Source of the DNA: Candidatus Thiodictyon syntrophicum
GTDB lineage: Bacteria > Pseudomonadota > Gammaproteobacteria > Chromatiales > Chromatiaceae
DNA: 64,000 bases
Assembly (NCBI RefSeq): GCF_002813775.1
Contig: NZ_CP020370.1
Location: 1,207,501-1,271,500, forward strand
Reading direction: 5' to 3'
Part shown: positions 1 through 64,000 of the stretch, in pieces
Layout: each line of letters opens with the position of its first letter
Numbering within the stretch: the first letter of the stretch is position 1
Program-made: the position numbers and the translations under genes
The notes under the pieces: model-generated
Told to the model about the DNA's origin: nothing
Seen by the model: only the letters and a program-made list of their open reading frames with translations
Database searches by the model: none

Positions 1-2
1 AT

Positions 3-1097
3 AATGCACTTTTTATCTACGTCGCCACCGAAGATCTGGACGATGCCTTCCGGCTGTTTACCATCCTCAACGACAGGGGGATTCCGCTTTCCAACAGCGA
101 CATTCTCAAGGCAAAGAACCTCGGCGAGATCAGCAGCGACAAGGAGTGCAGCAAATGGGCTACCTACTGGGAGGAAGTGGAAGGTGAGCTTGGGCGCGAC
201 GAATTTGATCGCTTCCTCTCGCTCGTCCGTACGATCTACGTTAAAGATAAAGCTCGCGAAGGGCTACTCAAGGAGTTCGATGAACGTATCTACGGTGCCA
301 AGCCTCGGCCATTGCTTGCGCTTGGAACTGCGACTTTTGAGGCAGTGAAGGCGTACAAGGATGCCTTTGATACGTCGATCTTGTTCGATAATTTGCCCGT
401 TAGTGTTGGCAATGCCTATCGTAATCGCATCAATGTGATGCGCCGTGGGTTACCTTCGACGGACTGGGTGCCGCCGGTGCTGGCCTGGTATCGCAAGTTC
501 GGCGTGACGAAGCTGCTGGAGTTCGTGGAGCGTGTCGACAATAAATTTTCCGCCGACTGGATCATGCAGCTCACGCCTACTCAGCGCATTAGCAACATGA
601 ATGAGGTGCTCAAGAGCATCGACTTGGCGCAGCAGCCGGATCAGTTGTTTACGAGCCAGGTGTTCGACTTCGACGCGACGCAGCTCATGACGTTGCTCAA
701 CGGCGACATTTATGGACGACGCTTTGCCAAGTATGTGTTACTTCGACTTGAGTATCTGCTTTCCGCCCATACAGCACAACTCAATCTGCCGGATGACATT
801 AGCGTGGAGCACATTTTGCCGCAAACGCCCGCTGACACGAGTCAATGGGTTCGGAAGTTCACCCAATCGGAGCGTGAAATCTGGCGACACCGGTTGGGCA
901 ACCTCATGCTCCTGTCGCGCCGCAAGAACGCATCCTTGGGTAACCTTGATTTTGCGGCAAAGAAAACCCGTTACTTTGAAGATCGGGTAGAGAGCCTTCC
1001 GAACTCGCAAAGAGTATTGATACTTAACCGCTTTGCATCGGCGGAATTGCAGGCGCGTCATCAAGACTTAATCGGGCGCCTTCAGTTATCCTACTAA
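3..1097 (+). CDS. GmrSD-like DUF262/DUF1524 protein, 3' part
   Basis: The reading frame is open from the first bases of the window, so the 5' end lies outside. The first visible residues (FTILNDRGIPLSNSDILKA) are the typical end of a DUF262 (ParB-like NTPase) domain. The last third holds the DUF1524 His-Asn nuclease signature: VEHILPQ followed about 35 residues later by HRLGNLMLLS. Proteins combining the two domains form the GmrSD family of type IV restriction enzymes, which cut modified phage DNA. About 364 residues are visible, including the whole C-terminal nuclease, and the stop is intact. It is followed at once by a relic of another anti-phage gene, so this edge looks like a decayed defence island. 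Family call is firm; the actual substrate is unknown. Confidence 0.85.
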   Translation, partial: NALFIYVATEDLDDAFRLFTILNDRGIPLSNSDILKAKNLGEISSDKECSKWATYWEEVEGELGRDEFDRFLSLVRTIYVKDKAREGLLKEFDERIYGAKPRPLLALGTATFEAVKAYKDAFDTSILFDNLPVSVGNAYRNRINVMRRGLPSTDWVPPVLAWYRKFGVTKLLEFVERVDNKFSADWIMQLTPTQRISNMNEVLKSIDLAQQPDQLFTSQVFDFDATQLMTLLNGDIYGRRFAKYVLLRLEYLLSAHTAQLNLPDDISVEHILPQTPADTSQWVRKFTQSEREIWRHRLGNLMLLSRRKNASLGNLDFAAKKTRYFEDRVESLPNSQRVLILNRFASAELQARHQDLIGRLQLSY

Positions 1098-1098
1098 T

Positions 1099-1625
1099 TG
1101 CCTCGGCGTAGGCCCTTGCCTCTGGCTGGTCTGCCGCAAGCGCGAGCCCGGCATCAAACCCGGCTGGGACAACCAGGTCTTGAAGGGCATGCAGATCAGC
1201 ATCACGCTGCGCCTGCGCGCCCTCTGGGGCGCGGGCATCCGCGGGCCGGACTTCGTGTGGGCGGCCACCGGGCCAGCCCTGGAGTCCTACTCGGGTTGCT
1301 GGAGCGTACCCTGGCCTCCGCCCCCTGGCCCTGCGATCTGGGCGGCGCGCCGGGGGTGCGGCTGCGGGTGGCCCCGCAGTCTGTCACGCGGCCTCCGCAG
1401 ATCGCCAATCCAGGCGGCCTCAGGCGGGCGGTGGCCGCGCTGGAGACCCATGAGGTCGTGGACCTGGCCGAGGCGATGGATGAGCTGATCAAGGCCGCCG
1501 TGGGCCACACCCTGCGCCTGTCCATGACGGTAGACCTGGACCGGGAGGGCGGGGTCTCGGAAGAGGCGTTGGCCGGGGTCAACGCGGTCTTGGGGAAGGT
1601 CAAGGCGGGGTGGGTGTTGCGCTAG
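1099..1625 (+). pseudogene. Relic joining DUF1156 methylase and DUF499 fragments
   Basis: Two different frames carry recognisable protein remains. Frame 1 (about 1111-1300) reads a stretch ending in GIRGPDFVWAATGPALESYS, the hallmark of DUF1156 adenine-specific DNA methylases, with WDNQVLKGMQ before it. From about 1300 homology moves to frame 3, ending in PPQIANPGGLRRAVAALE and a tail resembling the C-terminus of DUF499 ATPases, down to the stop at 1625. DUF1156 and DUF499 proteins are normally separate neighbours in the same anti-phage cluster. The simplest reading is a deletion that fused the middle of one gene to the end of the next. The DUF1156 part is convincing by motif; the DUF499 part is less certain. 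Confidence 0.65.
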
Positions 1626-1693
1626 CCTGGCTCGCGCCCTGCGAAGCGCGCGCCGCCGGCCGCATTGGTGAACACGACCCTGGGCGAGTTCAT

Positions 1694-2164
1694 CTATGAT
1701 GCCGCAACCTTCAAATAGGGGCGTAGCGCTAACGGAAACAACGGATCCTTGGTAATATCCAGAGTCGCCGGCTTGCCTCTGATCTTACCGTAATGTGAAT
1801 TCAGGCCGGCGATACATAACATCCTGCCGGAAACGGTCCCGGAGATCCCCCCGGTGCCGGCGGCCACCGGACTGACCACGCCATCTTGTACCAAGGGGAT
1901 GGCGGGGTTTTTTTGCGAGGCGATTTTCTGGTATTGCTTGATGTACTTGATTGTTTGCGGACCGCACATCCCGTCCATTGCCAGCGGTTGTTCACCCGGC
2001 GGCACATACTCGGCACTGCCTTCTCCGCATTCGGCCCGCACCCTCAGCAGAAACTGTACCAGCAACACATCGTCACGTTGATTCGGGGAGCCGACACCCA
2101 CCGGACGTTCCACTGAATAAAAAAGGTGGCTGCGCGGGTTGTCATCGATCAGATACACTCGGGC
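1694..2164 (-). CDS. Peptidoglycan-binding-like small protein
   Basis: A 156-residue protein with no signal peptide. The centre (DDVLLVQFLLRVRAEC ... MDGMCGPQTIKYIKQYQK) matches the pattern of PG_binding_1-type domains, in which a D-G-x-x-G-P-x-T segment links two helices. The start chosen is the ATG at 2164, which has GGAG 7 nt upstream; a GTG five codons earlier overlaps that ribosome site and is unlikely. Such short proteins often sit near tail-collar or contractile-system genes, but none adjoin it here. The cell target is unknown. It lies alone between a relic and an intergenic palindrome. Confidence 0.6.
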   Translation of the reverse strand, partial: ARVYLIDDNPRSHLFYSVERPVGVGSPNQRDDVLLVQFLLRVRAECGEGSAEYVPPGEQPLAMDGMCGPQTIKYIKQYQKIASQKNPAIPLVQDGVVSPVAAGTGGISGTVSGRMLCIAGLNSHYGKIRGKPATLDITKDPLFPLALRPYLKVAAS

Positions 2165-2402
2165 CATCGGTTTCTCCACTGGGATTGGTGGTGGTCACGC
2201 CCTGCGCGGCGGACATTCACAGCGTCGCCGACGCCGACAGCTTACCCCAAGCGTCCTGCGAATGACAGGCTCGGTGGTCCGGCCTTCTCTATCCGGCCGA
2301 GGCCCACGCCGAACTGATCGGCGGCCGGTGACGGCGCGATTCCTGATCGGGGCCCTGGCCTCCGGGCATGAAGCGAAGCTTGGGGACGAGTAACCTTCGG
2401 CC

Positions 2403-2540
2403 GGCCTTGATCATAACTCCGGCCACACGCCCTTGCGCCAACCCGTCGCGGCCTGGGGGCCGCTCCTACGCCGTAGGAGCGGCCCCCAGGCCGCGACGGA
2501 TGTCACCCGCGAGGTGGCCGGAATAATGATCAAGGCCCTG
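2403..2540. repeat. Palindromic dispersed repeat, copy E1
   Basis: A near-perfect 27-bp inverted repeat (2443-2469 and 2473-2499, 3-nt loop) forms a very stable hairpin with core GGGGGCCGCTCCTAC. It sits inside an outer inverted repeat GGCCTTGATCAT (near 2403 and 2528). Related copies lie at 27443-27510 (one arm only) and 31981-32094. The whole unit resembles a small non-coding mobile element or REP-type sequence. It fills most of the gap between the deaminase gene and the gene at 1694-2164; the rest of that gap shows nothing recognisable. Confidence 0.8.
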
Positions 2541-2550
2541 CCTGGTCTAT

Positions 2551-3042
2551 TCAGTACCGAATGCGATCGAGGTCAGCCACATAATCCTGCGCGACCGCGA
2601 ACGCCTCATCTCTGAGCAATTGCGTTTCCGGGACTTGTCGATCCTGGATCGGTTTGGAAATCTGTTGGTAAAACACGCGGTCGTCGAAGCCGACGGCGGC
2701 GGCGTCGGCGATGCTGAACCCATAGAAAACGCGATCGATGCCGGCCCAGTAGATGGCGCACAGGCACATGGGGCAGGGTTCGCCGGTGGTGTAGATGTCA
2801 CAGCCCTTGAGGTCGAAGGTCCGCAATCGCCGACCGGCGTCGCGAATGGCCGTGATTTCACCATGTGCGGTCGGGTCGCAGCCGGAAAGGACCTGGTTCC
2901 ACCCCTCCCCGACGATGACCCCGTCCTTGACGACCACGGCGCCGAAGGGCCCGCCATCGCCGGCCTTGACGCCTTGTCGGCTGAGTTCGATCGCCCGGCG
3001 CATGAAGGCTTCCGGCGACGCATGATGATCGGTGTTCGTCAT
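2551..3042 (-). CDS. guaD: Guanine deaminase-type nucleoside deaminase
   Basis: This 163-residue enzyme belongs to the cytidine/deoxycytidylate deaminase fold. The zinc site is visible: TAHGE, with the catalytic Glu, at about residues 58-62 and EPCPMC at about 88-93. It follows Bacillus GuaD closely through GGPFGAVVVKDG, AIYWAGIDRVFYGFS and the domain-swap C-terminus ending in RIRY, so guanine to xanthine deamination is the likely reaction, in purine salvage. Length is normal for GuaD. It is a single gene on the minus strand. Other small nucleoside deaminases cannot be fully excluded by eye. Confidence 0.85.
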   Translation of the reverse strand: MTNTDHHASPEAFMRRAIELSRQGVKAGDGGPFGAVVVKDGVIVGEGWNQVLSGCDPTAHGEITAIRDAGRRLRTFDLKGCDIYTTGEPCPMCLCAIYWAGIDRVFYGFSIADAAAVGFDDRVFYQQISKPIQDRQVPETQLLRDEAFAVAQDYVADLDRIRY

Positions 3043-3129
3043 TGCAGTCTTCCTCTGGTTGCGTGATCGATCGACACTCGGCTCCCTGGTTAATACCGCC
3101 AGGCGGCTCTGCTCGGACCATTGGCCTTG

Positions 3130-3279
3130 GGGTGCGCCGCCTGTACCTTGAGCGGCGGCGGTTGAACGAAGCGGCCTGAGCCTTGGCCACCGCCGCGGTG
3201 CGCGCGGCGCACCCTACGCGCACCGGGTCGGCCAATGATACAGGGGCCGAAATGTCGGGTTACGCTGCGCTAACCCGAC
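3130..3279. repeat. Intergenic inverted repeats upstream of guaD
   Basis: Two palindromes: GGGTGCGCCGC (3130-3140) with its complement at 3204-3214, and GTCGGGTTA (3254-3262) with TAACCCGAC (3271-3279). The second is almost identical to a copy at 56433-56458 and is a common REP-type palindrome. Between them no gene is seen. Confidence 0.6.
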
Positions 3280-3293
3280 CTGCGCCTGCGCCG

Positions 3294-5834
3294 CTAGCCG
3301 CGCCCGTGCGTTGCTGTCAGTGCATAGACCGCGTCGGGCCAGCGTACCGCGGTGACTCCTTGCAGGCCGGCCAGGATGCGCTCGGTCAGGGCGCTATCGA
3401 CTTGGTGTCCGTTTCCGGGGGTGGGGGCGGCCGCAACCGGCGTCCGCAGGTTCCGGGCGATGGCCGTGAGGCCGTCTGAGACCCCGCGGGATTGGGCCAG
3501 GGCCTCATAAAGCGCGTCCTGGGAGAGGCAGTGGAGGAAGGCCGCCACCACTGCGCCCTCCGCGTCGGTCCCGCGATGACCGGGCGCGATGACCAGTTCA
3601 AGCCAATCCAGCACCGCGGTGCCCAGACCGATGCTGTGCAGGTCGGCGAAGGTCCGCGGCCAGCGCGCCCGGGGGGTGCGGCGCAACCAGGTGCAGAGGG
3701 CGAGCGGTGTCAGCCCCGGGGCTTCGTCGGCCGCTGCGGCACGGCTTGGGAGTGGGGAGGCCAGCGGGGGTGGGGGGGCTACCGGATCGTAGGGGGCTGA
3801 CGGAGTCTCGGGGATCTCCAGATAGTCCAAATCGCCTTTTTCCACGTAGGGCGCTGCCCCCTGGGGGGCGGGCGACGACTCGGCGACGCTGAAACAGATG
3901 GCCTCATCGGGAGGCGGGGGGGCGCTCAGGTCGGCTTGTCGGCGCAGGAAGGCGGGGATGTCCACATAGGCCAGGTCGGACGACGGCTCGCAAAGGACCG
4001 TTGCACCCTCATCGACGCGGTCTCCCGCGCTTGGACGCGCCCAGCCGCTCCCCATCACCGATCCCGTTCCCCCCCAGCCGGCCGGGAGCATCTGTGTGAC
4101 CTGGTGAAGCTCCGGCATCTGCGTCGGCGCCTCCCCCGCGGCCCGCGCCTGGACCAGCAGGAAATTGGTGCGGTCCGTGACCAATTGGTAGGCGACGGCC
4201 AACGCGATGGCCTGCGTCGCGGTCGTATCCGCCGCCGCCAGGGCCTGGATACGCGCCGCGGCGGCGACCCGCGCCAGGTCGGCGCCCGCGCCCGGTTGAG
4301 GTTCCTCGGGGGCCGGTCCCGCCGCAAAATCGGCGCGTGCGATCTCGGTCAGCGCGGCACCGGGTGCCGGTGCACCGAGCAGGCGGACCGCACCGACCGG
4401 TACCTGTCCCAGCCAGGCGAAGGCGTCGACGGTGTCTCCATCGAAGACGGCCGTCCCCAGGGGCGAAACCCACCCGGGCGTCACGCCCTCCGGCCAGACC
4501 AGGGTCAGGTCGGTCAGGCGCGGCGAGCGCAGGCGCGCGAACATCCGCAGCACGGCGGGCTCCACCGCCTCACCCGGGGCCACGAAGTCGCAGGCGCCGG
4601 CGGTCGCCTCGGCCAGGCGGCGCAGGTGGCCGGCCGCCGGGCTGGCGCCGATCCCGACGGCAAAGACCCGGTGGCCGGTCCCGCGGACCGCGGCGATGGT
4701 GTGCTCGATCGCCTCGATCTCCCCATCCGTGACCAGCAGCAGGTCGCTCGCCCCGCCGTGGGCCAGGGCGCAGGTGGACTCCAGGGCGCGCGCCATCTCG
4801 GTGCCGCCCAGGTCCGCCTCCAGGGCGCCGATCCAGCGTTGGGCCGCGAGGCGGGTCGTCTCGGTCAGGGTCCACAGGCCGCGGGAGCGATGCTCGACCT
4901 GGCTGCCGAAGCGCGACAGGCAGAAGCGGTCGGCCGCCCCCAACTGACCCAGGACCGCCTGCAGGGCGCGCCGGGCGGCGGCGATGCTGTCGCCCGCCAT
5001 AGACCCGGAGCAGTCCACCAGGACCTTCACGGCCAGGGCGGTGCGGGCCGGCAGGCGCGGACAGAAGCTCGCCAGCACGACGACGGGGTCGTCCGCCGCC
5101 GGGTCCGGCGCCATCACCACGACGCCGGCCTGCGCGAGGCGGTCGACCACCAGCACGAAGTCCCGGTCCAGGGCGCCCTGCCGGGCCAGCGTGACGGTCA
5201 AGACCTCGCCCCCGGCGGTCCGGTCCAGGCCCACGGCGATCGGGTGGCTGGGGGAGGCGACCCGGGCGCGCGCCAGTTCGCCATGCAGACACAGGCGCAG
5301 GTCGAAGGGGTAGGCGGCCAGCGGGTCGAACGCCAAGGCCTGATGGGGCTGCAGGCCGCCGTCGCGTACCGGGTCCCCATAGCGCGGGGCGATCAGGGTC
5401 GGGATCAGCAGGCGCAGACCGCCCTGCTCGAAGGCAAGGACCTGCGCATAGCGCAGCGTCACCAGACAGGTCTCCCCGGCCAGCAGGTTGCCCAGGTTCA
5501 GGCTGTAGCTCCCGTCCGGGTTGCGCTCCAGCATGATCGCGGCCTGGCCGGCGCACAGGGCCTCCTCGTAGCGCGCCTCCGCCTGGCGCTTCTCGACCAC
5601 GGACCCGGTCAGGCGCTGCCCGCCGAGGATGACCTCGACCCCCAGAAGGACGGCGCCGCAGGGCAGCGGGAAGCGGTAGACGACCTCGCTGTTGGTCGCG
5701 GCCGTATTGCGGAAGCGTTGCTCAACCGTCAGCGTCAGCAGCAGGCCCCGCAGGTCGCCGGCGGCGCGCACGCCCTCCAGCATCGCCGGCTCCCCGCCCC
5801 TGGTCTCCAAACGCGCGCACTGGTGCTGTTGCAT
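3294..5834 (-). CDS. VIT and VWA domain protein
   Basis: An 846-residue protein. Residues about 10-140 form a VIT domain (VEQRFRNTAATNSEVVYRFPLP, GSVVEKRQAEARYEEA). Residues about 265-430 form a von Willebrand A domain with an intact metal site beginning VDCSGSMAGDS (DxSxS). The C-terminal 350 residues are proline- and acid-rich, with two short similar motifs (LAYVDIPAFL and LDYLEIPETP), then a helical end. VIT+VWA proteins resemble inter-alpha-trypsin inhibitor heavy chains and bind protein ligands; no signal peptide is evident, so the location is unclear. The start is the ATG at 5834; the open frame extends further upstream, but that part is antisense to another gene and shows no homology. 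A truncated MerR-like gene ends 14 bp upstream, suggesting a former operon. Confidence 0.8.
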   Translation of the reverse strand: MQQHQCARLETRGGEPAMLEGVRAAGDLRGLLLTLTVEQRFRNTAATNSEVVYRFPLPCGAVLLGVEVILGGQRLTGSVVEKRQAEARYEEALCAGQAAIMLERNPDGSYSLNLGNLLAGETCLVTLRYAQVLAFEQGGLRLLIPTLIAPRYGDPVRDGGLQPHQALAFDPLAAYPFDLRLCLHGELARARVASPSHPIAVGLDRTAGGEVLTVTLARQGALDRDFVLVVDRLAQAGVVVMAPDPAADDPVVVLASFCPRLPARTALAVKVLVDCSGSMAGDSIAAARRALQAVLGQLGAADRFCLSRFGSQVEHRSRGLWTLTETTRLAAQRWIGALEADLGGTEMARALESTCALAHGGASDLLLVTDGEIEAIEHTIAAVRGTGHRVFAVGIGASPAAGHLRRLAEATAGACDFVAPGEAVEPAVLRMFARLRSPRLTDLTLVWPEGVTPGWVSPLGTAVFDGDTVDAFAWLGQVPVGAVRLLGAPAPGAALTEIARADFAAGPAPEEPQPGAGADLARVAAAARIQALAAADTTATQAIALAVAYQLVTDRTNFLLVQARAAGEAPTQMPELHQVTQMLPAGWGGTGSVMGSGWARPSAGDRVDEGATVLCEPSSDLAYVDIPAFLRRQADLSAPPPPDEAICFSVAESSPAPQGAAPYVEKGDLDYLEIPETPSAPYDPVAPPPPLASPLPSRAAAADEAPGLTPLALCTWLRRTPRARWPRTFADLHSIGLGTAVLDWLELVIAPGHRGTDAEGAVVAAFLHCLSQDALYEALAQSRGVSDGLTAIARNLRTPVAAAPTPGNGHQVDSALTERILAGLQGVTAVRWPDAVYALTATHGRG

Positions 5835-5848
5835 CGTCTGCCTCTGCC

Positions 5849-6125
5849 TTACGGTTGTCGTTCTGTTTGCGGTGCCGCCCCCGGCGGCGGCGCGCTGACG
5901 GCGGCGAAGGCCGCCATTGCGCCCTTGACGAAGGCGCGCACCTGTTCGGGTGTCAGACCCACCCGAGCCGGGTCTATCACCACCTCGATCCCATCGGTAA
6001 CGGCCAGGTGGCTGCATACCGTGACCGACCCCAGGCTCCGGGGCCGGGGCGGCACGGGCGGCGGCTCGCCGTGCAACAGGGCGCCGATCCGTTCCAGCGA
6101 CACCCCCGCCGCCGTCCACTTCTTG
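5849..6125 (-). pseudogene. MerR-type regulator, C-terminal fragment
   Basis: The frame reads KKWTAAGVSLERIGALLHG and then TVCSHLAVTDGIEVVIDPAR, ending in a short proline-rich tail. This matches the second half of small MerR-like helix-turn-helix proteins; the DNA-binding N-terminus is missing. The homologous part stops at a CCCCGGC-AAA-GCCGGGG palindrome at 6134-6150. The fragment ends 14 bp before the VIT/VWA gene, which it may once have regulated. Family call is by motif only. Confidence 0.55.
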
Positions 6126-6133
6126 AGCTGTCT

Positions 6134-6150
6134 CCCCGGCAAAGCCGGGG
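6134..6150. repeat. Short perfect palindrome at MerR breakpoint
   Basis: CCCCGGC, 3-nt loop AAA, GCCGGGG. It marks where the MerR-like coding sequence breaks off. No T-run follows, so it is not a good terminator; it may be a REP copy or the end of an inserted element. Confidence 0.6.
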
Positions 6151-6192
6151 GATTTGCCGGATTGGTTAAGTGTGAGTTTGATCGGGGTCGGC

Positions 6193-6744
6193 TCACCGGT
6201 GACCCCATCGCCGTGCGCGGACCTTGAGCCCGACGGCAAACGCCAGCAGCGAGACGAGCCAAGGCTCGGGCTCCGGGACCAGGGTCAAGTTTTGTGTGGT
6301 GAGGGCGATGGGACCGGTGTCGCCGCCCAGATTGCCGATGCCGTTGAAGAGGCCCAGGTCGTTTGGGTCCAGCCCGAACCCCGGGGTGAAGGCGATGCTG
6401 TCGCCGTTCCTGGTGCCGCCGAGTTCCAGCCCGGCGAACAGGTCCGGCTCCGGGGTCAGGTTATCCCCATAGAACCAGGCCCCTTGCCCGGTGACATCGG
6501 CCAGGGTGAAGTTGGTGCCGTCGAAGCTGAAGTTGAAGGCGGTAAAGTCGGCGAGCCCGACAACGCCGCCATCCGCGTGGTCGCCGGTGCCCCAGACGAC
6601 GGCGGCGGCATCGAAGGTGGCGCTGCCGCTGCCGTAAGGCCCGACGGCGATGGCGTAGGTCAGGAGCCGCGCCTGCGCCGGGCTGGCCAGGAGGGCGGAC
6701 AGGGCGAGCGCGGCGACGAGGCGGTGGTGGTTCTGGGTGCGCAT
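6193..6744 (-). CDS. PEP-CTERM sorting domain protein
   Basis: A 183-residue exported protein. The N-terminus MRTQNHHRLVAALALSALL followed by ASPAQA is a clear signal peptide. The body is a glycine- and asparagine-rich beta-type domain (YAIAVGPYGSGSATFDAAAV). The C-terminus VPEPEPWLVSLLAFAVGLK then RARR is a PEP-CTERM tag: PEP motif, hydrophobic helix, basic end. In Gram-negative bacteria such tags are recognised by exosortase and tied to extracellular polysaccharide production. No exosortase gene is in the window. The ATG at 6744 has GGAG 9 nt upstream. It lies downstream of the giant RCC1 protein on the same strand. Confidence 0.8.
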   Translation of the reverse strand: MRTQNHHRLVAALALSALLASPAQARLLTYAIAVGPYGSGSATFDAAAVVWGTGDHADGGVVGLADFTAFNFSFDGTNFTLADVTGQGAWFYGDNLTPEPDLFAGLELGGTRNGDSIAFTPGFGLDPNDLGLFNGIGNLGGDTGPIALTTQNLTLVPEPEPWLVSLLAFAVGLKVRARRWGHR

Positions 6745-6841
6745 GGATCTGGTCTCCGGTGAAGGTGGGGTTGGCCCGGGTGAGGCGGACACGCACAGCC
6801 CCCGCGGTCCCGCGACCCGCGGGGGCTGATCGGTTGCGGCC

Positions 6842-9800
6842 TCAGAAGTGGAAGTTGGCCGGGACGCACAGGGTTGCGGCAGTGACCCCCGGGCCCTTCA
6901 CCAGGGCATAGATGCCGGCGGCCAGACCCCCTGGGCCGTCCTTGTCCAGGAACAGGTAGGCCCCGCCGGTCACGCCCTGGCAGAGGATGCGGCCGGCCCC
7001 CAGCGGGTCGCTGCCAGTGTAGCCCAGGGACGAGAGGACTTGGTGCAGGTCCAACCGGTCTTCGCCCGGCGTGAAGTCATTGATCACGTCGCTGTCGGGA
7101 TAGTAGCCCCAGACCACCGTATCCCGTCCGGGCCCCAGGGTGATGACCTGGCGCCCGGGGCTGGAGACGATGGTGTCGTCCCCGGCCCCGGCCTGGACGC
7201 TCAGGTTGTTGCGCTGGGTGACGATCCAGTCGGCCCCGCCGTCGCCGGTCACGGCCGCCGCGGCGGCGAGCGTCTGCTCGTAGGCCCCGATATCCACCGT
7301 GCCCTGCTGGACGCGCTGGTTGCCGCCGAGGTCGGTGGTCAGCCCGGCCGCCGCCGCGGCGGCATTGCTGCCGGCGTTGAGCGCGGCGGAGGCGGCGCTG
7401 CCCAGGTGCAGGTCACCATTGCCGGGGTCGACGAAGAGTGGGTCGGCGTCCCGATTGCCGCCGCCGTCGATCCCGGCGCTGCCGTTCCAGCCTGAGCCAC
7501 CTGAACCGCGCACCAGGCTGTTGGCGAAGGAGACCCTGGCGCCAATGATATCGGCGAGCCGGACCTCGCTTGGCACGTTGCCCCAGAGGACGGAGTTGAC
7601 CACCAGGACGTTGCCCTGCGCGTACAGCGCACCTCCGCTGTCGCTGGCGCTGTTGGCCCCGAGGCTGATGTGGGTCGCCCGAATGTTGCCGCCGGTCTGG
7701 AACAGGGCGCCGCCCCAACGAGCGGCATTGCCGGCAAAGACGCTGTTCCTCATCTGGAGGTCGCCCAGGGCATAAAGCGCTCCGCCAAACGAGGCGGCGC
7801 GGTTGCCAAGGAAGCGCATGTTGGACAACACCGGGGCGCCACCCGCGTCGGCAAGCCAACCGCCGCCTTCGCTGTCCGGGCCGAACTGATAACCCTCTAT
7901 CACCATGCCTCTGGTCGCGTCGCCCCCGGTGATGACGAAGCCGTCCACCACCGTATGGTCGCTGACCGCCCAGGTCAGGACGACGTGGGTGCTGTTGGTC
8001 CCGACGATCTGATCGGCGCGCTCGTCGATCCAATTCCCATCGGTGTTGATGTCATCCTGCCCGATATCCCCGCTCAGGACCGTGCGGTTGCGATTCCAGT
8101 TGCGTTGCCCGAGCGCGGTCTCGTGACCGGCAAAGCCGCCCCAGACCTGGACCGCGGAGGGGATCTCGAAGGTTGCCGCCGGGTCGCCGGTGTCCGCGCC
8201 GCCGCGTTGGTCCGGGTAATAGACCCCCTTCGCCACCCACAGGTCATCCCCGGCCCGGGCGCTGTCGAGCGCGTCGCCGAGGCTTGCGAAGGCGTTGGCC
8301 CAATCGCTGCCGTCGCCGACACCGCCGCTCACGGCGGCATTCACATAGAGGCGCCGCTCGCAGACATCGCCGACCCGGTCGCCGTCGCTGTCGAGTTGAT
8401 CCGGGTTGAAGATCGCCGGGCAGTTGTCCGTGGCGTCGGCGATTCCATCGTTGTCGTCGTCCAGGTCGGCGTGGTCGCCGATCCCGTCGCCGTCGGCGTC
8501 CGTCTGCTCGGTCGCATCGAACGGGAAGGCATCCTGGGCATCCGGCATGCCGTCGTTGTCGTCGTCCGGATCGCAGGCGTCGCCGTTCGCGTCCGTGTCA
8601 TGGTTGGCCTGGTCCGCGTTGGGGTCGGTCGGGCAGTTGTCGATTGAATCGGCGACGCCGTCGCCGTCGCCATCGACCAATGGCTCGATCACCAGGGTGT
8701 AATCGCCCTCCGTCATGAGCGGGTAGGGCGGCGCGTCGGTCGCGCGAATGCGGAAGGTGTAGGTTCCCGCGGCGGTTGGCGTGCCCCTGAGCGCCCCGTC
8801 GCTCCCGAGTGTCAGGCCAGGGGGCAGGTCGCCGGCCATGACCGCGAAGGCGAGCGGCAACTGACGCCAGTAGTTCAACCGGAAGTCGAGCGCATAGGGC
8901 ACCTGAGCCATCCCGGCCGGCAGGCAGCAGGCGGGGTCGATCACGAGCGGACGTCTATTGTTGCCCCAGCAGGCCAGGAAACCGTCGGTGCGGATGGCGC
9001 AACTGAAATTATCCTCATTGGCGCTGGCCTGGATGAAGGTGCCGGTGGGCGGTGTGGACTCGCCGTTGGCGTTGCTGCCCCAGCAGGCGAGGGTGCCGTC
9101 CGCGCGCACCCCGCAGGCATGCCAGACGCCCGAACTCGCCTGGCTGAAGGCGTCGGGTGGGGGCGTCGCCTGACCGTACTGGTTGACGCCCCAACAGGTG
9201 AGGGTGCCATCGGCACGCGCACCGCATCTGCCCCCCTGACCCACTTGGCTATAGATGCCGGCCGGGGGGGTCGACTCACCGTTAAAATTTTCTCCCCAGC
9301 AGGCCAGGGTCCCGTCCGTGCGCACCGCGCAGGTATGTCCGTCCCCCGCGCTCACCTGGCGGAAGGTACCGGCAGGGGGCGAGACCCTGCCGTAATTGCC
9401 GCTCCCCCAACAGGCGAGAGTCCAATCGGTGCGCACCGCGCAGGTGTGCCAAAAGCCCGCGCTGACCTGGCGGAAGGTGCCGGCAGGGGGCGAGGCCTCG
9501 CCGTAAAAATTCCTTCCCCAGCAGGCGAGGCTGCCGTCCGTACGCACCCCGCACCCGTGGTAGGCGCCCGTCGCGACCTGACGGAAGGTGCCGGTGGGGA
9601 ATTGCATTTCGCCGAATATGTCTGTTCCGCCCCAGCAGCCAAGGGTGCCGTCGGGATTTGTCGCGCAATAGTACCGCCAGCGCGCATCGAGCAAGGCCGT
9701 CGCGATCTGCGGTACGCTCGGGTCGAGCGGGAAGGCGTCGACGCTGTCGTCGAAGCCGTCGTCGTCGTCGTCGAGGTCGGCCACGTTGCCGATGTCGTCA

Positions 9801-12274
9801 TGGTCGGTGTCCACCTGCTCGGCGGGGTCGAGCGGCAAGGCATCCTCCGTATCGGGCGTGCCGTCGTTGTCGTCGTCGAGATCGGCGTGGTTACCGATGC
9901 CGTCGTGGTCGGTGTCCACCTGCTCGGCCGGGTCGAGCGGGAAGGCATCCTCGGCATCGGGGGTGCCGTCGCCGTCGTCGTCCAGGTCGGCGTGGTTACC
10001 GATGCCGTCGTGGTCGGTGTCCACCTGCTCGCCGGGGTCGAAGGGGAATGCATCCGCGACGTCTGGCGTGCCGTCGTTGTCGTCATCCGCGTCGCAGGCG
10101 TCGCCCTGGCCGTCGAAGTCGAAATCGGCCTGGTCGGGGTTCTGATCGGACGGACAGTTGTCGCTGATATCGGGAATGCCATCGCCGTCGCTGTCGTGGT
10201 CGATGACCAGGGTGTAGTCCACATCGGCCGCCAGCGGATAGGGCCGGAGGGCATCGCGAACGCGTACGGTAAAGGGATAGGTCCCCAACTCGTCGGCCAC
10301 GCCGCTGAGCGCGCCGCCGTCCCTGAGCGTCACGCCCGGCGGCAAGGCGCCGGCGAGCATCGCGAAGGTATAGGGGCCGGTGCCGCCCATGACATCCAAG
10401 CGGACTTGGTAGGGGGCCTCGGCCACCCCGGCAGGCAGGCAACAAGCGGGAGGGGCGGCCACCAGGCGGGGAACCGGGGCAGGAGGACCGCCCCAGCAAA
10501 GCGGGAAGCTGTCGCTACGCAGGCCGCAGGTGGAATCCAAGCCCGCGCTCACCTCGCGGAAGATCCCGGTGGGTGGGTCAGCCTTGCCGTCGCCGTTGCG
10601 GTTCAGGCCCCAACACGCGAGCGTTCCATCGGTGCGCACCGCGCAGGTGTGGTGGGTGGCCGTGCTCACCTGGCTGAAGGTGCCCGCCGGGGGCGTGGCC
10701 TGACCATATCGCTTGTCGCCCCAGCAGACGATGGTTCCATCCACCCGCACCGCGCAGGTGTATATGGAGCCCGCGCTGACCTGGCGGAAGGTACCGCCGG
10801 GGGGCGTGGCCTCACCATAACTGTTGCCGCCCCAGCAGGCGAGGGTCCCGTCCGCGCGCAACCCGCAGGTGTGCGCAAGGCCCGCGCTTACCTGTCGGAA
10901 GATACCTGCGGGCGGGGTGGACTGGCCGACACGATTTTCTCCCCAGCAGGCGACAGTCCCATCCGTACGCAACGCGCAGGAGTGTATCCTGTTCGCGCTG
11001 ACCTGGCTGAAGGTCCCGGGCGTGGGCGCGGGCGTGGGCTGTCCATCGGCGTTCAATCCCCAGCATGCGAGGGTCCCATCCGTGCGGACCGCGCAGGTGT
11101 GCGTGAAACCCGCGCTGACCTGGCGGAAGGTACCGGCGGGCGGTGTCGCCTGACCAAATCTGTTGTCGCCCCAGCAGACGAGGACGCCGTCGATGCGCAC
11201 CGTGCAGGTGTGCATGTAGCCCGTGCTGAGTTGGCGGAAGATACCGGCAGGCGGGGATCCGGAACGGCTGCCTTGATCTCCCCAGCAGCCGAGTGTGCCA
11301 TCGGAGCGCAGGGCACAGTTATGCCCATCGCTCGCGCTGACCTGGACGAAGGTGCCGGCCGGGGGCGTGGCCTGACCGTATTGGTTGTCTCCCCAACAGG
11401 CCAGGGTCCCGTCCGTGCGCAGCGCGCAGCTATGATCGCCGCCCGCGCTCACCTGGCGGAAGCTGCCCGTCGGGGGTGTGGCCTTGTCCGACCCGTTGTC
11501 GCCCCAGCACGTCAGACTCCCATCGGTGCTGACGGCACAGGCATGGGCGCTGCCGGCGCTCAACTGGCTGAAGGTCCCTGCCGGGGGTGTGGTCTGGCCC
11601 GAGCTGTCCGATCCCCAGCAGGCGAGGGTCCCATCGGTACGCACCGCGCAGGCATAGTCCAGGCCCGCGCTCACCTGGCTGAAGGTGCCCACGGGCGGTG
11701 CGGTCTGCCCCAGATCATTGTTTCCCCAGCAGGAGATGGTCCCGTCCATGCGCACCGCGCAGCTGTGCTGGAACCCCGCACTCACCTGGCTGAAGGAACC
11801 AACGGGGGGCGTGGCCTCGCCGGAATAGTTGAATCCCCAACAGGCGAGGGTCCCGTCGGTCGCTACCGCGCAGGTATGCCGAACGCCCGCGGACACCTGG
11901 CGGAAGCTGCCGACGGGGGCGGCGGGGGCCTGACCGTAGCTGTTCGATCCCCAGCACGCGAGGGTCCCGTCCGGACCCAGGGCACAGGTGTGAGTGGAGC
12001 CCGTCTCGATGAAGGTGCCTTCCACCTCGGGGGCCGCGGCGACCGCACCAGGGGCCAGCAGCAGACTGAACAGGAGCAGGCGTGCCATGGCACGCGGCAG
12101 CCGGTTCCCCACTGCCTGACTTGGCAGGGGGACCGAGGCGCCATCCCGACGGTCGCGGGGACTAGCCCCACCGCGGCCGTCGAACGACCGCCAGGCACTT
12201 GGCGCTCGGGAGACCTTGGCCCGCCCGGACCTGACCGGAGGCGCAACAACGTCTGTCAGAGATCGGCTGTTCAT
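6842..12274 (-). CDS. Giant RCC1-repeat / TSP3 / beta-helix secreted protein
   Basis: About 1810 residues, modular and repetitive. After a hydrophobic leader (MARLLLFSLLLAPGAVAAA) come 14 RCC1-like repeats of about 38 residues (consensus HTCAVRTDGTLACWG, then TPPAGTFRQVSAG). Next are an Ig-like putative domain, a block of calcium-binding TSP3 repeats (DTDHDGIGNHADLDDDNDGTPD), 7 more RCC1-like repeats, a second Ig-like domain and second TSP3 block, a right-handed beta-helix (about 8345-7260), and a C-terminal RTX-like segment (GAGDDTIVSSPG, INDFTPGEDRLDL) typical of type I secretion targets. Cysteine pairs recur in every RCC1 unit. The ATG at 12274 has AGGGG 8 nt upstream; an ATG at 12088, directly before the hydrophobic leader, is the main alternative. 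Likely an extracellular adhesin or surface protein; ligand unknown. Confidence 0.85.
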   Translation of the reverse strand: MNSRSLTDVVAPPVRSGRAKVSRAPSAWRSFDGRGGASPRDRRDGASVPLPSQAVGNRLPRAMARLLLFSLLLAPGAVAAAPEVEGTFIETGSTHTCALGPDGTLACWGSNSYGQAPAAPVGSFRQVSAGVRHTCAVATDGTLACWGFNYSGEATPPVGSFSQVSAGFQHSCAVRMDGTISCWGNNDLGQTAPPVGTFSQVSAGLDYACAVRTDGTLACWGSDSSGQTTPPAGTFSQLSAGSAHACAVSTDGSLTCWGDNGSDKATPPTGSFRQVSAGGDHSCALRTDGTLACWGDNQYGQATPPAGTFVQVSASDGHNCALRSDGTLGCWGDQGSRSGSPPAGIFRQLSTGYMHTCTVRIDGVLVCWGDNRFGQATPPAGTFRQVSAGFTHTCAVRTDGTLACWGLNADGQPTPAPTPGTFSQVSANRIHSCALRTDGTVACWGENRVGQSTPPAGIFRQVSAGLAHTCGLRADGTLACWGGNSYGEATPPGGTFRQVSAGSIYTCAVRVDGTIVCWGDKRYGQATPPAGTFSQVSTATHHTCAVRTDGTLACWGLNRNGDGKADPPTGIFREVSAGLDSTCGLRSDSFPLCWGGPPAPVPRLVAAPPACCLPAGVAEAPYQVRLDVMGGTGPYTFAMLAGALPPGVTLRDGGALSGVADELGTYPFTVRVRDALRPYPLAADVDYTLVIDHDSDGDGIPDISDNCPSDQNPDQADFDFDGQGDACDADDDNDGTPDVADAFPFDPGEQVDTDHDGIGNHADLDDDGDGTPDAEDAFPLDPAEQVDTDHDGIGNHADLDDDNDGTPDTEDALPLDPAEQVDTDHDDIGNVADLDDDDDGFDDSVDAFPLDPSVPQIATALLDARWRYYCATNPDGTLGCWGGTDIFGEMQFPTGTFRQVATGAYHGCGVRTDGSLACWGRNFYGEASPPAGTFRQVSAGFWHTCAVRTDWTLACWGSGNYGRVSPPAGTFRQVSAGDGHTCAVRTDGTLACWGENFNGESTPPAGIYSQVGQGGRCGARADGTLTCWGVNQYGQATPPPDAFSQASSGVWHACGVRADGTLACWGSNANGESTPPTGTFIQASANEDNFSCAIRTDGFLACWGNNRRPLVIDPACCLPAGMAQVPYALDFRLNYWRQLPLAFAVMAGDLPPGLTLGSDGALRGTPTAAGTYTFRIRATDAPPYPLMTEGDYTLVIEPLVDGDGDGVADSIDNCPTDPNADQANHDTDANGDACDPDDDNDGMPDAQDAFPFDATEQTDADGDGIGDHADLDDDNDGIADATDNCPAIFNPDQLDSDGDRVGDVCERRLYVNAAVSGGVGDGSDWANAFASLGDALDSARAGDDLWVAKGVYYPDQRGGADTGDPAATFEIPSAVQVWGGFAGHETALGQRNWNRNRTVLSGDIGQDDINTDGNWIDERADQIVGTNSTHVVLTWAVSDHTVVDGFVITGGDATRGMVIEGYQFGPDSEGGGWLADAGGAPVLSNMRFLGNRAASFGGALYALGDLQMRNSVFAGNAARWGGALFQTGGNIRATHISLGANSASDSGGALYAQGNVLVVNSVLWGNVPSEVRLADIIGARVSFANSLVRGSGGSGWNGSAGIDGGGNRDADPLFVDPGNGDLHLGSAASAALNAGSNAAAAAAGLTTDLGGNQRVQQGTVDIGAYEQTLAAAAAVTGDGGADWIVTQRNNLSVQAGAGDDTIVSSPGRQVITLGPGRDTVVWGYYPDSDVINDFTPGEDRLDLHQVLSSLGYTGSDPLGAGRILCQGVTGGAYLFLDKDGPGGLAAGIYALVKGPGVTAATLCVPANFHF

Positions 12275-12625
12275 GTGCTCACCCCTGTCCTTTCGGTGAC
12301 TGGCGGCTGCCGTGCTTTCCGCCTTCCCCTGGTCGCGCGCACGCAGTCGTGGCGTCACGACGCGCATTGGATCAGGACGTTGGTCCGGTCCTGGAGACCC
12401 GCCCAACTATCTACTGTATAAGGATAGTCCCGTCCGCATGGGAGTGCTAGGGTCCCTGCTTTCGGGGTCTCGAGCGCCCCTGCGGCTTGGACATCGCGGC
12501 CGACCGCGGCGCGCCAGCCAGTGCAACGTCCGTGCGGCATCCTGCCGGAATGACGAACGACTTGCCGAGTCCCGGCGCGGTGGCCTGACCGGGATCATGA
12601 GCAGGGCCCGCCTTGGCGCTACGGC

Positions 12626-13108
12626 TCATGTCGCCTCCTCGCCCGTCGGTCCGCTCAGGCGGCCGGCCGAAGGATCACCCGGTCCTGCGAGCGCGGGGGC
12701 CGCCGGCTTGCCGAGGCATTGCCCCAGCACCGCCCGCGAGCGCTGCGCGATGAAGTCCGGCGTCAGGCGCCGCTCGCTGAACAACAGGTTCTCGTGGGCC
12801 TCGGTATCCAGATACAACACATCGGCCGGTGCCGGGCTGAAGGGCCGGCGGGTGATGCGGGCGATGCGCCCGAGGTTTACGCCGCGACCGTCGTCGAGCA
12901 GGATCAGGTGCGGGGTGAGGCCGCGGACCGGGTCCGGGCGCGGGAATTCGATGATGCCGAGCAGCACGAAGGGGCGGTCGGTCAAGCGCACGGCCAACTG
13001 GACCTCGCTGTCGGCCAGCTCCGCGAGATAGATGGTCTCGCCGATGGCGGCGCGCAGCCGCTCGACCTGGCGGCTGTAGGCGGGGGAGGGCCAGAGTTCG
13101 TCGTTCAC
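12626..13108 (-). CDS. Unknown protein coupled to SDR gene
   Basis: A 160-residue soluble protein that I do not recognise. It begins MNDELWPSPAYSRQVERLR and has a beta-rich centre (IYLAELADSEVQLAVRLT, HLILLDDGRGVNLGRIARI) and a helical tail. The GTG start at 13108 overlaps the upstream SDR stop in a GTGA arrangement and has GGAGG just upstream, so translation is coupled. The open frame extends about 110 codons further upstream, but that part lies within the SDR gene. Pairing with the dehydrogenase suggests a shared task, not a defined one. The last 30 residues are rich in Pro, Ala and Gly and may be disordered. Confidence 0.7.
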   Translation of the reverse strand: MNDELWPSPAYSRQVERLRAAIGETIYLAELADSEVQLAVRLTDRPFVLLGIIEFPRPDPVRGLTPHLILLDDGRGVNLGRIARITRRPFSPAPADVLYLDTEAHENLLFSERRLTPDFIAQRSRAVLGQCLGKPAAPALAGPGDPSAGRLSGPTGEEAT

Positions 13109-13986
13109 CGTGCCCCTCCGCCGGAGATGCGCCGCAGCACCCAGTCCAGGGCCCGGGTGCCGAGCACGCGGCGCAGGACGCCGAACAGGTGGGTGGGGAA
13201 GGTCACGTAATAGCGCGGGTGGGGGCGCCGGCTCTCCAGGGCGTGAATGAGCCGCTTCAGCACCGCCTCCGGCGGCAGGGTGAAGGGCAGGGCCGCGCCC
13301 TCCTTGGTGAGCCGCGCCTCGGCCTGGCGGTAGGCGTCCCGATGGACGCTGTGCTCGGTGTCGATGTGGGCCTTGAAGGCACGGTGGGCATTCTCCCGGA
13401 AGCGCGAGAGGATGGGGCCGGGTTCGATCAGGCAAACCGCGATGCCGCTGCCGGCCAGTTCCAGGCGTAGGGTGTCGGTCAGTCCCTCCAGCGCGAACTT
13501 GCTCGCCACATAGGCGCCCCGGTAGGGTAGGGCCATCAGGCCCAGGATGGAGCTGTTCTGGACGATGCGCCCGTACCCCTGACGGCGCATGATGGGGATG
13601 ACCCGACAGGTGAGGTCGTGCCAGCCGAGCACGTTGGTCTCCAGTTGGGCGCGCAGGGCCGCCCGGGTCAGGTCCTCGACCGCGCCCGGCAGGCCGAAGG
13701 CGGCGTTGTTGAAGAGCGCGTCCAGGGTCCCGCCGGTGAGGTCGAGGGTCTGCGCCAGGGCCTGGGCGATCGAGTCCGGGTCGTCCAGATCCAGCCGCAC
13801 CGCCGTCAGTCCCTCGCCCTGGAGCCGCATCACGTCTTCAGTCCGGCGGGCGGAGGCGATGACCCGCCAGCCGCGCCGGGCGAGCCCGTGGGCGCAGGTG
13901 TAGCCGATGCCGCTGGAGCAGCCGGTGATGAGCACCGAGCGCTCGGTGCCTGGGCGGAAATCGGCTTGGGGATCAGGCGGCGTCAT
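13105..13986 (-). CDS. Short-chain dehydrogenase/reductase
   Basis: A 293-residue classical SDR. The NAD(P) site TGCSSGIG is at about residues 22-29, the NNAAFG motif lies mid-domain, and the catalytic pair shows as NSSILG with YVASK. The C-terminal 70 residues (YYVTFPTHLFGVLRRVLGT) look like the tail of SDRs acting on hydrophobic substrates such as retinol-like or sterol-like compounds. The ATG at 13986 has GGAGG upstream; a start 16 codons earlier is possible but lacks this. It is the first gene of a two-gene operon with the 160-residue unknown gene. The substrate cannot be told from sequence. Confidence 0.85.
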   Translation of the reverse strand: MTPPDPQADFRPGTERSVLITGCSSGIGYTCAHGLARRGWRVIASARRTEDVMRLQGEGLTAVRLDLDDPDSIAQALAQTLDLTGGTLDALFNNAAFGLPGAVEDLTRAALRAQLETNVLGWHDLTCRVIPIMRRQGYGRIVQNSSILGLMALPYRGAYVASKFALEGLTDTLRLELAGSGIAVCLIEPGPILSRFRENAHRAFKAHIDTEHSVHRDAYRQAEARLTKEGAALPFTLPPEAVLKRLIHALESRRPHPRYYVTFPTHLFGVLRRVLGTRALDWVLRRISGGGAR

Positions 13987-14070
13987 GGGGTCCTCCGGTT
14001 GGCGGCGGGGCTGTTTCGCTGCATTTGGGCCCAAGGGCCGCGCCGGTGCAAGGGCGGGCCGGGGATCCGG

Positions 14071-14251
14071 GTGCGATCAGAACTGATGTGTTAACGTACA
14101 TCTCGTAGGGTACGCGATGCGTACCCTACAGCTACCGAACGTTCCCACGGACCGGGCGTCGTTGTCGTGATCGTGGTCGGATCGTTCGATTACGACAACG
14201 ACAACGACAGCGTACCCGGGATCTCGGTCACCACATCAGTTCTGATCGCAC
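14071..14251. repeat. Nested palindromes, with hairpin copy A1
   Basis: The gap between the divergent SDR and fmdB genes is built of nested palindromes. A perfect 20-bp outer inverted repeat, GTGCGATCAGAACTGATGTG at 14071-14090, pairs with 14232-14251. Inside are an 11-bp hairpin (14105-14129, GTAGGGTACGC arms) and copy A1 of the GTTGTC/GACAAC hairpin family (arms 14157-14173 and 14187-14209). No gene is seen here. Confidence 0.85.
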
Positions 14252-14329
14252 CCCCTGGGATCCCGAGAATTTGACTTCGGGGCGGAAATCCCTATAACTC
14301 CCGCCCGATCGAACACTGAGGAAGTTGCT

Positions 14330-14665
14330 ATGCCCATCTACGAATACCGCTGCGAGCGTTGCGGCCACGAACTGGAGAAGCTCCAGAAGCTCGCCGATGA
14401 CCCCCTGACCGAGTGCCCGGCCTGCGGCGAGCCGACCCTGAAAAAACTGATCTCCGCCGCCGGCTTCCGGCTCAAGGGCGGAGGCTGGTACGAGACCGAT
14501 TTCAAGACCGGCGGGAAGAAGAACCTCCACGGCGACGGCGAGAAGGCCGGCGGCGGGGAGAAGTCCGGCGGCGGCACCGAGAAAAAGACGGAGACCGCCA
14601 AGCCGGCCGAAACCGCGGCCAAGCCGGCGGAGAAGAAGCCCGCCGCCAAACCGGACGCCGCCTGA
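14330..14665 (+). CDS. FmdB family zinc-ribbon protein
   Basis: A 111-residue protein. Residues 1-45 are the FmdB zinc ribbon: MPIYEYRCERCGHELEKLQK, then CPACGEPTLKKLISAAGF, with two CxxC knuckles. The last 50 residues are a low-complexity tail of Lys, Ala, Pro, Glu and Gly. The ATG has GAGGAAG just upstream. FmdB-type genes very often stand directly before aspS in proteobacteria, as here. The family is proposed to be regulatory, but no function is proven for this member. Confidence 0.85.
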   Translation: MPIYEYRCERCGHELEKLQKLADDPLTECPACGEPTLKKLISAAGFRLKGGGWYETDFKTGGKKNLHGDGEKAGGGEKSGGGTEKKTETAKPAETAAKPAEKKPAAKPDAA

Positions 14666-14768
14666 GCGCCGGTAGGGGCGGCGGGCGTTGATCGCAGTTC
14701 CGGTCACCGGCGAACTTTTCGAGCCCACTCGGGGCAACCGGCAGGCAGTGGAGATGCCTGATGGAAAT

Positions 14769-14870
14769 GGACAGGATTAACAGGATTTTTCAGGATTTAC
14801 AGGATAGAACGCGATGTCGGACGGCATTCCGAGATCCTGTTAATCCTGCGAAATCCTGTTAATCCTGTCC
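14769..14870. repeat. Hairpin family B, copy B1
   Basis: Left arm 14769-14805 consists of repeated CAGGATTAACAGGAT-type units; right arm 14834-14870 is its near-perfect complement. The loop is 28 bases. Copies B2 (17501-17602) and a diverged B3 (31726-31786) share the unit. It lies between fmdB and aspS and could attenuate read-through. Confidence 0.85.
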
Positions 14871-15015
14871 AATTTCTCTCGGTTGGCGGCGGTCGTGGCC
14901 GGAACTGTGATCAAGGCCGGAGCGGCGCCCCGCCGCGACGATCCCCGCGCCGAGGTCCAGCCGCGGGGGCATACCACTTCCACGGGGTTTCGCTGGTTGA
15001 TTGCTGCATCGCAAC

Positions 15016-15044
15016 TTGCGCGACCCCCGGTAGCCCAGTATCTT
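15016..15044 (+). promoter_or_regulatory. Candidate sigma-70 promoter of aspS
   Basis: TTGCGC, a 17-bp spacer and TATCTT lie about 60 bp before the aspS start. Spacing is ideal and the hexamers are moderate matches. Assigned by pattern only. Confidence 0.35.
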
Positions 15045-15102
15045 GAACCGTTTTATCCGGTGCGCAGCAGCGCCCCGGAGCGGCCAACAAGGCGATCGGC
15101 TC

Positions 15103-16881
15103 ATGCGTACGCACTACTGCGGTGAATTGAACAGCGCCCTGATCGGACAGGATGTGGTCCTGTGCGGTTGGGTGCATCGGCGGCGGGACCATGGCGGGGT
15201 CATCTTCGTCGACCTGCGCGACCGCGAGGGGCTGGTCCAGGTGGTCCTGGACCCGGACCGGGCGGAGGTCTTCGCCCTCGCCGAACAGGCGCGCAGCGAG
15301 TATGTGCTGCGCGTCGAGGGTCGGGTGCGCCCGCGGCCCGAGGGCACCGTCAACCCGGACCTGCCCACCGGTGAGGTGGAGGTCCTGGGCACGGGGCTGA
15401 CGATCCTCAACGCGGCCGAGACCCCGCCCTTCCAGCTCGACACCCACTCCGCCGACACCTCCGAGGAGGTGCGCCTGCGCTATCGCTATATCGATCTGCG
15501 CCGCCCGGAGATGCAGGAGCGCCTGCGGGTGCGCAGCCGCGTCACGCGGGTCATGCGCAACTACCTGGACGATCATGGTTTTCTGGACATCGAGACGCCC
15601 ATCCTCACCAAGTCGACCCCCGAGGGCGCGCGGGACTATCTGGTCCCCAGCCGCACCCACCCGGGTGAGTTCTTCGCGCTGCCCCAGTCGCCGCAGTTGT
15701 TCAAGCAGTTACTGATGATGTCGGGGATGGACCGCTACTACCAGGTCGCCCGCTGCTTCCGCGACGAGGACCTGCGGGCGGACCGCCAGCCGGAGTTCAC
15801 CCAGCTCGATATCGAGGTCTCCTTCATGACCGAGGACGAGCTGATGGGCCTCATGGAAGAGATGATCCGGCGCCTCTTCAAGGAGGTCCTGGACACCGAC
15901 CTGCCCGACCCCTTCCCGCGCCTGACCTATCAGGAGGCGATGCGCCGTTACGGCTCGGACAAGCCGGACCTGCGCATCCCGCTGGAACTGGTCGACGTGG
16001 GCGACCTGATGGTCGGGGTCGACTTCAAGGTCTTCGCCGGCCCGGCCCAGGACCCCAAGGGCCGGGTGGTGGCCCTGTGCCTGCCCAAGGGGTGCGACCT
16101 GTCGCGCAAGGAGATCGACGACTACACCAAGTTCGTCGGCATCTATGGGGCCAGGGGCCTGGCCTACATCAAGGTCAACGACTGGTCGACCAAGGGCGCC
16201 GAGGGGTTGCAGTCGCCGATCCTCAAGAACCTCAACGCCGCCGCCATCGACGGCATCATGGCCCGCACCGGGGCGGTGGACGGGGACCTGATCTTCTTCG
16301 GCGCCGACCAGGCGAGCGTGGTCAACGAGGCCATCGGAGCGCTCCGGGTGCGCCTGGGGCAGGATCGCGGGCTCATGGCGTCCGGCTGGCGGCCCCTGTG
16401 GGTGGTCGATTTCCCCATGTTCGAGCACGACGCGGCCAATAACCGCTGGGCGGCACTGCACCACCCCTTCACGGCCCCCAAGGAGGACCAGCTTGGACTC
16501 CTGGAGACGGACCCCGGCGCCTGCCTGTCGCGCGCCTATGACATGGTGCTCAACGGCAGCGAGATCGGCGGCGGCTCCATCCGTATCCATCGCGATGCGG
16601 TCCAGCGCCAGGTCTTCAGCCTGCTGAACATCTCCGAGCAGCAGGCGGAGGACCGCTTCGGCTTCCTGCTGCGCGCCCTGCGCTTCGGCTGCCCGCCCCA
16701 CGGCGGGGTCGCCTTCGGGCTCGACCGGCTGGTGATGCTGATGACCGGGGCGGCCTCCATCCGCGACGTCATGGCCTTCCCCAAGACCCAGACCGCCGCC
16801 TGTCTGATGACCAGCGCCCCGTCCCCGGTGGACGAGGCCCAGCTCAAAGAGCTGGGGCTGCGCATCCGGGCGCGGGTCTGA
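15103..16881 (+). CDS. aspS: Aspartyl-tRNA synthetase
   Basis: A 592-residue class IIb synthetase that charges tRNA(Asp). In order: an N-terminal OB-fold anticodon-binding domain ([21 protein letters not shown]), motif 2 ([19 protein letters not shown]), the bacterial GAD insertion domain (about residues 285-420), and motif 3 ([15 protein letters not shown]). Length matches E. coli AspRS (590). The ATG at 15103 (MRTHYCGEL) is chosen over an upstream in-frame start because homology begins there and an AAGGCGA site precedes it. It forms the conserved fmdB-aspS-nudB cluster. Complete and typical. Confidence 0.97.
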
Positions 16882-16891
16882 GGGGGCGACC

Positions 16892-17458
16892 ATGGCGCTG
16901 GAGATCGAGACGCGGGCGGACGGGCCGCCGGAGTCCCAACCGCAGCCCCCGGCGGGGGCCGCGGCGGACCCGGTGGCCGGGCTGGTGGACCCGGTCACCG
17001 CCGGGGCGGCCGAGCCCGGTGCCCGCACCCGCTTCAAACGCCCACAATCCGTCCTGGTGGTGATCTGCACCAGGGGCGGCGAGTTCCTGATGCTGCGGCG
17101 CACCCGCCCCGGCCAGTTTTGGCAATCGGTCACCGGCAGTCTCGGCCCGGGGGAGAGCCCGCGCCTGGCGGCGCTGCGCGAGATCCGCGAGGAGACCGGC
17201 CTCTGGGCCGGCTCCGCCCTGGTCGACCTGCGCCGCTCGGTCCTCTTCCCGATCATGCGCGCCTGGCGCGAGCGTTACGCCCCCAATGTGCGCTTCAACC
17301 GTGAATACTGGTTCGCCCTGGTGCTGGAGACGCGGCGCATCATCCGGCTCAATCCCGCCGAACACCTGGAGTACCGCTGGCTGCCGGGGCTGCGCGCCGC
17401 CAACCTGGCCAGCTCTTGGACCAATCGGGATGCCATCCTGGCGCTCTCCGGCGGGTGA
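16892..17458 (+). CDS. nudB: Dihydroneopterin triphosphate diphosphatase (Nudix)
   Basis: A 188-residue Nudix hydrolase 10 bp behind aspS, the usual place for nudB. The Nudix box GSLGPGESPRLAALREI followed by REETGL is intact (GX5EX7REUXEEXGU). It follows NudB in RPGQFWQSVTGSL and in the segment NVRFNREYWFALVLE. NudB removes pyrophosphate from dihydroneopterin triphosphate in folate synthesis. The first 45 residues are a Pro/Ala-rich extension absent from the E. coli protein; an internal start near RFKRPQSVLVV would give the standard length but would need a non-ATG codon. The ruvC gene that often follows is absent. Confidence 0.85.
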   Translation: MALEIETRADGPPESQPQPPAGAAADPVAGLVDPVTAGAAEPGARTRFKRPQSVLVVICTRGGEFLMLRRTRPGQFWQSVTGSLGPGESPRLAALREIREETGLWAGSALVDLRRSVLFPIMRAWRERYAPNVRFNREYWFALVLETRRIIRLNPAEHLEYRWLPGLRAANLASSWTNRDAILALSGG

Positions 17459-17500
17459 GGTCCGCTGGGGATCGAGGGTCGTGTCGGCCTGATGAAAATT

Positions 17501-17602
17501 CGACAGGATTAACAGAATTTTTCAGGATTAACAGGATAATGAAGTCGCTTTTCAGCCTGTCTAAAATCCTGTTAATCCTGCGAAATCCTGTTAATCCTGT
17601 CC
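17501..17602. repeat. Hairpin family B, copy B2
   Basis: Arms 17501-17537 and 17565-17602 consist of CAGGATTAACAG-type units and their complement around a 27-base loop. It follows nudB and separates it from the sulfotransferase, so it may end the aspS operon transcript. Confidence 0.85.
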
Positions 17603-17639
17603 ATTTCTTATTCCCCCGTGTCTGACCTGGTGAACGCCG

Positions 17640-18644
17640 ATGGTTGATCACTGCCTTGCGGACGAATATCCCGATATCGTGATCGCCGGCTTCCCTAAGG
17701 CCGGCACCACGGCGCTCGCCACCCTGCTCTCCGGGCACCGCCAGGTCTCGCTGATGGAGCCCAAGGAGCCCCATCGCTTCTCCTGGGGGCTGGACCCGGA
17801 CATCCCGGCGCGCGCCCGTGCCAATGGTCTGAACGCCGCGGACTACGGGGCCGCCATCGCCGCCGCCCGCCGCCGCGGGCGCCTGGTGATCGACGCCAGC
17901 ACCAGCTACTGCCACCCCGCGGTCATCGCGGGTACGGCGCGCCGGTTGAAGGAGGCCAACCCGGGGCTCAAGGTCTTCCTGATGGTGCGCGACCCGGTGA
18001 AGCGTCTGGTCTCCGACTGGCGGATGCGCCGTGCCGAGGGCTGGGCGCGCCTGCGCCTGAGCGAGGAGGTGCGTGACAACCTCAAAGCCTTGGCTATTGC
18101 CGTCGGCGCCGCCGCTGACGATGATCTGGTCGAGCGCATGCAGTCCAGTCGCGACTGGCTGGGACCGGACCGCCCGCCCGATCGGGGCTCCATCAGCCTG
18201 ATCGCCTGCGGCTTCTACGACCCCCTGGTCGAGGTCTATGCCCGCGAGTTCGGCGAGTCCCTGCTGGTTATCCCCCAAGAATCCCTACGTTCTGACCAGG
18301 GGCTGGTGCTAGGGCGCTGCTTCGCCTACCTGGGTCTCGCCCCCGAGCCGGTCGCCGGGGGGTCGGACGAGTTCAACGTCGGGGACCATCGCCTCGAGAC
18401 CGGCGTTTCACGGCTGCTACGGCGCACCGGCATCGCCGGTTTGGCCCAGCGTCTGCTGCCCCATTCCCTGGTCGCCCGCGTCCGGCACGCCCTGACCCGC
18501 AAATCGGAACCGGGCCTCGACGACCTGGCGGGCAGCCCCGAGGGTGCGGTCATGGAGCGACTCTATGGTGTCCTGAGTGCCGCGACCGCGGCCCGCATGG
18601 AGCGCGAGTACGGCGTGCGCTGGGGCCCGCGCCGCCCGACCTGA
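17640..18644 (+). CDS. Sulfotransferase family protein
   Basis: A 334-residue cytosolic sulfotransferase-fold protein. The 5'-phosphosulfate loop IAGFPKAGTTALATLLSGH (about residues 15-33) and the 3'-phosphate site MVRDPVKRLVSDWRMR (about 115-130) are both present, so it should use PAPS as donor. The acceptor is unknown; relatives modify sugars, lipids or peptides. The C-terminal third (FNVGDHRLETGVSRLLRR) resembles heparan-type sulfotransferases. It is a single gene flanked by a family B hairpin upstream and a toxin-antitoxin pair downstream. The ribosome site before the ATG is weak. Confidence 0.8.
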   Translation: MVDHCLADEYPDIVIAGFPKAGTTALATLLSGHRQVSLMEPKEPHRFSWGLDPDIPARARANGLNAADYGAAIAAARRRGRLVIDASTSYCHPAVIAGTARRLKEANPGLKVFLMVRDPVKRLVSDWRMRRAEGWARLRLSEEVRDNLKALAIAVGAAADDDLVERMQSSRDWLGPDRPPDRGSISLIACGFYDPLVEVYAREFGESLLVIPQESLRSDQGLVLGRCFAYLGLAPEPVAGGSDEFNVGDHRLETGVSRLLRRTGIAGLAQRLLPHSLVARVRHALTRKSEPGLDDLAGSPEGAVMERLYGVLSAATAARMEREYGVRWGPRRPT

Positions 18645-18767
18645 AGTGTGGGGGCGGCATCCCGCGGCGACGGTGCCCCGGGAGAGGTCAGTTCGTGGTC
18701 GCGGCCGGCCTCCGCGGGCGGTTCGCCATCGGCTAGACTCCCTCCAGTCACCATCGGGAGATCACCC

Positions 18768-19010
18768 ATGCAACCACAAACCGCCGAGATTGAACGGGTC
18801 ATCGATGGCCTGGACCGCCGCGAGAAGCTCTACCTCATCGAGGTCCTGACCCGCGGCCTTCAGCGGGACCGGAGCGCGGCCACAACCGCCGAGCGCAAGG
18901 CGCAACTGGACGGCTTGCTGCAGGAACTGGATGCCCTGCCCAGTGAGGGCGCGGACGATGGCCTCTCCAACCGTGACCACGACGCCCTGCTCTACGGTCG
19001 GCGGCCGTGA
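18768..19010 (+). CDS. Antitoxin of PIN-type toxin-antitoxin pair
   Basis: An 80-residue, charged, mostly helical protein (IERVIDGLDRREKLYLIEVL ... GLSNRDHDALLYGRRP). Size, composition, and an end overlapping the PIN gene by GTGA all mark it as the antitoxin. The C-terminal DHDALLYGRRP segment is typical of antitoxins wrapping PIN toxins. The ATG at 18768 follows GGGAG. Its toxin is truncated, so the antitoxin may be an orphan. Confidence 0.7.
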   Translation: MQPQTAEIERVIDGLDRREKLYLIEVLTRGLQRDRSAATTAERKAQLDGLLQELDALPSEGADDGLSNRDHDALLYGRRP

Positions 19011-19189
19011 TCTTTGTCGACACCGGCGCCTGGTTCGCCGCCTTTGTGCCCAAGGACGCGGATCACTCGGCCGCGCGGGCCTGGCTGGCCGGCAATGAGG
19101 CGCCGCTCCTCACAACCGATTACGTCTTGGATGAGCTATTGACCCTGCTGCGTATGCGCGGCAAGTCTGATCCAACCCGGGCACCATGA
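19007..19189 (+). pseudogene. PIN domain toxin, truncated
   Basis: Begins MIFVDTGAWFAAFVPKDADH with the first acidic residue of the PIN nuclease site, and continues to TTDYVLDELLTLLRMRG with the second. It then leaves the family and stops after 60 residues, whereas VapC-type toxins have about 130-140. The remaining catalytic acidic residues are lost, so RNase activity is unlikely. The GTG start overlaps the antitoxin stop. The break is where an unrelated gene fragment begins. Confidence 0.75.
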
Positions 19190-19592
19190 CGAAGCGGACA
19201 CGGCATTCGAGGAGATAGTCGCGAGGCGCTCGGAACGCGGGGCGGATCTGTTGCGGGGTATTCGAGCTATCGTCAAGGACAATTTCGGTGCTGCCGTTGA
19301 GTCATTCGCGGCAGCCCTTTCCAGCGACCAAATGGGCGAGTTTCTGATTTACCGCGGGCGGGTTCTGCTTTTCCTGCGCCAAACCGCACGGCGGGGCCAC
19401 GGAGACCGCCTGCTCAGGGCACTGACCGACCTCGGCATCGCCGGCACCCACTGGCCCCTGCAAGTCGCCTTCGACGCCTACCTGCACGGCGAGGCCCGGT
19501 TGAAGGATGTCAATCCGGAGGTCCGCGGGGCCGCCCGGCGCATCTATGATTGGCTCGACGCACCCAGGCGACAGGGGCGCGAGGCGCAGTAG
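19182..19592 (+). pseudogene. 3' fragment of an unidentified larger gene
   Basis: From about 19182 a different frame is open to a stop at 19590-19592 and reads like real helical protein: DEADTAFEEIVARRSERGAD, AAVESFAAALSSDQMGEFLI, NPEVRGAARRIYDWLDAPRR. The style suggests TPR-like helices at the C-terminus of a large protein. No start with a ribosome site is seen, and the 5' side runs straight into the PIN gene. I read it as the surviving tail of a gene fused to the PIN remnant by a deletion. The family is not recognised. Confidence 0.5.
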
Positions 19593-19632
19593 GCGGCGCG
19601 GGTCTTGCTCATCGTCAAGGCGAGCGGCGCGC

Positions 19633-19683
19633 GGTCCGCACAGCGGACCCTACGGGAGCTGCCCCGTCGGGTCCGCTGTGCGA
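19633..19683. repeat. GTAGGGTCCGC-type palindrome
   Basis: GTCCGCACAGCGGACCC followed by its imperfect complement. The same motif forms a 26-bp inverted repeat at 37668-37770. The stretch from 19593 to 20150 holds only such palindromes and no gene that I can support. Confidence 0.55.
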
Positions 19684-20152
19684 ACCAATGAACTCGCTGT
19701 TTGGCGCATGGCCGAGACGGTGGTCAAGGCCGTGGTTCGCGATAGGTGCGCCGCGCCGCGCGCATTATCCACCCTGCCCGTTGGGCGCATGACGGGTTTC
19801 GCTGCGCTCTGCCATTTGGTCAAGCCGCAACGGCTACTGGGAGCGCCGCCTAGTGCGGCGCGGTCTCCGCTCAAGCCGCACCGCCGGGGTTGGCTGCGAG
19901 ATCGCGCCGCACTGGGGTGCGGCGCTCCCAGGCCGGACCGGACGTGAGGCGTAACTCAATGGCAGTGCCGCTGTCCGCGGGCGCCTGCTAGGTTTCGCGG
20001 GGCTTGCACCCCGCCGCAGTGCCGCGGGGATACTCCTGAGCCTGGCGGAGGCCGCGCGCCTTGCTGCCCCGACCGGCGTCGGGCCGCACCGCGGCGCGGA
20101 TCGACGCCCTTTTCCCGACTGCCCGCCTTGGGTATCCTGCACCCTGGTTGCA

Positions 20153-20246
20153 GTCCGGGCTCCAGGTGCTTGTAGGGGCGGCTCCGCTCGAACAGGTGGA
20201 GCGCCAGGTAGACCAGCAGGTCGGCGCGACGTGCGGCCTCGCTGGT
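20153..20246 (-). pseudogene. Fragment of phosphorothioation-associated methyltransferase
   Basis: On the minus strand this reads AARRADLLVYLALHLFERSR and then PYKHLEPGLQ, nearly the same as part of the complete gene at 24735-27332 (there AARRADLLVYLALDLFERRR, at about 25860-25950). At the DNA level the two stretches are clearly related for about 90 bp and then diverge. A small piece of a second copy has been left here by past recombination. Confidence 0.7.
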
Positions 20247-20387
20247 CATTCCGGCCGACGGTGCTGCAACTCTGCTCTAATACGCAAACGTCGTGCTGCA
20301 GCGCACCCGGCATTCGGCACGGTCCTGGACCTTGTACCTGTTGAAAGACCTGCTGATCGCCTATCTGAACATCGACGAGGTGGCCTG

Positions 20388-20702
20388 ATGCAAGACCTCA
20401 GATCGCTGAACCATACCGAGTTCGCACGCTGTCTGAACCAGACCTTTACCCTCGATCCGGGTGTCCCGGACGAGGTCCGGGCGATCCCGCTCGTGCTCAT
20501 CGAGGTGACAGAATACGGCTCAGGTGCCGCGGGGCCGCACCGACGGCAGCCCTTCTGCGTCCTCTTCCGCGGTCCGGCGCTGCCCGTTCTGCCGCAGCGG
20601 ACCTATGTCATTGACCACGAGAGCCTTGGCCGCCTGGAACTGTTTCTCGTCCCAGTTGGGCCGGACGGGCAAGGGATGCGCTATGAGGCCGTCTTCACCT
20701 GA
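20388..20702 (+). CDS. DUF6916 family protein
   Basis: A 104-residue protein (MQDLRSLNHTEFARCLNQTF ... VIDHESLGRLELFLVPVG) with the pattern of DUF6916: an N-terminal helix, then beta strands ending in a short FLVPVG-type strand. In several proteobacteria this family sits beside tail-collar proteins, as here. The ATG overlaps the stop of an upstream frame ending LLIAYLNIDEVA (TGATG), showing it was once the second gene of an operon whose first gene is now gone. It overlaps the 3' end of the opposing GNAT gene by 22 bp. Function unknown. Confidence 0.65.
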   Translation: MQDLRSLNHTEFARCLNQTFTLDPGVPDEVRAIPLVLIEVTEYGSGAAGPHRRQPFCVLFRGPALPVLPQRTYVIDHESLGRLELFLVPVGPDGQGMRYEAVFT

Positions 20703-21178
20703 GGCAGTCGGCGCATGAACTCGTAGGGGATGGCCTCGCCCGCGGCCACGAATCCGAGGCGCTCATAGAGCCGCCGGGCGGGATTGTGCCCCTCCACGTA
20801 GAGGGTCACCGGCAGCGCCGACTGGTCCGCCGCGCGCACCAGGTCCGCGAGCAGGGCGGTGCCGATACCCTGGCCGCGCGCCGCGGCGAGCAGCGCGATG
20901 TCCATCAGCCGCAGTTCCCCGGGGAGGCGGCAAGTGTAGAGGCGCCCGATCGGCTGCCCGTCGCGCAGGATCAGGTCGAAGTGCGCGTCCGGATAGTGCT
21001 GGTGGTAATGGGTGTGCTGGGCCTCGAACTGGGAACGCAGGAAGGCCGCCTTCTGCGCCTCGTCCCAGGCGGCGACCAGGGCCATCTCCGGCGCCCGGGA
21101 ATCGGCATAGACCTGGTACAGGAACGCGAGATCCGCGGCCGTCGCCGGGCGCCGGGTGACAGGGGGTACCGAGCTCAT
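20681..21178 (-). CDS. GNAT family N-acetyltransferase
   Basis: A 165-residue GNAT protein. The acetyl-CoA pyrophosphate loop ARGQGIGTALLADLV is at about residues 104-118, and the C-terminal strand NPARRLYERLGFVAAGE is typical. It lies 2 bp downstream of the first tail-collar gene on the same strand and probably shares its transcript. The substrate is unknown; it may modify the neighbouring proteins, but that is only inferred from position. Confidence 0.85.
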   Translation of the reverse strand: MSSVPPVTRRPATAADLAFLYQVYADSRAPEMALVAAWDEAQKAAFLRSQFEAQHTHYHQHYPDAHFDLILRDGQPIGRLYTCRLPGELRLMDIALLAAARGQGIGTALLADLVRAADQSALPVTLYVEGHNPARRLYERLGFVAAGEAIPYEFMRRLPQVKTAS

Positions 21179-21180
21179 GC

Positions 21181-21696
21181 TCAGGAGCGCGGCGGGAAGA
21201 TCCCGGTGAGGGCGATGATGAAATTCATCGCAAGGTTTGGCTGCATGTTGTTGTGGGGACTGGGGGTGCCGCTGCCGGTCTGGCCGACGGCCGGCGCCGC
21301 CAGCGGCACCAGGGCGCCCGGGGTCTGGTACATGGGGGCATTCCCCAGGCCATGGCCGCTGTCCGGGTTGGCCTGGTTGGCGCTCGGTACCCCCTGCATC
21401 GCGTGGGCGTGCCCGGCCAGTTCGGCGGCCGTCAGGGTCACGGTCTCGACCCCGCCCGTTTCACCCAGGTCCCGTGCCGTGAGGCCGGGACCGGTGCCCG
21501 GGTGCATGGGGGCGCGGCCCTGCAGGTTCGGCAGCGCGAAGTTGGTGCGTCCGTCGCCCCCGTAGGTGGTGCCCAGGAGCGAGAACAGGGCCGTATTCGG
21601 GGCGATCGGCAGGATCTGGCCGTTGCACAGGGCCCAGCCGCGGGGGGCGAAGTTGCCCGCGAAGATGCGGATTTCAGCGATGAATGGATCGGACAT
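21181..21696 (-). CDS. Tail-collar (MdpB-like) protein, copy 1
   Basis: A 171-residue phage Tail Collar domain protein, also called microcystin-dependent protein family. It begins MSDPFIAEIRIFAGNFAPRG and has the diagnostic LFSLLGTTYGGDGRTNFALP followed by LQGRAPMHPG. The centre has a variable Gly/Ala/Pro segment (about residues 85-135) and ends NMQPNLAMNFIIALTGIFPP. These domains form trimeric fibre tips in phage and in phage-like devices. Two paralogues follow upstream on the same strand with 10-32 bp gaps, but no sheath, baseplate or tube genes are in the window. Confidence 0.9.
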   Translation of the reverse strand: MSDPFIAEIRIFAGNFAPRGWALCNGQILPIAPNTALFSLLGTTYGGDGRTNFALPNLQGRAPMHPGTGPGLTARDLGETGGVETVTLTAAELAGHAHAMQGVPSANQANPDSGHGLGNAPMYQTPGALVPLAAPAVGQTGSGTPSPHNNMQPNLAMNFIIALTGIFPPRS

Positions 21697-21706
21697 GGGC
21701 GGCTCC

Positions 21707-22225
21707 TCAGGTGCGCGGCGGGAAGACCCCGAACAGGGAAATGATGAAGTTCAGGCACAGGTAGGGCATGAGATTCTGATGCGGCAGGGAACCGCCGGCC
21801 TGGGTCGTCGCTTGTCCGCTCATGGGTATGCTGGGCGCCCCCGCCCCGTAGATGTTGGTGCCGCTCGCGGTCGCCGTGACGTTGCCGGACGGGCTGGTCG
21901 ACGCGGCCGGGCTCGTGGAAGCGAACAGCGTATGCCGATGGGCGGGCAACTGGGCCGCGGTCAGGACCACGCCCTCGGCGCCGCCGAGCTCCCCGAGCGT
22001 GCGCGGCGACAGCCCGGGGCCGGCGCCCTGGTGAATGGGCAGGCGCCCGCGCAGGTCCGGCAGGGCGAAGGTGCTCTGCCCGTCGCCGCCGTAGGTGGTG
22101 CCGATCAGGGCGAACAGGGCTTCAGATTCGGCGATGGACAGCAACTGCCCATCGCAGAAGGCCCAGCCCTCGGGGGCGAAGTTGCCTGCGAACAGACGGA
22201 TCTCGCCAATGTAGGAATCGGACAT
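21707..22225 (-). CDS. Tail-collar (MdpB-like) protein, copy 2
   Basis: A 172-residue paralogue of its two neighbours: MSDSYIGEIRLFAGNFAPEG, LFALIGTTYGGDGQSTFALP, DLRGRLPIHQG. The variable centre differs most (Ser/Thr/Ala-rich: STSPAASTSPSGNVTATASG), as expected if it is a surface-exposed loop. It ends YLCLNFIISLFGVFPPRT. It is the middle gene of the tandem trio. Confidence 0.9.
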   Translation of the reverse strand: MSDSYIGEIRLFAGNFAPEGWAFCDGQLLSIAESEALFALIGTTYGGDGQSTFALPDLRGRLPIHQGAGPGLSPRTLGELGGAEGVVLTAAQLPAHRHTLFASTSPAASTSPSGNVTATASGTNIYGAGAPSIPMSGQATTQAGGSLPHQNLMPYLCLNFIISLFGVFPPRT

Positions 22226-22257
22226 GGATCAAGCTCCTCCAAAAGGCGGGGAAGGGA

Positions 22258-22788
22258 TCAGTCGCGCACGGGGAAGACCCCAGTAAGCGCAATGCAGAAA
22301 TTGACGGTCAGGAAGGGCTGCATGGTGGTGTGCCCCTGATTGGCCCCGGCGTTCGCGATCGAGTCGGGGTGCAGCGGTGTGAGGCCGCTCGCCGGTCCAT
22401 AGGGGGTGATGGGGCGCCGCCCGCCCTCGACCGCGCACAGCAGGGTGTTCGTCTGGGTGGTGTCGCCCGGGGTGGCGCTGGTCCCTTGGCCGCCATGCCC
22501 GTGGGCGGGCAGCTGCGCGAGTGTCAGCGTATCGTTCTCTTTACCGGCCGCTTGCCCGAGCGGATGGTTCGATCCGCCCTGACTGGTCCCCACATGAATG
22601 GGGGTGCGCCCGCGCAGGTCCGGCAGGGCGAAGGTCTGGGACCCGTTGCCGCCGTAGGTGGTGCCGAGGACGGCGAACAGTGCCTGGTGCTGGGCGATGG
22701 GCAACACTTGCCCATCACAGGTCGCCCAGCCGCGCGGGGCGAAGTCGAAGCTGAAGAGCTTCACTTCCGCGATAAAGGGGTCTGACAT
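22258..22788 (-). CDS. Tail-collar (MdpB-like) protein, copy 3
   Basis: A 176-residue paralogue and first gene of the trio: MSDPFIAEVKLFSFDFAPRG, LFAVLGTTYGGNGSQTFALP, DLRGRTPIHVG. Its variable segment carries EGGRRPITPYGPASGLTP, unlike the other two, and the end NFCIALTGVFPVRD is conserved. The three copies probably arose by tandem duplication and diverged mainly in the exposed middle. Confidence 0.9.
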   Translation of the reverse strand: MSDPFIAEVKLFSFDFAPRGWATCDGQVLPIAQHQALFAVLGTTYGGNGSQTFALPDLRGRTPIHVGTSQGGSNHPLGQAAGKENDTLTLAQLPAHGHGGQGTSATPGDTTQTNTLLCAVEGGRRPITPYGPASGLTPLHPDSIANAGANQGHTTMQPFLTVNFCIALTGVFPVRD

Positions 22789-22870
22789 CGGGGGCCTCCA
22801 GTTCAGTGTCGTGTCGGGTACCCGCCGCTGGACGGGCCTGGCGGGTCGTCGTGCGCGGTCGGCGCGCGGG

Positions 22871-24502
22871 TCAATGGAAACTGATTCCGGCGGGACGCTG
22901 GGTACTGCGCCGCCGCCGTGAGAGCCCCACCAGCGCGACGGTCCCGATGGCGAACAGCGCCAGACTCGCCGGCTCCGGGGTCTGGGTCAGTTCAAAGCCT
23001 TCGACGCTGAACTGGAAGTCGCTGGCCCTTGGTGCGAGGGTTCCGCCGCTGGCCAGGATCGCCCGATCCGAGACCCGGACATCGAAGGTATGAGTGCCGG
23101 CGCCGAAGGTGTTGAACAGGGTCGCGGCATCGACGAGCTGACTGCCATTCTGAATCAGGTTGCCGAAGAAGCCGGTGAAGTCCGTCAGGCCCACCAGTAT
23201 TTTCACGGTCAGCTGCTCGAAGTTCGGGATCAGGTTGTTGACCGCCAGATCGGGGTCGGCGAAGGCGAGTTGGAACAGCAGATCATTGACCTGGGCCGTC
23301 GCCTTCGCGGTCGCGATGCTGGGCAGGGCGTTGAGGTACCTGACGGTCACCGAGTCCGCATCGGTGAGTCCCGTCATGGCCTCGGTGACCGTGAGCCCGA
23401 AGGTCTTGGTGTCCACCGTCGTCAGCAGGCCCGAGTCCTCGATCGCCACCGTGCGGTTGACGTCGTCCACCGTGCGCGTGCCGCTATTGGCGAAGGCGGA
23501 GGGTGCCCCAGCGGCCCCGACGACGGTACGGTTGAGGCGGGTCCCGCTCAGGTTGCCGGCCAGTTGGCTGCCGTTCACCGTCCAGACATAGCTCAGGAAG
23601 TCCTCCCGGTCCGTGCGCCCGGCGCCCAGGTCGTTGTCCGCCTGGCGCGTCAGGGCGTCGAGGCTGCTGGGCGCGGTGCGCACCTGGCCGGCGACGATGG
23701 GCTGCACCGTGTCGGTCACGAGCGCGGTGCCGCCGTTGGTGGTGACGCTCAACTGGCTGGCGCTGTAGACCAGCGCCGTGCCGCCCGCGTTGGCGACGAC
23801 GGGGTTCGCCGGGGCGAAGAAGACCCCGGGATTGACCAGGCCGCCGGCGGGCTGGTTGCTCTGACTGCGCACGTCCAGGGTGCCGGCGTTCGTTACCACC
23901 GTGGCCAGCGACTGATTCAACAAGTTGACCTGATGGCTGGTCACCGCGGTGCCGCTGAGGCTGGAGTCCGCGGTGTACTGCTCGAACACCAAATCAGTGG
24001 CGGCCGGGGTCGTCCCACTGTTGGTGCGCAGGAAGTTGCTCTCGAACTCGAAGCCGCGGAACTGGGCGGCACAGGTGGCCGCGTCGGTGCAGGTGTTGAA
24101 GAACTGGATCTGGGCGGTCTGGGCGGTGCTCCCATTGATGACGAAGTGGTCGAGTCCGGTCTGGGTCAGGGTGCCGTAGCCCTGGGTCGGCAGGAAGAGT
24201 TGATAGGTATTGGTCGCGCCGGACCCACCCGGCACCTGGTTGAGCGGCGCCACAAAGGTGTTTTGGTTGATGCCGATCTGGCCGGTCGCCGCGGTGACGA
24301 GTTGCAGCGTGCTGGTGTCGAAGGAACTCTTGACGACGTACTTGCCCCCGCGTGTCACGCCCGAGGGGTCGTTCGCGATTGCGAAGTTGCTGGAGAAGGT
24401 CCCGACGTAGGTGCTGGTGATCACCGTGGCCGCGGCCGGCCCCGTCAGCAGGCCCAGGACCAGGCCGCTCGTCAAGAACGCGGAAGACTTGAAGTTGCGC
24501 AT
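22871..24502 (-). CDS. Large PEP-CTERM sorting domain protein
   Basis: A 543-residue exported protein. The signal peptide is MRNFKSSAFLTSGLVLGLLT then GPAAA. The body is Thr/Asn/Ser-rich and beta-type, with a long pattern of short strands (VTTNGGTALVTDTVQPIVAG) resembling surface layer or filament proteins. The C-terminal TPEPASLALFAIGTVALVG plus LSRRRR is a PEP-CTERM tag for exosortase processing. The ATG at 24502 has AGAGGT upstream; the frame extends 39 codons further but without a signal peptide. It lies next to the tail-collar trio but is separated by 82 bp. Confidence 0.85.
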   Translation of the reverse strand: MRNFKSSAFLTSGLVLGLLTGPAAATVITSTYVGTFSSNFAIANDPSGVTRGGKYVVKSSFDTSTLQLVTAATGQIGINQNTFVAPLNQVPGGSGATNTYQLFLPTQGYGTLTQTGLDHFVINGSTAQTAQIQFFNTCTDAATCAAQFRGFEFESNFLRTNSGTTPAATDLVFEQYTADSSLSGTAVTSHQVNLLNQSLATVVTNAGTLDVRSQSNQPAGGLVNPGVFFAPANPVVANAGGTALVYSASQLSVTTNGGTALVTDTVQPIVAGQVRTAPSSLDALTRQADNDLGAGRTDREDFLSYVWTVNGSQLAGNLSGTRLNRTVVGAAGAPSAFANSGTRTVDDVNRTVAIEDSGLLTTVDTKTFGLTVTEAMTGLTDADSVTVRYLNALPSIATAKATAQVNDLLFQLAFADPDLAVNNLIPNFEQLTVKILVGLTDFTGFFGNLIQNGSQLVDAATLFNTFGAGTHTFDVRVSDRAILASGGTLAPRASDFQFSVEGFELTQTPEPASLALFAIGTVALVGLSRRRRSTQRPAGISFH

Positions 24503-24643
24503 AGTGAGACCTCTGGCGCGAAGGTTGTCAGGGCATCGGCGTACCTGTCGCGCGCCGAATTGGTGGCTCGACGTCGGATGAACGTCGCTCACTATGCAAT
24601 GAAGCAATAAATTCGCCAAAAAAAAATAATTCTACTAATCAGG

Positions 24644-24672
24644 ACGATAGCGTAGGGTACCTGAAATAACAA
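24644..24672 (-). promoter_or_regulatory. Candidate promoter of PEP-CTERM gene
   Basis: On the minus strand TTGTTA, a 17-bp spacer and TATCGT lie in an unusually AT-rich stretch (24600-24700), leaving a leader of about 135 bases. Pattern only. Confidence 0.3.
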
Positions 24673-24734
24673 AGTAAAAGTGTAAAGTATTCTGACAGTC
24701 AGTTACAGTCGGGCGTGCCGGTCGCCTCCAGGGC

Positions 24735-27332
24735 TCAAAGCGCGGCGGCGGCGATCACCCGCGGCACCAGCCGCCCGCCCGCCGTCGGGACCATCCGCAC
24801 CACCTGGCGGCTGTGGTCCGGGCCGTAACTGACATGGACCGGCAGTTGCGGGCCGTAGAAATAGAGCCGGTCGAAGGGGGTGTTCTCCGCCACCCAGCGG
24901 GCGACCTCGGCCATGTCCTCATGCTCCACGATGAAGTCCGCCGCCGCCCCTTGGCGCGAACACACGGGGTTGCCCAGGCGGTTGACCTCGTGCGCGGCGT
25001 GCTGGTCCAGCCGGGGGTCGATACGCCCGGGGATCGCGCGCGCCAACTCCGGAGAACAGAAGCCGTAGGTCAGACGGATCATCCCGAACCAGTCGATGAC
25101 AGGGTCCAGGACCCGCTCGGCCAGGTCTTGCAGGGCGTTCCAGCTTGCAAGTTGGCGGGGGTGGTTGGGCAGCCCGGTGCGTCCCTGGGTCTCGCCGCAT
25201 TCGATCAGTTGCCGGAAGGTGAGGAAACGCCCGCAGGGGTCGTCCAGGTCCGGGCAGGTGTCCGGCCGGCACAGGCGAAAGCCGTCGATCACCCAGCGGT
25301 GCCGCGCCATGGTCTGGCTGAAGACCTCCGCGGCCGGGCCGTAGCCGGACAGGTCGAAGAGCCCCAGGTTCTCCAGGGCCTGCTCGAAGGCGAGCTGCTC
25401 CGGGTAGTTCGGGAACTCCTCGTTGATGTAGCGGGACTTGCGGAACAGCCAGGGCGGGGTGAAGGGCTCGCCGTACAGGAAGCAGTCGTAGTCCTGATCG
25501 CGCAGCCGGACCTTCACGCGCTCCTGCAGCCGGGGCAGGGGCTGCCCCAGGAAATCGTCATAGCGCATGAGGCTCAGCTTGCCGGAGCCGATGTGGACCT
25601 TGATCAGGTCCAGCTCCCGATAGTCGCCATAGAGGCTGGCGGCCGCGCCCACATAGACCCGCAACAGCGGCGGCAACTGCTCGACCAGGCTCGAATGCAG
25701 TTGCAGCGACTTGCCGGGTATGAGCCAGCCCAGGCCGCGTTGCGCCGCCTCCCGGCAGGCGTCGGCGATCGCCTGGGTGTCGCGGATGCTGAAGAGTAGC
25801 TCCCGCGCTTGGGCCTGGGCCCTGGTGTAGTCACCGAACAGGGCCTTGAGGGTGCGTTGCAGCCCGGGCTCCAGTTGCCTGTAGGGTCGGCGCCGCTCGA
25901 ACAGGTCGAGCGCCAGGTAGACCAGCAGGTCGGCGCGCCGCGCCGCTTCGGCCTCGGCCAGGACCCGCGGGTCCTGTTGTTCGCGCAGAAAGCGCAGGGC
26001 CCGGGCGAGGGTGCCGAAGCCCGCGGTGAGTGCGGGCAGGTCCGCGGCGACCTCGTCGGGCTCCGGCGGGCGGGCCAGGGCGAGCCAGTGCCCCCAGAGA
26101 CGCGCCAGCGGCTCGCGGTAGGCGTCGTCGCACGGCGCGGCGTGCCCCTGATGTTGACGCGGTGCGCGCTCGCGGGTCGCCCGCGCCCGGGGGCTGGCTG
26201 GGCGCGGGACCAGGGCCGGACGGCGACTGCGGTAGCGCTCCGCCAGAAAGCGCTGCTCGGCCTCCTTGTCCCGGAACACGTAGAGCACCCCCGGGGCTAC
26301 CGCGATCGGCTCCTCGTCCAGGGCCTCGGACACATAGGCGCGGATCTCGCCCTGGGTGAAATAGCGCTGGAAGGTCCCGCGCCGGGTCAGGACCCCGTCG
26401 TTGAAGTCAGTCCCCCGCGGGGCGCCCTGATTGGCGAGCATCACCGAGACCACCAGCAGGGTCTGCGCCAGGGACCAGGCGCGGGTGAGTGCCGCCAGGC
26501 GCTCATCCCGGTCCTCGATCACGTTGATCACGAAGCCCAGATTGACGATGGGCGCCGGGTGAAGCGGGTTCTGCGGGGCGTAGAAGGGGTCCCAGCCGGC
26601 GGCCGGGAGGCCCAGTTCGAGGAGTCCGCGCACATCGTCGCCGCGTCCGCAGCCGTAGTCGAAAAGGGTCAGGTCGCCGCCCTCGCGTCCCTGAAGCAGC
26701 CCATGCCGGGCCAGTGTCTGCACCGGCGCGGAGAGACCGTAGCGCACCAGGGCGGTGAGTTGGCGGGCGGCCTGCCACTGGGCCGCGGGGCCGGCGGGGG
26801 CTTGGGCCGCGTCGGGGGTCGGTGCCGCGTCCTCCTCGTCGGCCTCCTCGTTGCCCAGGGGGACCAGGGCCTGACCCGCGATGCGGTAGCCGCGCGCGTG
26901 CACCAGGTCCAGCCATTGGCGCCGATAGCCGATGCGGGTCGGCTCATCGAAGAGCCCGACGGACTCGCACGCCTGGGTCAGGGCCGCGAAGGGCGCCCGG
27001 CGCGGGTCATCCGCGGCCAGCAGCAGCTCCTTGCGGTGCAGGATGGGCGGGTTGTGCGACTGTGCGTAGGTCCGGTAGCCGACCTCCCCGGACGCCAGTT
27101 CCACCCGCCAACTCGCGTCCAGGGCCGGAAAGGGGTCCTCGAAGAAACCCGGGTACTGGAGCAGTGCCACCTGGGCCCCCGCCGGGTCGAAGCGCACGAC
27201 GTTGAATGCCTCCCCCCGGCGCACGCCGGCCAGTTCCTCGGCCGCCGCCACCGCCGCCGTCAGCGCGGGCGGCGCCGCGTCCAGGCCGCTCACATGCAGG
27301 TAGGTCCGCTGGGCCACCGTCTTGCCGGTCAT
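24735..27332 (-). CDS. DNA phosphorothioation-associated putative methyltransferase
   Basis: An 865-residue protein of the family named for its link to dnd DNA phosphorothioation clusters. The N-terminal part carries AQSHNPPILHRKELLLAADD. At about residues 205-310 comes an SAM-binding region with DYGCGRGDDVRGLLELGLPA then GWDPFY and VNLGFVINVIEDRDERLAAL. The long C-terminal part has AARRADLLVYLALDLFERRR and IHIGSGKLSL-type segments seen in this family. Family members may modify DNA near phosphorothioate sites, but the reaction is unproven. No dndA-E or dndFGH genes are in the window, so it stands alone. A short fragment of a second copy lies at 20153-20246. Confidence 0.85.
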   Translation of the reverse strand: MTGKTVAQRTYLHVSGLDAAPPALTAAVAAAEELAGVRRGEAFNVVRFDPAGAQVALLQYPGFFEDPFPALDASWRVELASGEVGYRTYAQSHNPPILHRKELLLAADDPRRAPFAALTQACESVGLFDEPTRIGYRRQWLDLVHARGYRIAGQALVPLGNEEADEEDAAPTPDAAQAPAGPAAQWQAARQLTALVRYGLSAPVQTLARHGLLQGREGGDLTLFDYGCGRGDDVRGLLELGLPAAGWDPFYAPQNPLHPAPIVNLGFVINVIEDRDERLAALTRAWSLAQTLLVVSVMLANQGAPRGTDFNDGVLTRRGTFQRYFTQGEIRAYVSEALDEEPIAVAPGVLYVFRDKEAEQRFLAERYRSRRPALVPRPASPRARATRERAPRQHQGHAAPCDDAYREPLARLWGHWLALARPPEPDEVAADLPALTAGFGTLARALRFLREQQDPRVLAEAEAARRADLLVYLALDLFERRRPYRQLEPGLQRTLKALFGDYTRAQAQARELLFSIRDTQAIADACREAAQRGLGWLIPGKSLQLHSSLVEQLPPLLRVYVGAAASLYGDYRELDLIKVHIGSGKLSLMRYDDFLGQPLPRLQERVKVRLRDQDYDCFLYGEPFTPPWLFRKSRYINEEFPNYPEQLAFEQALENLGLFDLSGYGPAAEVFSQTMARHRWVIDGFRLCRPDTCPDLDDPCGRFLTFRQLIECGETQGRTGLPNHPRQLASWNALQDLAERVLDPVIDWFGMIRLTYGFCSPELARAIPGRIDPRLDQHAAHEVNRLGNPVCSRQGAAADFIVEHEDMAEVARWVAENTPFDRLYFYGPQLPVHVSYGPDHSRQVVRMVPTAGGRLVPRVIAAAAL

Positions 27333-27442
27333 CGTCTTTGCTTTTTCATCAGTTGGGGAACAGGGCCGGCGGTTCCAATTTCCTTAGGGCGAGCCTGCCG
27401 CCTGCTCCCGGTAATCGATCGGTTGCGTAGCGCCTGGGGATT

Positions 27443-27510
27443 TTTATCATAACTCAGGCCGGGCGCCCTTGCGGTAACCCGTCGCGGCGGGGGGGCCGCT
27501 CCTGCGCCGC
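27443..27510. repeat. Dispersed repeat, copy E2 (one arm)
   Basis: Carries the left half of the E family (ATCATAACTCAGGCCGGGCG ... GTAACCCGTCGCGGC ... GGCCGCTCCTGCG), but the right arm is lost. It matches 31981-32050 closely. It lies in the gap between the methyltransferase and the ATPase gene. Confidence 0.7.
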
Positions 27511-27569
27511 TCGAGAACACCGGGGAGGGCGGGTTAGGAGCGCGCGGCAAGGGCGAGTTCTTGGGCTCT

Positions 27570-27705
27570 AATGGGTTGGCGCGCTCCGTAACCCGACGCG
27601 GCCCCGTCGGAGGGCATCGGGCAGGTCGCGCCAGGCGCACGCCGCCAGGCCGATCGTCTAGACTTCATGGGTTGGCGCGTGCCCTGACCCGACGCGGCAC
27701 TGTCC
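27570..27705. repeat. Direct repeat pair upstream of ATPase
   Basis: TGGGTTGGCGCG followed by CCGTAACCCGACGCGG (27570-27608) recurs in variant form at 27668-27705. Each unit contains GGGTT/AACCC complementary ends, like the REP palindromes elsewhere. No gene is seen in this stretch. Confidence 0.55.
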
Positions 27706-27812
27706 CCGGACTTTCCCGGAACTTCCGAACTGAAATCGAGCGTTTGGCCGGACGCGCAAGCGCGGTCGCAAACGCGAGGCCCGAGCGACCCCGCCGGGCG
27801 GAGCCCGAACTT

Positions 27813-29201
27813 ATGAAGCTCACACAGGTCGAGATTGAGAACTTCCGCTGCTTCGAGCACCTGCGCGTGTCACTGGAAGACGACGTCACCGCGGTGATCG
27901 GGGTCAACGGCGCCGGCAAGACGGCATTGTTGGACGCCATTGCACTGTCCTCGTTGCCTCTGTTCCAGGATATAGCGCGTCGGCAGCCGAACGCCGCGAC
28001 CTTGGACTTTCCCACCTTCTACCGGCATTTTACGGGCACGGCAATTATGCCGGCGGACATTCGCCTCAACGCCCCGGGGCGGGCGGACCGCGACGGCGAA
28101 CAGGTCTTGACCTTAAGCACCGAGGCCCGTTACCAGCAGGGCTCAGCCGAGCCGCCTCTCGTTCTGAAGTGGCAGCAGGAAGCCGGAGTCATCCGGTCCC
28201 TTAACGCTAGCCGCTTTTCCCAACGCTGGGTGGCTCCGGAGGGTCTCGACGTAGCGAACCAAGGTCTCTATTGCCCGGGAGTATCCGCCAGCGATACGAG
28301 ACATATCGCCACACCTGCGCTCGCCTATTATCGCGATACCCGCGATGCGCAAATCCTCAAGTCTTCAGGCGAGGTTAACGGAAGGTCCAGCGACCCGGAT
28401 TCCGCACGGCATATGGCGCTAGATGCCGCCGCGAGCTTTTCGGAGGCACAGCGCTGGTTCTATGTGCGGGAAAACAAAGAACTGCGCGACCCCAAAAGGA
28501 GCGATGATTTCTCTTGGCAAGACCCGGTCCTCCGAGCCGTTCGTGATGCTGTCGGCAAGATGCTCGGCGGCATCGAACGGGTCTACGCGGACGATGACCC
28601 CCCACGGATGAAAGCCGTTCAGAAGGACGCGAATGGCCTGTCCATGGTACTGGACTTCTCGCAGCTCAGCGCCGGGCAACGAAACCTGATGGCCCTGACC
28701 ATCGATTTCGCGCGCCGGCTGGCATTGACCTACTCGGGCTGGGACAACCCCCTGGAAGCGCCAGGCATTCTGCTGATCGACGAGATCGAACTGAACATGC
28801 ACCCAAGATGGCAACAGACGGTGATTCCCCATCTGCGAAAGGTATTCCCGGATACGCAGATCGTCGTCGCGACCCATAGCCCACTGGTGCTCTCGACCCT
28901 GCACGCCCGCCAGATTCGTATCCTGCGGGGCCAGCAAATCTTCGTCCCCTCCGTTGAGACCTACGGGACCGCAAGCGACCGTGTTCAGCGCCAGGTCATG
29001 GATACGGACACCACGCCGCCGGAGAACGCGTTCGCGCAGGATGTGGCCCAGCTATACGCTCAGATCGACGGCGACGATCTCGGTGCTGCCGAGGTCCTAC
29101 TGGCGCGCCTGGAGGATGAAAGGGGCACGGCCGAACCGACCCTGATCAGGGCACGAATGCTGGTCGCGAATCGTCGTTGGGAAGGGGAGCTTGGGTTGTG
29201 A
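27813..29201 (+). CDS. AAA ATPase (OLD/AAA_15-like), defence-type
   Basis: A 462-residue SMC/ABC-like ATPase. Walker A GVNGAGKTALLDAIALSSLP is at about residues 31-50; the ABC-type signature is LSAGQRNLMALTIDF, and Walker B is ILLIDEIELNMHP near residue 325, followed by the H-loop TQIVVATHSPLV. No TOPRIM domain follows, so it is shorter than OLD nucleases. Such ATPases usually work with a separate nuclease in phage defence. The ATG at 27813 starts the family homology (MKLTQVEIENFRCFEHLRV); the frame extends upstream through repeat sequence. The next gene overlaps its end and a putative nuclease follows, suggesting a three-gene operon. Confidence 0.85.
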   Translation: MKLTQVEIENFRCFEHLRVSLEDDVTAVIGVNGAGKTALLDAIALSSLPLFQDIARRQPNAATLDFPTFYRHFTGTAIMPADIRLNAPGRADRDGEQVLTLSTEARYQQGSAEPPLVLKWQQEAGVIRSLNASRFSQRWVAPEGLDVANQGLYCPGVSASDTRHIATPALAYYRDTRDAQILKSSGEVNGRSSDPDSARHMALDAAASFSEAQRWFYVRENKELRDPKRSDDFSWQDPVLRAVRDAVGKMLGGIERVYADDDPPRMKAVQKDANGLSMVLDFSQLSAGQRNLMALTIDFARRLALTYSGWDNPLEAPGILLIDEIELNMHPRWQQTVIPHLRKVFPDTQIVVATHSPLVLSTLHARQIRILRGQQIFVPSVETYGTASDRVQRQVMDTDTTPPENAFAQDVAQLYAQIDGDDLGAAEVLLARLEDERGTAEPTLIRARMLVANRRWEGELGL

Positions 29202-29568
29202 AACATTGCAGTTCCGATATCGTTTCAGGGAACAAGAGAGGCGCGCCAGTATCGAGGTGGACGAAGCCGGATGCAACGAGGCGGGTATCGATCTCGGACT
29301 CGCCGAGCGCACGATCGCAGAGCTGAATCTGAATTGCCGTCGACTTGCGGAAGCCCGTTTTGCTGTTTACCTCGAGCTGGAGGAACAGAAGCAGAGGCTT
29401 CGGGAGACCGGTAACTTGGAAGCGGGGCGCGCCGGGATCAGGCGGCTGGCGGCACAGTGCCTCGATCCGGATTCGCAAGGGCGGCGGCTGGCGTTCTTCA
29501 CGTTGATTCGAGAACGTCTTGGTCGTGCGGCCGAGGAGCACCTTGAAGCAACCGGATATAGCGGCTAG
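29191..29568 (+). CDS. Small unknown protein coupled to AAA ATPase
   Basis: A 125-residue, highly charged, mainly helical protein that I do not recognise. It includes AGIDLGLAERTIAELNLNCR and YLELEEQKQRLRETGNLEAG, which may form a coiled coil. A TTG start at 29191 overlaps the ATPase stop; a GTG is nearby, and neither has a strong ribosome site. In many similar clusters this place is taken by an HNH nuclease (TIGR02646), but no HNH motif is visible. It could be a real partner subunit or the eroded end of one. Confidence 0.5.
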   Translation: MGCETLQFRYRFREQERRASIEVDEAGCNEAGIDLGLAERTIAELNLNCRRLAEARFAVYLELEEQKQRLRETGNLEAGRAGIRRLAAQCLDPDSQGRRLAFFTLIRERLGRAAEEHLEATGYSG

Positions 29569-29729
29569 CCGGGGTAGTCGGGCCACAAGGGGCTGAAAGG
29601 CAGAAACCTGGGACGGGAATAAAGGGTCGGTGCGGCTTGGCAATGTCGCGTAGTCTCGTGAGTGCGAGTCCGTGCTGGGTAATCGCTGGCTTTAATCCCC
29701 GTGGTCTGTCCCGGGTATCCCGAGGTATT

Positions 29730-31265
29730 ATGAGCTTCAACGACTTATACAAGACATGGCGGAATAGAGCGCGAAGATATACCAGAAGATCAATACTTCA
29801 CATGGCGCTAGATACGTTGCAACTGCCCGCTGCCAATGCTTTGCAGCACACGATGCGCGCTCCATGGATTACTCTTTTGATGATCAAGTGGGTATTTCAG
29901 GACGACTATTTTGACAGAGTCGGCGGACCAAGAATCGACGGCCCTCAATTTGATGAATTGCGGGACAAGCTCTGGAACTTGGGAGATGGATCTATTGAAG
30001 GAATCAGAGACACCCTGCCAGGGACTTTGTTTGCTCGTCGGCTTCTTAATCCCCAAGTCCATTTTCGTGCGCCCCTCGGTGCAGGGTTCGTGCGCGACGC
30101 AGCCCTTCTGGACACGCTTGGGAAGAAACATCCGTTGACGGCAATGTTTGAGCAGCGAACGGGCTTGAATGTGCAGGAGTTCATGGATCTTGCCATTGCA
30201 GCCTACGGACCTATTAGCGAGGGCCGGCTCTATTTCGATGCTGCCTGGTTTTCTCCTCTTCGAGCAATGTACTCCAATAAGGTAATCGATTCATTCATCA
30301 CGTTGGTTTCCCGTGACGAATCGGAACTTGCCCGATTCGTTAGACTCCTTCCGGGTCAAGACAAGAAGGAGAAGCTCGTTTCAGAGCTATTTGAGTTCAC
30401 CCCGTTGCGGCGTTATCCGTTTTTTCGCGAGGGTCGGACGCTTCGATCCTGGGATCCGCAGGTTTTCGCCCGCGGTATGGAAGGAATTGTACATTCCGTG
30501 CTCAGTGAAAATGGCAACGCTTACATGGATACCTTCAGCAAGGTTTTCGAGAAGCATGTGGTTACCGAGGCGCGGCGGATTCCATCTGACTTCTACGGGG
30601 AAACCGACCTCAGGCACATATTAGGAAGCGATTCAAGAGTTCCCGACGGCATGCTCTCTTTCAAAGACTGTAACGTGTTTCTGGAGTCTAAAGCGGGTCT
30701 GTTCGCGGAATCGGTAATGTCCGTAGGCCACAGCAGAATATTTGCTCATGGAACGGGGGGCATACGCAAGGCGATCAACCAAGCCCGGGAGGCATCGCTC
30801 GGGATGCGCAGCAGTGACCGCGCCCCGACTTCGGCGAGGCACGCGCCGCGTGACTATCTCATCGTAGTCACCAACAAAGAAATAAGCGCAAGTCGCGGCC
30901 CGAACTTTGCCGCGATGTTGCCGCAAGGAGCGCTCGACTATCCCAGCGAAGAGGCTCAGACCCTCCTACCGCTGGAACATATTTACATTATTTCCATTAG
31001 TGATTTTGAGCGTGTTGTCGCCAATGTCGCGGTGACAGACTGCAGTCTTCCGGACCTTCTTCGGGAATGCGTGGCGCGCGATGCGGACCCCACAACATCG
31101 TGTTTTTATTTTTCGATGCATCTTGACCGCATGGAATTGCGGGGCGGACTGTCGCCTATGGTAAATAATGCGTTTGATGCGGCCATGGACCGGCTGACGG
31201 CGGCGCTCGGCGGCAAAGCAGCCCGCGGAACGCGCAGCGGTTCCCCCGTCCAGCGGCTCGGGTAA
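29730..31265 (+). CDS. Putative PD-(D/E)xK nuclease, defence-type
   Basis: A 511-residue protein with lower GC than its surroundings. Near the middle a canonical nuclease pattern appears: PDGML with Asp306, then 12 residues to ESK (Glu319, Lys321) in FLESKAGLF. This spacing fits PD-(D/E)xK endonucleases. The N-terminal half is helical and of no known family; the C-terminal part (DYLIVVTNKEISASRGPNFA, YIISISDFERVV) looks like an alpha/beta nuclease core. The ATG at 29730 has GAGGT 5 nt upstream. It may be the effector for the ATPase encoded 5' of it. The motif is seen directly; the function is inferred. Not assigned to a named system. Confidence 0.6.
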   Translation: MSFNDLYKTWRNRARRYTRRSILHMALDTLQLPAANALQHTMRAPWITLLMIKWVFQDDYFDRVGGPRIDGPQFDELRDKLWNLGDGSIEGIRDTLPGTLFARRLLNPQVHFRAPLGAGFVRDAALLDTLGKKHPLTAMFEQRTGLNVQEFMDLAIAAYGPISEGRLYFDAAWFSPLRAMYSNKVIDSFITLVSRDESELARFVRLLPGQDKKEKLVSELFEFTPLRRYPFFREGRTLRSWDPQVFARGMEGIVHSVLSENGNAYMDTFSKVFEKHVVTEARRIPSDFYGETDLRHILGSDSRVPDGMLSFKDCNVFLESKAGLFAESVMSVGHSRIFAHGTGGIRKAINQAREASLGMRSSDRAPTSARHAPRDYLIVVTNKEISASRGPNFAAMLPQGALDYPSEEAQTLLPLEHIYIISISDFERVVANVAVTDCSLPDLLRECVARDADPTTSCFYFSMHLDRMELRGGLSPMVNNAFDAAMDRLTAALGGKAARGTRSGSPVQRLG

Positions 31266-31292
31266 TGGCGGATCGCCCTGCGGGCATCCACC

Positions 31293-31427
31293 CTACGCGC
31301 TACGCGCTACGCACTGTTCTGCAACTTCGCGCGGGATCGTCACCGTGCCGAAGCGTCGGGGCAAGACCGCAACGCAGTCGATCAAGGCCAGATAGCAAAG
31401 TACCGAGGTGTCGCAGACGATCGTCAT
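31293..31427 (-). pseudogene. PIN/DUF3368 toxin, truncated
   Basis: A 44-residue frame starting MTIVCDTSVLCYLALIDCVA, the beginning of a DUF3368 PIN toxin with its first catalytic Asp, and continuing to VTIPREVAEQ. Normal length is about 150 residues. It ends in a short tandem GCGCTAC repeat (31293-31312). The ATG overlaps the antitoxin stop (ATGA), the usual coupling for these pairs. Three of the four acidic site residues are missing, so it should be inactive. Confidence 0.7.
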
Positions 31428-31690
31428 GGCAGGCGAGTATTGTGCAGGCTCGCGATATCGGAGATCACTTCTTCGAGGGTCGGCGCGGGCCAGGCATGAT
31501 GCTCAGCGAGGAATGCCTGCGTATCCCAACTCGACGTATGTCCGAGCAGGTCGCCAATTTCGGCTCGAGAGAGCGTTCCGGTCCGATACGATTCGACCGC
31601 GAAGCCTTCCAGTACCGCGCGCGGCACGTCGGTACACAGCGATTGGAGACGCCTTAGCACGGGATCGGGAATATTCAGGGTCAGGGTCAT
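31424..31690 (-). CDS. UPF0175 family antitoxin
   Basis: An 88-residue protein, MTLTLNIPDPVLRRLQSLCT, with EGFAVESYRTGTLSRAEIGD and the LLGHTSSWDTQAFLAEHHAW segment of UPF0175 proteins. These contain a helix-turn-helix and normally pair with DUF3368 PIN toxins, here reduced to a fragment 3'. The ATG at 31690 is chosen because the family consensus starts there; the longer frame adds 14 unrelated residues. With the toxin broken it may persist as an orphan repressor. Confidence 0.8.
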   Translation of the reverse strand: MTLTLNIPDPVLRRLQSLCTDVPRAVLEGFAVESYRTGTLSRAEIGDLLGHTSSWDTQAFLAEHHAWPAPTLEEVISDIASLHNTRLP

Positions 31691-31725
31691 AACCGCGAGC
31701 GCGAAACCAAGACATTTAGACGGGA

Positions 31726-31786
31726 TTGACAAGAATTACAAGATGTTATTCGTTGTCAATCTTGTAAATCTTGTTAATCCTGTCAA
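31726..31786. repeat. Hairpin family B, copy B3 (diverged)
   Basis: TTGACAAGAATTACAAGAT on the left pairs with ATCTTGTAAATCTTGTTAAT on the right. Same layout as B1 and B2, but the unit has drifted from CAGGAT to CAAGAT. It lies just upstream of the antitoxin gene. Confidence 0.7.
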
Positions 31787-31926
31787 AAAATTTCGGAACC
31801 GGTCAGGGTCGCGGCCGGAACCATGTGACGGTAATGGTTTTCATTCGTGGCAGTGCTCCGACGCACCGGGATACAGTACAGGATAACCGCCATTGCGCGA
31901 AAGGCAAGCGGGTCGAAGACGCAAGA

Positions 31927-31959
31927 TTCATCGAGCCCAGCCTCAACGAGAAGACGCGC
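31927..31959 (+). pseudogene. 33-bp exact copy of a cusB segment
   Basis: These 33 bases encode FIEPSLNEKTR and are identical to 33227-33259 inside the cusB gene, exactly 1300 bp away. The copy stands alone beside a repeat of the E family, so it is a recombination leftover and not a gene. Confidence 0.75.
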
Positions 31960-31980
31960 GGGTGGTCGCGCTTCGGGCCC

Positions 31981-32094
31981 TTGATCATAACTCAGGCGAC
32001 GCGCCTTTACGGTAACCCGTCGCGGCCGGGGGCCGCTCCTACGGCGTCGGAGCGGCCTCCCGGCCGCGACGGATATTACCCCTGATCCGTTTAG
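31981..32094. repeat. Palindromic dispersed repeat, copy E3
   Basis: TTGATCATAACTCAGGC, then arms CCGTCGCGGCCGGGGGCCGC (about 32017-32040) and the complement (about 32049-32073). Same order of parts as copy E1. It is the main content of the gap before cusB, with B3 and the cusB fragment; the rest shows no gene. Confidence 0.75.
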
Positions 32095-32362
32095 GCTAGA
32101 TCTGGTAAACGGAGAAACCGGGCTTATCTCCGACGGGCATCGTCGGTCACTGGATGGCCCTGGGGGAATGGGATCTTTGGTGGCGAAGTAGAGTGACAAT
32201 CTGTCACGGCATATCCTTGATGAAGGAAACTCGTGAGCACGGCCGCGCCCACCCGCGCGACTACGACACTGCCGCGAACCAGCGCGGGGCTTGGTGGGCG
32301 CGACGGCAACTGTCGGCCCTGGAACCGCATCCCCCCTTCTTTTTCCGTACGCCGGTTGCGCT

Positions 32363-34054
32363 ATGAAAACCCTGTCCGCGTCCCTTCTCAGTCTCGGTAT
32401 CCTCCTCGCCGCTGCCGCCCTGCCCGGTCGCCCCCCCGTGGGCACGGCCGCCGCCGCCGTGCCGGTCTCCGCGGCACACGACCACGCGGCGCTCGTCTAT
32501 CAGTGCCCCATGCACCCATGGATTACGTCGGACAAGCCGGGGCAGCGCTGCACCATCTGCGGCATGGATTTGGTCGCGGTCGTCGGCGCCGCGGCGGCGG
32601 CGCTCGACCCGGGCCTCGTCACGCTCAATGCCGCGCAGGCCGCGGTGACCGGGGTGGCGGTGAGCGAGGTCAGGCGGGGGGCCCTGACCCGCACGCTGCG
32701 GGTCAGCGGTGTTATCGAGGACGACGATACCCGTCATCGCATCCTGGCCGCCCGGGTGCCGGGCCGGGTCGAGAAGCTCCAGGTCAATTATGTGGGGGCC
32801 GAGGTGGCGGCGGGGGCGCCGCTCGCGACCGTGTTCAGCCCCGAGATGCTCACGGCCCAGCGCCAGTATGTCGAGCGGGTCAAGGCCGGTGCCGTCGCCA
32901 CCTCCCTGTCCGAGCGCGCCGCGGCCCGCGAGCGCCTGCTGGAACTGGGCCTGACCGAGGAGGAGATCCGCATCCTGGAGGGCACGCTGAAACCCACCGC
33001 GATGGTCAATATCCGCGCCCCGATGTCCGGTACCGTCGTCTCGCGCGCGGTCTACGAGGGTCAGTATGTCAAGACCAATGATCCGCTGTTCGAGATCGGC
33101 GACTTTTCCCGCATGTGGTTCGTCTTCGACGCCTATGAACCGGACCTGGCCTGGCTGCGCCTGGGGCAGACGGTGGACCTGTCGGTCCCGTCCCAGCCCG
33201 GCCGGGTCCTGAGCGCCCCCATCAGTTTCATCGAGCCCAGCCTCAACGAGAAGACGCGCACGGCGCGGGTGCGGGTGACCCTGGAAAACGCCGAGCGGCG
33301 CTTGCACCATCGCGAAACCGCCCAGGCCCTGGTCGCCCTCACGGGGCCGGAGGCCCTGCTGGTGCCGCGCGCCGCCGTCCTCCAGCACGGCGGGCGGGCG
33401 GTCGTCTATGTCGATCAGGGCGGTCAAGGTTATCGGGCGCGCGAGGTCCGGCTCGGCCGCGTGGGCGACAGCGACGCCGAGGTCCTGGGCGGTCTCAGCG
33501 CCGGCGAGCGGGTGGTCACCCAGGCCGCCCTGATCCTCGACTCCCAGGCGCAACTGGCCCATGCCGCGGTCGAGGTCGCGGCGGCCGGACCGGTGCCGGT
33601 GCTGCCCGCCAAGGTCCCCGCCGGCACCCCACCCCATAGCGAGGGCGCCTACGCCCAGTTGCGCACCCTGGTCTTCGCCGCCGCCGACGCTGCCGCCGCG
33701 CTGGGGGCCGACGACCTGCCCGGCTACCGCAAGGGCCTGCCCGCCCTGCGCGCGGCGCTCGCCGCTTATCTCGCGGGCTATGCCCCGGCCGCCCATGGTG
33801 ACCTGGCCGCCTTCACCGGCAAGCTGCCCGACCCGCCCGACCTCGACGCCGCCCGCCGCGCCTTCGAGCCCTTCAGCACGGCCGTGGCGGACCTGGCCCG
33901 CGCCGAGCAGGTCCAGCAGCGCGAGTCGATCTGGATCTACCAGTGCCCGATGAGCCCGGTACTGGGCACCGCGCGCTGGCTCTCGCGCGCCCATCAACTG
34001 CGCAATCCCTTCTTCGGGTCGGCCATGCCCGGGTGTGGGGACGAGGTCAAGTGA
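32363..34054 (+). CDS. cusB: CusB-type periplasmic adaptor of metal efflux RND pump
   Basis: A 563-residue membrane fusion protein. After a signal peptide (MKTLSASLLSLGILLAAAAL) comes a heavy-metal-binding domain with YQCPMHPWITSDKPGQRCTI then CGMDL, followed by the barrel-sandwich and helical hairpin domains (about residues 95-330; SRMWFVFDAYEPDLAWLRLG) and the membrane-proximal beta domain. The last 130 residues form a DUF3347 domain ending IYQCPMSPVLG with NPFFGSAMPGCG, a second Cu/Ag site. It should hand copper or silver ions to the CusA pump 3'. The ATG at 32363 has a weak ribosome site. No CusC-type outer membrane gene or CusF gene is adjacent. Confidence 0.9.
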   Translation: MKTLSASLLSLGILLAAAALPGRPPVGTAAAAVPVSAAHDHAALVYQCPMHPWITSDKPGQRCTICGMDLVAVVGAAAAALDPGLVTLNAAQAAVTGVAVSEVRRGALTRTLRVSGVIEDDDTRHRILAARVPGRVEKLQVNYVGAEVAAGAPLATVFSPEMLTAQRQYVERVKAGAVATSLSERAAARERLLELGLTEEEIRILEGTLKPTAMVNIRAPMSGTVVSRAVYEGQYVKTNDPLFEIGDFSRMWFVFDAYEPDLAWLRLGQTVDLSVPSQPGRVLSAPISFIEPSLNEKTRTARVRVTLENAERRLHHRETAQALVALTGPEALLVPRAAVLQHGGRAVVYVDQGGQGYRAREVRLGRVGDSDAEVLGGLSAGERVVTQAALILDSQAQLAHAAVEVAAAGPVPVLPAKVPAGTPPHSEGAYAQLRTLVFAAADAAAALGADDLPGYRKGLPALRAALAAYLAGYAPAAHGDLAAFTGKLPDPPDLDAARRAFEPFSTAVADLARAEQVQQRESIWIYQCPMSPVLGTARWLSRAHQLRNPFFGSAMPGCGDEVK

Positions 34055-34069
34055 GAGGACGAAGACTAT

Positions 34070-34300
34070 TTAGCCGCAAATGAACGCAAAGGAACGCAAA
34101 TAGGGAATGCTTATCGCGTCGTTGTCGTTGTCGTTGTCGTGGTCGTGGTCGTAATCGAGGTTATCGTAACGCCCCAGATGCTCTCGCACGCCAAATAGCA
34201 TCGCTTCTCCGACAACGACAACGATCGTGTTGTGTTTAACTTGTTCGTGACTCGTTACCGAGAGGCTTATTCGCGTTCATTTGCGTTCATTTGCGGCTAA
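34070..34300. repeat. Nested hairpins: family C around copy A2
   Basis: Outer arms 34070-34102 and 34268-34300 consist of GAACGCAAA units and their complement (TTTAGCCGCAAATGAACGC). Inside lies copy A2 of the GTTGTC family (34117-34160 and 34210-34224), inverted relative to copies A3 and A4. One element inserted within another between cusB and cusA. Confidence 0.85.
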
Positions 34301-34327
34301 ACCCTCTTCTTTGAAGCAGCGCCATTC

Positions 34328-37300
34328 ATGATTAACCGCATCATCCACTGGTCCCTGCACCACCGCTTCCTGGTCATCGGCGCACTGGTCGCCCTGTGCG
34401 CCTGGGGCGTTCTGGCGCTCGGGCGGGTGCCGATCGATGCCCTCCCCGACCTGTCGGAGAATCAGGTCATCGTCTACGCCGACTGGCCGGGCCGCTCGCC
34501 CCAGGAGGTCGAGGACCAGATCACCTATCCACTGTCGGTCTCCCTGCAGGGGCTCGCCGGGGTCCGCACGGTGCGGGCCAGTTCCATGTTCGGCTTCTCC
34601 TTTCTCACGGTCATCTTCGCCGACGAGATCGACCCCTATTTTGCCCGCACCCGGGTGCTGGAGCGGTTGAATTCACTGGGCGAGCTGCTGCCCCAGGGCG
34701 TGACGGCGCGGCTCGGACCGGACGCCACCGGGCTCGGCTGGGTCTATCAGTATTACCTCAAGGACGCCTCCGGTACCCAGGACCTGGGAATGCTGCGCAC
34801 GCTGCAAGACACCTATATCCGCTATCAACTGGCCGCCGTGCCGGGGGTGGCCGAGGTCGCGAGCATCGGCGGCTTCGTGCGCCAGTATCAGATCGAGGTC
34901 TCATCGCTCAAGCTCAAACAATACGGCGCCACCCTGGGCGAGGTGATGGACGCGGTGACCGCGAGCAACCTCAATGTCGGCGGCAAGACCATCGAGGAGA
35001 ACGGCGCCGAGTTCATCGTGCGCGGGGTCGGCCTGGTGCAGGGGGTGGCGGACCTGGAGCAGGTCCCGGTGCTGCCGCGCGACGGCGCGCCGCTGTATCT
35101 GCGCGATGTGGCGACCATCCGGATCGGCGGTGACTTCCGCCGCGGGGCACTGGATGTCGATGGGCGCGAGGTGGTCGGCGGCATCGTGGTGATGCGCTAT
35201 GGTGAGAACGCCTACCGGGTCATTAAGGACGTCAAGGCCCGGCTCGCCGCCCTGGCCCCCGGCCTGCCCCCGGGCGTCACCCTGGTCTCCTTCTATGATC
35301 GCAGCGACCTGATCGGGCGCGCCATCGGGACCCTGAAGGAGACCTTGGCCGAGGAGATCGCGCTTGTCATCCTGATGCATGTCCTGTTCCTGTGGCATTT
35401 CCGCAGCATCCTGATCGTCACCCTGCCGCTGCCGGCCTCCATCCTGATCGCCTTCATCCTGATGGACCAGTTCGGCATCGCCGCCAACATCATGTCGCTG
35501 ACCGGCATCGCCATCTCCATCGGGGTCCTGGTGGATGCCGGTATCGTCATGACCGAGAACGTCATTCGCCACTGCGAGCGGGCCGAGGCGGCGCTCAAAC
35601 GCCGGCTCAATGCGGCCGAGGTCTTCGCGCAGACCCTCACCGCCGCCACCCAGGTGGGTCGACCCCTGGTCTATTCGATGATGATCATCATCCTCGCCTT
35701 CGTGCCGGTGTTCCTGCTGACCGGGCAGGAGGGCAAGCTCTTTCATCCGCTCGCCTATACCAAGACCTTCGCCCTGCTCGGGGCGACGCTGTTGGCGGTG
35801 ACCGCGGTGCCGGTCTTCTGCACCATGCTCGTCCGCGGTCCGTTGAAACCGGAGGCGGAGAACTGGCTGATGAAGGGCCTGCTGCGCCTCTATGAGCCGG
35901 TACTCGACTGGGCGCTGGGGCACCGCAAGTCGGTGCTGGGGCTCGCCGCCGGCCTGCTGGCGGTCTGCATCGTCATTGCGCTCGGGCTGCCGCGGGCGGT
36001 CAACGACCGGCTCCCGGAGTCCGTCGCGCGTCATACACAGGGGTTCGGCAGCGAGTTCATGCCCACCCTGGAGGAGGGCTCCCTGCTCTTCATGCCGGTG
36101 CTGCTGCCCGCTACCTCACTCACCGAGGGCAAGCGCATCATGGCCTGGCAGGACCAGGTGATCCGCGCCCATCCCGCGGTCGCCGCGGCGGCCGGCAAGC
36201 TCGGGCGCGCCACCACCGCGACCGACCCGGCCCCGGTCGAGATGATCGAGACCACCATCACGCTCAAGCCGCGCGACCAGTGGCCGCCCGGGACCACCAA
36301 GGCCTCGATCGTCAGTGACCTCTCGGCGCGCCTGATGGATCTGCCGGGCTCGGTCCCCGGCTTCCTCCAGCCGATCGAGAACCGCATCCTGATGACCAGC
36401 ACCGGCATCCGTGCCCAGGTCGGGGTCAAGGTCTTCGGCGATGATCTCGACGCGCTCCAGCAACAGGCCTTCGCGATCGAGCGCGTCATCCAGCGGGTGC
36501 CGGGGGCGGTGGGCGTGGCCCCGTCACGGGTGCAGGGCAAGCCCTATGTGGAGATCGAGGTGCGGCGTGACCTGCTCGGGCGCTATGGGCTCAGCGTCGC
36601 CGAGGTCTTCCGTCAGGTGGAGGCGGGGATCGGCGGGGTGACGGTCGGCACCACCATCAAGGGCCGCGAGCGCTGGCCGCTCCAGGTGCGGCTCGCGCAG
36701 GAGGAGCGCGGTGACATCGACCGGCTCGGCGAGATTCCGCTCTCCACCCCCGCCGGGGCCCGGGTCCAGTTGCGTCAGGTGGCCGACGTGAAGCGGGTGG
36801 TCGGCCCCAACGAGATCCAGAGCGAGAATGGCCGGCTGAGGGTCTTCGTCCAGGCCAATGTCCGCGACCGGGACCTGGGCAGTTTCGTCGAAGACATCAA
36901 AGGGCGCATCGCCAAAGAGATCACCCTGGCCCCCGGCATGACCATCGAATACTCGGGCCAATACGAACAGCAATTGCGCGCCCGCCAGACGCTGCTCTAT
37001 GTCTTCCCCACCGTGATCCTCATCATCTTTGCGACCCTGGTGATGACCTTCCGCTCCATCGGGGAGGCGGCGCATGTGATCCTGGCGGTGCCCTTCGCAC
37101 TCACCGGCGGCGTGCTGCTCCAGGCCTTCCTGGGCTTCAACTTCAGCGTCGCCGTCTGGGTCGGTTATATCGCCCTCTTCGGCACCGCCATCCAGACCGG
37201 CATCATCATGGTGACCTACCTGGAGGAATCGGTGCAGGAGGCCGGCGCACGCCTGGGGCGGGAACTGACCCGCCCTGAGTTGATCGCTGCCGTCAAGGCC

Positions 37301-37540
37301 GGCGCCCGGCTGCGGCTGCGCCCCAAGGTCATGACGGTCGCCACCACCATCGCCGCCCTGTCCCCGATCTTCTGGCTCCAGCGCACCGGGGTGGAGATCA
37401 TGCAGCCGCTCGCGACCCCGGTCGTCGGCGGCATGATCTCCAGCCTGGTGCATATACTGATCGTCACGCCGGTGATTTTTTTGTGGCTACGGGAGCGCGG
37501 GCGTCCCGCCCGCGCGGGGTTGGCTGCAACCGGGGCATGA
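34328..37540 (+). CDS. cusA: CusA/CzcA-type heavy-metal RND efflux pump
   Basis: A 1070-residue inner membrane RND transporter with twelve helices, beginning [40 protein letters not shown] and [20 protein letters not shown] are hallmarks of the HME subfamily. Three methionines that line up by eye with the copper/silver site of E. coli CusA are present (LLFMP, PVEMIET, RILMTST), which favours Cu(I)/Ag(I) over Zn/Co. Helix 4 carries the acidic proton-relay region ([14 protein letters not shown]). It uses the proton gradient to drive export with CusB. A 273-bp gap filled by nested hairpins separates it from cusB, so co-transcription may be partial. Confidence 0.92.
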   Translation: [1070 protein letters not shown]

Positions 37541-37667
37541 ACGGGAGGGCCGCCGGGCCGTCAGGCGAGGACCCGGTGGGAGCGGCTTCAGCCGCGACCC
37601 GACCTCGCAAGCTGTCGCAGCGTCGCGGGTTGCCCTGGTTACCGAGCGGGGCTTGGTAACGAGGGGA

Positions 37668-37770
37668 AGTCCCGTAGGGTCCGCTGCGCGGACCGCTCGG
37701 CGCGCGCGGGTGGTTGCGACGTCTGGGGACTCTTACCGATCCGGGTCCGCGCAGCGGAACCTACGGGACT
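37668..37770. repeat. 26-bp inverted repeat
   Basis: AGTCCCGTAGGGTCCGCTGC followed by GCGGAC (37668-37693) pairs with 37745-37770 with one mismatch; the loop is 51 bases. Same motif as 19633-19683. It lies just after cusA and may end its transcript. Confidence 0.75.
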
Positions 37771-37805
37771 CCGCGCGGGCGGGACGCTCGCGCTCCCTGG
37801 TCACG

Positions 37806-38165
37806 CTACCCGTGCGGTTGCGCGGATATGCATATCCACATGGATGTCCCCAAAGGGCACAGTACTCCGCCGCGATCCGAACGCTCGACCAAGCCCAATT
37901 CAGCCAGAACCGCAATGTCCTCATGGACGCGCTTCACGTCGCGCCCCAGGTGTCGTGCCAGTTCCCGCAACGGCATCTCTCCGGCCCCTAACAGTGTCTG
38001 CACCAGCGCCCATCGGCGCGCGGAAAGCCGACCCAGAAAGGTGCCCGGCGACTCGAAATTCAGGGTCTCGCCCTGGTAGTGCTCCGCGCTGGCCAGGCGC
38101 CCCGCCTCCCTCAGGGCACCGCGCCAATCCGGCGAAACCGTGATGGTCAGCGTGCGTTTTTCCAT
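37806..38165 (-). CDS. HTH antitoxin (HVO_A0114-like)
   Basis: A 119-residue protein with a winged helix (LGAGEMPLRELARHLGRDVK then RVHEDIAVLAELGLV), preceded by TITVSPDWRGALREAGRLAS. This is the layout of HVO_A0114-type regulators, which normally pair with a TumE-like toxin; no toxin gene adjoins it. The ATG at 38165 has GGAGG upstream. Its start overlaps the 3' end of the upstream nuclease-like gene by 19 bp. Confidence 0.7.
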   Translation of the reverse strand: MEKRTLTITVSPDWRGALREAGRLASAEHYQGETLNFESPGTFLGRLSARRWALVQTLLGAGEMPLRELARHLGRDVKRVHEDIAVLAELGLVERSDRGGVLCPLGTSMWICISAQPHG

Positions 38166-39031
38166 CGCTTTGCCTCCGCAATGACACTCCATCTTGGTAA
38201 TGAGGGTAAATTAGGCAAACTGCCCCTGGAACTTGCGATGCAGCATGCCGCCCTGCAACAGGACCTCATGGGCCGACCTTGCGCGATCCCCTCCTTTTGA
38301 GCGACCCGCTCGAAGCTGGCAAGATAATGCATACGTCTTTCCTCCTCAAAATTCTGGATTTCGGTCCACAACTGGTCTTCCAGACCGGCCGGTAAGGTCA
38401 GGACCCAGTCGATGAACCGGAGCAGTTCCAGTATATCTGCGCGTTGGTATCCGCGCCGATAGAGGCTGCGGATCAGGGCCAGTTTAGCCCGGTAACGCGC
38501 GGTGTCGGAGTCGGCGGTGTCCTGGGCCTGGAGGTGGGCCTGGGTGATGACCGCGAAGGGGTTGGGCGAGGCCTCGAGGGCCGCCAAGTCCTTCCGATAG
38601 GCGCCGAGGCTGACGACCGGATAGCGCAGGCCCATGCGGCAGCCCCAGCGTTCATAGGCGAACTCACCGAAGCCAGCGGAAAACGGGTCGGCGAGCACGG
38701 TGAGGCTGACCACCGGGCGGTCGTGGACATCGTAGATCCGGTAGTTGTAGACAAACATTCGTTTCGGGAAATCCGGTTGGTTCTGGCCCTGGATCTCGAC
38801 ATGGGCCAGAATCCAGTCTTCCTTGCCATCCCGGGCGGTGACCCGCACCAGTGAGTCGGCCCAGCGGCGGCCCAGGGTCGCGTCCCGGACCGCCTTCTGC
38901 AACTCCTTGTCCAGCATCGTGTAGCCCTTCGTCCAGTCGATCCCGGCGTGGGCGGCGGGAAAGAAGAAGGCGAGGAAGTCGGGGAAGTAGCGCTTGAGTG
39001 CGTTTTTCCAGGGGGAGTCGTAGTCGGTCAT
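38147..39031 (-). CDS. Rpn/YhgA-type PD-(D/E)xK nuclease family protein
   Basis: A 294-residue protein of the Rpn recombination-promoting nuclease / putative transposase group. MTDYDSPWKNALKRYFPDFL and AFFFPAAHAGIDWTKGYTML open the family; the nuclease part shows WILAHVEIQGQNQPDFPKRM (ExQ variant of ExK). The expected DUF4351-type tail is missing: from about residue 262 (EGIAQGRPMRSCCRAACC) the sequence looks out of frame, and reading one frame over gives HEVLLQGGMLHRKFQGQFA. A frameshift near 38280 is likely. The ATG at 39031 is chosen from family length; the frame extends upstream through repeat sequence. Confidence 0.75.
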   Translation of the reverse strand: MTDYDSPWKNALKRYFPDFLAFFFPAAHAGIDWTKGYTMLDKELQKAVRDATLGRRWADSLVRVTARDGKEDWILAHVEIQGQNQPDFPKRMFVYNYRIYDVHDRPVVSLTVLADPFSAGFGEFAYERWGCRMGLRYPVVSLGAYRKDLAALEASPNPFAVITQAHLQAQDTADSDTARYRAKLALIRSLYRRGYQRADILELLRFIDWVLTLPAGLEDQLWTEIQNFEEERRMHYLASFERVAQKEGIAQGRPMRSCCRAACCIASSRGSLPNLPSLPRWSVIAEAKRWKNAR

Positions 39032-39183
39032 GGCGCCTCCGGGGGTGGGTCGTGCAGCGGTCAGGTCGCGCTCGCGGCGCAGAGCGCCTGACACCTGCGT
39101 GACATCGGCTGGACACCGGGCAAGTAGTCGCCCGGGACCGGCTCCACGCCGGATCTTTATCGGCGCCGTCGGTGGGCGCAAAT

Positions 39184-39210
39184 GATGGGTTTCGCTGCGC
39201 TCTACCCATC
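39184..39210. repeat. Short REP-type palindrome
   Basis: GATGGGT ... ACCCATC around TTCGCTGCGCT, a common REP-like unit. The rest of the gap 39032-39257 shows nothing else. Confidence 0.45.
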
Positions 39211-39257
39211 CTACGGGGTGCCGCGGGCGCTTGGGCTTTCCCGGACCTGGTGCCCCG

Positions 39258-40568
39258 TTATTTCGCGGCGTCGCGCGCTGCCTGGTCCAGGGCGCGCAGG
39301 CGCTCCAGCTTTTCGCGGATACGGATCTCCAATCCCCGGTCGGTGGGCTCGTAGTAGCGCCGCTCGCCCAGTTCTTCGGGGAAGTAGCGTTCGCCGGCGG
39401 CATAGCCGCCCGGCTCGTCGTGGGCGTAGCGGTAGGCGCGGCCATGGCCCAGGGCCTTCATGAGGCGGGTGGGGGCGTTGCGCAGGTGGGGCGGGACTGG
39501 CGCGGTGCCGCCGCGGCGGGCGTCGGCCAGGGCGGCGTTCCAGGCGAGATAGACGGCGTTGCTCTTGGCGGCGCAGGCCAGGTAGACGGCCGCCTGGGCG
39601 AGGGCCAGTTCGCCCTCGGGTGAGCCCAGACGCTCCTGGGTGTCCCAGGCGTCGACCGCCAGGGCCAGGGCGCGGGGGTCGGCGTTGCCGATGTCCTCGC
39701 TCGCCATGCGCACCAGGCGGCGGGCGATATAGAGGGGGTCGCAGCCGCCGTCGATCATGCGCGCCAGCCAGTACAGCGCGGCGTCCGGGGCCGAGCCGCG
39801 GATGGACTTGTGCAGGGCCGAGATCTGGTCGTGGAAGAGGTCCCCGCCCTTGTCGAAGCGGCGCAGGGCCCCGGCCATCACCGCGGCTACGGTCTCGGCC
39901 CCGATCACCCCGCCGGGGCTCAAGTTGGCGGCCAGTTCCAGCAGGTTGAGCGCGCGGCGGGCGTCGCCGTCGGCGGCTTCGGCGAGCAACCCGGCGCCCT
40001 CGGCGGAGAGTGCCAGGTCGCGGGCGCCGAGCCCGTGGACGGGATCGGCCAGGGCGCGCCGCAGGACGGCAGTGAGGTCGTCGAGGCTCAATGGCTTGAG
40101 GACATAGACCCGGGCGCGGGAGAGGAGCGCGTTGTTGAGTTCGAAGGAGGGGTTTTCGGTGGTGGCGCCGATGAAGGTCAGGGTGCCGTCCTCGACATGG
40201 GGTAGGAAGGCGTCCTGCTGGCCCTTGTTGAAGCGGTGCACCTCGTCGATGAAGAGCACGGTGGCGCGGTCCTCGACCGAGCGCCGGGCGCGCGCCTCGG
40301 TCACCGCCTCGCGGATGTCCTTGACCCCGGCGAGCACCGCGGAGAGGTTGATGAAATGGGCCCCGGAGCGCGCCGCCACCAGCCGCGCCAGGGTGGTCTT
40401 GCCGGTCCCGGGCGGGCCCCAGAAGATCATGGAGTGCAGCCGGCCGGTGTCGATCGCCTGGCGCAGGGGCTTGCCGGGGGCGAGCAGGTGCACCTGGCCG
40501 GCAAAGCCGTCGAGCCCGCCGGGGCGCATGCGGTCCGCGAGCGGGGTCTCGCTGGCGTCGGCGCCCAT
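39258..40568 (-). CDS. rarA: Replication-associated recombination protein A
   Basis: A 436-residue AAA+ ATPase of the clamp-loader type (MgsA/RarA). Walker [21 protein letters not shown] is at about residues 46-65; Walker B is [20 protein letters not shown], then sensor 1 TENPSF, and the C-terminal tetramerisation domain follows ([20 protein letters not shown]). It acts at stalled replication forks. The start overlaps the lolA stop by one base (TGATG). The ftsK-lolA-rarA order is the standard gammaproteobacterial operon; serS, often the next gene, is absent. Confidence 0.95.
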
Positions 40569-41239
40569 CAGTCGAAGGACAGGAAGTCGCCGCCGGCCTT
40601 CTCGTCCAGCTTGAACAGGCTAAGGTCGAGGATCGGGTTGCGCTTGGTCTGGCCGAAGTTCAGCCGCGTCTCCTGCCCGAAGCTGTCCTCCATGATCATG
40701 CTCTCCAGGCCCGTGGACCCGAAGCCCAGTTCGATTCGCACGATGTCGGTGTCCTTGGCCTTGGGGGTCAGTTCCACCCAGTCGCGCCCGTCGGTGCTCT
40801 CGATCGGGCGGGTATTGAAGTCCCGCTCGATCGGGGCATCGTTCGCCAGCAGCAGGGCCGGGGTGCCGCGCAGGGCCTTCTCCTCGCTCTGGTGGGAGAC
40901 CTGATCGAGATCCAGGTCGTGGAGATAGACCCGCTTGCCGTCGGCGATGATCACCTGCTTGTTCGGGGCGTCGTACTCCCAGCGGAAGCGCCCCGGGCGT
41001 TGCAGGTAAAGGGTGCCACGCCCCTGCGTCACGCGGGTGCGGTCGGCATTGAAGGTGGTCTGCTCGAAGCTCGACTGGAGGCTGGTCAGGCCCTTCAGGA
41101 AGGTCTCCAGGCGCGCCCGCCCGTCGGCGGCGGCGGAGTCCAGGCCGAGCCCAAGGCCGATGAGGCCGGCCAGCAGCAGGAGGGTGAAAGGACGCCGGCG
41201 TCGGCCTGAGGGCGCGGCGCCGCGGTGGGTCTGGGGCAT
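40568..41239 (-). CDS. lolA: Outer membrane lipoprotein carrier protein LolA
   Basis: A 223-residue periplasmic carrier of lipoproteins from LolCDE to LolB. Signal peptide [20 protein letters not shown] precedes the mature LolA fold: [40 protein letters not shown], then [20 protein letters not shown]. The ATG at 41239 has GAGGA 9 nt upstream; an ATG at 41248 overlaps the ftsK stop as ATGA and is the alternative. It sits between ftsK and rarA as expected. Confidence 0.95.
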
Positions 41240-41244
41240 GGGGA

Positions 41245-43866
41245 TCATTCCTCGCGGGGTGGGGGTGCCAGCACCTCGCGGTTGCCGTTGGTCTCCGCGG
41301 GGCCGACGATGCCGATGCGCTCCATCTCCTCGATCATGCGCGCGGCGCGGTTGTAACCGATCTTGAGTCGGCGCTGTACCCCCGAGATGGAGGCGCGGCG
41401 CCCTTCCACAACGATCTGTACCGCCTCGTCGAACAGTGGGTCGGTGTCCTCCACGTCGCCGCGGGGTTCCGGATCGATCCCCGGCAGGACCTCCTGGGGC
41501 TCGCGCAGGACGTCCTCCAGATAGTCCGGGCCGCCCTGGGCCTTGAGGAAGTTCACCACGTTGTGGACCTCGTGGTCGTCCACGAAGGCGCCGTGTACCC
41601 GCTGCGGTATGTTGCCGCCGGGCGGCAGATAGAGCATGTCGCCGTGGCCGAGCAGGGTCTCGGCGCCCATCTGATCCAGGACCGTGCGCGAGTCGATGCG
41701 CGAACTGACCTGGAAGGAGATGCGGGTGGGGATGTTGGCCTTGATGAGCCCGGTGAGGACGTCCACCGAGGGCCGCTGGGTGGCGAGCATCAGATGAATG
41801 CCGGAGGCGCGCGCCTTCTGGGCCAGGCGGGCGATGAGTTCCTCCACCTTCTTGCCCACCACCATCATCATGTCCGCCAGTTCGTCGATGATGACCACGA
41901 TGTAGGGCAGGTGACCGATGGTCGGCACCTCGACCCCCGGCTCGGCGGCGAAGGCCGCGGCCAGGAGGGGGTCGCGCAGCGGGGTCCCGGCGGCCTCGGC
42001 CTCCGCGACCTTGCGGTTGTAGCCGCCGATGTTGCGCACCCCGAGCGCGGCCATCAGCCGATAGCGGCGCTCCATCTCCCCGACACACCAGCGCAGGGCA
42101 TTGGCCGCCTCCTTCATGTCGGTCACGACGGGGGTCAGCAGGTGGGGGATGCCCTCGTAGATGGAGAGCTCCAGCATCTTGGGGTCCACCATGATCAGGC
42201 GCACGTCGCGCGGGCCGTCCTTGTAGAGCAGGCTCAGGATCATTGCGTTGATGGCCACCGACTTGCCGGAGCCGGTGGTGCCCGCGATCAGGGCGTGGGG
42301 CATCTTCGCGAGATCCACCACCACCGGCTCACCGGAGATATTGCTGCCCAAGGCCAGGCTCAGCGGCGACTTGGCGTCCTGGTACTCGGGGGCGCCCAGG
42401 ATCTCGCTCAGGAACACGGTCTCCCGCTCCTCGTTGGGGATCTCGATGCCGATCACCGACTTGCCCGGGATCACCTCCACCACCCGCACGCTGATCTTGG
42501 ACAGGGCGCGGGCCAGGTCCTTGGACAGGCCGGAGATCTTGCTGGACTTGGTACCGGGGGCCAGTTGCAGCTCAAACAGCGTCACCACCGGCCCGGGATA
42601 GGCCGCCACCACCTCGGCGACGACGCCGAAGTCCTTTAGTTTCACCTCCACCAGGCGCGACAGGTCCTCGATCTGGGCGTCCGAGTAGCCCTTGCCGGTC
42701 TTGCGCGCCGGGTCCAGGAGGGAGAGCGGCGGGCGAGCGAGCGCCGCGGTTTCGGCATCGAGCGCGTCCCGCGCGTCGGCCGGGTCCTGCGTATCCGCCA
42801 GGCGCAACGCATTCGGCACAAAGCGCGGGTCCGGCAGGGGCGCCGGGTCCGGGTCCGAGGCCGGCGCCGTTGGCGGGGCCACGGGGGGCGCTACAGGGCG
42901 GCGCAGCGCCTGGACCCGGGGCGCATCCTTGGGGACCGGCCGCTGGTGCATCATCAGATCGGAGAGGGTCATGAGGTGATCGGATGCTTGCGGCGCGGGC
43001 GCGGGGTCGGTGCCGGGGTCGGACGCCGGGTCGAAGTGGGCGTCGCACTGGGGTTCGAGATGGTGCGCGGGTGTCGACGCGGACAAGGGCTCGGCCGCGG
43101 GCTCCGGCCAGTCGTCCCGCGCATCCGCCGCGGCGCGCTCCTGCGCCAGGTCGGCGGGGTCGATCAGGTTGAGGTCGGCGGGCAGTTCGCCGCCGCGGGA
43201 GCCGCCCCGCCGCCGGCGCAGGGACTGACCAAGGGACGACAGGGCGCCGGTGCTCAGGGTCCCCAGGTTACGCGCACCCTGCAACAGACCGTCCCCCAGC
43301 CAATACAGGATGGTGAGCCAGGAAACGCCGGAGAACAGGGTGACGCCCACCAGGAGGACCCCGGCCAGCAACACCTCGGTCCCGGGGCCGAAGCGCTCCT
43401 GCATCAGGCCGCTGACCGCGTGCCCGAGACCGCCGCCGGGGCCGTTGGCCAAGTCGGCGCCCAGGGCCGTCAAGTGCATGGCGGCGAAGCCGCAGCCGGC
43501 CGCCAGGGTGAGCAGGAAGCCGATCCAGCGCAGCGCCAACAGCCAGGCGCGGGGCCGCTCGTCGTCTGCGCGTCCGCGAAACACCACCCAGGCGCTGAAG
43601 GCGACCATCAGGGGCAGCAGATAGGCAAAATAGCCGAAGAGATAAAGACCGGCATCGGCAAACCAGGCCCCGGTGCGTCCGCCCGCATTGGTCACGCCGT
43701 CCGTCTCGCCGACATAGGACCAGCCGGCATCCTGTGGGCTGTAGCTGGCGAGCGACAACACCAGGTAGAGGGCGACGCACATCAGCGCCCACATGGCCCC
43801 CTCACGGAGCGCCCGCTCGACATAGTCGCTGAAGGTCAACTGTCCGCTACGCGTCGCCTGAGCCAT
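41245..43866 (-). CDS. ftsK: DNA translocase FtsK
   Basis: An 873-residue chromosome-dimer translocase acting at the septum. The N-terminal 190 residues hold four membrane helices; a Pro/Ala-rich linker (about 200-390) follows; then the motor with Walker [21 protein letters not shown], Walker [21 protein letters not shown], and the C-terminal gamma winged helix ([20 protein letters not shown]) that reads KOPS sites. The linker is much shorter than in E. coli (1329 residues in total) but normal for this group. The ATG at 43866 has GGAAGG 5 nt upstream. First gene of ftsK-lolA-rarA. Confidence 0.96.
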
Positions 43867-43905
43867 AAGCACCTTCCGGAAATCTGTTCGACAAACTTGC
43901 TCGAC

Positions 43906-43911
43906 ATTATA
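43906..43911 (-). promoter_or_regulatory. Candidate -10 box of ftsK operon
   Basis: A perfect TATAAT on the minus strand 40 bp before the ftsK start. No good -35 box is seen at 16-18 bp, so an activator may help. The remaining gap to ompA holds nothing recognisable. Confidence 0.35.
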
Positions 43912-44207
43912 GCCTTACGAAAAGTTTCTCGGGTACTTTACTAGGGTTCGGCAGGGGTGTAGCGGCCGCCGTAACGCAGGCGCGCGCCCGGTCCGGCCCG
44001 GCGCTGTCCGGATCAGGCGTACTTACAACAGGCTTGACCGCCGTGCGCCCGAACCGGCGCAATCAGGTGCCGACGAAAAATTTTTCGGTGCAATTAGGAT
44101 ACATGTGCTAATTTTGCACTGCGTGCCTGGCCGCACCCGAAGATCGCCGCCCGGCATTTGCGCATCGATCGTGTTTTTCCCATCCCACCTCGGGGGAGTA
44201 ATTTTCC

Positions 44208-45266
44208 ATGAAAACCTTAGCAATCAGCACTCTGTCGGCACTCGTTCTCGCCGCACCCCTCACCGCGATCGCCCAGGCCGACTACCAGGCCGCCGGGCCC
44301 GGCTTCGACGACCGCTGGTACATCGCGCCCTTCGCCATGTACACCTGGGCCGACAACGACCGCGAGGTCAACAACGGCTGGGGCGGCGGTCTGGCCGTCG
44401 GCAAGCCGCTGAGCCAATGGTTCAACCTGGAACTGCGTGCGACCTACACGGACCTGTCCAACAGTTGGTACTACACGCACGCGGACAACAACATTACGAA
44501 GATCGACGGTACGAACAAGATCTTCGACATCGGCGTGGATGGGCTGTTCTTCTTCAGCCGCGGCAAATTCCAGCCCTTCCTCCTGGCCGGCATCGGTGCC
44601 ATCCAGGACAAGGTCGAACTCTGCGCCCACGGCTACTACAATAACGGGCTCTGTATTTCCGAGAGCCAGTGGAGCTTTATGGGCGAGGTCGGCGCCGGCT
44701 TCATCGTCCCGATCACCGACTGGATCTCGTTCCGCATGGACGCCCGCTACCGGATCGATGCCGGCTTTGACTACAACGACGTGACCGACCGGGTGGTCAA
44801 CAACAAGACCCTCGGCGACACGATTGTGACCGCCGGCGTGGTGATCCCGTTGGGTTCGCGCGCGGTCACCAAGGTGAACCGCACCGTGGAGCTGTCCGCG
44901 GATACCCTGTTCGCCTTCAACCGGTCGGACCTCTCGCCCACCGGCGTGAGCACGATCAACAACTTCGCCCGCGACCTGGATCAGTCCAACTACGACGGTG
45001 TCCGGGTCGCCGGCCACACCGATCCGATCGGCTCGGAGGAGTTCAACCTGGCCCTGTCGGACCGCCGCGCCAACACCGTGCGCCAGCAACTGATCACCGA
45101 TGGTGTCGCCGGTGATCGCATCACGGCCCAAGGCTTCGGCAAGACCCAGCTCAAGGTGACCCCGGCCGACTGCGCCGCCGCCAAGTCCAGGGAGGCCCTG
45201 ATTGCGTGCTACGGACCCAACCGTCGGGTCGAGGTCACGGTGGAAGGGATTACCCCGAAGGAGTGA
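44208..45266 (+). CDS. OmpA family outer membrane protein
   Basis: A 352-residue outer membrane protein. The signal peptide is MKTLAISTLSALVLAAPLTA then IAQA. Residues about 30-215 form an eight-stranded beta-barrel (WYIAPFAMYTWADNDREVNN ... GWGGGLAVGKPLSQWFNLEL). The C-terminal OmpA-like domain (LSADTLFAFNRSDLSPTGVS, VAGHTDPIGSEEFNLALSDR, ending PNRRVEVTVEG) binds peptidoglycan and has the conserved Asp and Arg. Two cysteines in the loop near residue 145 may form a disulfide. The ATG follows GGGGGAG. A family A hairpin ends the gene. Confidence 0.92.
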   Translation: MKTLAISTLSALVLAAPLTAIAQADYQAAGPGFDDRWYIAPFAMYTWADNDREVNNGWGGGLAVGKPLSQWFNLELRATYTDLSNSWYYTHADNNITKIDGTNKIFDIGVDGLFFFSRGKFQPFLLAGIGAIQDKVELCAHGYYNNGLCISESQWSFMGEVGAGFIVPITDWISFRMDARYRIDAGFDYNDVTDRVVNNKTLGDTIVTAGVVIPLGSRAVTKVNRTVELSADTLFAFNRSDLSPTGVSTINNFARDLDQSNYDGVRVAGHTDPIGSEEFNLALSDRRANTVRQQLITDGVAGDRITAQGFGKTQLKVTPADCAAAKSREALIACYGPNRRVEVTVEGITPKE

Positions 45267-45329
45267 TGGATCGGCATCGGCGGGCCGGATGACCCATAAC
45301 GTCGTCCGGCCCAATCCGCGGCGGTCGTG

Positions 45330-45449
<120 letters not shown>

Positions 45450-45465
45450 CACCGGCAACCCGCTC

Positions 45466-47430
45466 TCAGTCCACCGTCGGCCACAGTGCGTCATACAGGC
45501 CGGAGGAGCGCTGCACCTGCCGGTGCACCGCCGCCGCCAGACGTTGCGCACCGGCCACCAGGGTCACCTGGCGACGCGCCCGCGTCACCCCAGTGTAGAT
45601 CAACTCCCGGGTCAGTACCCGGCTGTCATGGGGCGGCAGCACCAACACCACCTCATCGAATTCAGACCCCTGGCTCTTGTGCACCGTCATCGCGAACAGC
45701 GTCTCGAGCGTCGGCAGGCGATGGGGTGAGAGCCGCCGCAGGCCCTCCGCGGTCTCGAACCAGGCGCGCAGTTCGCCCCCGGCCGCGGGGTCCGGCAGCA
45801 GTATCCCCACATCGCCGTTGTAGAGCCGCAGGTCATAGTCGTTGGCGGTCACCAGGAGCGGTTGGCCGGCGTAGAGTCCGCCCGTGGGCCGGATGAGACC
45901 GGCGGCGGCCAAGGCCTGCTCGGCGATCCGATTGAGCCTTTGCAGTCCCGCTGGTCCGTCATGCACCGCGCACAGGACCCGATAGCGGCCGAGCGCGGCC
46001 AGGGCCGCGGTCGGGTCGGCGGCGGCCATCACCAGGCGGTGCCGGGGCACCACGAATCCGGCAATGAAGGCCGCGAGATCGGCGCCGTCCAGGTCCAGGC
46101 GTCGGGCGTCGGCGTGGTCGGCCGCGCAGGCCGCCACAACCCCGGCACCATCGCCCCGCTGGATGGCGGCGGAGACGGCATGGATTCCACTGCCGGGCAG
46201 GAACCGGTAGCCGCGACGCAGCAGGGCGATGGCGTCGCCCAGACCCGGGTGGCAGCACGGGTCAGGGTTGGCCAAGTGCCCGGCGCCGACGCTCCCCGCG
46301 GTCGGTGTGGCACCCACCTCGGCCAGGGCCGCGGCCAAGGTCGCGGACCACCCGGGCTCGCGCCCCCGCCCGCAGAGGTCGGCCAGCACCGCCCCGGCCT
46401 GGACCGAGGCGAGTTGCTCCCGATCACCCAGCAGAATCAGGCGGCAGGCCGCGGGCAGGGCGGCCAGGAGCCGGGCGGCGAGCGGCAGGTCGAGCATGGA
46501 CGCCTCGTCCACCACCAGCAGGTCCAGGTGCAGCGGGTTGTCCGGCCCGTGACGCGGCGCGGCGCGGCCCGGCCTGGTACCGAGCAGCCGATGCAGGGTC
46601 GTCGCCGCCTCGGGGATGGCGTCCGCGCTCCCCGCGTCCAGTGCGCCGTCGCCCAGCAGCGCCGCCTTGGCCTGGCGGATGGACTGCGTCAAGCGGGTCG
46701 CCGCCTTGCCGGTGGGTGCCGCGAGTCCGATCCGCAGGGTCTCGCCGCGGGCGCGGGCCTGGTCGATCAGGAGCGCCAGACAGGCGGTGACGGTGCGGGT
46801 CTTGCCGGTGCCGGGACCGCCGGAGATCACACATAGGGGCCGCAACACGGCCATGGCCGCCGCCACCCGCTGCCGGTCGAGGGTGCCGTGCGGCGCGGCC
46901 GGGAACAGGCGCGCGAGCCCCGCCGCCAGGCGTTCGCGATCCACCCCCGCCGCCAGGCCCGCGGCGCGCGCCCCGATGGCCTGTGCCACCCCCCGCTCGA
47001 AGTGCCAGTAGCGCCCCAGATAGAGCCGGTCCGCGGCGTCCAGGATCAGGGGCGAGTGCGCGCCCCCTGCCAGGGCATCCGCGGCGCCCTGCACCGCCGG
47101 CCAGGCCAGCAGCTCGGCCCGCCACTGCGCAAGCGGCGGGGCCAGCAGCCACGGCAACTCCGGGAAGGGCGGGCGCCCCGCCAGCCCCGGCAGGTCCAGA
47201 CACAGGTCCCCCGCGCCCACCTGCCGGCTGACCAGGGCCGCGGCCAGCAGGCGCGGTCCGGTCGCCTCACCGACCAACTCCGCCACTTGGCGGGCGAAGT
47301 GCAAGTCGAGTGCCCGCAGCCGCCGCAGCGCCACCGCCTGGCGCAGGCTGTCGATAAAGGCCCGTTGTGCCGGGTCCGTAAGGGCGTGGGGGAGGGGGCA
47401 AGCGTCCGGGCAGTCTGGATTCATCAGCAT
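45466..47430 (-). CDS. recD: Exodeoxyribonuclease V alpha subunit (RecD)
   Basis: A 654-residue superfamily 1 helicase, the 5'-3' motor of RecBCD. The N-terminal domain that contacts RecC is followed by Walker A VISGGPGTGKTRTVTACLAL (about residues 200-219), motif II LLVVDEASMLDLPLAARLLA, motif III LILLGDREQLASVQAGAVLA, and the C-terminal motifs FAMTVHKSQGSEFDEVVLVL and YTGVTRAR. The ATG at 47430 has GGAG 6 nt upstream. recB and recC are not in the window, so recD may be separate from them or they lie elsewhere. Complete. Confidence 0.94.
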   Translation of the reverse strand: MLMNPDCPDACPLPHALTDPAQRAFIDSLRQAVALRRLRALDLHFARQVAELVGEATGPRLLAAALVSRQVGAGDLCLDLPGLAGRPPFPELPWLLAPPLAQWRAELLAWPAVQGAADALAGGAHSPLILDAADRLYLGRYWHFERGVAQAIGARAAGLAAGVDRERLAAGLARLFPAAPHGTLDRQRVAAAMAVLRPLCVISGGPGTGKTRTVTACLALLIDQARARGETLRIGLAAPTGKAATRLTQSIRQAKAALLGDGALDAGSADAIPEAATTLHRLLGTRPGRAAPRHGPDNPLHLDLLVVDEASMLDLPLAARLLAALPAACRLILLGDREQLASVQAGAVLADLCGRGREPGWSATLAAALAEVGATPTAGSVGAGHLANPDPCCHPGLGDAIALLRRGYRFLPGSGIHAVSAAIQRGDGAGVVAACAADHADARRLDLDGADLAAFIAGFVVPRHRLVMAAADPTAALAALGRYRVLCAVHDGPAGLQRLNRIAEQALAAAGLIRPTGGLYAGQPLLVTANDYDLRLYNGDVGILLPDPAAGGELRAWFETAEGLRRLSPHRLPTLETLFAMTVHKSQGSEFDEVVLVLPPHDSRVLTRELIYTGVTRARRQVTLVAGAQRLAAAVHRQVQRSSGLYDALWPTVD

Positions 47431-47555
47431 TGTCTTCTCCGGTCACACAACATGCCGCGCCGCCGTGATAGGCCGGACGATAATGCGCTCGCTCTGCATC
47501 TATGCGTCAGTCATCTCAGCAATATCTCACGCAGGGGCGCGCAGACGCGGCCCCC

Positions 47556-47579
47556 CCTTCATCCTTCATCCTTCATCCT

Positions 47580-47590
<11 letters not shown>
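47556..47590. repeat. Tandem 7-bp repeat across kinase stop codon
   Basis: Five CCTTCAT units (last one CCTTCAG). On the minus strand the stop codon of the histidine kinase gene lies inside the array, so unit loss or gain could move the stop by frame. Confidence 0.75.
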
Positions 47591-52634
<5,044 letters not shown>

Positions 52635-52954
52635 CGTCGAAATTCCCCCTGGGCCAAGGGCGCGCGCCTAAAATGCAGCCAGGCGCCCGCTGCTAGTATG
52701 GCAGAAGCGGCGCCGCGGCACGTCGGCGTTGCGACCATCCGGGATGCCGGTGGTCCCGATCATCCCGCCGCCGGGCGCGGGCGCCGGGCCGCGGCACACC
52801 TCGTTGCGAACGCCGATAGCGATGGTCCAGCCGCGCCTAACCTCCTCAAGATCCGGGCGCCCGCTGCCGTTGCCCGCCCCGGCCGCGGGTTGCTTTCCGC
52901 GGGGCCAGGCGCACCTTCTTTCTAAAGGTTGGTGCCGTCCTGACCGGAGGCTAT

Positions 52955-53503
52955 GTGTCTCGTGTACTGCTGAACTTTGTCGCCTATCAGATTGCCTGGT
53001 TCGCCTGCGTCCTCGGGGGCGCCCATCAGCTGCCCTGGGTCGGCGTCGCCGTGACCGCGGTGGCGGTGGCGATTCACCTGGTCCTGGTGCCCGCGCCGGG
53101 GCGGGACGCGCTCCTGATCCTGACGGTCGCCGCGATCGGCGCACTGTGGGACGGGCTTCTGGTCGGACTCGGCATACTCGAATACCCATCGGGTGTCGTC
53201 CTGCCCTGGCTCGCCCCGGTGTGGATCATCGCCATGTGGGCGGGGTTCGCCACCACGCTGCATGTCTCCCTGCGGTGGCTGCTCGGACGCTGGCGCCTGG
53301 CGACCCTGTTCGGGGCCCTGGGCGGGCCGCTCGCCTACTACGCGGGGATGCGGCTCGGGGCGGTGAACTTTCCCGACCCCGTCGTGGCGCTCGCCGTGCT
53401 CGCGGGCGGCTGGTCGATCCTGATGCCGCTGGCCTGCTGGATCGCCATCAAGCTGGACTTCGACCCGCCCGGGCTGGGTGATGAGGTCGCGACAGGTCCG
53501 TAG
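52955..53503 (+). CDS. DUF2878 membrane protein
   Basis: A 182-residue integral membrane protein with about six helices (LLNFVAYQIAWFACVLGGAH, WVGVAVTAVAVAIHLVLVPA, LILTVAAIGALWDGLLVGLG and others). Matches the DUF2878 pattern, including GALWDGLLVGLGILEYPSG. It starts at a GTG with GGAGG 4 nt upstream. Divergent from the hybrid kinase gene; the 320-bp gap between them shows nothing recognisable. Function unknown; located in the inner membrane. Confidence 0.8.
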   Translation: MSRVLLNFVAYQIAWFACVLGGAHQLPWVGVAVTAVAVAIHLVLVPAPGRDALLILTVAAIGALWDGLLVGLGILEYPSGVVLPWLAPVWIIAMWAGFATTLHVSLRWLLGRWRLATLFGALGGPLAYYAGMRLGAVNFPDPVVALAVLAGGWSILMPLACWIAIKLDFDPPGLGDEVATGP

Positions 53504-53571
53504 GGCCCGCCCGGCGCCAGGGTACGGCGCCGTTGGTCGGCGTGAGGGAAAAGGGGCCGGGAGTGCCTGGG

Positions 53572-53892
53572 TTACGCGCCAGAGGACAGCTTGAGGCCGA
53601 TGATGCCGCCGACGATAAGCCCCAGGCTGACCAAACGCCCGGGGCTCGCCGACTCGCCCAAGAGCATGATGCCAAGGATTGCAGTGCCCACCGCGCCCAC
53701 CCCGACCCAGACGGCGTAGGAGGTGCCTACGGGCAAGGACTGCATAGCCACACCCAAAAGCCCGAGACTGATCATCATTGCGGCGATAGTGCCAACCGTG
53801 GGCCAGAGTCGCGTGAAGCCTTCTGTGTACTTGAGCCCGATGGCCCAGCCGATCTCGAAGAGGCCAGCCAAGACGAGAAGAAACCAAGCCAT
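53572..53892 (-). CDS. sugE: SMR family guanidinium/quaternary ammonium exporter (Gdx/SugE)
   Basis: A 106-residue, four-helix small multidrug resistance protein: [20 protein letters not shown] with the essential Glu13, [40 protein letters not shown] and [20 protein letters not shown]. It follows E. coli Gdx (SugE) closely, including the WAIGLKYT and GESA signatures that separate Gdx from EmrE-type pumps. It exports guanidinium against protons as an antiparallel dimer. I looked for a guanidine riboswitch upstream and saw none. The longer frame upstream has no family homology. Confidence 0.9.
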
Positions 53893-54489
53893 GGGCGCTA
53901 CCGATGTTGTGGACGAGGGCATGATGGTCGCGGATATCGAGCCGTGATGACTCGCAAACCCGCGGATTAGGTCGGCCGCGTTCTTACCGAGGATAACGGG
54001 AGCCGGGTCGATAGAGGGATGGGCCATGACATGAATCTCGGCTCCTAAGGTAACGGGCTCGCATCTCTTTTCTTGCCTATTTCTCGTCATTGCGACGGGC
54101 TGCACCCGCCGGACGACTCATTGAAGGTCTGTGCGAACGGTTCGGTGGTGCTGGTAAACGTCGCGAGTACCTGGTTACCGTGCTGAGGGCTCACAAACCG
54201 GATCTTGAAATGCCGCTTGAAATCGTTGTACTCAGTGGTTACAGTACGAGTGAAACGAGTACCTTGAGGCGCGGTGTGGAGCCTGTTCGCATCTGTCGAT
54301 TGCCTCGTGTCGGCTAGGGAGGTAGCGGGTTCCGGGGACAGTTTACTCGATCACGTCTGCCGCAGAGCGTGAAATAATTAAACTGCCCCCGAGGCCCCAT
54401 AATGGGGTTCGTTTCGTTTCCTGGGTACAAGTCAAGACCTGCCCCTATCCTCTGCCGCCAATCCTACAAGGTTAGGGGCAACTCACCTT

Positions 54490-54717
54490 CTAAATCGGCT
54501 CATGATCGATTTCATACGCCTTCAAGAGATCACCAACCACGGAGACGAGCGAGTAAAGAGGGTGCCTGGGATCGTCTCGGATGACATCGAGCAAGTCATT
54601 GAGGAAAGGCGTGACCTGCTCATCATCAAGTTCTGACTCGATTTGAGAAATAGGGGCAGCCGAGTTCAGCGCTTGCCGGACGGGAATGAGCTTTTCAACA
54701 TCGAGCGCCGCGTTCAT
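54490..54717 (-). CDS. HigA-like antitoxin, N-terminal part
   Basis: A 75-residue frame with a good start (GGAG before ATG). It reads VRQALNSAAPISQIESELDD ... HPLYSLVSVVGDLLKAYEID and HEPI, the pre-HTH half of HigA-type antitoxins, then stops; the helix-turn-helix half is missing. No toxin gene is seen. Possibly a truncated remnant. The stretch 53893-54489 before it holds only weak palindromes and no gene that I can support. Confidence 0.5.
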   Translation of the reverse strand: MNAALDVEKLIPVRQALNSAAPISQIESELDDEQVTPFLNDLLDVIRDDPRHPLYSLVSVVGDLLKAYEIDHEPI

Positions 54718-54755
54718 TTCTTTCTCCAGGCATTGCTATCGTACTCCAAGCTGAG

Positions 54756-54998
54756 ATGCGCCTGCGCTTCACCGGGATCGAGACCGGCCTTGCCTCGCTT
54801 GATCATCACCTAGCCGCGTTCCACGCAGTCGACGCCGCCCGCGCCGATGAGATCGCCGACCTGCGGCGCCGCCTGGAGCGCGTGGAACGGCGGCCGGAGT
54901 TGGGTGACGCCGTCGAGGCGTGGTCCGCGGGACCTGGGACAGTGTCCGCGACCACAAGCCACGGGATCAAGGCAGCGAAGGGTCGGGCAGGGAGCTAA
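54756..54998 (+). pseudogene. Coiled-coil gene fragment
   Basis: An 80-residue frame, MRLRFTGIETGLASLDHHLA then DEIADLRRRLERVERRPEL, has the look of the end of a small coiled-coil protein followed by unrelated residues. No convincing ribosome site. Probably a leftover. Confidence 0.3.
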
Positions 54999-55095
54999 GG
55001 TTCGGAACAAAGGGGGAAACCGGGGTACGCCCCCGACTTGCCATCCGGCTATAATCCGGCGCGCCTGCATTTTCAACGAACGTGGACGCGCTTCG

Positions 55096-55839
55096 ATGCC
55101 ACTGATCTCCATCGTTACGCCATGCTACAACGCAGAGCGTTATATCCAGGATACCATTGACTCAGTATTTGCCCAAACCGAGGGAAATTGGGAATGGATC
55201 ATCACCGATGATCGATCGACGGATCGCTCGGTTGAGATTATCAGCGCGATCAGCGACTCTCGCGTCAAACTTATTACCTCCAAGATGCATCGGGGCGCGG
55301 CAGCGTCTTATAACACATGTCTCACTACTGCGCGGGGTCGCTTCGTCACCTTCATCGATAGCGACGACCTGTGGGAACCGGAATTTCTCCGAGTCATGTC
55401 GCGATTTTTATTAGAAAAAAGAGAAGAAGCTGCGTACTGCGGTTATCGCCGCACGGACCAGTACCTTGCGCCATTGCTCTCTGACTTCCGGGCAACGCGG
55501 GACGTAACGTTCCGCTCGCTTCTTTACACGAACCCGCTTTCCACTTTGAGCACCATGTACGACGCCCGACGAATCGGTAAGGTTTACTTTCCTTATGACA
55601 ACAAACGCGAAGACCATGCGATGTGGCTCACCTTGATGCGGCAGGTCGCCGTGTGCCGCCCTGTCGATCGCGTCCTTGCGACCTATCGTATCCACCCTGG
55701 GAGTCTGTCGCGCAACAAATGGGAGATGCTCGGCTGCCAATACGCACTCTACCGGTTCTTTCTTGGATTTAATTACCTTTCTGCCGCTTATTACACCGCC
55801 GCGTGGGCAGCCAACGGGGTGCTGAAGTATGCTCGTTGA
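55096..55839 (+). CDS. Family 2 glycosyltransferase
   Basis: A 247-residue GT-A fold glycosyltransferase. MPLISIVTPCYNAERYIQDT opens the nucleotide-sugar domain, the metal-binding motif is VTFIDSDDLWEPE (about residues 88-100), and REDHAMWLTLMR carries the likely catalytic acid. It resembles TuaG/WcaA-type enzymes of surface polysaccharide synthesis. The ATG at 55096 starts the homology, though its ribosome site is weak. No other polysaccharide genes are adjacent, so the acceptor is unknown. Lower GC than its neighbours suggests transfer. Confidence 0.85.
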   Translation: MPLISIVTPCYNAERYIQDTIDSVFAQTEGNWEWIITDDRSTDRSVEIISAISDSRVKLITSKMHRGAAASYNTCLTTARGRFVTFIDSDDLWEPEFLRVMSRFLLEKREEAAYCGYRRTDQYLAPLLSDFRATRDVTFRSLLYTNPLSTLSTMYDARRIGKVYFPYDNKREDHAMWLTLMRQVAVCRPVDRVLATYRIHPGSLSRNKWEMLGCQYALYRFFLGFNYLSAAYYTAAWAANGVLKYAR

Positions 55840-56193
55840 CCGCGAGGAGCGGGTGGCATCGAAGGGAGATCAGCAGGTGATAAAGTGGCAGATGTTCGAG
55901 CTTGCAAACGGACAAATCGCGGCACTTTTCGGTACCGCTGTCGCAGCGCCTCCGCCGGGGTGGCGCGACAGAAGAGCGGAACCGGGAACAGGCCACGGTA
56001 TACCACTCCAGCCCGATCTCGATCAATTCGACCCATCGATTCCAAATCGGAAATTTTTGTTCCTTCACGATTTCCGCCCGATTTCCACCTTCCCAGGTTT
56101 CCGCCCTTCAGCAACAGTCTTAGCATTCTTATCACGCGGTACCAGCACCCCGTTCAGGCTTTCATCTTGCGTACCGACCCCAACGGGATCGAA

Positions 56194-56281
56194 CATACCA
56201 GCCCAAGGCAACGCCCTGGGACTTTAATCGGCCTAGGCTTCCTTATACCTCATACCCAGGGCGTTGCCCTGGGCTGGTATG
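56194..56281. repeat. 27-bp inverted repeat
   Basis: CATACCAGCCCAAGGCAACG plus CCCTGGG (56194-56220) pairs with 56255-56281 with one mismatch across a 34-base loop. The text GGGCGTTGCCCTGGGCTGGT is a widespread REP-type unit. The gap 55840-56782 otherwise holds short palindromes only. Confidence 0.75.
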
Positions 56282-56432
56282 TGACGCCCCTTCGGGGCTC
56301 AAGACAACCGCAAGATCAGGCGGAACAGGGTTCCAGAGAGGTAGCGCGTAGGTCGGGCTAGACGCGCGCGCCGGGCCTTGCTGTCATCCACGATAGCGGA
56401 CGCGCCGCAACCCGACAGGCGGCAAGCGGCGC

Positions 56433-56458
56433 GTCGGGTTACGCTTCGCTAACCCGAC
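56433..56458. repeat. GTCGGGTTA palindrome
   Basis: GTCGGGTTA CGCTTCGC TAACCCGAC; near-identical to 3254-3279 (CGCTGCGC loop). Confidence 0.65.
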
Positions 56459-56497
56459 CGACGGACTGGTGTTGAGGTGTTTGAGTTGGACCGGTAT

Positions 56498-56543
56498 AAA
56501 AAAAAGGGGACGGTGCAAAACCGCCGGGCCGGCGATTTTGCAC
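56498..56543 (-). terminator. Possible terminator
   Basis: On the minus strand, GTGCAAAA ... TTTTGCAC with a GC-rich loop is followed 7 nt later by eight T. The spacer is longer than ideal. It would stop transcripts leaving the IS1380 element. Confidence 0.3.
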
Positions 56544-56665
56544 GTCGAACCTCCCTGTCCCCGATCTCCTTGTCCCGAACGTCCCTGCCCTGAGCGTCCC
56601 TGTCTCCAGCCTCCGTGTTTTCACCCTCCTCGTCCTGGACGTCCCTGCTTCCGGCGGATATACCT
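56544..56665. repeat. Degenerate 15-bp tandem repeat
   Basis: About eight loose units around GAACGTCCCTGCCCT. One frame would read PCPER-like five-residue repeats, but no gene with a start signal is evident. Confidence 0.5.
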
Positions 56666-56782
56666 TGAACGCTTGTCGGTCCTTCTAACCATCCAAGGTG
56701 GTCTGGGTGCGGTGCGCGGCCTGTCCCGGGCTCAGCGACATGGACAAATTGTCATGGAACCCCCGTTGCGCGTAAATCCTAT

Positions 56783-58516
56783 CCCGAATGTTTCATAAGG
56801 GCGCCGCGAGCCCCAGTACCCGAGTGCGGAACTTGGAGAATAACCCTAGCGACGAGCCCGGCAGCCACCAAAACGGCGCGCAGGAGATCAGCGGGAATCG
56901 CAGGCGAAGGCGTTTCGCTGCCGTTCGGTCCATCATTTCCGCCCAAAGTGGACCGACGCGCACAGGTCATCCTGCCCGGGTGAGCATCAGCAATACGAAG
57001 ACCGAATGGATCGGTGGGGTCAGGAGATGAGCGGTCCCGGCGGCCGGGCCAAGAACAAGAGTTCGGTCACCCGATGCAACAGATCCTTGACCGGGCAGTG
57101 GGTCGGCAGCTGGAGGCGGATGCGGTCTTTGTATTGCACCACGCGCACGGCGATCTTGAACAATTTGATGATGACCGTGGCGGGCTGGGCCTGGGCCAGT
57201 TCGGTATGGACCAGGACCTCGGTGCGTAGCGCTTGGTGCAACACATAGGCGCCGCAGGAGAAGAACAGGCGCATATGATTGGCCAGAAAGCTGTGGTCGG
57301 AGGTGCGGTCGCTGGCCAAGTCGTTTTTCATCTTCTTGATGAAATTCTCATCCTGGCCGCGCGCGCAATAGAGATCGCGATAGAGGTTCTCCGGGGTGGG
57401 CAGGCGCAGGGAGGTGACGACGAAGCGGGGATTGTCGTCGAAACCCATGACCTCGGCCTTGAGCACGACCCGGAAGGGTTGCGGCCAGGAGCCGGCCGCA
57501 TAGTCCAGTTCATGGTAGGTGCGGGTATGCACCGGCTCCGACTGGCCCAGGCGTTCGGCATTCTGACACCGGATGGCATGCGTGCGGCGATTGGCCTCCA
57601 GATACGGCTGTGCGAAGCGCGCTAACACCTTGTTATTACTGAGGCCGAAGATGAAGTCGGCGTGCGGGTCGTCAAGCGCCAGCTGCATCAGCTCCGGGTT
57701 GGAGAAATGCCCATCGCCGCGCAGCACGATGTGGGTCTGCGGCCAGGCCGCCCGCAAGCGTTTGAGCACGCGCCGGATGATCATGGCGTTTTCGGCCCCC
57801 GTCGGGCGCTTGCCGGGACGCAGGGCGGCGGTGATGAAGTTCCCGGAGAGTCCCTCGAAGAGAAACAACGGCAGGTAGCAATGACTGCCGTAGTGGTGGT
57901 TGTAGAAACTGAACTCCTGCTGACCGTGCGTGGCGTCCTCAGAGTGATCCATGTCGATCACGATGATGCTCGGCGGCGTGGCATAACTGGCGATGAATTG
58001 ATCGACGTAGCCCTGGGCCATGCGGTAGATGTCTTTGGTGGTGGCCGCATTCTCCAGGCGTGAGATCGTCGGGGCGCTGGCCAGATCGTTCTCGCGGTCC
58101 AGGGGCCGACGCTCCAGTGCGAGCTTGAACATCGGATCACTCCGCAGCGCGTTGGCGTCGTTGCCATCCTCATAGGCGCAGGCGATCTGATACACGCGTT
58201 GGGCGATGAGGTCACGCGCTGGATGCGTGATGTAGCTGGGGTGACGCTGGTCGTCAAAGGCGGCGGCCAGGCGCTCGGTCAGCCCGATCTGGCGGTCGAC
58301 ACCGCGCAGGATCAGGGGGCCGAAATCCGACGACAGCGCTCCGCCATCGAAGTCCCCGCGCACGGTCAAGCCGTCGATGGGAGGAAAACGCAACTGGACT
58401 GGGGTAGACTCTGCCATGGGGCGACCTCGTTTAGCTTCTTCCGAAGCGTTATTGGCGTAACACCAATTATATCAATTGGTTGAACGAGTGTCGCCCCTCT
58501 TTGTGAATAATCCGGG
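56783..58516 (-). mobile_element. IS1380-type insertion sequence, complete
   Basis: A 1734-bp element with terminal repeats CCCGAATGTTTCATAA (56783-56798) and, inverted, CCCGGATTATTCACAA (58501-58516), 12 of 16 matching. Both ends are flanked by the same 4-bp direct repeat CTAT (56779-56782 and 58517-58520). It carries one transposase gene and looks intact. Confidence 0.85.
57020..58417 (-). CDS. IS1380 family transposase
   Basis: A 465-residue DDE transposase. The family pattern is clear: FDGGALSSDFGPLILRGVDR at the start, then VIDMDHSEDATHGQQEFSFY with a catalytic Asp, LRGDGHFSNPELMQLALDD with the second, and CARGQDENFIKKMKNDLASD with the final Glu. Length is usual for IS1380. The upstream part of the IS holds an ACCAATT/AATTGGT palindrome (58471-58489) that may control the promoter. 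Confidence 0.93.
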   Translation of the reverse strand: MAESTPVQLRFPPIDGLTVRGDFDGGALSSDFGPLILRGVDRQIGLTERLAAAFDDQRHPSYITHPARDLIAQRVYQIACAYEDGNDANALRSDPMFKLALERRPLDRENDLASAPTISRLENAATTKDIYRMAQGYVDQFIASYATPPSIIVIDMDHSEDATHGQQEFSFYNHHYGSHCYLPLFLFEGLSGNFITAALRPGKRPTGAENAMIIRRVLKRLRAAWPQTHIVLRGDGHFSNPELMQLALDDPHADFIFGLSNNKVLARFAQPYLEANRRTHAIRCQNAERLGQSEPVHTRTYHELDYAAGSWPQPFRVVLKAEVMGFDDNPRFVVTSLRLPTPENLYRDLYCARGQDENFIKKMKNDLASDRTSDHSFLANHMRLFFSCGAYVLHQALRTEVLVHTELAQAQPATVIIKLFKIAVRVVQYKDRIRLQLPTHCPVKDLLHRVTELLFLARPPGPLIS

Positions 58517-58720
58517 CTATATTCATGGGTGAGGGCACCCCATCGTGGCAGGTGCGGCGCGTCACGCAGCCCTGAAGCATAACCGCGCCACCCCAGTCAC
58601 GGCGCGGGCTGGCGGGGGTTAGAGAAAGTTAATGTTCGCACAAGGGGGTAGACACCGCGCGGCGACTCTGGCAGGATTAATGGCAGGGTAATCGGTCTGC
58701 CGTTCCGCCGGGGGGTGGCG

Positions 58721-59620
58721 ATGGGTGCGATGAGTCCAGGACCGTGGGTGCACTGTGGTCGCGTCTTCAGCGTCGAGGAGATCGCCGGTATCCGCCAGAC
58801 GGTGGCGTGGCTGCCGCGGTTGGGGCGGCGCGAGTTGGCGGCGACGCTGTGCGAGCATTTGCAGTGGTATACCGTGACGGGGGCGGCGAAGGTTCACGCC
58901 TGTCGGGAGTTTCTGGAACGTCTGGAGGCGGCCGGGTTGGTGGCGCTGCCCCCGTTGCAGGTCGCGCGGCGTCCCCGCCCGGTCCCCCCGGCGCCGGTGG
59001 TGGCGGCGCCGATGCCGATTCACGGCCCCTTGGCCGCGCTCGGCCCGGTGCGCCTGGCGCCGGTGCGCGCCGACGCCGCGGCGGTGGCGCAATGGAATGC
59101 GGCGGTCGCGCGTTGGCACCCCTTGGGCTACAAGGGTGCCTTCGGCTACCGGCTGCGCTACTTCATCACCGCGGGCGAGCAGCACCTGGGCTGCCTCCTG
59201 CTGGCGGGCGCGGCGCGCGCGCTGGCGGTGCGTGACCACTGGATCGGGTGGGACGCCCAGACGCGCCGGGCCAACCAGGTGCGGGTGCTCAACAACAGCC
59301 GCTTTCTGATCTTTCCCCACGTCCAGGTGCCGCACCTGGCCAGCCATGTGCTGGGACAACTGGCGCGGCGGGTGCGCGCCGATTGGCTCGAACACTGGGG
59401 GTTTGCGCCGCTGTTGCTGGAGACCTTCGTCGACCCGCGCCACTACGCCGGCACCTGTTACCGTGCCGCCGGGTGGGAACTGCTGGGGGAGACCAGCGGG
59501 AGCGGGCTGGCGCGACCGGGCCGGACCTATCACAGCGCCCCGCGCCAAGTCTGGGTCAAGCCCTTGAGTGCACAGTGGCGCGAGCGCTTGTGCGCCGCGT
59601 CCGGGGGGACGACGCCATGA
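58721..59620 (+). CDS. DruA-like DUF4338 protein in transposon
   Basis: A 299-residue DUF4338 protein, the family that includes Druantia DruA. Diagnostic segments are WHPLGYKGAFGYRLRYFITA, CLLLAGAARALAVRDHWIGW, NNSRFLIFPHVQVPHLASHV and the end ETFVDPRHYAGTCYRAAGWE. The N-terminal 90 residues are helical (VFSVEEIAGIRQTVAWLPRL), then a Pro/Ala linker. In Druantia the protein is one of several defence subunits, but here it is the first gene of a transposon, coupled by ATGA overlap to a transposase. It may therefore serve transposition; other Druantia genes are absent. The ATG at 58721 is chosen for its G-rich ribosome site. Confidence 0.85.
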   Translation: MGAMSPGPWVHCGRVFSVEEIAGIRQTVAWLPRLGRRELAATLCEHLQWYTVTGAAKVHACREFLERLEAAGLVALPPLQVARRPRPVPPAPVVAAPMPIHGPLAALGPVRLAPVRADAAAVAQWNAAVARWHPLGYKGAFGYRLRYFITAGEQHLGCLLLAGAARALAVRDHWIGWDAQTRRANQVRVLNNSRFLIFPHVQVPHLASHVLGQLARRVRADWLEHWGFAPLLLETFVDPRHYAGTCYRAAGWELLGETSGSGLARPGRTYHSAPRQVWVKPLSAQWRERLCAASGGTTP

Positions 59621-61137
59621 GCAAACCCTGCCGCCGCCTGTCACGCGCGGCCATCAAGGAGCAACGCGCGCACAAGAAACAGCAGGAACAGGCGCTACGC
59701 CAACAGCAGCGCCAGGACGGACTGATCCCCCGCGTACCCGCGCCGTTACCCAATCGCTGCTCGGCGTACGCCACGCTCGCCGAGGAACAGCAGGCCCGCG
59801 AGGCGGCGGTCAGCGGCCAGGTGCGCGTCCTGCGCCGGGAACTGCCCGCGTTGCTCGCCGCCCTGGGACAGATTCCCGAGCCCCGCAACCCCAAGAAGTG
59901 TCGGCATCGGCTCACCGTGCTGCTGCTCTACGGGCTGCTGATGTTCGTCTTTCAGTTCGCCTCCCGGCGCGCGGTCAACCGCGAACTGACGCACCCCCAG
60001 TTCGAGGCCAACCTACGGCTCCTGTTCCCCGAACTGGAGACCCTCCCGCACGCCGACACCCTGTTTCGGCTGCTGCGCGACATCGACGTGACCCACCTCG
60101 AACAGGCGCACATCGACCTGGTACGCCGCCTGATCCGCGCCAAGACCTTCCGCCGCTACCTGATCAACCACGCCTATCCCATCGCCATCGACGGCTCCCA
60201 GAAATTCACCCGTGACCACCTCTGGGATGAGAATCTCCTGGAACGTCAGGTCGGGGCCGAGGACGCGCGCCACACCCAGTACTTCGTCTACGTCCTGGAG
60301 GCCAGTCTGGCCTTTCACAACGGGCTGGTGATCCCCTTGCTGAGCGAATTCCTCGAATATGCCAAGGGCGATACCAAGGCCGACAAACAAGACTGCGAAC
60401 GGCGCGCCTTCACGCGGCTCAGCGCCCGGATCAAGACGCTGTTCCCGCGCCTGCCGATCTTGCTGTTGCTCGACGGTCTCTATGCCGACGGACCGGTGAT
60501 GCAGTGCTGCCATCAGTACCACTGGCAGTTCATGATCGTTTTCAAGGACAAGGACTTGCCTACGGTCTGGGAGGAATTCCACGCGCTGCACGCGGTGCAG
60601 CCAGCGGGTTGTCAGCGCGACTGGGGGGAGCGCCACCAGCGCTTTTCCTGGGTCAACGCGATCGACTATGCCTTCTCAAACAACACGCGCCGCCACCTCA
60701 GTCTGCATGTGGTGGTCTGTGAGGAGACCTGGGAGACGATCGATGAACAAGGCGCGCGCCTGACCAAGACCGCGCGCCATGCCTGGCTCTCCAGCCAACC
60801 ACTCAGCCGCGCTAATGCGCATGAGCGCTGCAACCTAGGGGCCCGTTACCGCTGGGGCATCGAGGCCGGCTTCCTGGTGGAGAAACATCAGGGTTACCAC
60901 TACGAGCACGCCTTTGCCCTGAACTGGAACGCCATGAAGGGCTATCACTACCTGATGCGCCTGGCGCACCTGTTCAACACCCTGGCACGCTTTGCCCGCC
61001 ATCTGCGCGAGCTTTATCGCACCCTGGGCGTGCGTGGCGCCATCGCCTTCATCCGCGCGTCCTGTGCCGGCCCCTGGCTCGACCCCGCGCGGATGCGCCG
61101 CCTGCTCGCCCAGCCGCTGCAGCTTCAGCTCGAATAA
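59617..61137 (+). CDS. DDE transposase of DruA-carrying transposon
   Basis: A 506-residue transposase. The Lys/Arg/Gln-rich N-terminus (RAAIKEQRAHKKQQEQALRQ) probably binds DNA. The catalytic core shows Asp in PIAIDGSQKF, Asp in LLLLDGLYADGPV and Glu in RYRWGIEAGFLVEKHQ. The C-terminal part is helical (HLFNTLARFARHLRELYRTL). It resembles ISNCY-type or IS1634-like transposases, but I cannot name the family with certainty. Its start overlaps the DruA-like stop, so the two are made together. Confidence 0.85.
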   Translation: MSKPCRRLSRAAIKEQRAHKKQQEQALRQQQRQDGLIPRVPAPLPNRCSAYATLAEEQQAREAAVSGQVRVLRRELPALLAALGQIPEPRNPKKCRHRLTVLLLYGLLMFVFQFASRRAVNRELTHPQFEANLRLLFPELETLPHADTLFRLLRDIDVTHLEQAHIDLVRRLIRAKTFRRYLINHAYPIAIDGSQKFTRDHLWDENLLERQVGAEDARHTQYFVYVLEASLAFHNGLVIPLLSEFLEYAKGDTKADKQDCERRAFTRLSARIKTLFPRLPILLLLDGLYADGPVMQCCHQYHWQFMIVFKDKDLPTVWEEFHALHAVQPAGCQRDWGERHQRFSWVNAIDYAFSNNTRRHLSLHVVVCEETWETIDEQGARLTKTARHAWLSSQPLSRANAHERCNLGARYRWGIEAGFLVEKHQGYHYEHAFALNWNAMKGYHYLMRLAHLFNTLARFARHLRELYRTLGVRGAIAFIRASCAGPWLDPARMRRLLAQPLQLQLE

Positions 61138-61505
61138 CCGCCGCCGGGAACGGCGCCCGACCCCGGCACGCCGGCGACCACCGGTGCTGGCAACCGCTGG
61201 CCTGGCGAGCGTGACGCATGCCCGAGTACCGGTCCGACAACCCTCCCGGCACCTGCCAAACCTTCTGCCGCAACCCCCGGTCAGGGCCAACGCACCCCGC
61301 AGCGGCCAACGCCAGCGCCCAACGGCGCCGACGCCGCCCAATGTCAGCCGGCGGCAGGGTTATGCTTCAGGGCTGCGCGTCACGCTGGACGCTTGCCAGG
61401 CAATCACTGCCGTCCTATGATGAATAGCGTATGAACCAGGCCCCGGCGGCTGATCAGCTACGACCCCAATGAACCGGTGATACGGTATCCGGCGAGCACA
61501 CAACC

Positions 61506-62174
61506 ATGCCTTCAGCGATCCCCTTTTCCGCGTTGCGACAGGTATTGGTCGTCGAGGACGATCCTTACTTCCAACGCGCCGTCGGCGAGGCGGTCGTCCA
61601 GGTGGGGTCCCCCTGGCTGGTGCATGGTTGCAGCACCGGGACCGCGGCCCTGGCCTTCTGCAAGGCCCCCGCCGCGGGCCTGGACCTGGCCCTGGTCGAT
61701 CTCGGGTTGCCGGATCTGGACGGCATCGAGGTCATCCGCGCCGTCCATGTCCGCTTTCCCGCCGTGCCGATCATGGTGATCTCGAGCGTCTGCGCCGAGA
61801 CGCGGGTGCTCAGCGCCATTCGTGCCGGGGCGCTCGGCTATCTCCTGAAGGGCGACTCGGGCATGTCGATGACGCGTGCCATCGAGCAGATCCTGGCCGG
61901 CAACTATCCGATCAGCCCGAAGCTGGCGCGTTGTCTGTTCAAGCTCGCCGGGCAGGGGTCGGCCGCCGACGCGGGCGCGCTGCCCCGGCTGACGGGCAAG
62001 GAAACCGAGCTGCTGGGGCACCTGGCCGACGGCAAGTCCTATAGTCAGGCGGCGGAGCGGATGGACGTGGCGCTGTCGACCATTCAGTCCTATATCCGCA
62101 ACCTCTATCGCAAACTCGATGTCCATTCGCAGACGCAGGCGCTGTTGCGGGCGCGCGAGCATGGACTTCTGTAG
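61506..62174 (+). CDS. LuxR/NarL-type response regulator
   Basis: A 222-residue regulator. The receiver spans residues about 12-125, with the acidic pair EDDP and the phospho-acceptor Asp in LVDLGLPDLDG near residue 63. The C-terminal LuxR-type helix-turn-helix is LTGKETELLGHLADGKSYSQ and STIQSYIRNLYRKLDVHSQT. It probably receives phosphate from the NarX-like kinase convergent with it at 62479. The target genes are not known. Confidence 0.9.
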   Translation: MPSAIPFSALRQVLVVEDDPYFQRAVGEAVVQVGSPWLVHGCSTGTAALAFCKAPAAGLDLALVDLGLPDLDGIEVIRAVHVRFPAVPIMVISSVCAETRVLSAIRAGALGYLLKGDSGMSMTRAIEQILAGNYPISPKLARCLFKLAGQGSAADAGALPRLTGKETELLGHLADGKSYSQAAERMDVALSTIQSYIRNLYRKLDVHSQTQALLRAREHGLL

Positions 62175-62208
62175 CAGGGTAACGAGTCAAGAATAGGCTA
62201 GACGCATT

Positions 62209-62312
62209 CGTTGTCGTTGTCGTTGTCGTTGTCGTAATCGGAGAAGCGATGCAATTTGGGCAGCGAAAGAATCCGGGGCACGACGACAATCTCGATTACG
62301 ACAACGACAACG
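62209..62312. repeat. Hairpin family A, copy A4
   Basis: Left arm 62209-62240 (GTTGTC units, ending GTAATCG), core GAAGCGATGCAATTTGGGC with AATCCGGGGC and ACAATCTCG, right arm 62293-62312 (CGATTACGACAACGACAACG). Core matches A3 and, inverted, A2. Confidence 0.85.
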
Positions 62313-62370
62313 GCGCGGAGAGCATTCTCTAATGGACTTGTTTAATCTATCAGCCTAGAAAAAGAAGTTC

Positions 62371-62510
62371 TCACACAAAGACACAAAGATCACAAAGATC
62401 ACAAAGATTTTCAAGGCGATATGTAGGTCAAGGAGATCACCCGGGCGGTGATCCGCCCAACGCCTTCAATGATCTGTTTTACTTTGTGTTCTTTGTGTCT
62501 TTGTGTGAGC
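62371..62510. repeat. Hairpin family D
   Basis: Left arm 62371-62409 (TCACACAAAGACACAAAGAT and further ACAAAG units) pairs with 62481-62510. The right arm runs into the kinase coding region and supplies its last codons. Confidence 0.8.
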
Positions 62511-64000
62511 AATTGCCGGTTCTTGGATCAGCGAACCGTTCCTCAGCCAAGGTCAAGGATACCCGCGTCCCCCGCGCCAGCCGGCTTACGGTCAGTTCGC
62601 CCCCCAACTCGCGCGCACGGCTTTGCATGTTGCCCAGGCCGCGCCCCTGCGCCACCGCTTCCGGGATGCCGATGCCGTCGTCCGTAACGGCGATATGCAA
62701 TTGCCCGTCCGCGCGATAGATGGCCTGCAGCGCGATATGACCGGCGCGGGCATGTTTGAGCCCATTGCTCAATGCCTCCTGCATGATGCGCAGCAGCTGC
62801 AGGATCAGGCGTTGCGCAAGCGGCGGGCAGGCGTCCAACTCGATCTGCCAGTCGACGCGAATAGGCTGCTCGGCCAGGCGCCGCTCGCAGCGATAGCGCC
62901 AATCGACGATGGCGTTGCGCAGGCTGCCCGCCTCGTTGCTCATGGTGTCGACGACCAGATAGAGATCATCGAGGCATTCCTGCAGCAGGATTGCGACCTG
63001 CCCTTGGGTCAGCTCGCCGTGCTCGATGCGCAGGCGCGCCCCGGCCAGTTGCGAGCCGAAGCCGTCGTGCATGTCCTGCAACAGGCGTTCGCGCTCGGCC
63101 GTGCGCGAACGCTCCACCTCGGCGGCGGTGAGCCGCTCATACGCCTGTTTCAATGCCTGCTCGCGCTCGGCGACCCGCTCTTCGAGCGACTGGTAGAGTC
63201 GGGCGCTGTCGATGGAGATCGCCAGTTGACCGCACAGCAGCGACAGGGTTTCTACCTGGCCGACGGGAAAGGCGGCACGATATAACCGATTCTCCAGGAT
63301 CAGGAAGGCGCCGATCCGACCGTGCAGCAGCACCGGCAGGCCCAGCAGCGAACACACAGGCAATGCGGCAAAGTGTGGATCAGCCTTGAACCGGCTGTCG
63401 ATCACCGCGTCGTCGCAGATCACAGGCGCCTGGGTGCTGAGGCCCAGCCGCAGGACGCCGGCGGGCAGGACCTGCCGCTCCTTGGCCGTCTGCAGCGTTA
63501 TCCGTTCCAGCCGCTCGGCGCCCCGCAGCCCGCCTTCCAGATACCAAGCACCCGTCTCGTCGCGCAGCAGCAGTTGGACATCGGTGGCCCCGGTCAGTTG
63601 GCCCAAGAGCGCCGTCACGCGGGCCACCAGTTGCGGCAGTGACCGTTCCGACGCCAGCGCCTGTGAGGCCCGCAGCAACGCCTCCTGGTTCAGGGCGTCG
63701 TGGCGTCGCTCCCCGGCGCCGACCGCGCGACTAGGCCCCAAGAAGGGCAGTTCGTCGAGCATCGCCCGGGCCTTGCAGGTGGCGCCCCACGCGCGATAGA
63801 GGGCCTGGGCCTGCGCGAGCAGCGCCCGCGCGGCGTGCTCCAGCCCGTGTCGCAGGTAGCAGTGTCCAGCCCGCTCGGTGATCAGGGCCTGGTGCCAGGG
63901 GCGCCGGTGGGCCTGCGCCTGGCGCATGGCCTGCTCGAAGGTCTCGAATGCCAGGGCGCTGTGCCCCAGCGCGTCCAGCCGTTCGGCCTCTACCAGGGCG
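62479..64000 (-). CDS. NarX-type sensor histidine kinase, 3' part
   Basis: The frame is open to the window edge, so the gene is partial. The visible start (ALVEAERLDALGHSALAFE) is TPR-like helical repeat, of the kind found at the end of large AAA/kinase-ATPase sensors. A GAF domain follows (LTGATDVQLLLRDETGAWYL to LYQSLEERVAE), then a HisKA_3 helix with the phospho-His in LLQDMHDGFGSQLAGARLRI, and an HATPase (IMQEALSNGLKHARAGHIAL, DDGIGIPEAVAQGRGLGNMQ). The C-terminal tail HKDTKNTK reads through the right arm of hairpin D, which supplies the stop codon. The response regulator at 61506-62174 is its likely partner. Confidence 0.88.
   Translation of the reverse strand, partial: ALVEAERLDALGHSALAFETFEQAMRQAQAHRRPWHQALITERAGHCYLRHGLEHAARALLAQAQALYRAWGATCKARAMLDELPFLGPSRAVGAGERRHDALNQEALLRASQALASERSLPQLVARVTALLGQLTGATDVQLLLRDETGAWYLEGGLRGAERLERITLQTAKERQVLPAGVLRLGLSTQAPVICDDAVIDSRFKADPHFAALPVCSLLGLPVLLHGRIGAFLILENRLYRAAFPVGQVETLSLLCGQLAISIDSARLYQSLEERVAEREQALKQAYERLTAAEVERSRTAERERLLQDMHDGFGSQLAGARLRIEHGELTQGQVAILLQECLDDLYLVVDTMSNEAGSLRNAIVDWRYRCERRLAEQPIRVDWQIELDACPPLAQRLILQLLRIMQEALSNGLKHARAGHIALQAIYRADGQLHIAVTDDGIGIPEAVAQGRGLGNMQSRARELGGELTVSRLARGTRVSLTLAEERFADPRTGNCSHKDTKNTK

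Follow-up and report, generated by a model that had tools for sequence, protein, structure and literature searches.

A recently active DDE transposon carrying a DUF4338 gene that resembles phage Mu mom

Introduction

Elements of the ISAs1 family are about 1.2–1.5 kb long and generate target duplications of 8–10 bp. DNA modification is no stranger to transposition, as Dam methylation controls the movement of IS10 and IS50, and in phage Mu the mom gene is a late gene under Com and Dam control. Mom moves an acyl group onto N6 of adenine (PMC7824862). Genes other than the transposase gene are known in insertion sequences, as passenger genes in the IS231 group of the IS4 family (PMC2266710) and as extra ORFs in ISKra4/ISAzba1 elements (PMC3942029), and many lineages of fungal DNA transposons have captured TET/JBP base-modifying enzymes (PMC12730594). 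The DUF4338 family (PF14236), to which DruA of type I Druantia belongs, has been named a GNAT domain (PMC10853773). Our search of the open-licence literature turned up no account of transposons with DUF4338. Here we describe such a transposon in a window of 64,000 nucleotides, the whole stretch of DNA that was analysed.

The element and its copies

The element and its surroundings are laid out as follows:

58558..58566, no strand: left target-site duplication, 9 bp, CGCGTCACG, equal to 61376–61384
58567..61375, plus strand: complete transposon, 2809 bp, with identical ends in six genome copies and pairwise identity of 99.96–100%
58567..58584, plus strand: left terminal inverted repeat, 18 bp, CAGCCCTGAAGCATAACC, common to all copies
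58715..59620, plus strand: DUF4338 (PF14236) protein, 301 aa, GTG start (ATG at 58721 or 58730 possible), E 1.7e-27
59617..59620, plus strand: ATGA overlap of DUF4338 stop and transposase start, read from the sequence and kept in L075, L105 and IS50-type elements
59617..61137, plus strand: DDE transposase, 506 aa, with D192 (60190), D286 (60472) and E416 (60862), from PF13808 (E 6.7e-13) and motif positions
61138..61357, no strand: non-coding right subterminal region of the element, no supported ORF
61358..61375, minus strand: right terminal inverted repeat, 18 bp, from the comparison of copies
61376..61384, no strand: right target-site duplication, 9 bp, CGCGTCACG, equal to 58558–58566

The same genome holds six copies, all six with a perfect 9-bp duplication that is different at each site; the duplications at the five other copies are CGGCCGCGG, GCCGCGGCG, CACTACGGT, GCGCTCCTC and TCCGGCGGC. 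Five copies, the window's included, are identical or one base apart over 2809 bp (99.96–100% for the four intact copies outside the window), and the sixth is split by an IS21-like insertion, its two parts being 100% identical. Chance is excluded by this degree of identity, and the six sites rule out both chance and an assembly artefact as the origin of the element. With terminal inverted repeats, target duplications and several copies at different sites, it has what defines a complete DDE transposon, and it is a recently active one. The initial annotation had seen a complete transposon here, and the six copies, each with its own duplication, bear this out. It had also given the element 20-bp terminal repeats and a 5-bp target duplication, CGTCA. 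The 20-bp inverted repeat CGCAGCCCTGAAGCATAACC is really in the sequence (58565–58584 and 61358–61377), but the outer 2 bp beyond the 18-bp repeat differ among the six copies, so that the element's own repeat is just 18 bp long and the CG outside it comes from the target, palindromic here by coincidence. The CGTCA flanks are likewise present, but a duplication of 5 bp is ruled out by the 9 bp found in every copy.

The transposase matches DDE_Tnp_1_assoc (PF13808), a domain also present in the ISAs1-type fusions described below, and D192, D286 and E416 sit in the expected motifs. Because it falls below every NCBIfam transposase family cut-off, we call the element ISAs1-like rather than ISAs1; the ISAs1 model NF033564 gave no match to it, and the match to the IS1380 model is weak and under the cut-off (E 4e-5). 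Relatives of the transposase on plasmids, at 24–28% identity (Legionella L120, Saccharobesus L121), are without DUF4338. A PDB sequence search gave no match for either protein of the element, and the family profile brought up nothing noteworthy there.

The element sits in an intergenic region ahead of a response regulator gene (61506–62174, plus strand), with a sensor-kinase-like gene at 62479–63927 (minus strand), both read by eye from translations. About 150 bp to its left is an IS1380-family transposase gene (57020–58417, minus strand; NF033539, 405.9 bits), and the place is perhaps an insertion hotspot or a stretch of nested mobile DNA. As read from translations, the interrupted copy of the window element carries istA/istB, and one IS50-type copy is interrupted by a gene pair, tyrosine recombinase plus IS91-like (L020/L022 loci).

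The DUF4338 gene and its product

That the first gene encodes a DUF4338 protein, as first annotated, is confirmed by a PF14236 score of 96.8 bits against a cut-off of 27. Its translational coupling to the transposase gene, claimed at the same time, is probable from the ATGA overlap. The gene pair with its overlap is found again in a Candidatus Accumulibacter element (L075), with proteins 70% and 73% identical to those of the window, and pair and overlap occur too in other genomes of the same family; L105 likewise keeps the overlap. Against the Candidatus Accumulibacter relative, DUF4338 has a dN/dS of 0.29 and the transposase one of 0.27; across all DUF4338 pairs tried, a handful, the values range from 0.15 to 0.36, and the gene is therefore under purifying selection. 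These findings support DUF4338 as an integral, selected part of complete transposons.

Domains and residues of the protein are placed as follows, all on the plus strand:

58745..58930: N-terminal small helical domain, residues 11–72, possibly winged-helix/HTH; three helices in the model, pLDDT 82 for this domain alone
59033..59584: GNAT domain, residues 107–290, from the AlphaFold2 model and structure matches
59117..59119: codon H135, Mom H48 by profile alignment
59300..59302: codon R196, Mom R101 by profile alignment
59342..59344: codon S210, Mom S114 (Ala in the inactive Mom crystal 8bv8, there named S124A)
59432..59434: codon D240, Mom D139 by profile alignment
59459..59461: codon Y249, Mom Y149 by profile alignment

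An AlphaFold2 model built with 36 aligned relatives (pLDDT 89.9) predicts a small N-terminal helical domain and a domain with the GNAT fold. In the PDB this fold is matched best by Mom of phage Mu (8bv8), with a Foldseek E of 9.5e-7 and a VIA Z of 15.1 (166 residues, rmsd 4.0); general GNATs follow at Z 13.1 and below. Of 999 aligned chains in the VIA search 790 reach Z >= 8, and the matches listed are nearly all GNATs. For the N-terminal domain Foldseek gave no significant match and VIA only weak HTH/Myb/winged-helix matches (Z <= 5.0), and the domain is missing from the ISAs1 fusions. At the profile level, transposon-type DUF4338 aligns with 16 phage Mom proteins at an hhalign score of 67.4 (E 3.5e-9), the best of 60 column-shuffled control profiles scoring 21.8. 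The Pfam Mom family (PF25680) is weakly matched by 26 of 36 DUF4338 members (best E 3.2e-5); its cut-off of 27.1 bits is not reached by the window protein (13.6) or by L118 (22.4, the best score read).

Residues H48, R101, S114, G146 and Y149 of Mom are kept in 32 of 32 transposon-type proteins, G146 aligning with G246 of the window protein, and D139 is present as D or E, so that all 32 carry the Mom-type active-site set (H48, R101, S114, D139, Y149). When crystal 8bv8, named S124A, is set against the Mu sequence, the difference falls precisely on the position that we number S114; the inactive Mom mutant is thus defined by the loss of a residue that the transposon-type proteins keep. The predicted GNAT fold and the Mom-type active site of DUF4338 are well supported.

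How do these proteins relate to DruA? The PADLOC DruA model matches the window protein at E 8e-6, versus 7e-116 for DruA of a non-transposon locus. Druantia has druA with druB–E, druE being the helicase, in one operon; the element holds DUF4338 and a transposase only. For comparison with the Druantia type we took four DruA proteins, those of the transposase-free loci L100 and L146–L148. The transposon type shares an RDxWIGW core with them (hhalign E 5.9e-10). Against Mom the four gave no match (P 0.6%, from a thin DruA profile), and they differ from the transposon type in the aligned active-site columns, where the DruA alignment is unsure. They form one clade, set apart by a branch of 3.3 changes per site with support of 100/100. 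In a tree that includes Mom, DruA falls beside IS50-type DUF4338 (87/98), but the AU test does not reject a topology in which the transposon types stay together as one clade (p-AU 0.236). On its predicted fold, its profile match and its kept active-site residues, the transposon type stands closer to Mom of phage Mu than to DruA of Druantia. At L100:1904–6987, a Druantia-type DruA is flanked by genes for a UvrD-like helicase (916 aa) and for a 388-aa protein, and druB–E were not recognised on the short contig; this is perhaps another defence arrangement.

DUF4338 in other elements

All 19 PF14236 matches of the source genome lie inside three multi-copy element families: six of the window type, four IS50-like with ATGA coupling (one interrupted) and nine fused to an ISAs1 transposase. 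PF14236 is present in 31 of 147 genomes of the same order and in 17 of 398 of a phylum sample, at up to 30 loci per genome, a sampling within Pseudomonadota and mostly of one family. The transposases coupled or fused to it belong to at least seven families (IS4/IS50, IS4_1, ISAs1, IS66, ISKra4, IS1634 and the window type). By NCBIfam assignment it is both coupled and fused with IS4_3, and fused with IS4_1 and with ISAs1. With IS66 it is found downstream, upstream and in an apparent TnpB–DUF4338 fusion, and in one IS66 element the gene order is reversed and the overlap is again ATGA. Every transposon-type DUF4338 examined adjoins a transposase, except for contig-end loci and a decayed fragment (L079). 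In the other multi-copy families open to comparison, too, DUF4338 lies within terminal inverted repeats and target duplications, which are of 9 bp in IS50-coupled and IS50-fused elements and mostly of 10 bp in ISAs1-fused ones; in two cases, the G066 IS50 fusion and the G139 pair, our script found no clear target duplication. In the DUF4338 tree the proteins cluster mostly according to the transposase family that they accompany, and the pairs are therefore old.

Not every such transposase has this partner. The source genome also holds four ISAs1 copies without DUF4338, which is therefore not generally needed for ISAs1 transposition. Protein searches of plasmid and phage collections with the window DUF4338 gave no match, nor did searches of the plasmid collection with the IS50-, ISAs1- and IS66-type proteins.

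Several further arrangements were seen along the way. At L164:614–1897 the frame upstream of DUF4338 resembles, by eye, IS66 TnpB and is continuous with DUF4338, just before an IS66 transposase. In G102:C31, three short PF14236 fragments near 5402, 6600 and 7792, about 1.2 kb apart, are apparently in tandem. The ISAs1 transposase–DUF4338 fusions of L095, L097, L102, L117, L118, L119 and L161 are split into two ORFs, and an in-phase A_AAA_AAG heptamer (AAA AAG after CAA or GAA) precedes the split in seven of eight genomes checked. Programmed -1 frameshifting at this heptamer is probable from the sequence, and if real would make a short DUF4338-containing product the usual outcome and the full fusion a rare one. 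All nine ISAs1-fused copies of the source genome (L080–L085 and three further places) have the same split frame, 444 + 132 aa, with no A-run at the split, yet the family has spread with mostly 10-bp duplications; its copies perhaps moved in trans or by way of another recoding signal.

Discussion

The initial annotation proposed that the DruA family began, or also works, as a transposition factor. Part of this holds: because DUF4338 recurs with many transposase families, fusions included, a role in or with transposition is its natural reading. DruA, on the other hand, is only a distant relative, and the closer resemblance to phage Mu Mom means that to speak of a DruA-like transposition factor says too little about what is probably a modification enzyme. 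The initial annotation also suggested that defence DruA may have been recruited from such elements; the tree with Mom is compatible with this and equally with a separate clade of transposon types. By analogy with Mom, DUF4338 is probably a transposon-borne DNA-modifying acyltransferase that works with the transposase. Our full proposal for the window, a recently active DDE transposon with ISAs1-like ends and duplication whose coupled Mom-like GNAT acyltransferase and transposase together mark DNA, strikes us as about evenly balanced between right and wrong.

What might such a mark do for a transposon? The enzyme would take acyl-CoA and modify DNA bases (adenine in the case of Mom), and coupling or fusion to the transposase would bring the mark to the element's own ends or to the DNA being joined. 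The mark might shield transposing DNA from host nucleases or restriction, or it might set when, or which copy, an element can move. Several points count against the proposal. No Pfam Mom match above the cut-off is known; GNATs act on many substrates, among which we infer DNA here; many IS50 and ISAs1 elements are mobile without any DUF4338, which is thus not generally needed; and the dN/dS values come from few pairs. A wider version, in which the Mom-like enzyme is a shared module of many unrelated bacterial DDE transposon families, brought in by fusion or translational coupling to the transposase and marking DNA in transposition, and DruA is a derived, domesticated member, is tentative, and we think it somewhat unlikely.

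Might the protein only bind DNA? A role in the transpososome as a factor for DNA binding or assembly, with the GNAT fold binding, the N-terminal domain reading the ends and catalysis beside the point, would account for the coupling and fusion to transposases and for a three-helix domain with weak HTH-like matches, and the ends and target duplications are otherwise as usual. The ISAs1 fusions do without the N-terminal domain, however, and the Mom catalytic set, fully kept in 32 of 32 proteins, points to catalysis. IS50-type transposases moreover retain a DNA-binding domain of their own (PF14706), so that DUF4338 is not simply a stand-in for end recognition; we regard the binding factor as unlikely. 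If catalysis is granted, the target could be protein, the transposase itself or a host factor such as a nucleoid protein or RNA polymerase, with acetylation regulating transposition. Phage GNATs do act on host RNA polymerase (PMC7824862), and the next structural matches after Mom are generic protein/peptide GNATs at Z 12–13, but both profile and fold are closer to Mom than to protein acetyltransferases, and this reading seems to us distinctly unlikely.

The gene might instead be cargo. An orphan DruA, a passenger defence or anti-phage gene spread by transposons to the benefit of host and element, would fit the Pfam family and the RDxWIGW motif shared with Druantia. Against it stand the fusions to several transposase families, the ATGA coupling in both gene orders, the lack of druB–E in the element, and the Mom residues, kept in the transposon type and not in the aligned DruA columns, and we find it very doubtful. 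A neutral hitchhiker, captured repeatedly without function, is disfavoured to the point of being highly improbable: relatives of the same transposase types do exist without DUF4338, but the gene is under purifying selection like that on the transposase, and it recurs in at least seven families and at up to 30 loci in one genome.

The proposed acyltransferase reading gives DUF4338 a testable biochemical function and offers a starting point for DruA in Druantia. It points to base modification by mobile elements beyond phages such as Mu, and to many bacterial transposons modifying DNA, or some other target, while moving. Should the mark regulate or protect transposition, elements of the IS4/IS50, ISAs1, IS66, ISKra4 and IS1634 types would have a new layer of control. 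There is also a practical consequence: in this group of genomes most PF14236 matches are transposon genes and not Druantia, and annotation by PF14236 only would inflate counts of defence systems.

Among described systems, phage Mu Mom (PF25680, 8bv8) shares with the window protein the GNAT fold, H48/R101/S114/D139/Y149 and a carrier that moves by DDE transposition. The window protein differs in its extra N-terminal domain, in being under the Pfam Mom cut-off and in belonging to a family coupled or fused to transposases, whereas Mom, as a late phage protein, is uncoupled from the transposase. Druantia DruA belongs to the same Pfam family and has the RDxWIGW core, but it goes with druB–E rather than transposases, lacks the Mom match, differs in the catalytic columns and sits on a long branch. 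The ISAs1 family and its IS4 relatives resemble the window element in CAG...CTG ends, 9-bp duplication, PF13808 domain and DDE motif; unlike ISAs1, the element has a 506-aa transposase under the NCBIfam cut-offs, an extra upstream gene and a length of 2.8 kb. The IS231 group and ISKra4/ISAzba1 likewise hold additional genes beside the transposase gene, but theirs vary by element or group, whereas DUF4338 recurs across families, coupled or fused. By analogy, the nearest parallel is the capture of TET/JBP by fungal transposons, in which a single base-modifying family was likewise taken up by many unrelated DNA transposon lineages, although in eukaryotes, with another enzyme fold, and for the removal of 5-methylcytosine against silencing.
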